Part shown: in pieces, positions 1 to 44,909 of the stretch
Layout of the letters: each line of letters opens with the position of its first letter
How positions within the stretch are numbered: position 1 is the stretch's first letter
From: Chthoniobacter flavus
GTDB taxonomy: Bacteria; Verrucomicrobiota; Verrucomicrobiia; Chthoniobacterales; Chthoniobacteraceae
Direction of reading: 5' to 3'
Length of the DNA stretch: 44,909 nucleotides
Assembly: GCA_945861435.1 (NCBI GenBank)
Contig: CAMAUX010000045.1
Coordinates: 1 to 44,909, forward strand
The notes under the pieces: generated by a model
Told to the model about the DNA's origin: nothing
Databases searched by the model: none
Seen by the model: the letters and a program-made list of their open reading frames with translations, nothing else
Made by a program: the position numbers and the translations under genes

Positions 1-140
1 AGTCGATCAACTCGATCATCCAGACAGCGCGCCGCCGCGCCCGGGGTTTCCGAAACTTCGAGAATCTCAAGGCCATCTCCTACTGGATGGCAGGCCGCCT
101 CGACATCAGGGTCCCCTCAGCTTTCACCCACCCAATTTAG
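1..140 (+). mobile_element. ISL3-type transposase, C-terminal fragment (5' part outside window)
   Basis: An open frame enters from the left edge and ends at TAG 138-140, giving 45 visible residues. The segment reads IQTARRRARGFRNFENL and then ISYWMAGRL, which resembles the extreme C-terminus of ISL3-family DDE transposases, where a basic ARGFR-type helix is followed by a hydrophobic segment. The catalytic residues lie outside the window, so whether the element is intact cannot be judged. It lies tail to tail with the pgpH-like gene, separated by a 12-bp tandem array, where ybeY would be expected in a conserved phoH-pgpH-ybeY cluster. The family call rests on a short stretch and is moderate. 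Confidence 0.6.
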
Positions 141-149
141 CGAAGCGCC

Positions 150-280
150 ACTTTTACTCGTACTTTTACTCGTACTTTTACTCGTACTTTTACTCGTACT
201 TTTACTCGTACTTTTACTCGTACTTTTACTCGTACTTTTACTCGTACTTTTACTCGTACTTTTACTCGTACTTTTACTCG
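150..280. repeat. 12-bp tandem repeat array, about 11 copies
   Basis: The unit acttttactcgt is repeated without visible change about 10.9 times; it begins 10 bases after the transposase stop and ends just before cctaaag. The unit is a multiple of three, and the reverse strand in one frame would encode repeats of Thr-Ser-Lys-Ser, but no gene covers it. It is AT-richer than its surroundings. Perfect identity between copies suggests recent expansion by slippage. No spacers are present, so it is not a CRISPR array. Confidence 0.95.
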
Positions 281-318
281 CCTAAAGCCCCCCCTGCTTC
301 CCCCAGAGGCCCCTGAAC

Positions 319-1971
319 TCAGGCGGCACTCCGCGGAGCGCTCGACTTTGAAGCAACCGCAGATCCCCCCTGCTTCTCACCCCTCTCCGAAGGATAAGCC
401 ACGCGACTGTGCATCATGCTCTGCAAGGTGAAGACAAAACTCTCCGCAACCACCTCTAACTCCCGAAGGCTCAGCTCGCACTCGCTCAACTGACCGTCTG
501 CGATCTTCCTCTGGAAAATATCCCGGATGAGCTGCTCCAATCGCTGAGGACTCACCCGATCCAAGCTGCGCGACGCGCTCTCCACAGCGTCCGCAAGGTT
601 GATCACTGCGCACTCCCGCGTCTGCGGCCGCGGCCCACCGTATCGAAACGTCTCCTCCCGCACCTCGGGCACGTCCTCTTCCCGGATGTTCATGATCTTT
701 CCACCCGCACGCATGTCCTCCTGCTGCTGCAGTGCACGCTGGTAGAAATAATACGCAAGCGACGTCCCATGGTGCTGCTGGATCACGTCGATAATCTCCC
801 GATTGAGCCGGTGTTTGAGCCCCAGATCCACCCCCTCCTTCACATGCGCAAGAATGATCAGCGCACTCATCGTCGGTGCCAACTCATCATGCGGATTGCG
901 CCCGTTGCGGAAGTTCTCCGCGAAGTACTCCGGCTTCACCAACTTGCCAATGTCGTGAAAATACGCACACACCCGCGCCATTGACGCATTCGCTCCGACG
1001 GCCTCCGCCGCCCTCTCCGCCAAACTCGCCACCACTAGGCTATGGTGATAAGTGCCGGGCGCCTCAATCGTCATCCGCTTGAGCAGCGGATGATTCAGAT
1101 CCGCCAACTCCATCCACGACATCTCCGTGGTGATCCCAAAGAGCGCCTCGCACATCGGCACCACCCCTCCACCCACCACGAACGCCAACAACATCGCCCC
1201 CCCCACCGCCACCAGCGTCTGCCACCCAATCAGCCCCCATGGCGTACTCCCCAGCGCGTGCCAGTTCACCGGCCCAATCCATCCAAAAAGCACCCCCAAC
1301 ACCCACGTCCCCACTCCCACCAACAACCCCGCACGCACAACCGTCGCCCGCCGCCGCACCACAATCGTCCCGAACACCGCCAGAAATCCCGTGATCAAAC
1401 TCATTACCAACAACCGAGCATCCAGCGCATGGCAGATCACTGAACTCCACAGGCTCACAAAAAGCGCAGCCGACGCCCCGTGATTCTTCCCCAGCAGCAC
1501 CGACAACGTCAGCGGCGCAAAAGCCAGAGGCAAACCCAGACGCCAGAGCTGCTGACGCTCCGTCGATGTGAACACCCCCGCCGCGCCACCCTGCAGCACC
1601 CCATCCACGCCCGCCCCGGCCTCCACCACCCCCAACATCCAGCGCAACGCCCACAGATGGACCAGCAACACCGTAAACACCAGCAACAGCCTCGAACTCC
1701 TCTGCCACGTCCCGGGGTGGTTCATCCACAACTGAGCCAACGCCATCAGAAACACCAGCAACCCCAGCAACCCACGCTCGGTCTCCTCAGCCCCGCCTCC
1801 CGAAAAAATCAACATCCACAGCCCACCCAGAAAACCTGCGAACACCGCAAGCTTACCCCCCATTCCGTACTCCAACGCCTCCACCCACTCCCGACGCGAA
1901 CGCCTCCTTCGGGTCTTGGCAGATGCCAAGCCCTTCCTCACCAAACGCTGACGTTCAAGGAAACCGAACAT
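319..1971 (-). CDS. pgpH: PgpH-type membrane HD-domain phosphodiesterase, short form
   Basis: The 550-residue protein has an N-terminal membrane half with about seven hydrophobic segments (roughly residues 38-270) and a cytoplasmic HD domain (roughly 290-480). HD-type metal ligands are visible in YHHSLV, FHDIGK and QQHHGT. Family members of this 7TM-HD type (PgpH of Listeria, YqfF of Bacillus) hydrolyse cyclic-di-AMP to pApA. Those proteins are over 700 residues because they carry a large extracytoplasmic HDED domain after the first membrane segment; here the N-terminal segments follow each other closely and that domain appears absent. It lies 42 bp downstream of phoH on the same strand, as in the common phoH-pgpH-ybeY cluster. 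Start ATG at 1971 has no clear ribosome-binding site. Cyclic-di-AMP as substrate is inferred from the family. Confidence 0.85.
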   Translation of the reverse strand: MFGFLERQRLVRKGLASAKTRRRRSRREWVEALEYGMGGKLAVFAGFLGGLWMLIFSGGGAEETERGLLGLLVFLMALAQLWMNHPGTWQRSSRLLLVFTVLLVHLWALRWMLGVVEAGAGVDGVLQGGAAGVFTSTERQQLWRLGLPLAFAPLTLSVLLGKNHGASAALFVSLWSSVICHALDARLLVMSLITGFLAVFGTIVVRRRATVVRAGLLVGVGTWVLGVLFGWIGPVNWHALGSTPWGLIGWQTLVAVGGAMLLAFVVGGGVVPMCEALFGITTEMSWMELADLNHPLLKRMTIEAPGTYHHSLVVASLAERAAEAVGANASMARVCAYFHDIGKLVKPEYFAENFRNGRNPHDELAPTMSALIILAHVKEGVDLGLKHRLNREIIDVIQQHHGTSLAYYFYQRALQQQEDMRAGGKIMNIREEDVPEVREETFRYGGPRPQTRECAVINLADAVESASRSLDRVSPQRLEQLIRDIFQRKIADGQLSECELSLRELEVVAESFVFTLQSMMHSRVAYPSERGEKQGGSAVASKSSAPRSAA

Positions 1972-2013
1972 GGCTGAACCGCCCCTCCACCCTGCCCCCT
2001 ATCCGCCTCACGA

Positions 2014-2988
2014 TCAATCGCTTTCTGCCTCGCCTGTCCCCCGGTACCGCCGGTACGCCCGCACAATCGATTGCACCAACTCATGCCGGATCACGTCCCG
2101 CTCCCCAAACTGGCAGAACGCGATCCCCTCCACCCCGCGCAACGCCTGTAGCGCCTCCACCAACCCCGAACGCCGGTTGCTCGGCAGGTCGATCTGCGTC
2201 TGATCGCCCGTGATCACACACTTGGACTCCGCTCCAAGACGCGTCAAAAACATGAACATCTGCTCCGTCGTCGTATTCTGCGCCTCATCCAGCACCACAA
2301 ATGCGTGATTGAGCGTACGGCCCCGCATGTACGCCAGTGGCGCAATCTCAATCACCCCGCGCTCCATCAACCGCTGCATCTCCTCCGCATCCAGCATGTC
2401 ATGCAGCGCATCGTACAGCGGCCGCAAATACGGCATGATCTTCTCCTTCAAATCCCCGGGCAGAAACCCCAGTGCCTCCCCCGCCTCCACCGCCGGCCGG
2501 GTCAGGATGATCCGCGTCACCTCCTCCCGCTTCAACGCTGAGATCGCCATGGCCATCGCCAGATAGGTCTTCCCGGTCCCCGCAGGCCCAAGACCGAACA
2601 CCATGTCGTGGCTCCCAATCGCCTCCAAATACCGCCGCTGCCCCTCCGTCTTCGGCACAATGGGAGGACGCTTCGGGGAACACTGCACACGCCCCGCCAC
2701 CAACCCGTCCAACCCGCTCCCGACCCCCTCCCGCACAGAACGCAGCGCGTAAAGAAACTCGTGCTTTCGCACCGTCACCCCACTCTGACGCGCCCTCTCC
2801 AACTGCTCGAAAAGCCTCCGAGTGAGTTCCACTCCCTCCCCCCCACCCTCCACACGCAATCCCCCATCGCGCGCCGTCGTCTTCACCCCCAAGGCCTGTT
2901 CCAACGCCTTCAACAAACTCAAGTCGCCCGCGTACAACGACGCCAGCACACGCGCATTCTCAAACTGCAAAGTCTTCGTCTGGTTCAA
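2014..2988 (-). CDS. phoH: PhoH family P-loop ATPase
   Basis: PhoH-like protein of 324 residues, a usual length for the family. The Walker A motif is GPAGTGKT and the Walker B-like motif is FVVLDEAQN, followed by GDQTQIDLP, all typical of PhoH ATPases. The family is linked to RNA metabolism and often sits beside ybeY; its exact role is not settled. The frame is open to a GTG at 3054, but that would add a glycine-rich stretch not seen in the family. I prefer TTG at 2988: a GGGGAGG lies nine bases upstream, and the protein then begins MNQTKTLQFENARVL, matching the usual PhoH N-terminus. It is followed after 42 bp by the pgpH-like gene, so the two are probably one operon. Confidence 0.92.
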   Translation of the reverse strand: MNQTKTLQFENARVLASLYAGDLSLLKALEQALGVKTTARDGGLRVEGGGEGVELTRRLFEQLERARQSGVTVRKHEFLYALRSVREGVGSGLDGLVAGRVQCSPKRPPIVPKTEGQRRYLEAIGSHDMVFGLGPAGTGKTYLAMAMAISALKREEVTRIILTRPAVEAGEALGFLPGDLKEKIMPYLRPLYDALHDMLDAEEMQRLMERGVIEIAPLAYMRGRTLNHAFVVLDEAQNTTTEQMFMFLTRLGAESKCVITGDQTQIDLPSNRRSGLVEALQALRGVEGIAFCQFGERDVIRHELVQSIVRAYRRYRGTGEAESD

Positions 2989-3073
2989 TCCCGATGCCCT
3001 CCCCACCAGACTCCGCTGACTCCCCAAGCTCCCACCACCCACCCACCACCGCACAGTTCAAAATCCCGCATCC

Positions 3074-3532
3074 TCACCGGAACCCGTAAGCGAGCGACCA
3101 GTACGTGCGCTCCTGAGGAGATTTCTCCACCTCCACAATCAGGTAATACGACCCCGTTTTCTTCGGCACGATCCGCGCCGCGGCCATGTGCGCCTTCTGC
3201 CATGTCTCCACCTCCGCCAGACGCCCTTCGCTGTCGTAGATATGCACGGAAATCTTGGCCGTCTTCTGGTCCGTTCCCATCCAGAACCAGTACTCGTTCC
3301 CCTTGAAAAGCTGATGGACCACCGCCTTGGTGCTCTTCACCGGAAGATCCCCGCCCCAGTAATCTTCACGGACCGTGAACCCCTCCTTCACGTACGGGTC
3401 TGCAGCCTCCAGCGCGAAGGTCAGCGCATCGTCGATGTTGGCCATGCAGGCCCCGGCAGCCCAGAACACCGAAAAAACCAGAAGCAGATACCGTTTCACA
3501 GGGGTTGAGTTCGTAATTCCCACGTAATTCAT
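3074..3532 (-). CDS. secreted protein of unknown function
   Basis: Protein of 152 residues that I do not recognise. A hydrophobic stretch at about residues 15-30 ending in GACMA looks like a signal peptide, so the protein probably acts outside the cytoplasm. The mature part is mixed alpha/beta, with aromatic residues in NEYWFWMG and SYYLIVEVE; the strand-rich C-terminal half could be a beta-sandwich, but this is a guess. The start codon overlaps the stop of the upstream gene in an ATGA arrangement (3529-3532), which fixes the start and implies translational coupling. The two secreted proteins probably work together or are needed in fixed ratio. Confidence 0.75.
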   Translation of the reverse strand: MNYVGITNSTPVKRYLLLVFSVFWAAGACMANIDDALTFALEAADPYVKEGFTVREDYWGGDLPVKSTKAVVHQLFKGNEYWFWMGTDQKTAKISVHIYDSEGRLAEVETWQKAHMAAARIVPKKTGSYYLIVEVEKSPQERTYWSLAYGFR

Positions 3533-4335
3533 TCGCCCTTCGCACCGATCGCCTTGATCAACTCGCCAGCCAGCGCCCCAATTTCTCGCACCGTTTTCTC
3601 CGATATCTCGTCCCCATCCGCATGCCCCATCAAGGGTCGGATATCGCTCAACCCCTGCTTTACCTTCTGCACCAGCGATGTCTGGCGCTTCGCAGCCATC
3701 GCGGAAATCCGCCGGTCAAAAAACTTCAGCAACACCGGTTGATGCAGCAACTCCGCTGCATCCTTGCTGTAGGACTTGCCCACCACCTCCGTGAGCGCCT
3801 CCGTTCCACGCAGCCACCCCCCGAGGCTCACCAACTGAGAAAGCTCCTCGCTGCGCAGTTCCGTCATCGCATCCCTCACGTCCACCATCGCCCCGTCCAA
3901 CTCCCGGCGCACACGGTTCCAGTCCTTCGCATCAGCCGCCTCCACGATGCTCTGACTGCGCCTCTGCACCGCCTTCTTCACCCCAATCGCCTCCGAAAGC
4001 GCAAGCACCCCGCGCCCGATCCTCTTTACCTCCTCCGCACTCTCCGCCTCCACCGCGATGAAACCCTCAGCAATCACCGTACCGAGAATCAAAGCCGTCT
4101 GCTCCGCCCCGCCCATCGGCTTCATCGACATCTTTCCAGAACGCAGCACCTCCTCCCACCGGGGCTTCCCCATCTTGTCCAGCACCCCAAAAATCTCGCT
4201 CGGAACAGGCACCACCACCTCATCGATCATCCGCGCCTGTGCCGGCAGCTTAGAAACATCAATGGTCGCAGGCGGCGTTTCCGCCAGCGCAGAGGCGCCC
4301 AGCAGGGCAAGGGTGATCGGCACTAGTTTCCTCAT
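3529..4335 (-). CDS. secreted alpha-helical protein of unknown function
   Basis: Protein of 268 residues from the ATG at 4335; the frame is open seven codons further, but starting here gives MRKLVPITLALLGASALAE, a regular signal peptide with likely cleavage after ALA. The mature part is charged and predominantly helical, with many Glu, Lys and Arg residues and no cysteine or metal-binding motif that I can see. I do not recognise the family. It is the first gene of a pair, overlapping the next gene by ATGA. The 160 bp upstream separate it from the divergent PfkB kinase gene and should hold promoters for both directions. Confidence 0.75.
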   Translation of the reverse strand: MRKLVPITLALLGASALAETPPATIDVSKLPAQARMIDEVVVPVPSEIFGVLDKMGKPRWEEVLRSGKMSMKPMGGAEQTALILGTVIAEGFIAVEAESAEEVKRIGRGVLALSEAIGVKKAVQRRSQSIVEAADAKDWNRVRRELDGAMVDVRDAMTELRSEELSQLVSLGGWLRGTEALTEVVGKSYSKDAAELLHQPVLLKFFDRRISAMAAKRQTSLVQKVKQGLSDIRPLMGHADGDEISEKTVREIGALAGELIKAIGAKGE

Positions 4336-4498
4336 ATCTGAACGCCATCTAATCAAGCGCAGGGCGCGGCCCGAGCAAGCATTCTTTACCCCCTTTTCTC
4401 AACCCTCACCGCCACACCCCACAAAACACTTGTCCCCCCAGCCTTGAACGTGTGGTCTTGGCCCCCCTCTTCCCTTTTTCCCATCTACCATATCTCCT

Positions 4499-5509
4499 AT
4501 GGCATCACGACAAGGCCTCCTCGCAGCCGGCAACTGGATCATCGACCACGTCAAAATCATCGACACCTGGCCCGCTCAGGACGCCCTCGCCAACGTCCTC
4601 AGCGAATCCCGCGGCACCGGAGGTTCCCCCTACAACATCCTCACCGACCTCGCCCTCATGGGCGCTCAATTCCCCCTCGAAGCCGCAGGCCTCGTAGGAG
4701 ACGACTCCGACGGACACAGCATCCTCCAAGACTGCAAACGCCTCGGCATCAACTCCACCCAACTCACCTGCTCCCCCAGCGCACCCACCAGTTACACCGA
4801 CGTCATGACCGTCCAGTCCACCGGGCGGCGCACCTTCTTCCACGCCCGCGGCGCCAACGCCCTCCTCGACGCCCCTCACTTCGATTTCTCCCGCACCCAG
4901 GCACGCATCTTCCACCTCGGCTACCTCCTCCTCCTCGACCGCCTCGACGGTCCCAGCAAAATCCACGGCACCGTCGCCGCTGAAGTCCTCGCAAGCGCAC
5001 AGGCGGCAGGACTGCTCACTTCCATCGATGTCGTCAGCGAGGACAGCGACCGCTTCCCAAAAATCGTCCGCCCCGCCCTCCCCCACGTCCACCTCTGCGT
5101 CATGAACGAGTTCGAAGCTGGCAGGGTCACCGGCAGAAACGTGCGCCACGGCGACCAACTCGACCGCACCGCGCTGCGCGCCGCAATGGCCGACCTCCTC
5201 GACGCCGGCGTCCAGGAACGCGTCGTCGTCCATTTCCCCGAGGGGGCCTGTTCCCTCGGCCGCGATGGCGCATGGGACGAACACGGCAGCGTCCGCCTCC
5301 CCGAAGGCTACATCAAGGGCGCCGCTGGAGCCGGCGATGCCTTCACCGCAGGCATGCTGCTGGGCTGGCACGAAGGCCTCACCGTCCATGAGTCCCTGCG
5401 TATCGGAGTCTGCGCCGCCGCCGCCAACCTCAGCGACGAAACCTGCACCGACGGACTCAAGCCCCTCGCCGACTGCCTCGCCCTCGGGGAGCAATTCGGG
5501 TTCCGCTAA
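4499..5509 (+). CDS. PfkB family carbohydrate kinase
   Basis: Protein of 336 residues with the ribokinase/PfkB fold. The C-terminal signature GAAGAGDAFTAGML (from about residue 274) contains the GAGD anion hole and catalytic Asp that phosphorylate a sugar hydroxyl with ATP. Near the N-terminus SRGTGGSPYNI corresponds to the substrate-side Gly-Gly motif. Between them is an alternating alpha/beta pattern usual for the family. The sugar cannot be read from the sequence; ribokinase, fructokinase or nucleoside kinase activity are all possible. The stop overlaps by four bases the stop of the convergent phosphatase gene. The leader is pyrimidine-rich (tctcct) with no Shine-Dalgarno site. Confidence 0.88.
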   Translation: MASRQGLLAAGNWIIDHVKIIDTWPAQDALANVLSESRGTGGSPYNILTDLALMGAQFPLEAAGLVGDDSDGHSILQDCKRLGINSTQLTCSPSAPTSYTDVMTVQSTGRRTFFHARGANALLDAPHFDFSRTQARIFHLGYLLLLDRLDGPSKIHGTVAAEVLASAQAAGLLTSIDVVSEDSDRFPKIVRPALPHVHLCVMNEFEAGRVTGRNVRHGDQLDRTALRAAMADLLDAGVQERVVVHFPEGACSLGRDGAWDEHGSVRLPEGYIKGAAGAGDAFTAGMLLGWHEGLTVHESLRIGVCAAAANLSDETCTDGLKPLADCLALGEQFGFR

Positions 5510-7296
5510 GCACCGGGAAGCGCACGCTCCCGTTCGAGAGCACCCGGCCCAGCCTCCCCGGGCTCTCGCGGGCCCGCGTCCTCCGCAGGCACCAAGCCCA
5601 CACGCTGGATCTCGACGCCCACAAGGCACACGTCGTCGATGAACGTTCCGCTGCAGGAAAACTGCTGCACCTCCCCCAGCGTCTGCTCGAAGAGTTCCTC
5701 CGTCCCCAGCCCCACCCGACCCTGCACGCCGCGTACCAGCGCAGCCTGATCGTAAAAATCTCCGCTGCTCCCCTCCACCTCGTAGAGGCCGTCCGTGTAC
5801 AAAAATACGAGGTCCCCAGCCTCCACCCGGCACTCGTGCACCTGATAGCGCGACCCGTCGAAAACCCCCAAAGCAGGCCCGGGCCGGAGCCTCGGACTAT
5901 TGAGCAACTCCACAACCCCAGCCCCACGGCGCACATGCAACGGGCTGGGATGCCCCGCATTCGCATACCTCATCACCCCGCCCTCCAAGTCCACCACCAG
6001 ATAAAACGCCGACACAAACATCGGACTCCGCGTCCGGCGCAGGATCGACACAAGGGAGGCATTCATCCGGGCCAGGAACTCCCCGGGTTGCGCCGCAAAC
6101 TCCACCAACTCCTCCACCAGCGCACGCTCGATCGCCGTGATCAGCGCCGCACGCACCCCGTGCCCCATCGCGTCGCAGATGAAGATCCCCGCACAATTTT
6201 CCGCCACCGTACCCACGTGGAAAAAGTCTCCGCCCAAGGTCGCCGTCGGCAGGTAACGGCTGTGGAAACGCAGCCCGCTCTTCTCCGCCGTACAACGCCG
6301 GGGAAAGCTCGGAAACTGCTGCGGAAAAAACGCCTGCTGCACCTCCCTCGCCATGTTCAGGTCGTCCTCCATCTCCGCATTCTTCTCCCGCAGTTCCTCC
6401 ATGTACTGCCCGAGCTGCTCCTCGGCCAGTTTGCGTGCGGTGATGTCCCGATCAATCCCGATCACCCCCACCACCTCCCCCACCGCATCGCGCATCGGCA
6501 CCTTCGTACTCGAAAACCACCGCACCCCGTGCCCCGCCAACTCCCTGCTGCCATGCCGGTTCACCACAGACTGCCCTGACTCCAGCACCACCGCATCCTC
6601 GCGCTCCAATTCCCGCGCCACCTCCGCAGGGAAAAAGTCCGCCGGAGTCTTGCCCACCACATCCTCCAAACAGCCCGCCCCGACCAACCGCATGTGCGCC
6701 ACATTATCGAGCAGGAACCGCCCCCCCGCATCCTTCACGTAGATGGCATCCGGGAGGTTATCGATCACGTTGCGCAGCAGCGCCCGTTCCTGGCCAAGAC
6801 GCCGCTCCGCCTCCGCCCGCGTGATCGCATACCTCAGGGCACGCGTCAGCAACCCCGCATCGAAACGCCCCTTCACGAGATAATCCTGCGCCCCCATCTC
6901 CACCGTGCGCAAAGCCAGCGCTTCGTCATCCAACCCGCTGAGCACCACCACAGGCACTCTCGCGGGATGCTCCGCCAGACGCTGGAACGTCTCGATCCCA
7001 TGAGAATCCGGCAGCGACAGATCACTCAGAACCACGTCAAACCGTCCCTTTCCAAGCTGCTCCAACGCGTCTTGCAACCGCGCCACACACTCCAGTTCCA
7101 CGGGCATCGCCCCCTCCATAAGCGCAGCACGCAGCAGCATCTCGTCGGCCGGATTATCCTCCACCACCAACACCCGCACCACTCCACCCAAAGCAGCCGC
7201 CACCACGGGCGCAATAGCCCCGCTCACAAATGCCGCATGCGCACCCTGCGCACCCGTCTCCCTCAACCTCGTCCCTGATCCTTCCTGTCGTTCCAT
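5506..7296 (-). CDS. response regulator-PAS-SpoIIE/RsbU protein phosphatase
   Basis: Three-part signalling protein of 596 residues. A receiver domain (about 40-160) has VLVVEDNPAD, the phosphoacceptor Asp in VLSDLSLPDS and the conserved Lys in DYLVKGR. A PAS domain follows (about 175-295) with NLPDAIYVKD and GVIGIDRDIT, then a helical linker, then a PP2C-type SpoIIE domain (about 350-560) with GGDFFHV, CDAMGHGVRAAL and FLYTDGLYE carrying metal-binding Asp and Gly residues. Such proteins dephosphorylate an anti-sigma antagonist or similar phosphoprotein when the receiver is phosphorylated. No cognate kinase or STAS partner is nearby. The frame is open to 7401, but ATG 7296 has a strong GGGGGAGG six bases upstream, and I chose it for that reason. 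Confidence 0.88.
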   Translation of the reverse strand: MERQEGSGTRLRETGAQGAHAAFVSGAIAPVVAAALGGVVRVLVVEDNPADEMLLRAALMEGAMPVELECVARLQDALEQLGKGRFDVVLSDLSLPDSHGIETFQRLAEHPARVPVVVLSGLDDEALALRTVEMGAQDYLVKGRFDAGLLTRALRYAITRAEAERRLGQERALLRNVIDNLPDAIYVKDAGGRFLLDNVAHMRLVGAGCLEDVVGKTPADFFPAEVARELEREDAVVLESGQSVVNRHGSRELAGHGVRWFSSTKVPMRDAVGEVVGVIGIDRDITARKLAEEQLGQYMEELREKNAEMEDDLNMAREVQQAFFPQQFPSFPRRCTAEKSGLRFHSRYLPTATLGGDFFHVGTVAENCAGIFICDAMGHGVRAALITAIERALVEELVEFAAQPGEFLARMNASLVSILRRTRSPMFVSAFYLVVDLEGGVMRYANAGHPSPLHVRRGAGVVELLNSPRLRPGPALGVFDGSRYQVHECRVEAGDLVFLYTDGLYEVEGSSGDFYDQAALVRGVQGRVGLGTEELFEQTLGEVQQFSCSGTFIDDVCLVGVEIQRVGLVPAEDAGPREPGEAGPGALERERALPGA

Positions 7297-7500
7297 CTTC
7301 GACCTCCCCCACCGCAGGGCAGCGACCCCAACCTCCGCCACACCCGCTTCGCATAACGCATTCTTCAACCCCACATTCCATACTCCCATCGCACCACACA
7401 CCCCAATCGGTCTCTACTCCAACGCGCGCGCCCACCTGAACGATCCAACCACCGCAATTGCCTTGGTGCCGCCACCCGCTCTCTCCTACCCTCCAATCCC

Positions 7501-8397
7501 ATGAAGGCCCTTCCTCCCCTGCCCCCTTCCGTCACCCTCCATTCCCCCGCAGACGGACTCGCTCAACTCCAAGTGCGGCACCCCGCTTGCGAAGCGGACC
7601 TCTATCTTCAAGGCGCACACCTCACCCGCTTCCAGCAAAGGAACAAACTCCCTCTCCTCTTCGTCAGTGCCTCAAGTGCCTTTGCTCACGGCAAGCCCAT
7701 CCGGGGCGGTGTACCCATCATCTTCCCATGGTTCGGCGCCCTCGATGGGCAACCCGCTGCCCCCATGCACGGCTTCGCCCGCACCTCCCCATGGACCCTC
7801 ACGGCCGCTTCAGAAGATGCGACCTCCGTGCGTATCACGTTGGAACTCACCCCCGCAGACGTCGCACCGGAAAAGCGCGCCTTCTGGCCTCATGCCTTCG
7901 TCCTCCGCCTCCACCTCCACCTCAGCTCCACCCTCCAAATGGACCTTGAGGTCGAGAACCTCTCAGACTCCCCCTTCCTTTTCGAGGAGGCCCTCCACAC
8001 CTACTTGCACATCGCAGACGTCCAGTGCGCCGATGTCCGCGGCCTCGAATCCCACAGCTATATCGACAAGACCGACCACCTCCGCATCAAAACCCACGGC
8101 GTCGACCCTCTGCGTATCGTCTCCGAAACCGACCGCGTCTTCACCGGAGCCACAGGCACCTGCATCCTCACCGACCCGGTCCTCGCCCGCCGCATCCTCG
8201 TCAAAAAAGAACACTCACGCACCACCGTCGTCTGGAACCCATGGGTCGCCAAGGCCGCAGCCATGGCAGACTTCGGCGACCACGAATGGCCCGGCATGAT
8301 TTGCATCGAAACCGCCAACACCGCCCCGGACGCCATCACCCTCGCTTCAGGCGGCCGCCACACGATGCACACCCTCATCGAGGAAGCCCCCCTTTAG
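7501..8397 (+). CDS. D-hexose-6-phosphate mutarotase-like (YeaD/aldose 1-epimerase family)
   Basis: Protein of 298 residues of the galactose mutarotase-like fold. The segment RGGVPIIFPWFG near residue 70, followed by MHGFAR, is the signature of the YeaD group, which interconverts anomers of hexose 6-phosphates such as glucose 6-phosphate. EEALHTYLHI supplies a His/Glu region of the family. The C-terminal WNPWVAKAAAMADFGDHEW also fits. It stands alone on the plus strand, ending 38 bp before the stop of the convergent hemW-like gene. The leader ccctccaatccc has no Shine-Dalgarno. Substrate is inferred from the family only. Confidence 0.88.
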   Translation: MKALPPLPPSVTLHSPADGLAQLQVRHPACEADLYLQGAHLTRFQQRNKLPLLFVSASSAFAHGKPIRGGVPIIFPWFGALDGQPAAPMHGFARTSPWTLTAASEDATSVRITLELTPADVAPEKRAFWPHAFVLRLHLHLSSTLQMDLEVENLSDSPFLFEEALHTYLHIADVQCADVRGLESHSYIDKTDHLRIKTHGVDPLRIVSETDRVFTGATGTCILTDPVLARRILVKKEHSRTTVVWNPWVAKAAAMADFGDHEWPGMICIETANTAPDAITLASGGRHTMHTLIEEAPL

Positions 8398-8435
8398 TCC
8401 ACCCTTCCCCCGCCGCCTCGGGTGCGGGCGCCCGT

Positions 8436-9554
8436 TCACACAAACGCCTGCGCCACCGTGTCCGCCATCAACCGGCCGCGCCGCGTCAGATACACCCGCT
8501 CCAGATCCCCGCTCAGCAGCCCACCGTCCTCAAAGCGCCGCGCCTCCTCCTCCCAAGGCGTCAGATCCGTGCGCAACACACCGCGGTTGGTGCGCAATCC
8601 AAAGGCCACGCGCTCACTGGCCCGCACCTCCTCGGTGAGATGCTCGACCTCCCCCTCCGCTACTCCGGCCCCCTCGATCCGCCCGCAATACGCCACCGTG
8701 TCGGCCACATTCTCCCAACGCTTCAACCCCACGGTCGAAAACGCGCTCGGCCCCAACCCCAGATAATCCCATCCCATCCAGTACGCTAGGTTGTGCACGC
8801 AATCCCTCCCGGGCCGCGCGTAATTGGAAATCTCGTACTGCTCGTAGCCCGCATCCCTGAACCGATCCATCGTCGCCTCAAAAAGATCCGCCTCCTGGTG
8901 CGTGTCCCGCTGAAGTTCCCCACGGGTGAACCGGGCGAAAAACGCGGTGTCCTCCTCGTACGTCAGACAATAAGAGGAAATGTGCTCGGGCTGCAGCGCA
9001 ATCGTCTGCTCCAGACTCACCTCCCACTGGGCAGCCGTCTGCCCGGGCACCGCGAACATCAGGTCCAGATTCACGTTCTCAAACCCCGCCTCCCTCAGGA
9101 TCTCGTAGCTGCGCCGCGCCTGACTCGCGCTGTGCACCCGACCAAGCACCTTCAACAAGCCATCATCCCAGGACTGCACGCCCATGCTGATCCTGTTCAC
9201 CCCCATCCCCCTCAGCAGCACCGCCTTCTCAAGCGAAACCGTCGCCGGGTTCATCTCCAGCGTCCACTCCGACAACGCACCCAAATCCAACCGATCCCGC
9301 AATCCCCCCAGCAAATACTCCAGTTGCGAAGTAGACAGCGCACTCGGCGTCCCCCCCCCGAAGAAAATCGTCTGCGGACGCACCACGTGCCGCTCCTTCT
9401 GCACGTCCAACTCCCGCAGCACCGCATCCAGAAAACGCTGCGTCTTGTTGCGGTCCGACGCCTCCTTGTAAAAGCTGCAGTACGGGCAGACCTTCGGACA
9501 GAACGGGATGTGGACGTAAAGGTGCGAGATCACCGGAGAATTGCGCACGCTCAC
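8436..9554 (-). CDS. hemW: HemW-type radical SAM protein (coproporphyrinogen oxidase-like)
   Basis: Protein of 372 residues. The N-terminus HLYVHIPFCPKVCPYCSF holds the Cys-x3-Cys-x2-Cys motif that binds the 4Fe-4S cluster and S-adenosylmethionine, in the HemN/HemW arrangement. FFGGGTPS and the SMGVQSW segment are also characteristic. HemW members are haem chaperones or haem-trafficking proteins, distinct from true HemN, which is longer. The frame runs on to 9731, but that would overlap the upstream actP gene and add a non-conserved tail; GTG at 9554 has GGGAG six bases upstream and places the protein start just before the conserved segment. True HemN activity cannot be excluded from sequence alone. 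Confidence 0.87.
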   Translation of the reverse strand: MSVRNSPVISHLYVHIPFCPKVCPYCSFYKEASDRNKTQRFLDAVLRELDVQKERHVVRPQTIFFGGGTPSALSTSQLEYLLGGLRDRLDLGALSEWTLEMNPATVSLEKAVLLRGMGVNRISMGVQSWDDGLLKVLGRVHSASQARRSYEILREAGFENVNLDLMFAVPGQTAAQWEVSLEQTIALQPEHISSYCLTYEEDTAFFARFTRGELQRDTHQEADLFEATMDRFRDAGYEQYEISNYARPGRDCVHNLAYWMGWDYLGLGPSAFSTVGLKRWENVADTVAYCGRIEGAGVAEGEVEHLTEEVRASERVAFGLRTNRGVLRTDLTPWEEEARRFEDGGLLSGDLERVYLTRRGRLMADTVAQAFV

Positions 9555-9645
9555 CGCACGCTCCCACACCCTCGCATCATCCTTCCCACCGAAGCAACCC
9601 CCCCGCTCACCAACCTCGTCTTCCAAGCCCCGGCAAAACAGGTTC

Positions 9646-11265
9646 TCAATGCTCGGTCGCTTTCTCCGCTCCGAGCCCGGTGTTCGCCCGCACCTGCAAC
9701 TCCGCAAACCGCGCCTCCGCACTCGGCTCACGACTGAGCAGCGTCCCGATCACCGCCGCAAGGAACCCCAGCGGAATACTCACGATCCCGGGATTCTCCA
9801 GCGGAAAAATCGGCGCCCTCTGAATGAAATGCCTCCCCACGGTCAGGGTCTCCGGATCCAGCCCCATAATGCTCGGGCCGATCAGGATCAGCCCAATCGC
9901 GCTCACCAACCCCGTCGCCAGTCCGGCACACGCACCCACCGTGTTGAAGCGCTTCCAGAAAATGCTCAGCACGATCACAGGCAAGTTCCCACTCGCGGCC
10001 ACCGCAAACGCCAGCCCCACAAGAAACGCCACATTCACCCCGGGCCCCATCGCAATGGCGATCGCGATACTGATCGCCCCCACCACAAACGCCGTGATCC
10101 GCGCCACGCGCACCTCCTGCTCCGGCCGGTGCTCCCGCCCGTGGTGCAGCACGTTCGTGTAGAAATCGTGAGCAAAACTCGTGCTCGCACTGATCGTCAG
10201 CCCCGCCACCACCGCCAAAATCGTCGCAAACGCCACCGCACTGATGAACGCGAAGAAAACCTCACCCCCCAGCGCCTGCGCAAGCAACGGCGCGCTTGCG
10301 TTCGGATTACTCTTGTGCGCCGCATCCACAATCTGATCCGGACCAATGATCGTCGCCGCCCCGAACCCAAGGAACGTGGTCATCAGGTAGAAAAGCCCGA
10401 TGATCACCATCGCCCACACCACGCTCGCACGCGCCGTCTTCGCGTCCGGCACCGTGTAGAAGCGCACCAGCACATGGGGCAACCCCGCCGTGCCAAACAC
10501 CAGCGCGAGCCCCAGCGAGATCAGATCCACAGGCCCCCAACCACTCCCCAACTGCGCACCGTACTTGAGCCCGGGCTGCAGGAAATCCTTCGTGACGAGT
10601 TCCCCCGCCTTGTTGTGGAAGGTGATGTGCCCAAGCGCCTCAAAGAATTTGGCGAAGCTGTAGTCAAAGCGCTTCATCACCAGCACGCTCAGAAACAGCG
10701 AGCCACTCATCAGCAACACCGCCTTGATGATCTGCACCCACGTCGTCGCCAGCATCCCCCCAAACACCACGTACACAATCATCAGAACCCCCACGCCGCA
10801 CACCGCGATCTCGAAGGGCACCCCGGGCAGCAGCAGCTTCACCAGCGTCCCCGCACCCACCATCTGCGCCACCATATAGAACGTCGACACCGTCAGCGTG
10901 CTCAGCGACGCCATCGCACGCACCGGGCGCGGACTGAGCCGATAGGCCAGCACGTCCGCCATCGTGTACTTGCCCGCATTGCGCAACGGTTCCGCCACCA
11001 CCAGCAGCACCGTCAGGTACGCCACCAACCACCCCACGCTGTACATGAACCCGTCAAATCCCGAAAACGCGATCATCCCGCTGATCCCCAGAAAACTCGC
11101 CGCACTCATGTAATCGCCCGCCACCGCAAGCCCGTTCTGCCAGCCAGTGATCCGCCGGCCCGCAGCAAAGTACCCGCTCGCCCCCGAGGACTTGCGCGCA
11201 CTGAAAAAGGTGATCACCAAGGTAGCGGCCACGAAGGCCAGAAACATCAGAAGGGCTGTGCTCAT
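9646..11265 (-). CDS. actP: ActP-like cation/acetate symporter (SSS family)
   Basis: Integral membrane protein of 539 residues with about thirteen hydrophobic segments. It belongs to the sodium:solute symporter family: [23 protein letters not shown] is close to the ActP N-terminal signature, and [13 protein letters not shown] and [12 protein letters not shown] are further family segments. Bacterial ActP carries acetate, glycolate or pyruvate into the cell. The gene lies 95 bp downstream of the DUF485 gene, the usual yjcH-actP order, but no acetyl-CoA synthetase gene is present in this window. The frame is open to 11352; ATG 11265 is chosen because the upstream part is not family-like and the protein then begins directly with the first membrane helix. 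Its leader is pyrimidine-rich. Confidence 0.9.
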
Positions 11266-11360
11266 GGAAATGGGGAGTGGAGGTCTGAACGAGAAATGAG
11301 AAAGGAAAGAGAGAAAGGAGGAGGAAGCGGGAGAATCAGCCACGCCGCCCACCGGCGGGC

Positions 11361-11735
11361 CTAGGCGCCCTTACTACCCATCAACCGCTGCAAAAGCGCC
11401 GACACCCGCCGGTCCCAACCCGCAGCAACCGCCACGTAAACCAGCGCCAACGCCCAGGCCATGAAGAACTGCGAGAGTGCAAACAAATACGCCACGTTCA
11501 CATTGCCAGCCACCTTGCGCTCCATCAACTCAGGCCGATAACCCACAAGGCAGGGCAGCGCAAAGTAGTACACCACGAAAAACACCGTCGCCGGCACGAT
11601 GAACCGCGCCTTCGCCCTCACCAGCGCCTTGAACTCAGCGTCCGCCGCAATCCGATCCCAGTCCGACTCTCGGATCTGCTCACTGTTCTCACCGGGTTGC
11701 CCCGGAGCCTGCGTTTGTGTGGGGAGCTCGCTCAT
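11361..11735 (-). CDS. DUF485 (YjcH-like) membrane protein
   Basis: Small protein of 124 residues with two transmembrane helices (about 45-67 and 87-109) after a hydrophilic N-terminus. [20 protein letters not shown] followed by YYFALP is typical of DUF485, found almost always beside actP-type acetate permeases and thought to be an accessory subunit. The same frame is open far upstream to 12179, but that extension runs antisense over the cupin region and has no membrane or domain features; ATG 11735 gives the family length. It probably forms one transcript with actP. Confidence 0.87.
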
Positions 11736-11808
11736 CACCCCCAACTCTAAGGACCCATCCCCCACCCGTAAAGGCGCGAAAACAACGTCCCCCGAGAAGG
11801 TTATCAGC

Positions 11809-12108
11809 TTAGAGAGCGCGCCCCGCACACACCGCCACCGTACGCGCACGCTCCACCCCGTTGTTGCAAAGCCTGTGCGCAACCCCAGCCGGAATGAGCA
11901 TCGCATTGCCGGGAACAATGCGCACGCTCTCACCCGCCATCTCGGCATGGACCTCACCCTCCAACACCAACAACACACGGTCCGTCTTCTCACCCACCCC
12001 TCCGCCTTCCTCGCTGCGGGCCTCCCCGGGATCCAGTGCCACAGTTTTGTCCCCCGAAGGACAGATCCATCCACGGATAAGGGCGAGATCCAGCTTGGCG
12101 AGAAACAT
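11809..12108 (-). CDS. small cupin-fold protein
   Basis: Protein of 99 residues with a single cupin domain. DRVLLVLEGEVHAEMAGESV followed by PGNAMLIPAGVAHRLCNNG forms the two cupin motifs with a G(x)5HxE-like and PxGxxH pattern; the His in GVAHRL and residues in GEVHAE are candidate metal ligands. Function is unknown; similar cupins act as small isomerases, regulators or ectoine-type enzymes. The frame continues upstream into the mutL end, so I take ATG 12108, which leaves a 127-bp gap to mutL. It lies between mutL and the DUF485-actP pair on the same strand. Confidence 0.68.
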   Translation of the reverse strand: MFLAKLDLALIRGWICPSGDKTVALDPGEARSEEGGGVGEKTDRVLLVLEGEVHAEMAGESVRIVPGNAMLIPAGVAHRLCNNGVERARTVAVCAGRAL

Positions 12109-12235
12109 GCGCTCAGCTTTACCCTTACTTCCCCACGAAGTCGTGTCGGGGCGGCACCGGGACCACCCATCCCCACCAAGGCCCCCTTTCCTACCAGCCT
12201 CTCCGAACTTTCGCCGCAGCAGCCGCACCGCCCGC

Positions 12236-14158
12236 TCAGGCCTTGCGTCCAAACTTCCGCTCCAACTCCCCGTAACTCATCTGGATCATCGTGGGCCGGC
12301 CGTGCGGACAGCAGTACGGCAGCTCACACGCCAGCAAATCCCGCACGAGACGCACAAGCTCCGGATGCTGGAGCACATCGTTCGCCTTCACCGCATGCCG
12401 GCACACCGTCTTCGCTATCATGTCCTCCCCAAGCCGCAGCCGCGCCCCCTGCTGCCCCACATCCTGAAGCTCGTCCACAATCTCCCTCACCAACTGCAAC
12501 GGATCGCTCGTCTTCACAAACGTCGGCAGTGAATCGATCTTGAACGTCCCGCTCCCAAAGGGCTCCAGCGCAATCCCCGCACGCTCCAGCATCTCCAAAT
12601 GGCGCATCAGCCAGTCCGCATCCCGCGGGCTCACCTGCATCGTCAACGGCATCAGCAACCGCTGCGCCGGCACCCCCTGCTCCTCCATACGCCGACGCAT
12701 CTCCTCAAACAAAATGCGCTCGTGCGCCGCATGCTGATCCACCAGCACCAACCCGTCCCCGTTCTCCATGAGCACATACAGCTTCCCGAGCACCCCGATG
12801 ATCCGAAACTCCTGCGCGGCCACCTCCACACCCACACCACCCACCGGTCGCGCCAACCCCAATCCATCCGCGCCAGAATCCACCGAAACCGACGAAGCCA
12901 ACTCAACCGCCCCCGGCCCCGACACCGCGCCACGCCCCACCTCACCCCCCGTCGGCTGAGATGGCGCAATCCGCGCCCAGTCCTTGCGCAACGCCACCTG
13001 CTCGGCCACCGGAATCAGCGGCACCTCCACGGGCACCGCACTCCTCTCGGCTTCCTCCCCGGGCGCAGTCGCGCCGACTCCCACCGGCTGCGCACCAGCA
13101 TGAAAAGCAGCCGTCCACTGCGCGCGATCACCCTCCAACGCACGCCGCACCGCATCCGCCACGACTTCGCGCACCACCGCTCCGTCCCTGAACCGCACCT
13201 CACGCTTGGCGGGATGCACATTCACATCCACAGCCGCCGGATCCATGTCGATAAACAGAAAACACACCGGATACTGCCCCTTCATCAACGCCGTGTGATA
13301 CCCCTCCCTCAGCGCAAAATTGAGCGTCGGATTCTCCACCGCCCGCCCATTCAAAAACACCAACTGCTGCTGACGCGAAGACCGACTCACCCCCGCCTTT
13401 CCAAGAAAACCCGAAATCCGCATCCCCTCGGCCTCCACCACAGGCACCTCCAACAACTCAGCCGCCGCCGCCCCCCCCCGCAAATCCCGGATCCGATCCA
13501 AAAGCTGCGTGCTGGGCGGAAGCTGGAAAACCACCCTCTCATCACTCACCAACGTGAATCCCACCGCGCAATGCCCCAGGGCCATCAACTCCATCTGGTG
13601 CAGCACATGGCTGTACTCCGTGTTCTCCGTCCGCAGGAATTTGCGCCGCGCCGGAAGGTTGTAAAAAAGCGAACGCACCTCCACCTGCGTCCCGGGAGCC
13701 TCCCCACAGTCCCTCACCGCCTCAATCCGTCCGCCAGACACCACCACCTCCGTTCCCGCCACCGCCTCGTGCTCCCGGGTCGCCAACCGGAAACGCGACA
13801 CGCTCGCGATGCTCGGCAGCGCCTCCCCCCGAAACCCCAGCGTCGCAATGCTCGCGAGGTCATGCCCCGTGCGGATCTTGCTCGTCGCATGCCGCTCAAG
13901 GCACAGCAGCGCATCGTCCCGATCCATCCCGCACCCGTTGTCATTCACACGAATGAGCGAGATCCCACCGCGCCGCACCGCCACCTCCACCCGGCCCGCC
14001 TTCGCATCCAACGCATTCTCCACCAACTCCTTCACCACCGAAGCAGGACGCTCCACCACCTCCCCCGCGGCAACCTGGGAGGCGACTTCTTCTGGTAGCA
14101 AGGCAATACGGGCCACGGGAAAACCCCATACTCTGCCCCCGAGCGCCCCAGATGTCAC
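12236..14158 (-). CDS. mutL: DNA mismatch repair protein MutL, endonuclease type
   Basis: Protein of 640 residues. The N-terminal GHKL ATPase shows EVVERPASVVKELVENALDA, NDNGCGM, RHATSKI and TLGFRGEAL. The C-terminal dimerisation domain (from about residue 440) carries VDQHAAHERILFE, matching the DQHA(x)2E(x)4E nickase motif, together with CRHAVKA and CPHGRP. Such MutL proteins nick DNA themselves, as in bacteria lacking MutH. The middle region (about 340-440) is a variable linker. The first start is GTG 14158 with AGAGG close upstream; GTG 14116 would give the more usual N-terminus VARIALLPEEVASQ and is a real alternative. Divergent from the IscA-like gene, with 38 bp between them. Confidence 0.96.
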   Translation of the reverse strand: MTSGALGGRVWGFPVARIALLPEEVASQVAAGEVVERPASVVKELVENALDAKAGRVEVAVRRGGISLIRVNDNGCGMDRDDALLCLERHATSKIRTGHDLASIATLGFRGEALPSIASVSRFRLATREHEAVAGTEVVVSGGRIEAVRDCGEAPGTQVEVRSLFYNLPARRKFLRTENTEYSHVLHQMELMALGHCAVGFTLVSDERVVFQLPPSTQLLDRIRDLRGGAAAAELLEVPVVEAEGMRISGFLGKAGVSRSSRQQQLVFLNGRAVENPTLNFALREGYHTALMKGQYPVCFLFIDMDPAAVDVNVHPAKREVRFRDGAVVREVVADAVRRALEGDRAQWTAAFHAGAQPVGVGATAPGEEAERSAVPVEVPLIPVAEQVALRKDWARIAPSQPTGGEVGRGAVSGPGAVELASSVSVDSGADGLGLARPVGGVGVEVAAQEFRIIGVLGKLYVLMENGDGLVLVDQHAAHERILFEEMRRRMEEQGVPAQRLLMPLTMQVSPRDADWLMRHLEMLERAGIALEPFGSGTFKIDSLPTFVKTSDPLQLVREIVDELQDVGQQGARLRLGEDMIAKTVCRHAVKANDVLQHPELVRLVRDLLACELPYCCPHGRPTMIQMSYGELERKFGRKA

Positions 14159-14196
14159 TTTCCTCTTTCACCCCCCGCTGCTAGGTTTTCCCCCTG

Positions 14197-14604
14197 ATGA
14201 TTTCCCTCACCGACGCCGCCGCCGCCCAACTCCTCGCCCTCCTCAGCGGCCACGAAGCAGGCCCCTCTGCCGGACTGCGCATCGGCGTCGAAACTGGGGG
14301 CTGCGCAGGCCGCCAGTACATCATGCGCGTCGACCAACCCCACCCGGACGACTACCAACTCGAACGCGCCGGCGCCAGAGTCCTCATCGACCCCCAAAGC
14401 CTCCCTCTGCTCCAGGGCTCCATCATCGATTACGCCGACGAACTCGCCGGCTCCGGATTCCGCATCCGCAACCCCAACGCCACCCGCAGCTGCGGGTGCG
14501 GCACCTCCTTCGAACCGGCCGCTGACAATGCACAGGATGCATCATCCCACGCAGACCATAGCGACCATCATAGCGACCACGCCACGGACCATGCGAATGC
14601 CTGA
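14197..14604 (+). CDS. IscA/ErpA-type (HesB) iron-sulfur carrier with His/Asp-rich tail
   Basis: Protein of 135 residues. The A-type carrier domain (1-110) has the three conserved cysteines: one in TGGCAGRQY and two in SCGCGTSF. Such proteins hold a 2Fe-2S or 4Fe-4S cluster and deliver it to target enzymes. Usual family length is near 107-115 residues; here about 25 extra residues follow, including HADHSDHHSDHATDHANA, rich in His and Asp and encoded by partly repeated DNA around gaccat and agcgaccat. The tail could bind metal ions, which is my inference. No isc or suf genes lie nearby. The leader is pyrimidine-rich and has no Shine-Dalgarno. Confidence 0.88.
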   Translation: MISLTDAAAAQLLALLSGHEAGPSAGLRIGVETGGCAGRQYIMRVDQPHPDDYQLERAGARVLIDPQSLPLLQGSIIDYADELAGSGFRIRNPNATRSCGCGTSFEPAADNAQDASSHADHSDHHSDHATDHANA

Positions 14605-14628
14605 AATTCCGGAACCTGAAACTCCGGG
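14600..14628. repeat. 15-bp imperfect direct repeat, two copies
   Basis: cctgaaattccgga and cctgaaactccggg lie one after the other with period 15, overlapping the stop codon of the IscA-like gene. Differences are two bases. It could be a small duplication; no function is evident. Confidence 0.6.
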
Positions 14629-14684
14629 CACAGCCGGCCCAGCGTAACACTCGTCCATCCTCCCCCCCCGCTCCGCGAGCCTCT

Positions 14685-14713
14685 CACTTCCCTCCACTTC
14701 CCTCCACTTTCCC
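14685..14713. repeat. 10-bp tandem repeat, nearly three copies
   Basis: The unit cacttccctc occurs twice exactly and a third time partly (cactttccc). It lies 32 bp before the start of the proline-rich protein gene, so it falls in its probable leader or promoter region. Copy-number change there could affect expression, which is only a possibility. Confidence 0.75.
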
Positions 14714-14744
14714 AAAGGCCCCAGCCTCCAGAGCGAAAAAAACC

Positions 14745-16976
14745 ATGCCTGCCAACTTCTACGGATTCGAGGAGGATCCACCTCAGCGCAGCAACGACAG
14801 CCTCTTCCTCTGGACAGTTTTCATCCTCCTTCTCATCGCAGGCGCCTTCGCCTGCTGGCTCGGCAGCTTCTACATCTTCGGCCATCCGGAAAAACCGCGC
14901 CCCTACGCCATCCTCAAAAAGCTCAAGAAAATCGAACCCCCGCGCCGATTTGAAGTCACTGCCGCCCCCCCTGGCGAATTCCTCTCGGCCCAGAAACTCT
15001 TCGAGAAATACAGCAGCCTCAGCCCCCTCGAACTCGAACGCGAAAACGGCGAACTCCTCCGCGACTACATCCGCAACTTCAAGGAAAGCAAACGCCTCGT
15101 CCCCTACATCCGCGGGCGCTTCTCTGTCATCGACTCCTTTCCCCTCCAACCCTCCGACTTCTTCGACTCCGGTACAGTCGCCATCGCACAGTCTGCCGAC
15201 TTCCCCCAAGTCCTCATCGAACACGTCTACACAGCCCCACCCACGGTCGTCCCTCTCCTCCAAAATCTCCTCCAACCCGGACTCGACCTTACCATCGATC
15301 GCACCCTCGACCTCTCAGCCGTCATCCACGCCGACCGCTCCTACGACGGTCGCATGATCTTCACCGTCGTGCCCCTCCTCTACGGCACCTATCAGGTCAA
15401 ACAGGGCACTGGCATCTTCAGCCTCCAACCACCGCAGGATCTCAACCCCGCATCCCCTCCCCCTATCAGCAGCCGGGATCAACTTGAGGCCGGCCTCCGC
15501 AAATTCAACGCCCTCCGCGGCAGCCCACAAGGCGGCATCCCCGGCATCCCCTCTTTCGCAACCAATACCGCTTCGCAACCCAAGGGGCCGGAACTGGTAC
15601 GCTCCGATGCCGACCCCATCGAACCACCACCCCCCCCTCCACTCATCGCGGCCAACCAACCGCCTGCGATGCCGCCCACACCCGGGAGACCCCTCCCTTC
15701 CGACATCTCAATCACGCCCCAATTGCAGGCTCCTCAGCCTCAAAAACCGGCATTGCCACCGATCGTCACGCCTCCCGCACAAACCCTCACAGCATCGACG
15801 CCGATCACGCCCGCCCTCCAGAGTCCGGCAACCAACGTACCCGACAATTCCTCACCATCATCACAACCTGCGGCGCCTCTCCCGCCGCCCCCCTCCGATC
15901 CCGCCCTCGTTGGCATGGCAGCCCCCAAACCCCTACCCCTCCCCGCCGCCCCCATTTCAGAATCCCCTGCGCCGACCGCCCCTGCACCACCAGCACCTCA
16001 AGCGCCCCCTCAACCGACCATTGCAAAATCCTCCCCCAAACCCACGCAATCCGCCCCCCCTGCACTCCCATCCATCCCACTCGCGGACGCGCCATCCGAG
16101 CCAAGGCAAGCCGCTCCTCAATCTCTCCCTGCGACAGTAGCTTCCGCCTCACCCCCACCCGCCTCCGTCCTCCCTTCCAAAACGCCCGAGACCGCTAAGA
16201 AACCTGCACGCACAACAAACAACGTCGCGAACAATACCCCGCCCCAGCCTCCCCCACCCCCGCTCGCGACCAACCCCGTAGAAACACCCTCCAAGTCTCC
16301 TTCTACGAACAAGAAAACTGCCCAAACCAAGGCCCCCCCCAGCGTCCAAAATCCGCCTTCATCCGCGCCACAAAACCCTCCGCAGATCGCGATGCTCAGG
16401 CCGCCCAACTCGCCCCCCGGCACCACCCCGCAAGGAATCCCTCTCACCCCTTTCACGACATCCGAATCCGGCGCATCCCGCTCCCAACCGCCACCTCTTT
16501 TCACCACCCCTCAGGGAGTGCCGCTCACTCCATTCAACCCCACCGCCGGCAACACCTCGCGTGGCAATTCCACGCCGGTTCTCACATCAAAGCCCGCGCC
16601 GGGATTGCCCAGCGCCAACGGCAACAATTGGCGCGTTTACCCCCCCGGAAAACTGCCAGCGGGAAGAACCATCACCCACTCAGAAGCCAGATCCATGGCC
16701 GACCGCGCTGATCTCGGCGAAAAAACCTACCTCCGAGGAGACTTCATAGTCACGGCATCCTCAGGATCCAAGGCCGTGCTCCGGCCCCAAGGCACCGACT
16801 CCTCAGGCCCCACCCGTATCATCGTCGAATACCCTTCTGGCGGGCTCCCCCCCACTGAGGGCAGCCGCCTTTCCAAGGATCCCTCTCGCGCCTTCGAAAT
16901 CCGTGATGTGCGACGCAGCGCCGACGGTCAGGTGAACATTTTCGTCCACGAAGTCATCTCCCCAACCGCCCCTTAA
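14745..16976 (+). CDS. large proline-rich membrane-anchored protein of unknown function
   Basis: Protein of 743 residues that I do not recognise. The short cytoplasmic N-terminus (FYGFEEDPPQR) is followed by one transmembrane helix at about 19-43, so the rest probably lies outside the membrane. Residues about 45-250 look folded and include charged helices and a beta-rich part. Residues about 270-645 are a long disordered linker of Pro, Ala, Ser, Thr and Gln, with TPQGIPLTPF and TPQGVPLTPF as an internal repeat. A folded C-terminal domain of about 95 residues follows, beginning NNWRVYPPGKLPAGRTITHS. The architecture suggests a linker spanning the periplasm or wall between two domains, as in TonB-like or envelope-tethering proteins, but there is no homology I can point to. 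Leader is gcgaaaaaaacc. Confidence 0.82.
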   Translation: MPANFYGFEEDPPQRSNDSLFLWTVFILLLIAGAFACWLGSFYIFGHPEKPRPYAILKKLKKIEPPRRFEVTAAPPGEFLSAQKLFEKYSSLSPLELERENGELLRDYIRNFKESKRLVPYIRGRFSVIDSFPLQPSDFFDSGTVAIAQSADFPQVLIEHVYTAPPTVVPLLQNLLQPGLDLTIDRTLDLSAVIHADRSYDGRMIFTVVPLLYGTYQVKQGTGIFSLQPPQDLNPASPPPISSRDQLEAGLRKFNALRGSPQGGIPGIPSFATNTASQPKGPELVRSDADPIEPPPPPPLIAANQPPAMPPTPGRPLPSDISITPQLQAPQPQKPALPPIVTPPAQTLTASTPITPALQSPATNVPDNSSPSSQPAAPLPPPPSDPALVGMAAPKPLPLPAAPISESPAPTAPAPPAPQAPPQPTIAKSSPKPTQSAPPALPSIPLADAPSEPRQAAPQSLPATVASASPPPASVLPSKTPETAKKPARTTNNVANNTPPQPPPPPLATNPVETPSKSPSTNKKTAQTKAPPSVQNPPSSAPQNPPQIAMLRPPNSPPGTTPQGIPLTPFTTSESGASRSQPPPLFTTPQGVPLTPFNPTAGNTSRGNSTPVLTSKPAPGLPSANGNNWRVYPPGKLPAGRTITHSEARSMADRADLGEKTYLRGDFIVTASSGSKAVLRPQGTDSSGPTRIIVEYPSGGLPPTEGSRLSKDPSRAFEIRDVRRSADGQVNIFVHEVISPTAP

Positions 16977-16986
16977 GAAATAAGGG
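16970..16986 (+). terminator. small hairpin at the stop codon of the proline-rich gene
   Basis: ccctta and taaggg form a perfect 6-bp stem with loop agaaa, including the stop codon. There is no T-run afterwards, so intrinsic termination is doubtful. Confidence 0.3.
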
Positions 16987-17001
16987 CCGGATTCACGGAA
17001 G

Positions 17002-17703
17002 ATGGGATGCAGGGCATTCGCACCTGCGCGTGTCTCGCCCCTGAAAGCGATTGATCCACCCAACCCTCCCCGCGCCTCTCGAAAACAATCATCTCCCACG
17101 GTCGTCGATCCCCACCGTCCCAAGTTCCTCTTCCACGGCGACTCCATCTCCGGCGGCTCCCGTCAGCATCTCCTCCCGGCTCTGGAAGGCCGGGTCTACG
17201 CCTACCATTGGACGAGCTTCGTCGGCGGCATCGATCCGCAAGTGGACTCGGTCATCCAGCAAGGAGCCGCAGTCGCCGACTTCCAGCTCATCTTATTCAA
17301 CAACAAACTCCACTCGCTCTCGTGGACCGAGGAAAAAGCCGCCGACCAGCAGATCATCAATACCACGCACGCCATTGTGCGCGGTTTCAAAACCGGTACG
17401 CCCCACGCGAACCTATTCTGGATCGCTACGACACCGCACACCGCCCGTCGCACCTAACCCGGCAAACCGGTCGACGCGCTCGGCGACAAAAACCCGGTGG
17501 TGCTCCGCATCAACCGCCTCGCTGAAGCGGTGATGAAAGAGGAAGGGGTGGAGGTTATCGACATGTACACTCCGCTCGCCGCCCGACTGGATCTCGCCCC
17601 CGGGGATGAATACCACTGGTCCAGCCCCGCTTATCAGATCATCTCCCATGCCATCGTGGTTAAGACAAAGGAAACCCTGAAACTCAACGACGCGCTCCAG
17701 TGA
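17002..17703 (+). pseudogene. SGNH/GDSL-type hydrolase, interrupted by an in-frame stop
   Basis: One reading frame encodes an SGNH hydrolase-like protein but is broken by TAA at 17455-17457. Before the stop: FLFHGDSISGG (block I with the nucleophile Ser), then ILFNNKLHSLSW (block III-like Asn) and FWIATTPHTARRT. After it, in the same frame: PGKPVDALGDKNPVVLRINR and finally GDEYHWSSPAY (block V Asp and His), ending at 17703. All three catalytic blocks remain, so a single substitution such as GAA to TAA would explain the break. Homology seems to begin near 17098; no signal peptide is seen upstream, so the 5' end may also be lost. Relatives are secreted carbohydrate esterases. Stop-codon readthrough is possible but less likely. 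Confidence 0.75.
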
Positions 17704-17971
17704 GGGGCTCAGCAAGGCCGGCCGCGGCTCGACTCCGGTGGGGCACGCAAATTGGAGAGCGCGCGTCGCATGCGCCACACATCTCCATCCGATCTCAAGT
17801 GCCCGCCTCCGCGACTTCCTTTTGACCGGCTGCACGCCGCTGAATATTTCAACAGACTCCCAAGGAAAAAAGAAAGCGACGCATAAGGGCGGCACGTGAG
17901 GGAACTTCAGAAATCTGGCCCCTGCCAAAGAAACACCCGCAATCGATGCTCCCCGATTCTGTCTGAGGACA

Positions 17972-19192
17972 TCACTCCGCCTGCGCCTGATCGCGGACCT
18001 GTGCCGGAGTTTGCTTGATCTCGGCTTTGAAGACCACACCCATGTATTCTTGATGGCGGAAGCCGCAGCGCTCAGCGATGTCGGCCAGGGTAAGCTGGGT
18101 GTCGAGGAGCAGGCGCTGGGCGGCGATGACGCGTTGTGTGATGAGTTCCTGATTGATCGTTCGGCCAAGGGCCGCACGAAAGCGACGTTGAAGCACGCTG
18201 CGTGACGCCCCAACGAGCGCCGCGATCTCATCAACGCGGATGGCATTGCAAACGCGCTCGCGGATGATGTGCAGGACTTTGGCGACCAGCTCGTCCTCGA
18301 CGGCAAGTGTGTCGGTGGACTGGCGCGTGACGGTTCTCTTGGGTGGTGTCAGAGTGCGCGCGGGCACACGCTTCTTGCCCCGCATCATCTGGTCGAGCAA
18401 TCGCGCGGCTTCGTAGCCGACGAGGGCATGATTGGGCCAGACGCTGCTCAGCGGCGGATGGCAGATGTTGCAAAGCAGCTGGTCGTTGTCCACGCCGATC
18501 ACGGCGACCTCATCCGGCACGCGCACGCCCCCGCGGCGGCAGGCTGCAAGCACATGACCGGCACGATGATCGCTGCATACCATGACGCCAGCGGGCTTCG
18601 GCAAGCCGCCAATCCAACGGGCGAGATCCTGCTGATGCACCTCCCACGACTCATCATGCGCCTGACGCGCACACACACGGCGCACGCTCGTCGCGTAGCC
18701 ATGCCGCTTCACATGCCCGACGAAGGCGCGCTCACGAGCCGCAGACCAGTTCCGCTCCTCAATACCGAAAAAGGCGAAGTGTTTGAAGCCACGCACGATG
18801 AGATGCTCGGCGGCCATCACGCCAATGGCCTCGTCATCGACGTGCACGAGCGGAAAACCGGCGTCCGGAACCACGCCAAGCACATCCACCACGGGAAGTT
18901 TTGCCCGCCGAAGTGCGGCGGCCATCGCTGGAGTAAAAACGCGGGCGATGACACCTTGGCCTTTCCAGTTTTTCAGCCAATGCGGCAACTCCTGATCAAT
19001 GCTCCGGGCCTCGTGAAAAAGCAGCCAGGGCCCGTGCTCACGCACGTAACGGGCGATGCCCATGAGGATGTCGCGTCCACTGCCAAAGGAAGTCTCCACC
19101 ACCAAAGCGACTTGTGGCGGCTCCGATTGGCAAACGTCGCCACCTGCATCATTTCGAGAGGCTTGTTTCAAGGAGGGACGTCGGACTGGCAT
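17972..19192 (-). CDS. XylR-type regulator: sugar-binding domain fused to AraC helix-turn-helix
   Basis: Protein of 406 residues. The N-terminal two thirds (about 25-300) resemble LacI/periplasmic sugar-binding domains: VALVVETSFGSGRDILMGI, DDEAIGVMAAEHLI and EVAVIGVDNDQLLCN. The C-terminal domain (about 315-400) is an AraC-type double helix-turn-helix with VDEIAALVGASRSVLQRRF and LADIAERCGFRHQEYMGVVF. This architecture is that of XylR of Escherichia coli, which activates sugar-use genes when bound to the sugar; it is common in Verrucomicrobiota and Planctomycetota. The gene is divergent from the glycosidase-like gene, the probable target. Its plus-strand composition lacks the C excess of most of the window. 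The sugar is unknown. Confidence 0.9.
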   Translation of the reverse strand: MPVRRPSLKQASRNDAGGDVCQSEPPQVALVVETSFGSGRDILMGIARYVREHGPWLLFHEARSIDQELPHWLKNWKGQGVIARVFTPAMAAALRRAKLPVVDVLGVVPDAGFPLVHVDDEAIGVMAAEHLIVRGFKHFAFFGIEERNWSAARERAFVGHVKRHGYATSVRRVCARQAHDESWEVHQQDLARWIGGLPKPAGVMVCSDHRAGHVLAACRRGGVRVPDEVAVIGVDNDQLLCNICHPPLSSVWPNHALVGYEAARLLDQMMRGKKRVPARTLTPPKRTVTRQSTDTLAVEDELVAKVLHIIRERVCNAIRVDEIAALVGASRSVLQRRFRAALGRTINQELITQRVIAAQRLLLDTQLTLADIAERCGFRHQEYMGVVFKAEIKQTPAQVRDQAQAE

Positions 19193-19368
19193 GAGTTCGG
19201 ATCTAATGCTAGTTCGACCCGATATCTATATAAATAGACCGGATCCCTCTTTGCAGAAGAAAGCAGCGTGTGGCTTGATGATCTTGTCGCCGATGGAGAC
19301 CAGCCCGCTTCCCCTCTCGCTCAGCTATCAAGGAGCCTCCATCTCAGTTCATCAATCTATCCGCCGCC
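19193..19368. promoter_or_regulatory. divergent promoter region between regulator and glycosidase-like gene
   Basis: This 176-bp gap separates two divergent genes, so both promoters and the regulator's operator should lie here. It contains an AT-rich block, gatatctatataaatag, at 19221-19237, unusual in this sequence and suited to a -10 region in either direction. I could not identify a convincing -35 partner or a clear inverted-repeat operator. Confidence 0.45.
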
Positions 19369-21240
19369 ATGGACATCACTTCCGCAAAAATATCCGTTCT
19401 GATCAGCATGCTGGCCGTCCTTTGTTCCCCGCCTGCGCAAGCGGTGCCGCCACCCAGTTCGTTTGGTGTCTGGGATCGGGGCGACAAGTTCCACCAGAGT
19501 GAGTATCTCTTTCTGAAAGGGTTGGCATTCACCCAATCCTGGGCAGAGGTGGAAAAGAAACCGGGCGTTTTTGATTGGACCACCCTGGATCAGGCCTTGA
19601 AGAAGGCGGCCGAAAGCCGCCAGTTCCTCTACCTTTCGCTGAACGTCGGTCCCGATGCGCCAAAGTGGATCTATGAAAATGGCGTCCCCGCCGTGAAGGC
19701 CGACAGCCAAATTCACGACAGCTGGCCTCAGTATCCTTTCTACGCATCCCCGCAATACAAGGCGTTCTGCCAGCGATTGATCACGGAGTTCGGGAACCAC
19801 ATCCGTGGCTGCTCGAAGGAGATGCAAGAGCACATTGCTTTCATTCAGGTGAAAACGGGCTGCACGGGCGATGAATGCGCCTACAAGGGCAATGTCATCG
19901 ACAAACAGTACGACCTGCCAATGACATCCGATGCGTGGCGGGAGTTCCGGTTGTGGACGTTCGATGTGTATGTGAAGACCTTCCAATCACCTGCCGACCA
20001 CCCCCGGATCGCGTTGATGTTCAACAACGTGTCGCCCGATGCTGATGCAGCCGAGAAGAAGGATTTTGCGAAGGAGTGGGAATGGGTGATGGCGAACGCC
20101 AAAGGCGGCCTCGGAATTAAGATCGCCGGCAGCGGGCGCGGCCACCATTTGAGTGGCGAGCGCAGCAAGATCCAAACGTGGCAGCATCGGCTCATCGCCG
20201 CGCAAGGCACACCGCTGTTTGCCCGCTCGGAGATGGATCAGACTTGGACGCGTGCATGGTATCAGCTGAACGTGCCTCTCAGCTTCTATTGGGGCGCGCT
20301 CACCGGCCTGCAAGGCGGGCAAAGCATCTGGGATATCAGCGCGAGCGCGATGGAGGCCTGCAAGCAGCAGGGCTTCGATTACTCCTTCCACTTCTTCAAC
20401 CGTTACGCAGGGCAGATCCAACCACAGACAGCCACCGATGCCTTCTGCGCGCTGCACAAGGGATTGGATGCCGCGGACACCAAAGCGTATCCAGAGGACA
20501 AGTTCGGCGAGGCCAGCAAGCACAATGCTCAGCGCATGCTGAAGATCTGCGCCACTTATGCAAAGTATGGCGCTGCGGTGGATGACCAGAACGCCCTGCT
20601 GCTCAGCCAGGTGCGCCAGCGCGACACGCAGACAGGATTCAACGACGTGGGCTGGGACATCTGGCCCGACAACTACGGACGCTTCCTCTACCAGATCGAC
20701 CCCGATGAAACATCAATTGCGCTCTGGCGCGTGGGCGGCCCGATCACCAAGACCTCGTCCATCTACTCCCGCTTTGCGCGCGGCTTTGAGCACGCGTCAG
20801 GCAAGAACGCGATGCATTTCAAACTGCACGACGGCTTCGTTGAAGGCACCGGGCCGAAGGTGATGACAATCACGATCCTCTGGTATGATGGAACCGCGGG
20901 CTCCACCTGGAAACTCGACTACGATGCAGGCATGTCAGCCATGAAAACCGCGCTGAACATCACCGGCAAAGGCGACCACCTCTGGCATCATGAGCGCGTC
21001 ATCATCGAGGATGCCGTGCTGCGTCAGGGCGGAATCAAGGGCGCGGACTTGGCCCTCGTGAACACCGATGCCAAAGACGACATCTTCAGCCTGATCGAAG
21101 TCCATCGCGGCAGATTGGAAACACCTCCGGTCCTGCCTCCAACTGATTTCAAAGTATCGAACGAACCACCCAAGCCACCCAAGGCGGACAAAACCGAAAA
21201 AGTGAAGCAGCGAAACAAAAAGCCAGAAGGCGCCCGCTGA
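19369..21240 (+). CDS. secreted glycoside hydrolase-like protein (TIM-barrel type)
   Basis: Protein of 623 residues with a signal peptide (about 1-25, ending PPAQA). The segment FTQSWAEVEKKPGVFDWTTL near residue 55 resembles the start of barrel domains of GH42, GH5 or GH35 glycosidases, in which a W..(E)..pG.FDW..LD pattern is frequent; next comes YLSLNVGPDAPKW. FIQVKTGCTGDE is a possible site of the acid/base Glu, and SEMDQTW a possible second one, both unproven. The C-terminus after about residue 590 is a Pro/Lys-rich tail. I cannot assign a family with confidence. The divergent XylR-type regulator and the neighbouring SGNH esterase relic suggest breakdown of a plant or algal polysaccharide. 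Confidence 0.62.
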   Translation: MDITSAKISVLISMLAVLCSPPAQAVPPPSSFGVWDRGDKFHQSEYLFLKGLAFTQSWAEVEKKPGVFDWTTLDQALKKAAESRQFLYLSLNVGPDAPKWIYENGVPAVKADSQIHDSWPQYPFYASPQYKAFCQRLITEFGNHIRGCSKEMQEHIAFIQVKTGCTGDECAYKGNVIDKQYDLPMTSDAWREFRLWTFDVYVKTFQSPADHPRIALMFNNVSPDADAAEKKDFAKEWEWVMANAKGGLGIKIAGSGRGHHLSGERSKIQTWQHRLIAAQGTPLFARSEMDQTWTRAWYQLNVPLSFYWGALTGLQGGQSIWDISASAMEACKQQGFDYSFHFFNRYAGQIQPQTATDAFCALHKGLDAADTKAYPEDKFGEASKHNAQRMLKICATYAKYGAAVDDQNALLLSQVRQRDTQTGFNDVGWDIWPDNYGRFLYQIDPDETSIALWRVGGPITKTSSIYSRFARGFEHASGKNAMHFKLHDGFVEGTGPKVMTITILWYDGTAGSTWKLDYDAGMSAMKTALNITGKGDHLWHHERVIIEDAVLRQGGIKGADLALVNTDAKDDIFSLIEVHRGRLETPPVLPPTDFKVSNEPPKPPKADKTEKVKQRNKKPEGAR

Positions 21241-21609
21241 TCATTCCACCCCCACGCCACCCGCACAAACTCTGGCGCGAGGCCTTTCCAGAAAGGCTCT
21301 CCGTTGGCAGGAGCGCCAAAGCAGGCACAAAAGCCAAACTGGTCGATTTCGCACCCGCTGTAACGCAACGCGGCTATGCACCCCCCTCCCTCGTACGTAC
21401 GCAAAAAGGAAATCCTTATCAGTTGAGCCCACCCTCCCAACGCCCTTGTCAAAACTCACCAGGAGCAATGGGGCGCGTATAGAACTCCCTCCGAAACGAT
21501 CACCTGCGAAAGAAAACAGCCCCTTCCACTAAGGCCGCGCCACACGCATGCGACTCAACGCATGCACAGTTGTAACCCTGCGACCCAACCGGATGCGGGC
21601 CGCCCCGTA
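21241..21609. other. gene-free stretch between the glycosidase-like gene and the cytochrome
   Basis: I see no convincing gene in these 369 bases. Open frames on the minus strand overlap the preceding gene and have no recognisable features. The only structure noticed is the hairpin at 21281-21298. Composition changes back to C-rich here, so this may mark the right border of the accessory island. Confidence 0.5.
21281..21298 (+). terminator. possible terminator hairpin after the glycosidase-like gene
   Basis: gcctttccagaaaggc makes a 6-bp stem with a four-base loop, 41 bp after the stop codon. No T-run follows, so it is weak as an intrinsic terminator. Confidence 0.35.
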
Positions 21610-21981
21610 TTACTTGCCCTTGTGCTCGCTGTGGCAGGCCTTGCACGCCACGGCTTCCTTGTAAGCCTCAGCCGCACCCGGCTTCTTCGCCGCCACATCC
21701 TGCGTGGCCGAAACCAACTTCGCCCACTTCTGCTTGAAAGCCTCGTGATCACCCTTCGGCGGCTTCGCATCTCCCACCGCCAGATACGCCTCCAACACCT
21801 TCTTCACCTCCTCCTCGGTAGCAGTCCCCTCCACAATCTTCTCCCCAAGCTTCTTCTCACCCTTGGGCGCCTTGTGCGCCAGTTTCATCGCGTGCTCGAT
21901 CGGATCCGCCGCAACACCGCTCAGAGTCATCGACGCCAGCGCTGCCATCACGGCAAAGGGAAACAGGGGGGTGGTTTTCAT
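21610..21981 (-). CDS. secreted monohaem c-type cytochrome, c'-like
   Basis: Protein of 123 residues with a signal peptide (about 1-25, SGVAA) and one haem-binding motif, Cys-Lys-Ala-Cys-His, in the last 15 residues (ACKACHSEHKGK). The mature chain is helical and lysine-rich. A C-terminal CxxCH in a small helical bundle is the layout of class II cytochromes (c' and c556), so it is probably a periplasmic electron carrier or gas-binding protein. It is monocistronic or leads nothing: the next gene upstream on the same strand is the DUF1080 gene, 78 bp away, so they may share a transcript. Confidence 0.78.
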   Translation of the reverse strand: MKTTPLFPFAVMAALASMTLSGVAADPIEHAMKLAHKAPKGEKKLGEKIVEGTATEEEVKKVLEAYLAVGDAKPPKGDHEAFKQKWAKLVSATQDVAAKKPGAAEAYKEAVACKACHSEHKGK

Positions 21982-22059
21982 AAAGTTGAACCCCCGCCCT
22001 TAGCTCCATGCCCACCTCTGAGTAAAGCCCAATCCCACCCCACGCCCCCGGGCCACCGC

Positions 22060-22803
22060 TCACTTCTTGGCCCCGCCCTCCCTCGCCTTTGCCTTTGCCT
22101 TCAGCATCTGCTCCACGCGCGCCCTTTCCTTCTCCAACGCCGCAGCCGGCACAGGCATCGGCTCCAACCGCGAACGCTCCAACACCTCCGCCTTACCAAT
22201 CTCGCGCAGACACACGTTGCGAAACCACACCGCCGCACCGTGATCCTGCAGCCACAACCTGCCGCCTCGCGCCCCGAGGTCCGCACCACGAATCCGTAGC
22301 AACTCCACCTCCGCCGCCCAGCGCGCATCGGTGTAATCAAAATCCACCACCTTCTCCCCATTCAGCCAGTGCTGGATCACCGTCCCCTTGCACACCACAC
22401 GCCCCTCGTTCCACTCCCCCACTGGCCGCGTCGCATCCCGGCACGGCGCCATACAAAAGAAAAGCGACGCCGCACTCTGCCTCGGATTCTCCCCATACGG
22501 ACTCCCGCCGTTATCCAGCACCTGATACTCGTACTGCCCCGGCCGATAATACACCCCGCTGTTGCAGCCCGCGGAAACCTTCCACTCAAAGCGCAGCTCA
22601 AAATCATCCGGCACCGTCCGCATCGTGTACGTAAGAGGCCCGCCGGACGCCTTCCGATAAAACGCCCCGTCCTCGATCACCCAGTTCCCCTTCTGCTCCC
22701 AGCCAGCAAACGTGCGCCCGTCACACAAGGACTCAAAGCCTTCACCCGCGAAAAGAGACGCCACGCATCCGAATCCCACCACGAAAAGCAAGGGCAAGCG
22801 CAT
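22060..22803 (-). CDS. secreted DUF1080 (3-keto-disaccharide hydrolase-like) protein
   Basis: Protein of 247 residues with a signal peptide (1-19, ending LFAGE). It belongs to the DUF1080 family of concanavalin-like beta-sandwiches: LCDGRTFAGWEQKGNWVIED at the N-terminus, NSGVYYRPGQYEYQVLDNGG in the middle and GRLWLQDHGAAVWFRNV at the end. The family is greatly expanded in Planctomycetota and Verrucomicrobiota, and some members hydrolyse 3-keto-glycosides. The last 45 residues are a charged, lysine- and alanine-rich helix, an addition that could be a coiled coil. It is divergent from the lactate permease gene with 112 bp between. Confidence 0.86.
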   Translation of the reverse strand: MRLPLLFVVGFGCVASLFAGEGFESLCDGRTFAGWEQKGNWVIEDGAFYRKASGGPLTYTMRTVPDDFELRFEWKVSAGCNSGVYYRPGQYEYQVLDNGGSPYGENPRQSAASLFFCMAPCRDATRPVGEWNEGRVVCKGTVIQHWLNGEKVVDFDYTDARWAAEVELLRIRGADLGARGGRLWLQDHGAAVWFRNVCLREIGKAEVLERSRLEPMPVPAAALEKERARVEQMLKAKAKAREGGAKK

Positions 22804-22915
22804 CCCGCATCCCTACCCCAAGCGCGCCCCTCCCGTCCACGCTTCCCGGCACTCGCCACAAGCTTGCCGCCCACGCATACACGCTCCATAAACCGCCCCC
22901 ACCCCTTTCTCCACA

Positions 22916-24553
22916 ATGACCTGGCAACAATCCTACGACCCCCTCGGCAGCACCGGATCATCGGCCCTGCTCGCCTCCCTCCCCATCCTCCTTCTCCTCG
23001 CCCTGCTCGGCGGCTTCCACTGGCAGGCCCACCGCGCCGCAGCTCTCTCCCTCGCCTCCGCCCTCACCCTTGCCATCGCCGGATTCCACATGCCTGCTCC
23101 CATGGCCCTCTGCGCCGCGGGCTACGGCGCCCTCTTCGGCCTCTTCCCCATCGGATGGATCGTCCTCAACGCCCTCTTCCTCTACCAACTCTCCGTGGAA
23201 ACCGGTGAGTTCGAATCCCTCAAAAACCAAATCGCACGCCTCTCCGACGACCGCCGCATCCAAACCCTCCTCATCGCCTTCTGCTTCGGCGCCTTCATCG
23301 AAGGCTGCGCCGGCTTCGGAGCTCCCGTCGCCATCTGTGGCGCCATGCTCCTCGGCCTCGGTTTCAAACCCATGGAAGCCGCCGTCCTCGCGCTCATTGG
23401 CAACACCGCACCGGTCGCCTTCGGCTCCGTCGGCATCCCTCTCACCACGCTGAGCTCCGTCACCGGCCTCGACCTCCAAGCCCTCTCTGCCATGACGGGC
23501 CGCCAGCTCCCTGTTTTCTCCCTCCTCATCCCCTTCTGGCTCATCGCCGTCCAAGCGGGCTGGCGCGCCATGCTCCAAGTCTGGCCCGCCTGCCTCACGT
23601 GCGGCGCCGCATTCGCACTCACCCAATGCGCCATGAGCAACCTGCACGGACCATGGCTCGTCGACACCGCAAGCGCGCTCGTCGCCATGGCCGCCCTCGT
23701 CATCCTCCTCCGCCTCTGGCGCCCATCCCCCTCTCACACCGCCCCTGCCATCACCCCCAACCCAAACCACCGCCCCCCCACGCCCTTGCGCGCATGGACC
23801 CCGTGGATCCTCCTCACCGCCTTCGTCGCCCTCTGGAGCCTCCCCGCATGGAAGGCCACCCTCAACTCCCTCGCATCCCCAAAATTCCCCATCCCCTCCC
23901 TCCACCTCGCCGTATTCAAAATGCCCCCGGTGTCTCCCGCACCCGAACCTGAAAAGGCCGAGTTCCTCCTCAACTGGCTCTCCGCCACGGGCACCGCTCT
24001 CCTGCTCGCGGGAATCTGTGCCGGCCTCCTCCTCGGGCTTCGCCCAGCAGCCCTCGCACGCATCTACGCACACACCCTGTGGCGCGTCCGCATTTCCCTG
24101 CTCACCATCTCCCTCATGCTCGCCCTGGGCTTCACCACCAAATACTCAGGCACCGACACCGCCATCGGCCTCGCCTTCGCCCAGACAGGCACATGGTTCC
24201 CCTTCTTTTCCCCGATTCTGGGCTGGCTCGGAGTCGCCCTCACCGGAAGCGACACCTCCTCCAACGTCCTCTTCGGCAACCTCCAAAAAACCACCGCCGA
24301 ACAACTTGGCATCTCCCCCATCCTCACCGCCGCCGCCAACACCTCCGGCGGCGTCATGGGCAAGATGATCGACGCCCAAAGCATCGTGGTCGCAAGCATC
24401 GCCACCGGTTCACACGGCGACCCCCCCACCGCAGGCGCCATCCTCCGAAGAGTCTTCTGGCACAGCTTCGCCCTCGCCCTCCTCATGGGAATCCTTGTCT
24501 GGCTCCAAGCCACCGTGTTCCCCTGGATCATTCCTACCGTCCACACGCCTTAG
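22916..24553 (+). CDS. lctP: L-lactate permease (LctP/LldP family)
   Basis: Membrane protein of 545 residues with about twelve to fourteen hydrophobic segments. The family signature is clear in AFCFGAFIEGCAGFGAPVAI, ALIGNTAPVAFGSVGIPLTTL, GWLGVALTGSDTSSNVLFGNLQ, and ANTSGGVMGKMIDAQSI. These transporters import L- or D-lactate and glycolate with protons. The gene is alone on the plus strand; no lactate dehydrogenase genes (lutABC, lldD) lie next to it. Starts at ATG 22916 after tttctccaca, again with no Shine-Dalgarno. A GC-rich hairpin follows the stop. Confidence 0.95.
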   Translation: MTWQQSYDPLGSTGSSALLASLPILLLLALLGGFHWQAHRAAALSLASALTLAIAGFHMPAPMALCAAGYGALFGLFPIGWIVLNALFLYQLSVETGEFESLKNQIARLSDDRRIQTLLIAFCFGAFIEGCAGFGAPVAICGAMLLGLGFKPMEAAVLALIGNTAPVAFGSVGIPLTTLSSVTGLDLQALSAMTGRQLPVFSLLIPFWLIAVQAGWRAMLQVWPACLTCGAAFALTQCAMSNLHGPWLVDTASALVAMAALVILLRLWRPSPSHTAPAITPNPNHRPPTPLRAWTPWILLTAFVALWSLPAWKATLNSLASPKFPIPSLHLAVFKMPPVSPAPEPEKAEFLLNWLSATGTALLLAGICAGLLLGLRPAALARIYAHTLWRVRISLLTISLMLALGFTTKYSGTDTAIGLAFAQTGTWFPFFSPILGWLGVALTGSDTSSNVLFGNLQKTTAEQLGISPILTAAANTSGGVMGKMIDAQSIVVASIATGSHGDPPTAGAILRRVFWHSFALALLMGILVWLQATVFPWIIPTVHTP

Positions 24554-25112
24554 CCCGGCCGCCGTTCCCAAGAACGGCCGTATCAGACTGCATCCCACAG
24601 GCTTGCCGGACACCAACGGCGGCCCCCCTCGCGCAAGTCGCCCCCCACCCAGCAGCGATTTTATTTCGCGCGGATACCGCCCTCAACCAGCACGGGCGCG
24701 CAGTCATTCACAGCCGCCATCCTTCTGCACCGAAAGCACCCTCGGCATGCGGGACCGGGGCAACTCCAGAGCACCCACAAAACATTCGCCAACCCCGCCG
24801 ACCGCCAAAGGTTGACTGCCTGCAGCCGACAACTGCACCGCTCACCCTCCGGGGCCCGTACCCACTCGACATCCGGAAGAGACGCAGGGGACGAACCCGA
24901 CTGCCAAGCATCCCTACATCTTGATCAAGTCCGCAGGATGACCGACCTCTCTCTTGCCTCAGGAATGGAATGCCTTTCGAGACTCCGGACCCCCTCAGAC
25001 CACCGCCATCCGTATCTACCGGCGGCTTGTTGAACGCCGTGGTGAAGTTCCAAACAGCCCAAAACACGTGAATGGACACCCCGGACATGAGCCCTCCGAC
25101 GGCTACCGACGT
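24554..25112. other. 559-bp gene-free stretch between lctP and the FtsX-type permease gene
   Basis: Two genes converge on this stretch. Apart from a hairpin at its left end I find no supported feature. Open frames occur on both strands but show no domain, signal or codon pattern typical of the neighbours. A T-loop-like ttcgaga at 24977-24983 does not have the flanking stem of a tRNA. A decayed gene or a small RNA remains possible. Confidence 0.5.
24561..24578 (+). terminator. hairpin after the lactate permease gene
   Basis: gccgttc and gaacggc form a perfect 7-bp stem with loop ccaa, 8 bases after the stop codon. It is a good candidate for the end of the lctP transcript, although no T-run follows. 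Confidence 0.45.
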
Positions 25113-27677
25113 TCAGCCTTCCTTCAAGGCTTGAGCGACCGAGCCTTGGCAAGCCAGCCGCGCAGGCTGCCATGCGGCGAGAGCAGCCGCACAGACGATC
25201 CACACGGGCGTGGCACTCATGGCAACCCAAGGAATTCTGAGCGGAATACTCCATCCAAAAAAAGCCGGATTCACCACCCCCGTGAGCACCACCGCTAGAA
25301 CCAACCCGGCACAAAGACCGAGCAACGACGCCGACGCCCCCACCATCGCTGCCTCCCACACGAAAAACCCCTGCACCTGCGAAGGGGAAGCTCCGAGCGC
25401 CCGCAGCATTGCAATCTCCCTCACACGTTCAGCCACCAGCGTGCTAACCGCGAGGTAAACCCCCACCAGGGCCACCCCAACCGCCACCACCCGCAACACC
25501 GCAGTCACGGCAAAGGTCTGGTCAAACACTGCAAAGATCCGGGCACGCAAAGCCCGGTTGGAATACACCGCGAGTTCTCCACCACGGCTGAAGGCTCCGG
25601 TGAACCGCTCGGCAAGCCCCGCACCATCAGTGCCCGGAAGCAGATACACAGCAATCGATTGCACCCCAGTCTCCCCCCAGTTCTTTTCAAAAAGCCCGCG
25701 CCCCATCAGCACCACGCCGCTGTCGCGGGTGTAATCCGAATACACCCCGCCCACTTCCACCTGCAGGGCCCCGGACGAAGACGGCAGTTCCAGACGATCC
25801 CCAACCCGCTTGTGAAAATGCCGGGCGAAACTCTCGCTGACAGCCACCGCATCCCCGGCAAACACCCGCTGCATCACGCTCTCCGCATCGCCGGACAGGA
25901 ACTGCATGTTGTTCCGATAAGTACCGCCGACCACGGCCAGCACGGCCCGTCCGCCCTCGAAGCGCAGCACGGACTCGGAAAAAGTGTCCACTCCGCGCAC
26001 CTCTTCCTGCAGGCGCAACCACTCGATCGCCTCGCGTTGCACATGCGCGCCCATCCCCACCACCTCGTTGGAAGCGGGTGCGATGAACAGGTCCGCCACG
26101 ATCCCGCGCTCCACCCAGTTATTCACCCCCAGCCGAAACGAGAAGATCATCACGGTCAGGGCGCTCATCATTGCCACCGCCACCCCCAGCGAACCTGCCG
26201 TGATTGCGTTGCGATGGATCTTCCGCACGAGGTTCTGCGCGGCAAGACTTGGGGCGAGTCGGCCAGCCGCAAGCACACGCGCCACGCCACCCACCGCCAG
26301 TGTCACAACAGGTGCAAGACGCGCAAACCCAACGAGCACGCCAAACGCCGCTCCAAACCCGAGCCATGCCGGCCCGCTCCGCAGCGCAACCCAGGAACAA
26401 CCGACCGCCAGCAGCGCGCCCACCGCAGCCTCCCATGGCCATTTCCGCGCACGCGCCTCCTGCTCCCCGGCATAGGCAGCAAGGCTCAGCGCCCCCACCG
26501 GATCTACCCGGACTGCCTCAGCCGCAGGAATCCATGCACCCGCGAGCACCGCAGCAAAACCGGCCAGAACGGCAAGCACCAAGCTGACCCCATCCACCTC
26601 CACACGATCGATGCTCAGGAGGACGTACAGTGAGGAAATTGTACGCCCGACCCCGCTCACAAGGCCTCGCGCGAGCAACACACCGGCGGCGCTTCCCAGA
26701 ACAAGCCCCACGGCCCCCACACAAAGCGCCTCCCCAAGAAACAGTCCCCGGACCAACGCTCCTCCCGCCCCCATGGCGCGCAGCACCCCGATCTCCACAC
26801 GCCTGCGTGTCACGCTTGCCGATACCGTCCCGTAGATCAAAAATACTCCCACGAGAAGCGACACCATGCTCAACGCGCTCAGGTTGAGCTGAAAGGCCCC
26901 GAGCATCTTCTGCATCTGCGCACTACGCTGACGAGGCGCGCCCACCGTCGCATCCGGTGGCGCAAGCTCCTGCAGACGCGCTGCAAGCTGCGCACTTCCT
27001 CCCCCGTCCGCGACCAAAAGCTGGATCGAAGTCAACCAACCCGCCGTCGCGAACAATTCCTGAGCCCAGCCGATGTCCATCACCGCGAGGTGCCGCTGTG
27101 CGGCGACGGGCGCATCACTCGCATCCACCACGGCCAGAACCCGCAGCGTCCCCCTCCCCTCGGGCCCAAGCACCGCAATCGAGTCCCCGGGGCGCACTCC
27201 CAGCCTTTGCGCCATCTCGGCATCCAACGCCACGCCCCCAGGCGTCTGCAACCAGCGCTCCACATCCAAAGCTCCCCCCTCCCCCCGGAGTTCCATCACC
27301 CGGAAGGGCGCGTTGGAAAACACATCCACCCCCACCACCCGCAGGTATTCGCCGGGATAATCGGGGAGCGTCACCACCCCTTCCACCACAGCGGTAGCCG
27401 CGCGCACACCAGCCTCCCGGGCCACCTCAGCCCAAAGCGTCTCCGGCAACTTGCCGCGCACCTCCATGTCCGCCTTGCCGGCAATCAACTCCACACCCGC
27501 CGCGAAAGACCGGTTCGCACTCCGGTTGGCGATTTGGATCGCGAGAAACACCGCCACCCCAAGAGCGACGCCCAGCACCTGAAGCAGCGTCAGCAACGGG
27601 CTTTGCACCCAGCGACGCAGCATCTGCCATCGGAAAAGCGTCCACAAACTCGCCGACATCCCACCCCCGGGAATCAT
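25113..27677 (-). CDS. FtsX-like ABC transporter permease, two-repeat (YbbP-like)
   Basis: Protein of 854 residues with the layout of long FtsX-type permeases: one N-terminal membrane helix (about 27-48), a large extracytoplasmic domain, a first FtsX block of membrane helices (about 265-395, with RRRVEIGVLRAMGAG), central helices, a second extracytoplasmic domain and a C-terminal FtsX block (about 725-850, with VREIAMLRALGASPSQVQGF). Such proteins use a LolD-like ATPase to move lipoproteins, lipids or other envelope molecules, or to transmit force. No ATPase gene is adjacent. Its ATG overlaps the stop of glnD as ATGA (27674-27677), so the two are translationally coupled, an odd pairing. Substrate unknown. 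Confidence 0.9.
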   Translation of the reverse strand: MIPGGGMSASLWTLFRWQMLRRWVQSPLLTLLQVLGVALGVAVFLAIQIANRSANRSFAAGVELIAGKADMEVRGKLPETLWAEVAREAGVRAATAVVEGVVTLPDYPGEYLRVVGVDVFSNAPFRVMELRGEGGALDVERWLQTPGGVALDAEMAQRLGVRPGDSIAVLGPEGRGTLRVLAVVDASDAPVAAQRHLAVMDIGWAQELFATAGWLTSIQLLVADGGGSAQLAARLQELAPPDATVGAPRQRSAQMQKMLGAFQLNLSALSMVSLLVGVFLIYGTVSASVTRRRVEIGVLRAMGAGGALVRGLFLGEALCVGAVGLVLGSAAGVLLARGLVSGVGRTISSLYVLLSIDRVEVDGVSLVLAVLAGFAAVLAGAWIPAAEAVRVDPVGALSLAAYAGEQEARARKWPWEAAVGALLAVGCSWVALRSGPAWLGFGAAFGVLVGFARLAPVVTLAVGGVARVLAAGRLAPSLAAQNLVRKIHRNAITAGSLGVAVAMMSALTVMIFSFRLGVNNWVERGIVADLFIAPASNEVVGMGAHVQREAIEWLRLQEEVRGVDTFSESVLRFEGGRAVLAVVGGTYRNNMQFLSGDAESVMQRVFAGDAVAVSESFARHFHKRVGDRLELPSSSGALQVEVGGVYSDYTRDSGVVLMGRGLFEKNWGETGVQSIAVYLLPGTDGAGLAERFTGAFSRGGELAVYSNRALRARIFAVFDQTFAVTAVLRVVAVGVALVGVYLAVSTLVAERVREIAMLRALGASPSQVQGFFVWEAAMVGASASLLGLCAGLVLAVVLTGVVNPAFFGWSIPLRIPWVAMSATPVWIVCAAALAAWQPARLACQGSVAQALKEG

Positions 27678-30493
27678 GTCCGCAGCACCGAGAGTTCCGA
27701 GGCCTCCCGCAAAACCTGCTGCAACGCCGAAACCCCGCGCGCGTCCCGGATTTTCTGCCCCTCAGAGTCGGTCACGTAAAAGCTGTCCGTGGCCGCGCCC
27801 TTGTCGGTGGCGATGCGCGAAAGGGCGATCTGCACACCCTCCCGACCCATGGCACGCAACAGGTGATAGAGCAGCCCCATACGGTCGGGGGTGAGGATGT
27901 CGACCAGCGTGTAAATCGGGTGCGCATCGTTGTCGATGGTGATCCGGGTCGAAAAATCCAGCTCCTGCTCCAGCATCGGATGCCGCCGGCTCACCACACC
28001 GGCGAGTTCCGGGGTGAAGTCATAATCCATCTCACGCAGCGACTGCGCCAGCAAGCGCTCCACCTTCTGCACCGCGCGCTCGTCAGTCACCGCCTGCAGC
28101 CCGGTGTCGCACACCCGGAAGACGTCGAACACCAAGCCATCCCCACGGGTGAACGCATCAGCGCCTAGGATGTTCAGCTGGGCGCAGGCGAAGGAGCCCG
28201 CGATCCTCGCCAGCAACTGCGTGCGATCCCATCCACAGATCCAAACCTCGCTATGCCCTTGGGCCGGACGCGCAATCCACTGCACCACGGGGAGCAGCGG
28301 GTCGCCATCTTCCCTGAGCCGCTTCTCAAGAAAGTGGTGCAGATGCTGGATGTGGGCCGTCACCTCCCCCGCCGGATAGCTCTGCAGATAACGCTCCGGC
28401 ATGTGCTCAAAGTGCGCCTCCACCTCTTCGGCCCACTCCGCAGGCAACTCCTCGCACACCCTTCGGCGGAGCCCCTCCTTCTCGATGGTCCGCTGCCGGC
28501 GAAATCCCTCGCCATCGGCAAGGAACAGCCCCGTGCTGCGATACAGCTGCCAGATCAGCGACTCCTTCCAGTCGCTCCAGCGCTCATCTCCGGTGCCCTG
28601 CCCGTCCGCGAGGGAGAGCAGCATGAGCGCGTCCAGATTGGCCACATCCCGCACCAATCCCGCAAACTCGGTGATCGTCGCTTGGTCATCCAGATTGCGC
28701 CGCTGCGCCGTGCTGGACATGAGGATGTGATTGTCCACAAGCAGCAGCAGCGAACGCCGCTGGGCTGAGGATAGCTGCAAACGCCGGGCCACCTTCTGCG
28801 CAAAGACCGCGCTCGCCTCCGCGTGGGCCGGCGCATTGGAAGCCTTTCCCGTGTCGTGCAAAAGCAGCGCAAGGTAAAGCACCAGCGGATCCTCCAAACT
28901 CCCGAACAACGCTTTATACTCCGCCAGCCGTGGGTCCTCCGTATCCAGCAGCGCATCCAGCTTTTCAATACACACGAGCGTGTGCTCGTCGGCCGTGTAC
29001 CGGTGAAAGAACTCATGCTGCACAAGGCAGGTCAGCTGCCCGAACTCAGGGATGTAGCGGCCCAGGAAGTCCACTTGGTGCATCGCCCTCAGGATGCGCC
29101 CCACCTCCCCCTTGCGCGAACAGATCGCCGTGAACACCTCCCGGTTCGCACGCGAGTACTGGAATGTCTTGTCCACCAAGTGCAGGCGCCGCCTCACCAA
29201 CTGCGCCAGATCCGCGCTCATCTGCAGCTCGCGCTGCTGCAGATACTGAAAAAGCCGCATCAGACGCTCGGGAACTTTGGCGAAGATGTCCCGCGACTCC
29301 GCGTACATGAGGCCGTTGACTGCAAAGAAGCCATCAAAGCGCTCAGGCCCCCTGCCGAGACGCAGGAAGGAAAGCAACCGCCTCTTGGGCGCAAGCTTCG
29401 GCGTGGTCACACTCAACCGCTCGGAGATCAACTCGGTGATGTTGAAGATATTGCGCGCGTGCTGGTAGTAGTCGCGCATGAACGCCTCCCCCCGCCGCAG
29501 CACGTTCTTCTGCGGATAACGCAACCGGTCCGCGAGCTGCACCTGCTGGTTCAGCACAATGACGTCCGTGGAACGCTTGTTGAGATAGTGCAGTTCTGTA
29601 CGCACCCTCAGAAGGAAGTCATAAGCACGATCCAGCAGACGCCGCTCCGCCTCGTTGATGAGCTTCTCCTCCACCAACCCGGCCGTCGAACGCACCCGCT
29701 TCTTGAAAAAGCTGATCCAAAGCAGGTTCTGGTAATCCCGCAGGCTGCCACACCCGTTTTTGATGTTGGGCTCCTGCATGTACACGCTTCCGCCGAACTT
29801 GGCGTGCCGCTCGGATTGGTTCGTCACGCGGTCGGCGATGTACTCCTCCACATGGCCCTCCACACACTGCTCCAAGAAGCGCGCGCGGAATCTTTCAAAA
29901 AGCGCCTCGTCCCCGGCCACCAAACGCGCCTCCAGAAGGGAGGTTTTGGAAAGCATGTCGCTGTTGGCCTCCTTCACGGCCTCGGGAATCGAACGCGTCG
30001 AGTGCCCCACCTTGAACCCGATGTCCCACAGCATGTAGAGGATCTGCTGCACCACCTCGTTGACCCGCTCGTCCAGAGTACGCGTGCCGCCCCCGTGCAG
30101 GAACATGGTGTCCACATCGCTGAACGGGTTGAGTTCCCCGCGACCAAAACCCCCGTTGGCCACCACGGCGAGTTCCACCGGCTTGCCTCCCACTCCCACG
30201 GCAACTGCCCCACCCTGCCACAGCCCGTTCAGGGCTGCCGTCAGCAGGTGCCGCAGCACGATGTCCACCAAGCTCGCCCGCGCCGCGCAGATTTCCCGCC
30301 CACCGGCACCACTGTGATGCTTGAGCCGGATCCGGTGGTTCTCGATCTTCAGGAACTTCTTGTAGAGGGCAAGCAACTCCGCCGAGTTCAGCCTGCCTTG
30401 CGACAGCAACTGCTGCTCGGCATGCGCCAGAACTTTTTCACTATGGCAAAGCACGAGATGGAAATCAGAAACCGAACACCTCCCTAAACCCAA
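27674..30493 (-). CDS. glnD: [Protein-PII] uridylyltransferase/uridylyl-removing enzyme
   Basis: Protein of 939 residues in the GlnD order: nucleotidyltransferase domain with GGFGRGELNPFSDVD (about 114-128), helical domain, HD domain with LLLHDTGKAS, and two C-terminal ACT domains, the last including DRMGLLYHLLRAMG. GlnD adds UMP to PII when glutamine is low and removes it when glutamine is high, with glutamine sensed by the ACT domains. Its substrate PII is encoded at 40343-40681, with the target Tyr51 present. The longest frame starts with TTG 30493; no clearly better start was found, so the first residues are uncertain. Followed directly by the coupled FtsX-type permease. Confidence 0.95.
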   Translation of the reverse strand: MGLGRCSVSDFHLVLCHSEKVLAHAEQQLLSQGRLNSAELLALYKKFLKIENHRIRLKHHSGAGGREICAARASLVDIVLRHLLTAALNGLWQGGAVAVGVGGKPVELAVVANGGFGRGELNPFSDVDTMFLHGGGTRTLDERVNEVVQQILYMLWDIGFKVGHSTRSIPEAVKEANSDMLSKTSLLEARLVAGDEALFERFRARFLEQCVEGHVEEYIADRVTNQSERHAKFGGSVYMQEPNIKNGCGSLRDYQNLLWISFFKKRVRSTAGLVEEKLINEAERRLLDRAYDFLLRVRTELHYLNKRSTDVIVLNQQVQLADRLRYPQKNVLRRGEAFMRDYYQHARNIFNITELISERLSVTTPKLAPKRRLLSFLRLGRGPERFDGFFAVNGLMYAESRDIFAKVPERLMRLFQYLQQRELQMSADLAQLVRRRLHLVDKTFQYSRANREVFTAICSRKGEVGRILRAMHQVDFLGRYIPEFGQLTCLVQHEFFHRYTADEHTLVCIEKLDALLDTEDPRLAEYKALFGSLEDPLVLYLALLLHDTGKASNAPAHAEASAVFAQKVARRLQLSSAQRRSLLLLVDNHILMSSTAQRRNLDDQATITEFAGLVRDVANLDALMLLSLADGQGTGDERWSDWKESLIWQLYRSTGLFLADGEGFRRQRTIEKEGLRRRVCEELPAEWAEEVEAHFEHMPERYLQSYPAGEVTAHIQHLHHFLEKRLREDGDPLLPVVQWIARPAQGHSEVWICGWDRTQLLARIAGSFACAQLNILGADAFTRGDGLVFDVFRVCDTGLQAVTDERAVQKVERLLAQSLREMDYDFTPELAGVVSRRHPMLEQELDFSTRITIDNDAHPIYTLVDILTPDRMGLLYHLLRAMGREGVQIALSRIATDKGAATDSFYVTDSEGQKIRDARGVSALQQVLREASELSVLRT

Positions 30494-30554
30494 AGCAGGC
30501 CGACTCCAACCCCAATCCCCGGCAAATCATCGAAACCCACCACCGGGGCAGAGT

Positions 30555-32105
30555 TTACACCAACCGGAAAAGATCACCTGCTGCCGACTGAGCGCACTCC
30601 ACGCGCACCGCGGGGTCGTTGGAGGCCATGTGGGTTAGCACATGGTACACCGCCTCGGGATCCGCCTGCACACGAGCCGCGATCTGCCCCGCATCCGCGG
30701 GCTCACGGTGCTGCTCCAACTCGCGCCGCACCTTGAGCAGCAGGTCGATGACCGCCCCCGCCGCCTTCTTGCCAGCCTCCACCCCGGGCTGGTGATAGGC
30801 GTTGATATTGACCAAAGACGCATAGAAACCCACCGCCCTCTCGTACAAGGCGATGAGCGATCCCACCGTGCGAGCGTCCACGTGCGGCATGCTCACCGTC
30901 ACCGAATCGCGACCGCCATCGAAGAGCGCCGTGCGCGTGCCGCGCAGGAATCCCTGCAGATAGTCGGCCGTGGTCACTCCCGGATCCACTTCCATGGAAG
31001 CCTGTGAGCGCCCCTTGCGCACCTCGATGAAGGTCACGAAGAAATTGGCGACCCCGTCGCGCAACTGCTGCACATACGCATGCTGGTCCGTGGACCCCTT
31101 GTTGCCGTAGACCGCGATGCCTTGGTTGACCGTCTTCCCATCCAGATCGAGTTCCTTGCCGAGGGACTCCATCACCAGCTGCTGGAGATACTTCGAAAAG
31201 AGCACCAACCGATCCTTGTAAGGCAGCACCACCATGTCCTTCGCCCCGCGCCCGTTGCCCGCGAAAAACCACATCATGGCCAGCAGCATCGCCGGATTGG
31301 ATCGCGTATCCTCCACGCGCGTCCACTCATCCATCGCCGCAGCCCCCTCGAGGAAAGCCTTCATGTCGAGCCCCTGAAGTTGCAGTGGGACCAATCCCAC
31401 CGCGCTCATCACCGACGTGCGTCCACCCACCCAGTCCCACATCGGAAAGCGCTTCAACCAGCCGTTGGAATCCGCATAACGGTCCAACTCGCTGCCCGGC
31501 CCGGTTACCGCCACCGCATGCTGCGCGAAGTTGAGCCCCAGCTTCTCATAGCGCGCCTTCGCCTCCAGCATCCCATTGCGCGTCTCCTTCGTTCCACCCG
31601 ACTTCGAAATGACCACCGTCAGCGTACGCCCGAGCCGGTCCTGCAAACCGTCCAGCACACGATCGATGCCCTCCGGATCCGTGTTGTCAAAGAAGTGAAG
31701 ACTCATCGCGTCCGCGCCCGTCCCGAGCGCATCGGACACAAACTGCGGCCCGAGGGCCGACCCGCCGATGCCGATCAAAAGCACATCGCTGAATGCGCCC
31801 TCGCTGTGAACTTTCGCGGCAAACTGCACGATGTCCGCAAACGTCCCCTCAATCTCCGAACGCAACTGCGCAGTGGGCGCAAGCTGCGGACTGCGCAGCC
31901 AGTAATGCCCCACCATCCGCTTCTCGTCCGGATTCACCACCGCCCCGGACTCGAGCGCCTTCATGTCCGAAAAAGCACGCTGCGCTGCAGGCTCCATGGA
32001 ACTCAGGAACTCGGGACCGAAGCGCATCCGGCTGATGTCGAGTGAGAAGCCAGTGGCGGCGTGGCGGAGGAGAAACTGCTGAAAGCGGTCCCAATGCGAG
32101 TTCAT
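30555..32105 (-). CDS. pgi: glucose-6-phosphate isomerase
   Basis: Protein of 516 residues from ATG 32105. Family segments include [41 protein letters not shown] and [17 protein letters not shown]; the last two contain active-site residues of the isomerase that interconverts glucose 6-phosphate and fructose 6-phosphate in glycolysis and gluconeogenesis. The frame is open to 32225, but that would leave only five bases to the divergent efflux gene; ATGs at 32126, 32111 and 32105 are possible, and none has a clear Shine-Dalgarno. It lies 61 bp upstream of glnD on the same strand, and a shared transcript is possible. Confidence 0.95.
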
Positions 32106-32230
32106 GTGCATGGATGGAACCGCCATCGGGGGGAGGTGTCGAGGCTCGATTGGGAAACCCCGAAGCGGGCCCGCCGCGCAGACGCATGAATTGCCTTCCT
32201 CCCCCGTGTGCGCAATAGTCCCCAACCCCC

Positions 32231-33325
32231 ATGAAGAAACCTCTCGGCATCCTTCTCTCCCTCGCCCTCGGTGCCGGCGGCATCTTTTTCTATCAGCGAT
32301 CCTCGGCGGTCCCCTCAGACAAGCGTTCCCCCTCCCCGCAGAACGCGCTGGTGGCCAAGGCCGAGAAACGCGACCTCGATATCATCGTCGAAGTCAGCGG
32401 CGATGTCGCACCCTTCTTCCAACTCGACGTCAAACCCGAGGTCGGCGGAAAGCTCAAGGCCGTCCACATCGAGCCGGGCGCCATCGTCAAGGAAGGTGCC
32501 CCCCTCGTGGAGATCGACGACACCGACCTGCTCACCGAACGCGAAACCGCCCTCACCGAAATCGAGGGAGCCAAACTCCAGGTCGAACGCGACCAGCGCA
32601 ACTTCGTCCGCGGCAAAGAACTCTTCGACTCCAAGCTCATCAGCCGCGAAGCCTACGACAACCTCGCCTCCACCGTCGCCCTCTCTGAAAACGCGCTGAC
32701 CAAGTCCTCGCGCCGCGCCCAAATCGTGGAGGACAGGCTGCGCAAAACCAAGGTGCTCGCGCCCTGCGACGGCACGGTGCTCAGCGTCCCGGTCACCGAA
32801 GGGCAGGTGGTCATCGGAGCCGCCAGCGTCAACAGCGGAACCACGCTGATGACCATCGCCAACCTTTCCAAGCTCCTCGTGGAAACTCACATCAACCAGA
32901 TCGATGTCGCGCGCATCCAGCCCAACCAGAAGGTCAAGCTGCACGCCGAAAGCCTCCGACAGACGGAGATGGAAGCCACCATCTCCTTCATCGCCCCCAT
33001 CGCCACGGTCAAAAACACCATCAAGGGATTCCAAGTCCAGGCCGTCATCAACGCGCCCGCCGCCCAGTTGCGCCCAGGCATGACCGTCCAACTCAAAATC
33101 CCCATCGACCACGCCCAAGACGCCCTCACAGTGCCCATCTCCGGAATCTTCAAGGGCGACGGAAACTCGAAGGTCGTCTACGTGCGCAACGGCGAGGGTT
33201 CCGAAAAGCGCGCAGTCAAGGTGGGCCTCATCAGCTTCGAACACGCCCAGATCCTCAACGGCCTCAAGGAGGGCGAGGAAATCCTCCTGGTGGAACCCGG
33301 CCGCGACCGGGCCAAGAAGTCCTAG
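32231..33325 (+). CDS. MacA/HlyD-type periplasmic adaptor subunit
   Basis: Protein of 364 residues with an N-terminal membrane anchor or signal (about 4-21). The barrel-sandwich (lipoyl-like) halves flank a coiled-coil hairpin: [23 protein letters not shown] first, helices at about 95-165 ([20 protein letters not shown]), then [21 protein letters not shown], followed by a beta-barrel and membrane-proximal domain. These adaptors connect an inner-membrane MacB-like transporter with an outer-membrane channel. The gene starts a four-gene plus-strand set with the ATPase, permease and a lipoprotein. No TolC-like gene is present. The exported substrate cannot be read. Confidence 0.92.
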
Positions 33326-33386
33326 GCACCGCACCTCGCGGCTGCCGCAGCCGTCACTGCCTCTGGCTTAACTGCCCTTCCTGTCC

Positions 33387-34127
33387 ATGCCCATCATCGA
33401 GCTCACAGACGTCTTCAAGCGTTACCGCGTGGGCGAGCAGGAGATTGTGGCCCTCAACGGCATCAACCTTTCCATCGACCAGGGCGAGTACGCTGCCATC
33501 ATCGGCCCAAGCGGCAGCGGCAAATCCACCCTCATGCACCTGCTCGGCTGTCTGGACACCCCCACCTCCGGACGCGTTCTCATCCAAGGCAACGACGTGA
33601 GCACCGCCGACGCCAACCGACTCTCCGAGATGCGCAACAGCCACATCGGTTTCGTCTTCCAGTCCTTCAATCTCCTCCCAAAACTGAGCGTCCTGCAGAA
33701 CGTCGAACTGCCCATGATCTACGCCGGCGTCTCCAGCCGCGAACGCCGCGAACGCGCCCTGGCCTCCATCGAACGCGTCGGCCTCGCCGACCGAGCCGGC
33801 AACACCCCCCTCCAACTCAGCGGCGGCCAGATGCAGCGCGTCGCCATCGCACGCGCACTCGTCAACAGCCCTCGCATCATCTTCGCCGACGAACCCACCG
33901 GCAACCTCGACTCCAAGACCGGCGCCGCCATCCTCGCCCTCTTCCGCGAACTCAGCCAGCAGGGCAGCACCATCGTGCTCGTCACCCACGACGACAAAAT
34001 CGCCGCCCAAACCCCGCGCCGCATCGAGATCAAGGACGGACGCATCGTTCAGGACTTCTTCAACCCCGACGCCGATTTGCCGGGAACCGCCCGTCCGCTC
34101 ACTCCCCAACCCACACCGACCTCATGA
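33387..34127 (+). CDS. MacB/LolD-type ABC transporter ATPase
   Basis: Protein of 246 residues, a normal length. Walker A is GPSGSGKST, the Q-loop lies in GFVFQSFNLL, the signature motif is LSGGQMQR, Walker B is RIIFADEPTGNLD and the H-loop is VLVTHDD. This set is typical of the MacB/LolD/FtsE subfamily. The C-terminal twenty residues (DADLPGTARPLTPQ) are an extra proline-rich tail. Its stop overlaps the permease start by ATGA (34124-34127), so ATPase and permease are made in step. In Escherichia coli MacB these two parts are fused; here they are separate, as in Bacillus YknYZ. Confidence 0.95.
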   Translation: MPIIELTDVFKRYRVGEQEIVALNGINLSIDQGEYAAIIGPSGSGKSTLMHLLGCLDTPTSGRVLIQGNDVSTADANRLSEMRNSHIGFVFQSFNLLPKLSVLQNVELPMIYAGVSSRERRERALASIERVGLADRAGNTPLQLSGGQMQRVAIARALVNSPRIIFADEPTGNLDSKTGAAILALFRELSQQGSTIVLVTHDDKIAAQTPRRIEIKDGRIVQDFFNPDADLPGTARPLTPQPTPTS

Positions 34128-35476
34128 ACCTCTGGTTCGGATTCCTCGTGGGACTCAAGGAGATCTGGTCCCACAAATTTCGCAGCTTCCTGACAATGCT
34201 CGGCATCATCCTTGGAGTGGCCTCCCTCCTGAGCATGTTCTCGCTCACCGCAGGCATGGCCAATGGCATGCGCCAATACATGCAGCAGGTCGGCGGCATC
34301 GAACGCGTGGGCGTCATCCCCCAAGAACCCCCGACGGATCAGGAGGGCTTCGCAGAAATCTCGCCCGGCAGGACCATCGCAGACGCCGAAGCCATCGCAC
34401 GCTCCGCCACCTTGGTGTCCGCCGTCACACCGATCTCCGAACTCGCAGCCGCCACGGTGTCCTTCGGCAGCCAGTACTTCCGCACCCCGGCCTACGGCGT
34501 CTGGCCGGACTACGTGCCCATCAACAGCCACGAGATTAGCCGGGGCCGTTCGCTCACATGGCTGGATGTGGAGAGCGCCCAGAACGTCTGCGTCATCGGC
34601 CAGCGCGTCACCCAACGTCTCTGGCCGGACCGGCCCCGCTTCAACCCCGTGGGCGAATCCATCCTCATCAACGGCCGCCCCTTCAAGGTCGTGGGTGAGT
34701 TCACCTTCTACGAGACGGAGTGGGACCGGCGGCAACGGGAACTCAGCACCAAGTCCGCAGCACCCGCCCGCACCAAACGTCCCACGAAGGGAAGCAGCAG
34801 TTCCGGCCGGGGCTACAGCGCCTTCGAACGCAAGAACTCCACGGTCATCCTCCCCATCACCGCGATGTTCTATAACTTCAAGATGGCAAACGTGGTTAAA
34901 AACGAGGATCAGGGACCGCAGCTCAAACTCGACGCCCTCACCATCCAAGTCGCTGACATCGCCCGGTTCGACCAAGCGCTCGAGCAAGTCCGCACCATCC
35001 TCGAGGCCACCCACCGCGGCATCGAGGACTTCACCTTCGACACCCGTCAGGAATGGTTCGACTCCATCGAACAAGGCATTCGCAACACCCGTTTGAGCGG
35101 CGGCATCATCGCGGGCATCTCCCTGCTCGTCGGCGGCATCGGCATCACCAACATCATGCTCGCCAGCATCACCGAACGCATCCGCGAGATCGGCGTACGC
35201 AGGGCCGTCGGCGCCAAGGGGCGCGACATCTTCATCCAGATCCTTGTCGAAAGCGCCGTCATCGGTCTCATCGGCGGCTTCCTTGGCCTCATCGCCAGCT
35301 TCGGCATCATGCGCATCCTCGTGCTCATCTCGCCGACGGAAAACGCGCCGGTGCTCCAGTGGGAGAACGTGATTCTGAGCTTCAGCTTCGCCGTAATCAT
35401 CGGCCTGCTCAGCGGCATCTACCCTGCGCTCAAGGCCAGCAAGCTCGACCCCATCGAGGCTCTGCGCTACGGATGA
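34124..35476 (+). CDS. MacB-type ABC transporter permease
   Basis: Protein of 450 residues with the MacB permease layout: membrane helix 1 at about 17-41 after FRSFLTMLGIILGV, a large periplasmic domain (about 45-310), then the FtsX-type block of three helices. The block begins at about 320 with GGIIAGISLLVGGIGITNIML, continues with ERIREIGVRRAVGAKGRDIF, and ends with FSFAVIIGLLSGIYPALKASKLDPIEALRYG. It works with the ATPase and the MacA-type adaptor just upstream, using ATP to drive movement in the periplasm rather than transport through the membrane. Its TGA overlaps the start of the lipoprotein gene as ATGA (35473-35476). A Ser/Lys-rich insert (APARTKRPTKGSSSSGRG) lies in the periplasmic domain. 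Confidence 0.94.
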   Translation: MNLWFGFLVGLKEIWSHKFRSFLTMLGIILGVASLLSMFSLTAGMANGMRQYMQQVGGIERVGVIPQEPPTDQEGFAEISPGRTIADAEAIARSATLVSAVTPISELAAATVSFGSQYFRTPAYGVWPDYVPINSHEISRGRSLTWLDVESAQNVCVIGQRVTQRLWPDRPRFNPVGESILINGRPFKVVGEFTFYETEWDRRQRELSTKSAAPARTKRPTKGSSSSGRGYSAFERKNSTVILPITAMFYNFKMANVVKNEDQGPQLKLDALTIQVADIARFDQALEQVRTILEATHRGIEDFTFDTRQEWFDSIEQGIRNTRLSGGIIAGISLLVGGIGITNIMLASITERIREIGVRRAVGAKGRDIFIQILVESAVIGLIGGFLGLIASFGIMRILVLISPTENAPVLQWENVILSFSFAVIIGLLSGIYPALKASKLDPIEALRYG

Positions 35477-36012
35477 CCCTCGCTTTCCGCATGCCCTCCC
35501 TCCGCGCCGTTGCACCGATTCTCCTCTGCCTCCTCAGCCTCCTCGGAGTGTTCGCCGGCACGGGCTGCCAGAGCGTCGCATGGACCCGCGATTACTACCG
35601 CAGCTCCGACGGCCACATTTACCCTCCCACGCCAGACGACACCCCAGTCCAGTTCCTCGACGGATTCCCCGCGCGCCCCCACCGCAGGATCGGCCGGTTC
35701 CAGCTCACCACGGAAGCCACCGCATCCTTCATGCACCGCGCCGCGGAATACAACGCCCGCAAGGCAGGGGCCGATGCCATCGTCCTCACCAGCCTCCGCA
35801 GAATCGAGAAGCCATGGGAACACTACGTGCCGCCCACGCTCACCTACGTCCCCGCAGTCGCCTATCACGAACACTGGGAAAACGGCCCGCTTCATCGGCG
35901 CGGCCACACCACCGTACTCTCCAGCCCGGGCATCATTCCCGGCTACGTGGAACGCGGACTCGTCATCCAACACTCCATTGACGCAGTCATGATCCGCTTC
36001 ACGGGGCCGTGA
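35473..36012 (+). CDS. putative lipoprotein of the MacAB-like operon
   Basis: Protein of 179 residues whose ATG overlaps the permease stop. A hydrophobic N-terminal segment ends in VFAGTGCQS, with Cys32 as the candidate lipid-attachment site; the lipobox is imperfect. The mature part has no domain that I recognise; it is rich in Tyr, His and Pro and includes AAEYNARKAGADAIVLTSL, a pattern seen in small YbjQ-like or unknown-function beta-alpha proteins. Coupling to the transporter implies an accessory role at the outer membrane or in the periplasm, which is inference. A 72-bp gap separates it from the convergent gene. Confidence 0.72.
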   Translation: MTLAFRMPSLRAVAPILLCLLSLLGVFAGTGCQSVAWTRDYYRSSDGHIYPPTPDDTPVQFLDGFPARPHRRIGRFQLTTEATASFMHRAAEYNARKAGADAIVLTSLRRIEKPWEHYVPPTLTYVPAVAYHEHWENGPLHRRGHTTVLSSPGIIPGYVERGLVIQHSIDAVMIRFTGP

Positions 36013-36084
36013 GGGCCGTGAGGTCTGAGAGCGACTGCGCTCCGTGCCTCCGTCGCCGCCCCTCGCCGCCCCGCGGTCCGGCTT

Positions 36085-36531
36085 TCATGGCTGCACCATC
36101 AGCACGATCAACACCTGCCCAGTGGAGTGCACAGGCCCCCGGATGAACAACGGGCTCGACGGCCCCAGCTTCGCCTCCGTCTCCACCAGCGGACGCTTGT
36201 CGTGGAAAAGCTCCAAATCCAGCAGGTAGGTTCCGATTCCATCCGCAGCTGAGCCGCGGCGGGCTTTCACCCGGAGCCAGAAGTTGTCGCTGGGCACCAT
36301 CCAGCTTTCCTCGCGCTCATCCATCACATTGGTGGTGCTGCCAAGGATCTCAAACTGGTTGTACTTCAGAATTCTCTGCAGACCGGCGCATGCCGCCGCC
36401 AACTGTGGCGGCACCGGCTTCGGTTTCGCCGCGTTGGTGGCCAGAAGCACGGCCGTCCACACCTTCTCCGCCCCGTGCACGCGGGTCCCCGCCAGGCTCG
36501 CCCACAGGATCAGCAACAGGAAGTAACGCAC
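36085..36531 (-). CDS. secreted protein of unknown function, third gene of the ECF cluster
   Basis: Protein of 148 residues starting at GTG 36531, with a signal peptide (about 1-20, LAGTRVHGAE). The mature part has a helical N-terminal half with LAAACAGLQRILKYNQFEILGS and a beta-rich C-terminal half; no motif is recognised. It lies 26 bp downstream of the anti-sigma-like gene and is most likely in its operon. Being secreted and next to a sigma/anti-sigma pair, it could be a sensor, a target or a modulator of the envelope response; this is inference. Confidence 0.7.
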   Translation of the reverse strand: MRYFLLLILWASLAGTRVHGAEKVWTAVLLATNAAKPKPVPPQLAAACAGLQRILKYNQFEILGSTTNVMDEREESWMVPSDNFWLRVKARRGSAADGIGTYLLDLELFHDKRPLVETEAKLGPSSPLFIRGPVHSTGQVLIVLMVQP

Positions 36532-36557
36532 GGTGAGTGTAGTTTTCTGAGCCGGGG

Positions 36558-37055
36558 TCAGCGCAGCTTGTAAGTGTCCGGCAGATAATCCAGCCCATCA
36601 ATCCACAGCACCGTCACCTGCCCCGAGGGATCCTGAATCGCCGTCGCAAAGATACTCGGGTCCGCCGCCCGCACCGAAGTGATCTCGGCAAAATACGGCA
36701 CAGGCACGGCAGCCTTTGGAACCAGCAAAGCGTACCCCGCCGCGGCAACCGCAAGACACGCCGCCCCGGCCAGCGCCAGCCAGCCCGAACTCCACGACCC
36801 TGGTGCCTGCCTCCATCCGCGTTCTGACGCCGTGATCTGATCCAAAACCGCACGATCGAACTCCACGACCGGCTCCAGAACTGGCAGCCCCCCTCCGGCT
36901 GCGTGCGAACGCAGCAAGGCCCCCAACTGGTGCACTTCACGGCGGTCGGACTCGGCCGCCTCCATTCCCTCGACCTCCTGCTCAAAGGCCTGCAGTTCCT
37001 TGCCGGACAGACGGCCGTCGACCCATGCGGTGTATTTTTCCTCAAAGGTTTTCAT
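36558..37055 (-). CDS. single-pass anti-sigma factor-like protein
   Basis: Protein of 165 residues. The N-terminal region MKTFEEKYTAWVDGRLSGKE, then a charged helical part, resembles the cytoplasmic sigma-binding end of anti-sigma factors; there is no HxxxCxxC zinc motif. A single membrane helix at about 91-112 is followed by an extracytoplasmic part of about 50 residues ending in DGLDYLPDTYKLR. Its start overlaps the 3' end of the ECF sigma gene by 14 bases, the usual layout for a sigma factor and its regulator. The role is inferred from position and topology, as sequence similarity is slight. Confidence 0.72.
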   Translation of the reverse strand: MKTFEEKYTAWVDGRLSGKELQAFEQEVEGMEAAESDRREVHQLGALLRSHAAGGGLPVLEPVVEFDRAVLDQITASERGWRQAPGSWSSGWLALAGAACLAVAAAGYALLVPKAAVPVPYFAEITSVRAADPSIFATAIQDPSGQVTVLWIDGLDYLPDTYKLR

Positions 37056-37689
37056 AAACGTCCCGAAGCAGGTTTTGGAGTTTCTTGCGTGCGTAGAAAA
37101 GCCGGGACATCACCGTCCCCAACGAACAACCACACTGGTCGGCTATCTCTTGGTATTCATAGCCATGCATCTCGCGCAGCACGATCACGATCCGATGCTC
37201 GCTTGAAAGCCTGCCCAGCGCCTCGTCGATGCGTTCGCGCACCTCCGCGTCGGAGAGACGTTCCGGAGCCGCCAGCACCGCCTGCGGCACCGTGCGCGCG
37301 CCGGCCGCAGCCTCCTGAAGGCCCTTCGTGTCATCAAACTCCCCCGCCGACACCCCCGTGCGCCGCCGCAGCCAGTCGATGGCCACATTGCTCATGATCC
37401 GGTGCAGCCACGTGCCGAAAGCAGACTCCCCGCGGAAGCGGGCAATCGACCTCCACGCCTTGACGAAGCCCTCCTGGGCAATGTCGCGCGCGTCCTCCTC
37501 GTTGCGGACCATCTGGTAAATCATGGCAAAAGCTTTCTGACGGTGGCGGCCCACCAGTTCGTTGAAGGCCACTAGCTCCCCCTTCTGGCAACGCACCACC
37601 AAGGCGAGGTCATCCTCGACGCTCAGAGCACTCAAGTTGGCGGCTGATTGACTGATAAGAAACTCCGTGGACCACCTCTTCTGACGCAA
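37042..37689 (-). CDS. ECF-type RNA polymerase sigma factor
   Basis: Protein of up to 215 residues. Sigma region 2 (about 29-110) has RNEEDARDIAQEGFVKAWRS, FRGESAFGTWLHRIMSNVAI and DWLRRR; region 4 (about 160-207) has LREMHGYEYQEIADQCGCSLGTVMSRLFYARKKL, both typical of the RpoE-like group. The first start is TTG 37689, with GGAG too close upstream, so the true N-terminus may be 10-20 residues shorter. It overlaps the anti-sigma-like gene by 14 bases, and the two with the secreted protein form a likely envelope-stress operon. ECF sigma factors usually activate their own promoter; no promoter motif was identified. Confidence 0.93.
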   Translation of the reverse strand: MRQKRWSTEFLISQSAANLSALSVEDDLALVVRCQKGELVAFNELVGRHRQKAFAMIYQMVRNEEDARDIAQEGFVKAWRSIARFRGESAFGTWLHRIMSNVAIDWLRRRTGVSAGEFDDTKGLQEAAAGARTVPQAVLAAPERLSDAEVRERIDEALGRLSSEHRIVIVLREMHGYEYQEIADQCGCSLGTVMSRLFYARKKLQNLLRDVYENL

Positions 37690-37740
37690 ACTCCGCAGGG
37701 ATATTCATCAAAAATAACAACCACCCTGCTTCCCCCATTT

Positions 37741-38421
37741 TCAGCGCCGCCCAAACCTGCGCATCCATTCCGCACGGTGCCGCCCCATGAGCTCCACCAC
37801 CCCGTCGCGCACCTGAAAAATCCCGGCGCGGATCTCGTCGTGGTCGTGATTGAGCATGCGCCCATCCTCATGCAAGCGCCCCGCGGCCTCGAGCGCCACA
37901 GTCAGGGCCCGTAGCGCGCGCTTCAGGTAAGCAATGGTCATCCCCAACTCGTCCAGATCATCACACCCCAAGCCCGCGGCCAGCTTCGCGCCGGCTACCG
38001 CCATCTGCGTCGACAACTGCGCCGCGTCCGGCAGCGTACCCGCCTCCCCCGCATCCTCCACCCACCGTTCCACGCGGGCACCGACCGTGAAGGCCATCTT
38101 ATAAAGCGGATGCACATCGAAGTCCTCGTCTTCCCCCTCGCCGTCGCCGGCGTCCCCTTCATCGCCTTCATCGCCCAGAGCCCCTTCGACACCGTCCTCT
38201 GGGTCAAAAAGGGAATCGACATGCTCAGCCCAAGCCTCCCCCTCCTTGTTCATCAGATGAAACCAGCCCATCTCGCGGGCGATGATCTGATCACGCTGCG
38301 GATCATCGCTGTAGCGTTCCAGCAGCTCCATGTACCTCTCCGTCTTCCGATCCTGTTGCTGAAGGAACCGCTCCCAGTCGTACTCGTCCCAGACCTCGTC
38401 CGGATCCTGGTGGTCGGCCAT
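37741..38421 (-). CDS. acidic cytoplasmic protein of unknown function
   Basis: Protein of 226 residues starting at ATG 38421 (MADHQDPDEVWDEYDWERFL). The N-terminal 60 residues are helical and charged. Then comes a strongly acidic stretch (roughly residues 72-105) rich in Asp, Glu and Gly, with DEGDEGDAGDGEGEDEDFD. The C-terminal 120 residues are helical, with GLGCDDLDELGMTIAYLKRAL and HEDGRMLNHDHDEIRAGIFQ, the latter rich in Asp and His. I do not recognise the family. The frame is open upstream, but it would overlap the 3' end of rlmN, and the chosen start gives a more natural N-terminus. Confidence 0.72.
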   Translation of the reverse strand: MADHQDPDEVWDEYDWERFLQQQDRKTERYMELLERYSDDPQRDQIIAREMGWFHLMNKEGEAWAEHVDSLFDPEDGVEGALGDEGDEGDAGDGEGEDEDFDVHPLYKMAFTVGARVERWVEDAGEAGTLPDAAQLSTQMAVAGAKLAAGLGCDDLDELGMTIAYLKRALRALTVALEAAGRLHEDGRMLNHDHDEIRAGIFQVRDGVVELMGRHRAEWMRRFGRR

Positions 38422-38479
38422 GGACACGATCAATAGGCCGCAGGACGGCTGCGAGCAAAGGCTTTTTCGAGCGATCCCG

Positions 38480-39586
38480 TCAGGCAGCGCCCGCCGCCGC
38501 ACTCGCACCCGCACTCGCCCCAGACGCCCCGATCACCTGTCTGCGCAACTGTCCGCAGGCCGCGGCGATGTCGTGGCCCTTTTCCCGGCGGATGGTGGAG
38601 GGGATTCCCCCCCGGCTGAGGACCCCCATGAATGCGTCCTGCCTCTCCTGAGAGGGGCGCCGCCATTCAAGGCCCTCCACCTGATTGTAAGGGATGCAAT
38701 TGACCTTGGCGTTCACCTTGCGCGCGACCCGCACAAGCGCTGCGGCATCCTCCAACCGGTCATTCACCTCTTCAATGAGGATGTACTCGAAGGTGATGCG
38801 CTGTTTCTTGTGCTGGGTGTAATAGCTGCACGCCTCCAGCAACACCTCCACCGGGTACTTCCTGTTCACCGGCATGATCTGTTCGCGCACCGCATCCGTC
38901 GCCCCATGGAGTGAAACCGCGAGCCGCACCTGCAGGGGCTGTTCCGCAAGCCGCCTGATCTGCGGCGCCAGCCCGCTCGTGGAAATGGTGATGTGCCGCG
39001 CCCCAAGCCCCACCCCCCACGGGGCGTTGAGGATCCCCACCGCCTGCATCAGGTTGTCAAAGTTTGCCAGCGGCTCCCCCATTCCCATGAACACGAGATT
39101 GTTCACCCGCTCCCCGCTCAACTCCTCCACCCGCAGGATCTGGCTCACGATTTCGCCGGCGTGCAGGTTGCGGCTCCACCCATCGAGCCCGCTTGCACAA
39201 AATTTACATCCGTAGGCGCACCCCACCTGCGTTGAAACGCAGAGGGTCCTCCGATCGGACACGTCCCCGTAAAGCGCGGGCGACGCGGGGATGAGCACCG
39301 ACTCGATCAGGTTCCCATCCGCCAGTCGGAAAAGGTATTTGCGCGTCGTGTCCCCGCTGCCGAGCACGCGGACGGATTCCAGATCGGAAAACGCGAAGCG
39401 CTCCTCGAGTGCGTTGCGCAGCGTGGCGGGCAGATCGCTCATGGAAGCGAAGGACTGCGCCCGCTTTTCATAAAGCCATTGCACCACCTGCCGCGCCCGG
39501 TAACCGGGCTGTCCCAGTGCCACCAGATGCTGCTCGATCTGTTCCACGCTCTGCGCATGCACAGGGCTCCGCTTCGCTTGCTCCAT
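38480..39586 (-). CDS. rlmN: 23S rRNA (adenine-2503-C2) methyltransferase RlmN
   Basis: Radical SAM protein of 368 residues. CAYGCKFCAS is the Cys-x3-Cys-x2-Cys cluster motif, with the preceding Cys in TLCVSTQ and the C-terminal Cys in AACGQLRRQ as the pair needed for the methyl transfer. GEPLANFDNLMQAV and SLHGATDAVREQIMPVN also fit. RlmN methylates adenosine 2503 of 23S rRNA and adenosine 37 of some tRNAs. The frame is open to 40186, but this would overlap the opposite-strand gene; ATG 39586 has AAGGAT upstream and gives the usual length. The C-terminal Ala/Gly/Ser tail (ASGASAGASAAAGAA) is an unconserved addition. Confidence 0.96.
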   Translation of the reverse strand: MEQAKRSPVHAQSVEQIEQHLVALGQPGYRARQVVQWLYEKRAQSFASMSDLPATLRNALEERFAFSDLESVRVLGSGDTTRKYLFRLADGNLIESVLIPASPALYGDVSDRRTLCVSTQVGCAYGCKFCASGLDGWSRNLHAGEIVSQILRVEELSGERVNNLVFMGMGEPLANFDNLMQAVGILNAPWGVGLGARHITISTSGLAPQIRRLAEQPLQVRLAVSLHGATDAVREQIMPVNRKYPVEVLLEACSYYTQHKKQRITFEYILIEEVNDRLEDAAALVRVARKVNAKVNCIPYNQVEGLEWRRPSQERQDAFMGVLSRGGIPSTIRREKGHDIAAACGQLRRQVIGASGASAGASAAAGAA

Positions 39587-39730
39587 GCGCCCATCCTTCA
39601 CCAGAATCCGATGGCCGCCAAGCTCCGGGGAGGCCCCACTCCGCCTTGCTTTGCACTTTGCTTCCCCAAAAGCGCCTCCTAGCCTGCGCCACCGCCGCAA
39701 AAGGCGAAGTCCCCAAAAAAGCACACCTCC

Positions 39731-40255
39731 ATGCTCCAACCGCACGAAATTCTCGCCCACATGCCCTCGACGCTGGCCACCCAGCTGCTGGACTTCCTGC
39801 TTGAGAAGGAAAAGCCCCTCTTCAAAGCCACCCTCGACTCCCTCGCCAACCAGCGCAAACTGCGCCCCGTCTTCGTCGAGCGCAAGCCGCGCGCCGAACG
39901 CTTCCAGTGGATGCACGACCAACTCGGCCGCAAACAAAGCAACGCGGTCGCAGCACACCTCCTCCAAGTCTGGTTGATGGGCGCGCACCACACCCTCCTC
40001 TGCGAGTTTCTCGACGGATTCGGCATCCCCCACGATGAGCACGGGATGGTGGAAAACCTGCCGCCCTCCCCGTCGAAAGCCGACCTCCAGCGTGTCATCG
40101 ACGGTTTGCTGACCCGGTACGAGGCGCCCATGCTGGCGGTTTACCTCCACACCTTCCAAGCTCTGGATGAACAGGGCTGGGAACACCTCGCCGCCCTCCT
40201 TCAGGAAGACTCCCGCCTCACCCTCGTTCCGGCAGGAACCCCAGCCGCCGCATAA
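39731..40255 (+). CDS. protein of unknown function, mostly helical
   Basis: Protein of 174 residues that I do not recognise. It has no signal peptide or membrane segment and is probably cytoplasmic and alpha-helical, with HEILAHMPSTLATQLLDFLL, a basic region (FVERKPRAERFQWMHDQLG), and QALDEQGWEHLAALLQED. It lies divergent from rlmN (144 bp apart) and 87 bp upstream of glnB on the same strand. Its stop is followed by an imperfect stem (tcccgcc and ggcggga, 40256-40262 and 40284-40290), so cotranscription with glnB is uncertain. A role near the PII protein is only suggested by position. Confidence 0.7.
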   Translation: MLQPHEILAHMPSTLATQLLDFLLEKEKPLFKATLDSLANQRKLRPVFVERKPRAERFQWMHDQLGRKQSNAVAAHLLQVWLMGAHHTLLCEFLDGFGIPHDEHGMVENLPPSPSKADLQRVIDGLLTRYEAPMLAVYLHTFQALDEQGWEHLAALLQEDSRLTLVPAGTPAAA

Positions 40256-40330
40256 TCCCGCCCATCAACCTGCGCGCCCCAGCGGCGGGACGTCCGCTTC
40301 CTCGCTTGCCATTTAACATCCAGCCGTTAG

Positions 40331-40681
<351 letters not shown>

Positions 40682-40819
40682 GCGCCTCCCGCCTCGCCCC
40701 GCCCATCGCTCCGCGAATGGGCTCCCTGCGCCGGACAACCCCATCCGCGTCAGCATCTCCACCCCAGCCACCCCTGTTGGGAGATTACAGCCCCCACTCC
40801 CGGCCCACCCCGCAAACGC

Positions 40820-41674
40820 ATGGCAACAACGCTCGCCACCCTCGCCACCACCCTCTCCATCACCGTCGGTGACGCGGTTTCACAACCCGCTGCGTGGCTT
40901 GTGGCCGTGATCCTCGGCATCATCGAAGGACTCACGGAGTTCCTCCCGGTCTCCTCCACAGGCCACCTCCTCATTGCAGAACACTGGCTCCCGCGCCAGA
41001 GCGACCTCTTCAACGTCCTCATCCAAAGCGGTGCCGTCCTCGCCGTCCTCCCCCTCTTCCGCGAGCGCATCGCCATGCTCATGCGCTGGCGCGATCCCCG
41101 CAGCCGCGACCTCCTCTTGAAAATCTTCACCGCCTTCGCAATCACAGGCGCGGGTGGATTGGTCTTGGAAAAAGCCGGGTTCCGCCTTCCGGAGGCCGTC
41201 ACTCCGGTGGCATGGGCCTTCATCCTCGTGGGCATCGCCTTCCTTGCCGTGGAACGCTTCTGCGCCGGGCGCGAGACCCGCGACGAGATCACATGGCCCG
41301 TCGTTGTGGCAGTCGCTGCGGCCCAGTTGCTCGCGGCCACCTTTCCGGGAACGTCCCGCTCCGGCGCCACCATCCTGCTCGCCCTGCTCCTGGGTTCCAA
41401 CCGTGTCCTCGCCACCGAATTCTCTTTTCTGGTGGGCATCCCGACCCTGCTGAGTGCCGGCGCACTCAAGTTCCTCAAGCAGATGCGCGAACCGGCACTC
41501 ATCGCCTCCCAGGATTGGTCGTCGCTCGTTCTCGCAGCGGTCGTTGCCGCCGTCGTTTCCTTCATCACCGTCAAATGGCTGCTGCGCTTCGTGCAGACCC
41601 ATTCCTTCGCTGGCTTCGCCGTGTACCGCATCATTCTGGGAGCCGTTCTCCTGGCCATGGCGGCCAAATCCTGA
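40820..41674 (+). CDS. uppP: undecaprenyl-diphosphatase UppP (BacA)
   Basis: Membrane protein of 284 residues with about eight hydrophobic segments. The family motifs are GIIEGLTEFLPVSSTGHLL, which includes the Glu-rich active-site region, and FPGTSRSGATI. The enzyme removes a phosphate from undecaprenyl diphosphate to recycle the lipid carrier for peptidoglycan, and it can confer bacitracin resistance. The chosen ATG 40820 gives about 25 residues before the first conserved helix; a later start (for example at 40874 or 40901) is possible. The M23 protein starts 26 bp downstream, and the pair may be one cell-wall operon. Confidence 0.95.
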   Translation: MATTLATLATTLSITVGDAVSQPAAWLVAVILGIIEGLTEFLPVSSTGHLLIAEHWLPRQSDLFNVLIQSGAVLAVLPLFRERIAMLMRWRDPRSRDLLLKIFTAFAITGAGGLVLEKAGFRLPEAVTPVAWAFILVGIAFLAVERFCAGRETRDEITWPVVVAVAAAQLLAATFPGTSRSGATILLALLLGSNRVLATEFSFLVGIPTLLSAGALKFLKQMREPALIASQDWSSLVLAAVVAAVVSFITVKWLLRFVQTHSFAGFAVYRIILGAVLLAMAAKS

Positions 41675-41700
41675 GTTCTAAGTTCTTAGTCCCGGTCTTC

Positions 41701-42453
41701 ATGTCCCGCCTTCTCCTGCTCGCAAGTTTCCTGTGCGCCGCATGCCTGCACGCCGAGGACTTCGCGCAGGTTCCCATGGCGGACGGCTTCGTCGTCCCCG
41801 TCGGCCAGAACGGCAAGGAATACTACCGCTCCCGCGGATTGCGCGCCAACGGTCACCTGGGCGAGGACTGGAACGGCGTTGGCGGCGGGGACACCGACCT
41901 CGGCGACGCCGTGTACTCCACCGCCCATGGCATCGTCGTCTTCGCGCGCGATTTCCGCATGGGCTGGGGCAATGTCGTCATCATCCGCCACGCGTATCAG
42001 GAGAAGGGGCGGGAAAAAGACGCGCCCCTCTTTGTCGACTCCCTCTACGGGCACCTCCTGAACATCGCTGTGAAGGAGGGGGACATCGTGCGGCGCGACC
42101 AGCGCATCGGCTCCATCGGCAACAACCGCGGAATGTACGAGGCGCACCTCCACTTTGAAATGCGCAAGGACATCCGCGTCGGCATGTTTCGCAACAACTT
42201 CCCGCAGGACTCCTCCGTCTACCACGACCCCAGCGTCTTCATCTCCGAACACCCGCAGTTTTCCGCCAAGGCCCGGTTCGCCAAGGTTCCGATCAACACC
42301 TTCCCCACGCAGACCACGACGCTTGTCGCAAAAGCCTCCCCCCTGCCTCCGCCCCCGTCGGAGCCCACGCCTCTGCGTCCACCGAGCAGTACGCTGCGCG
42401 GCGGTGTGTCGTTTCGGGTGGACCGCTTCAGCGATCTCAGGCTGCGGGAATAA
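41701..42453 (+). CDS. secreted M23-family peptidase-like protein
   Basis: Protein of 250 residues with a signal peptide (1-18, LCAACLHA). The LytM-type metallopeptidase fold is shown by NGHLGEDWNG (His52, Asp56), DSLYGHL (His118) and AHLHFEMR (His149, His151), which match the zinc ligands and catalytic His of M23 endopeptidases that cut peptidoglycan cross-links. The C-terminal 50 residues are a proline-rich extension. The open frame continues far upstream within uppP, but ATG 41701 is set by the signal peptide. It follows uppP by 26 bp. An active enzyme is likely, although inactive activator members of the family exist. Confidence 0.88.
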   Translation: MSRLLLLASFLCAACLHAEDFAQVPMADGFVVPVGQNGKEYYRSRGLRANGHLGEDWNGVGGGDTDLGDAVYSTAHGIVVFARDFRMGWGNVVIIRHAYQEKGREKDAPLFVDSLYGHLLNIAVKEGDIVRRDQRIGSIGNNRGMYEAHLHFEMRKDIRVGMFRNNFPQDSSVYHDPSVFISEHPQFSAKARFAKVPINTFPTQTTTLVAKASPLPPPPSEPTPLRPPSSTLRGGVSFRVDRFSDLRLRE

Positions 42454-42575
42454 CCCCCCCGCTCCCAGGCGCTCCGGCAGCGCAGAACAGACAAACTCCG
42501 AGCGCGTTCATGGGAAAAACAGTTTGAAAACAAGGTGCAGCCCATGGCAATGCTCCCCGGATTCCCCACCCCCCC

Positions 42576-42998
42576 ATGAAACTCAAATCCCTCCTCAGCT
42601 GCATCCTTGCGCTCGCCGTCGCATCCGGGATCGCACTCGCAGCCACTCCGAAGGTCACCGACCTCAACGAGGCCCTCTCGAAGGCGCAAAGCGAAAACAA
42701 GCTCCTGTTCCTCCAGTACGGCCGCGAAGCGTGCGGAAACTGCCAGGCACTCAAGGGCATGATCAAGGCGGGCAAGGTGCAGCTCTCGCCGGCAAAATAC
42801 GTTTACGCGGACGTGAACTGCGACGATCCGGCGACCAGCCGCGTCTTTGACTCGAAGTTCAAAGTCTCGGGACAAACGCTCCCATTCGTCGTGGTCGCCG
42901 CCCCCGACGGCACCCAACTCGCCGCCCGCAGCGGCTACGGCTCGGAGGCGGACTTCAACAAACTTCTCAAGGAAGCGGAGAAGGCTCGCCGCAAATAG
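42576..42998 (+). CDS. secreted thioredoxin-fold protein, CGNC active site
   Basis: Protein of 140 residues with a signal peptide (about 1-23, ALAAT). FLQYGREACGNCQALKGMI has the redox motif Cys53-Gly-Asn-Cys56 in thioredoxin-fold position, and LPFVVVAAPDG supplies the cis-Pro. CGNC is unusual for thioredoxins (CGPC) and occurs in some DsbD-gamma-like and thioredoxin-like periplasmic proteins. It probably reduces or isomerises periplasmic disulfides, but no DsbD gene is nearby. Leader ccacccccccATG has no Shine-Dalgarno. A short hairpin (gcgct and agcgc, 42469-42483) lies in the gap before it. Confidence 0.87.
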   Translation: MKLKSLLSCILALAVASGIALAATPKVTDLNEALSKAQSENKLLFLQYGREACGNCQALKGMIKAGKVQLSPAKYVYADVNCDDPATSRVFDSKFKVSGQTLPFVVVAAPDGTQLAARSGYGSEADFNKLLKEAEKARRK

Positions 42999-43175
42999 CG
43001 AGCGCCTTAAAAAAACGCTCCCCCGCCCGCGCACGTCCGGGAGACAGAGCGACTGATCAACCGCTCAACCGCCGGGGACCGCACAATCCAGTCCAGTCTG
43101 CAGCGGCGTTCGGATTCGGAGAGGCGCCGGCTCACTTCTCTGCGCGCGATCGAAACCAAGCTTCCACCACCACCC

Positions 43176-44348
43176 ATGAATCCCTCCCGACTCTTCATTG
43201 CCGCACTTCTTCTTGCCCTCCCCTCACCCGGCCGCTGCGACGATCCGGTGGCGCCGTGGAAGCACGACGTGCGGATCGCTCCGGTGACGGCGGACCAATC
43301 CCGGCACACCATCCACAGTTATTATGTGGCCAATCCGGAGAGTCCCGATGGCTCCCGCATCCTTTTCTTTAGCTCCACGGATGCGTCCGGGTACGTGGGC
43401 GAGGTGCGGATGATCGAGCGCGCGACGGGCCGCGAGACGGTGCTTGCTGAAAACGTGCACACCGAGGATGCGCACCGCGTTGCCTGCCAGCAGTGGCTTT
43501 CCGGAGGCAAACGCGTCGCCTTCCACGAGGTGGTCGACAAGCGCTGGCGAGTGGTCGTTGTCGACACCCAGACGCTTGAGAAGCGCGTCGTCGCCGAGGA
43601 CAGGCAGCTCGGCTTCGGCAGACCCGACGGCGACCTCCTTCCGCTCTACGGCTGCCACTGGAATCCGGGCCCGTACCGCGATCTGTATCTCTGGAACGCC
43701 GCGACTGGCGAAGTGCGTTCGGCACTCAAGATCAGCGCACTCGAAGCGCAGCACGGTGCATGGCTTCAGAAGGAATTCGCGGGCAAACCCACCTCGGTGT
43801 TCTTCCCGGTGCTCAGCCCCGATTTGAAGCGGGTGTTCTTCAAGGTGGCGGCCGGCAATGGAGGGGACAATTACATGGCCAAGAGCGCCAGCCACCGCGA
43901 GGGCTTGGTGTGCTGCGAACTCGAGTCCTCGCGCATGCTCTGGTTCCGCGAACGCTGGGGGCATCCGGGCTGGCATCCCGACTCACGCCATATTTTCGAG
44001 GTGGGCAACCTCCTCTTCGACACCGGCTCCAAAGGCACTCCTCCATCCAGAGTGCCCGGCGTTCCGACGCTCCGGGGCTCGCATCCCTCGGTGAGTCCGG
44101 ACGGTCTTCTCATGGTCACCGACGGCCTGAGCGACGGACTCGGCGGCAAGCCCGGTGAATGGGGCATCCAAGTCGCCGACATGCGCGGTGAAAGCTGGGT
44201 GTTGCTCCACAGCTTCGATCAGACCAAGGGCGCGAAGTCCTGGCGCCGCAACGATCCGCATCCTGCCTTCAGCGCGGACGGCAAGCGCGTCTACTACAAC
44301 GTGAGCGACGGCCCATGGAGCCGTTTGTTCGTGGCTGAGCGCCAGTAG
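43176..44348 (+). CDS. secreted beta-propeller protein, possibly PL22/oligogalacturonate lyase-like
   Basis: Protein of 390 residues with a signal peptide (about 1-21). It is built of repeated strand-rich units such as NPESPDGSRILFFSSTDA, SPDLKRVFFKV, WHPDSRHIFEV, HPSVSPDGLLMVTDG and HPAFSADGKRVYYNVS, with the SPDG-type turn of WD40-like TolB propellers. The order and the H...H...SPDG segments recall oligogalacturonate lyase (PL22), but no catalytic residue can be assigned. The gene is preceded by a 177-bp gap. Its base composition on the plus strand is balanced between G and C, unlike most of the window, so it may be a recent arrival. Family assignment is tentative. Confidence 0.72.
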   Translation: MNPSRLFIAALLLALPSPGRCDDPVAPWKHDVRIAPVTADQSRHTIHSYYVANPESPDGSRILFFSSTDASGYVGEVRMIERATGRETVLAENVHTEDAHRVACQQWLSGGKRVAFHEVVDKRWRVVVVDTQTLEKRVVAEDRQLGFGRPDGDLLPLYGCHWNPGPYRDLYLWNAATGEVRSALKISALEAQHGAWLQKEFAGKPTSVFFPVLSPDLKRVFFKVAAGNGGDNYMAKSASHREGLVCCELESSRMLWFRERWGHPGWHPDSRHIFEVGNLLFDTGSKGTPPSRVPGVPTLRGSHPSVSPDGLLMVTDGLSDGLGGKPGEWGIQVADMRGESWVLLHSFDQTKGAKSWRRNDPHPAFSADGKRVYYNVSDGPWSRLFVAERQ

Positions 44349-44381
44349 CCACAAACGCGGCCAGTCTCCCCGGTTCAGTTT

Positions 44382-44405
44382 GCCTTTCTGTTTTTTTCAG
44401 AAGGC
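44382..44405. terminator. imperfect hairpin with a seven-T loop
   Basis: gcctttctg and cagaaggc pair with one bulge around a loop of seven T residues, 33 bp after the propeller gene. A second stem (ggcgggc at 44403-44409, gcccgcc at 44422-44428) follows. It lies between two converging genes and could end either transcript, but the T-run is in the loop and not after the stem. Confidence 0.35.
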
Positions 44406-44522
44406 GGGCGGCGGCGCCAGTGCCCGCCTCTGCAGCCACAGTGCGGGTTCTACGGGCGGCGAAGGAACTCTCGAAGGGCATCCGCGCGCTTGGGAAATGC
44501 CACTGCTTCCCCAAGGCTTCAG

Positions 44523-44900
44523 CTAATCGCGCTTGAAACGGCGGCGTTCGCGGTAGGCGAGGAGGCCGAGCAGGAGGCCGCCGGCAATCCATGTGGAAGG
44601 CTCGGGCACGGCGGTGAGCTCGTAGTAGTTATTGCCGCCGAAGTTCACCTGCTGCTCTCCCCTGAGCGAACCGTTGAGGCTGATCTGGCCGAGGACACCG
44701 GACACCGAGTTGCTGAAGAGCACGCGCTCGTTGCCGAACCCGAAGTTGGGGAGCCAATAGGGAGCCAATAGGGACAGGCAATATTTCCACTCACACCAAG
44801 GCACCAAGCTCACCAAGTTCGGAAAAGAGCTCATTATGACTGCCCCTTGCGACCATGCCCTCCCGCTTCGCGCTTTTCGCTTCTTCCAAACACCCGCCAT
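44523..44900 (-). pseudogene. 3' end of a PEP-CTERM protein gene, 5' part apparently replaced
   Basis: The C-terminus VPEPSTWIAGGLLLGLLAYRERRRFKRD is a full PEP-CTERM sorting signal: PEP motif, hydrophobic segment and basic tail. It targets secreted proteins for processing by an exosortase in exopolysaccharide-producing Gram-negatives. Upstream, SVSGVLGQISLNGSL and QQVNFGGNNYYEL are typical of such secreted proteins, but the frame before about 44751 is not: an 11-bp tandem duplication (gagccaatagg, twice) interrupts it, and the N-terminal residues from the ATG at 44900 (MAGVWKKRKARSGRAW) look like translated intergenic DNA without a signal peptide. So the gene is probably truncated, with only about the last 75 codons genuine. 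Confidence 0.7.
44751..44772. repeat. 11-bp tandem duplication in the PEP-CTERM remnant
   Basis: gagccaatagg occurs twice without interruption. Because 11 is not a multiple of three, the duplication shifts any frame that reads through it, supporting a broken gene. Confidence 0.9.
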
Positions 44901-44909
44901 GTCCCAGTG

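Follow-up and report, generated by a model that had tools for sequence, protein, structure and literature searches.

The window, by which we mean the whole 44,909-nt stretch of Chthoniobacter flavus DNA that was analysed (contig CAMAUX010000045.1 of assembly GCA_945861435.1), carries a glnD gene followed on the same strand by the gene for a large ABC transporter permease (Table 1). The open reading frame list gives 939 residues for the first product and 854 for the second, and the 939-residue protein is GlnD by its score against TIGR01693 (619 bits, cut-off 519). At the junction, which reads GGACATGATT, the permease ATG (27677-27675) overlaps the glnD TGA (27676-27674) by 4 nt, bearing out what an earlier note on this DNA, made from the letters alone, had described. 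The length of 854 residues given there holds for the first ATG. However, a second in-frame ATG lies at 27659-27657, 14 nt past the glnD stop and directly preceded by GGGGGTGGG (27668-27660), and the first methionine of several relatives aligns with it. Given the Shine-Dalgarno-like stretch and the position of the relatives' methionine, the start codon is uncertain, and the second ATG may be the real start of an 848-residue permease that begins just past the glnD stop.

Table 1. Features of the glnD-permease locus and its neighbours (window coordinates).
Feature	Position	Strand	Remarks
glnD, PII uridylyltransferase	27674-30493	-	directly upstream of permease
Two-FtsX-domain type VII ABC permease, YbbP-like architecture	25113-27677	-	854 aa (first ATG) or 848 aa (second ATG)
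ATGA start-stop overlap, permease/glnD	27674-27677	-	from the junction sequence
G-rich Shine-Dalgarno-like stretch and second in-frame ATG, possible alternative permease start	27657-27668	-	from the sequence and relatives' first Met
pgi (phosphoglucose isomerase)	30555-32225	-	upstream of glnD, same strand, 61 nt away
MacAB-type ABC ATPase	33387-34127	+	own permease 34124-35476, adaptor 32231-33325

Upstream, pgi could possibly form the start of the same transcription unit as glnD and the permease; in G001, G002, G016, G039 and G042, too, it precedes glnD at a distance of up to about 2.5 kb. The only match to ABC-ATPase queries on the permease's contig is the MacAB-type ATPase of Table 1, so that no ATPase adjoins the permease, as the earlier note had stated. 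Because this ATPase is part of a MacA-ATPase-permease set of its own, it is unlikely to be the partner sought, and we rejected it as such; it also falls outside the partner-ATPase clade described below. The set (32231-35476) diverges from pgi-glnD-permease. A tblastn search of 24301-25400, 3' of the permease, for a remnant crtC gave no meaningful match (best E among the matches listed, 0.019).

The permease matches PF02687 in two stretches (3.2e-29) and PF12704, MacB_PCD (7e-11), and thus has the FtsX C-terminal and MacB-like periplasmic domains of type VII (MacB/LolCDE superfamily) permeases. Its AlphaFold2 model (pLDDT 80.6, pTM 0.74) has the overall type VII fold with coupling helices, and the best PDB matches of the model are two structures of Escherichia coli YbbP, 9ge7 (Z 23, 745 residues, rmsd 8.1, 15% identity) and then 9ge6 (Z 23, 734 residues, rmsd 6.7, 14% identity). 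Foldseek matched the model to YbbP at 3e-24, and after YbbP the matches are LolC/E, MacB and BceAB. On our reading of the model, putative coupling helices lie at residues 293-301 and 752-760; both are conserved, and R291, R300, G303, E750, R751 and G762 are invariant in 36 of 36 alignment rows. The protein scores far below the cut-offs of three known families, namely YbbP (NF041854, 20.8 against 999 bits), LolC/LolE (TIGR02212, 99.9 against 362 bits) and the duplicated ADOP permeases (TIGR03434, 78.9 against 622 bits).

Counting that of the window, 13 of 40 genomes in the family carry a close orthologue (at least 47% identity), and across families the permease reading frames are full-length, with 36-54% identity. 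Gene order was surveyed at 76 loci, each with at least 700 nt upstream: the window and 75 of the best 80 of 320 permease loci, a set that overlaps with our G-numbered genomes and in which some titles name other orders. A same-strand glnD lies upstream at 38 of these 76 loci, within 400 nt at 36 and about 3 kb off at two, and is absent upstream at the other 38. The coupling, whose conservation the earlier note had proposed to check, is real and is conserved within the order. An ATG or GTG overlapping the glnD stop by 4 nt is on offer as a predicted start in 27 of the 36 adjacent pairs. The permease directly follows glnD in G000-G003, G016 and G039, and an upstream glnD is also found in genomes of families f4, f6, f7, f8, f10 and f12. 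In the named relative Chthoniobacter flavus Ellin428 (L364) the genes run glnD-permease-crtC. At the loci examined in family f11 and genus g7, the permease and a CrtC/AttH-type lipocalin (CrtC) were present and the stretch examined held no glnD. An ammonium transporter gene, cut by the contig end, lies upstream of the permease in G021 (L045:10763-11584) and is the only nitrogen-related neighbour recognised besides glnD. In G061 the permease is preceded, at a distance of about 70 nt, by an LptF/LptG permease gene (PF03739; L216:1261-2379), and in G063 (L233), from the same f8 genus, by a homologue of that gene with 86% identity; L216 and L233 are the same records as L388 and L392. Those titles and abstract openings of open-licence PubMed Central papers that were screened contained neither a glnD-coupled permease nor a dispersed triad of the kind described below.

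The genes of an ABC transporter are normally found side by side, and a permease that stands by itself is readily taken for an orphan, as this one was in the earlier note. Outside the Chthoniobacterales, where 33 genomes matched and 24 loci were examined with their flanks (nine genomes being left out), the genes for an ATPase, the permease and CrtC follow one another in that order at all 24 loci (L446-L469). The permease of nine of these (L446-L454) is 32-39% identical to that of the window, and that of the other 15 (L455-L469) is more diverged, with 26-35% identity in aligned pieces and mostly 26-30%. Inside the order, the three genes are adjacent in G202, with an orthologous permease (38%), and at L419 and L433 the end of an ATPase gene is directly upstream of the permease and CrtC is downstream. 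A diverged permease paralogue (27-32% identity) stands between ATPase and CrtC in genus g2 where the contig shows the flanks. Taken together, the operons outside the order, G202, L419 and L433 indicate that the permease is one member of a triad, which has come apart in most of the genomes examined in the order; in its own genome the members lie on three contigs instead of in the single operon of G202 and the 24 outside loci. Thus, the permease is probably no orphan but one part of a three-gene envelope transporter that is dispersed in the Chthoniobacterales. The arrangement that the earlier note would have counted against its reading, an ATPase gene beside the permease in most relatives with glnD elsewhere, is what we found outside the order and not inside it.

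Where, then, is the ATPase? Within the own genome, the six ATPases that most resemble the MacB-type protein of the window (at least 158 bits) are on contigs C45, C1, C7, C2, C31 and C62. Those on C45, C1, C31 and C62 adjoin or are fused to a permease, and the search for an unpaired LolD-like ATPase that the earlier note had suggested thus yielded two, on C7 and C2. The likely partner, at C7:89819-90475, is flanked on one side by the gene for an RluA-like pseudouridine synthase and on the other by a cNMP-binding gene with lpxC-fabZ and lpxA; orthologues with 58-71% identity are present in G001, G002, G003, G016, G019, G021 and G039. The cyclic-nucleotide-binding protein encoded between ATPase and lpxC (L119:5243-5839) is retained in several ATPase-less genomes. 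The second unpaired ATPase (C2:126651-127349; L120:5652-6350) has no adjacent permease, lies beside a gene that by eye we take to be ilvE, and is probably LolD itself. A LolC/E-like permease of the same genome (C46:36563-37987; L121:6564-7988), next to what is presumably alaS (by eye), has no adjoining ATPase. As these LolC/E-like and LolD-like genes are unlinked, pairing in trans is not unique to the glnD-linked permease.

The setting beside lpxC was followed in 60 further genomes (35 permease-positive, 23 permease-negative and two with a paralogous triad). The ATPase is upstream of lpxC in 16 of the 35 permease-positive genomes, and in G044 it adjoins the RluA-like gene at a distance of about 5 kb from lpxC; among the 18 permease-positive genomes that lack it at lpxC, 13 have it elsewhere and five belong to g7. 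It was found at lpxC in 0 of the 23 permease-negative and 0 of the two paralogous-triad genomes. In seven permease-negative genomes (G022, G023, G029, G050, G082, G193 and G210) the RluA-like gene and lpxC are both in view with no ATPase between them, and in the triad-bearing G053, where both can also be seen, the ATPase is absent there. In nine f11 genomes it adjoins the same RluA-like gene and is followed by genes that by eye we take to be accB or accB-accC.

In an ATPase tree of 134 sequences, rooted at the midpoint, the 46 partner-type ATPases (41 of them with an RluA-like neighbour) form one clade (support 0.94) apart from the MacB and LolD types. Seven triad ATPases join this clade first (0.92), followed by 36 (0.79) and 39 (0.56), the last of these values being weak support for the basal node that holds the triad and partner ATPases together. 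Outside the clade fall a MacB-type sequence from L283, 45 others, and the ATPases of L434, L435 and L437, loci with Verrucomicrobiales titles; these three had been candidates for triad ATPases upstream of the permease and were rejected, as they group far from the clade, and that of L434 looks PotA/FbpC-like by eye.

To follow ATPase and permease together, a profile was made from 19 partner-type sequences and first run on 25 permease-positive and 15 permease-negative genomes. Eighteen genomes, all permease-positive, scored 331-363 bits, with a gap between 331 and 285. The match at 285 bits, in G041, is beside the RluA-like gene, and MacB-type matches reached 278 bits or less; the limit of E 1e-84, chosen after this run, admits G041 and leaves out the MacB type. 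On this basis 96 of 213 genomes are ATPase-positive, 92 of them among the 105 permease genomes: both genes occur in 92, the permease only in 13, the ATPase only in four and neither in 104 (Fisher's p = 3e-40, a value that ignores phylogeny). The permease count derives from 123 matched genomes, 18 of which were dropped as carrying diverged paralogues or triads (G004-G015, G020, G053 and G189-G192), and a contig-end fragment in G139 was kept. The 13 genomes with permease only are six of g7, G203, G052, G091, G073, G134, G198 and G205; the assemblies of G203 and G052 are also without lpxC, and G091 has an ATPase copy split between frames, which counts as negative here and as positive in the tree count that follows. 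The ATPase was seen without the permease in G019, G060, G062 and G200, which are 70-87% complete. As a rough correction for kinship we used a tree of lpxC fragments from 68 genomes, on which 13 of the 14 changes in the ATPase coincide, in branch as well as direction, with changes in the permease, of which there are 18 (hypergeometric 3e-13, approximate), leaving five permease changes and one ATPase change without a counterpart.

The lipocalin follows the same pattern. Among 80 genomes that were chosen by us, as were those of the lpxC look-up and the first profile run, CrtC is present in 41 of 41 permease-positive and one of 39 permease-negative genomes, the sole exception being G200, which also carries the ATPase. 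Within the family of C. flavus it occurs in 13/13 genomes with the permease orthologue, 13/13 with the paralogous type and 0/14 with neither. The own-genome lipocalin (C15:14710-15960) has domains PF07143 and PF17186, and the lipocalin expected of an AttEFGH/CrtC system is thus found in the same genomes as the permease. The six g7 genomes (G024-G027, G031 and G032) have permease and CrtC and no ATPase of the partner clade, and another ATPase may have taken over in them. A search for a g7-specific partner took in 20 stretches, 18 of which held candidates (from four g7 genomes); none fell in the partner clade, and these were rejected.

We consider it likely, with a probability of roughly 0.78, that the permease serves as the membrane subunit in a three-part type VII ABC system of AttEFGH/CrtC-lipocalin type, with its genes dispersed in the Chthoniobacterales. 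What the sequences show is gene content, conserved order, co-inheritance, the operons outside the order and the similarity to the YbbP fold; co-inheritance is a correlation, and a physical complex, a substrate class and a direction of transport are what we infer. In such a system, the LolD-like ATPase, supplied in trans from its locus by the RluA-like gene and lpxC, would bind as two copies to the coupling helices of the fused permease. Driven by ATP, the two periplasmic domains of the permease would move and extract a lipid-like or otherwise hydrophobic molecule from the inner membrane, which would be passed to the secreted two-domain CrtC/AttH lipocalin. Its overlap with glnD would allow the permease to be co-translated from the glnD message. 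The ATPase lies in the lipid A gene cluster in many species, which points to envelope lipids, and such a role is in keeping with this location near lpxC and with the LptF/LptG gene that precedes the permease in the f8 genus.

The proposed extraction from the inner membrane and transfer to a lipocalin draws on the likeness to YbbAP-TesA and on the lipid role proposed for NE1406. In YbbAP-TesA, two ATPases are combined with one permease and one periplasmic partner, and the coupling helices are placed between TM2-3 and TM8-9 (PMC12646458). Like its E. coli counterpart (9ge6/9ge7), the permease is a single chain that carries a pair of periplasmic domains and a pair of coupling helices and is proposed to pair with a periplasmic protein; however, identity is 14-17%, the genes here are not adjacent, and the proposed partner is a lipocalin rather than a thioesterase. 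NE1406, a CrtC/AttH-fold lipocalin, is proposed to act in lipid transport and has a LolD-like ATPase in its genome context (PMC2954199). The likeness to AttEFGH/CrtC systems extends to the relatives outside the order, with ATPase, permease and lipocalin in a row, whereas in this genome the triad is spread over three loci (over two in other genera) and the permease is one fused chain with glnD as its upstream neighbour. The term 'attEFGH' occurs in PMC4338557 and PMC13209277. With LolCDE the system shares FtsX and MacB_PCD domains, a LolD-like ATPase and half-permease folds that align, but it has a fused chain, a lipocalin instead of LolA, and a separate LolC/E-like gene (on C46) in the genome.

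Alternatively, the permease might use a shared ATPase, for example the LolD on C2, and the lpxC-linked ATPase might serve another role. Genus g7 keeps the permease without a partner-type ATPase, and three of its genomes hold a close C2-type ATPase (66-68%); moreover, the LolC/E-like gene without an adjoining ATPase makes trans pairing likely in this genome anyway. Nevertheless, we find a shared ATPase improbable, because the partner-type ATPase has been lost together with the permease and groups with the ATPases of the triads, and because the three genes are adjacent in G202. The absence of an ATPase at the locus could also mark the permease as a relic or a free-riding gene with no ATPase at all, but this is scarcely credible given the full-length frames, the coupling helices conserved across families, and the co-inheritance with ATPase and lipocalin.

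A role in nitrogen metabolism, in which the system would move a nitrogen compound or sense nitrogen status and would be coupled to glnD for that reason, accords with the conserved gene order with its 4-nt overlap and with the ammonium transporter upstream in G021. However, the genes inherited along with the permease encode a lipocalin and a LolD-like ATPase, the latter found next to lpxC in many genomes; at the loci examined in f11 and g7 no glnD is seen, and the neighbours read there by eye were varied; and in one f8 genus the permease follows an LptF/LptG gene. A scan of the window for sigma-54-type sites returned 49 matches where 53 were expected, and a link through a sigma-54-type promoter was rejected for want of any excess. 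The nitrogen-related export raised in the earlier note is therefore unsupported, in view of the 24/24 triads outside the order, the ATPase beside lpxC-fabZ-lpxA and the lack of sigma-54 excess, and we regard a nitrogen role as very unlikely.

If the permease is indeed the membrane subunit of a dispersed AttEFGH/CrtC-type system, much of the order appears to maintain a three-part transporter whose genes lie in separate places, and the partners can be traced through their co-inheritance. This provides a list of partners for CrtC/AttH-lipocalin ABC systems that can be put to the test, and raises the question of why the overlap with glnD is retained in so many cases. The glnD link is outside the reach of the model of a dispersed triad. 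It is possible that the permease simply borrows the glnD promoter. A more speculative suggestion, which we think rather unlikely, is that the overlap ties envelope lipid handling to nitrogen status, in that translation of glnD would set the amount of a lipid-extracting ABC transporter whose other subunits come from the lpxC region and a third locus.

Elsewhere in the window, a 623-residue open reading frame (19369-21240) has an apparent signal peptide by eye and no Pfam match at E 0.001, and a gene for a 7TM-HD phosphohydrolase-type protein (319-1971) adjoins a PhoH-like gene (2014-3054).
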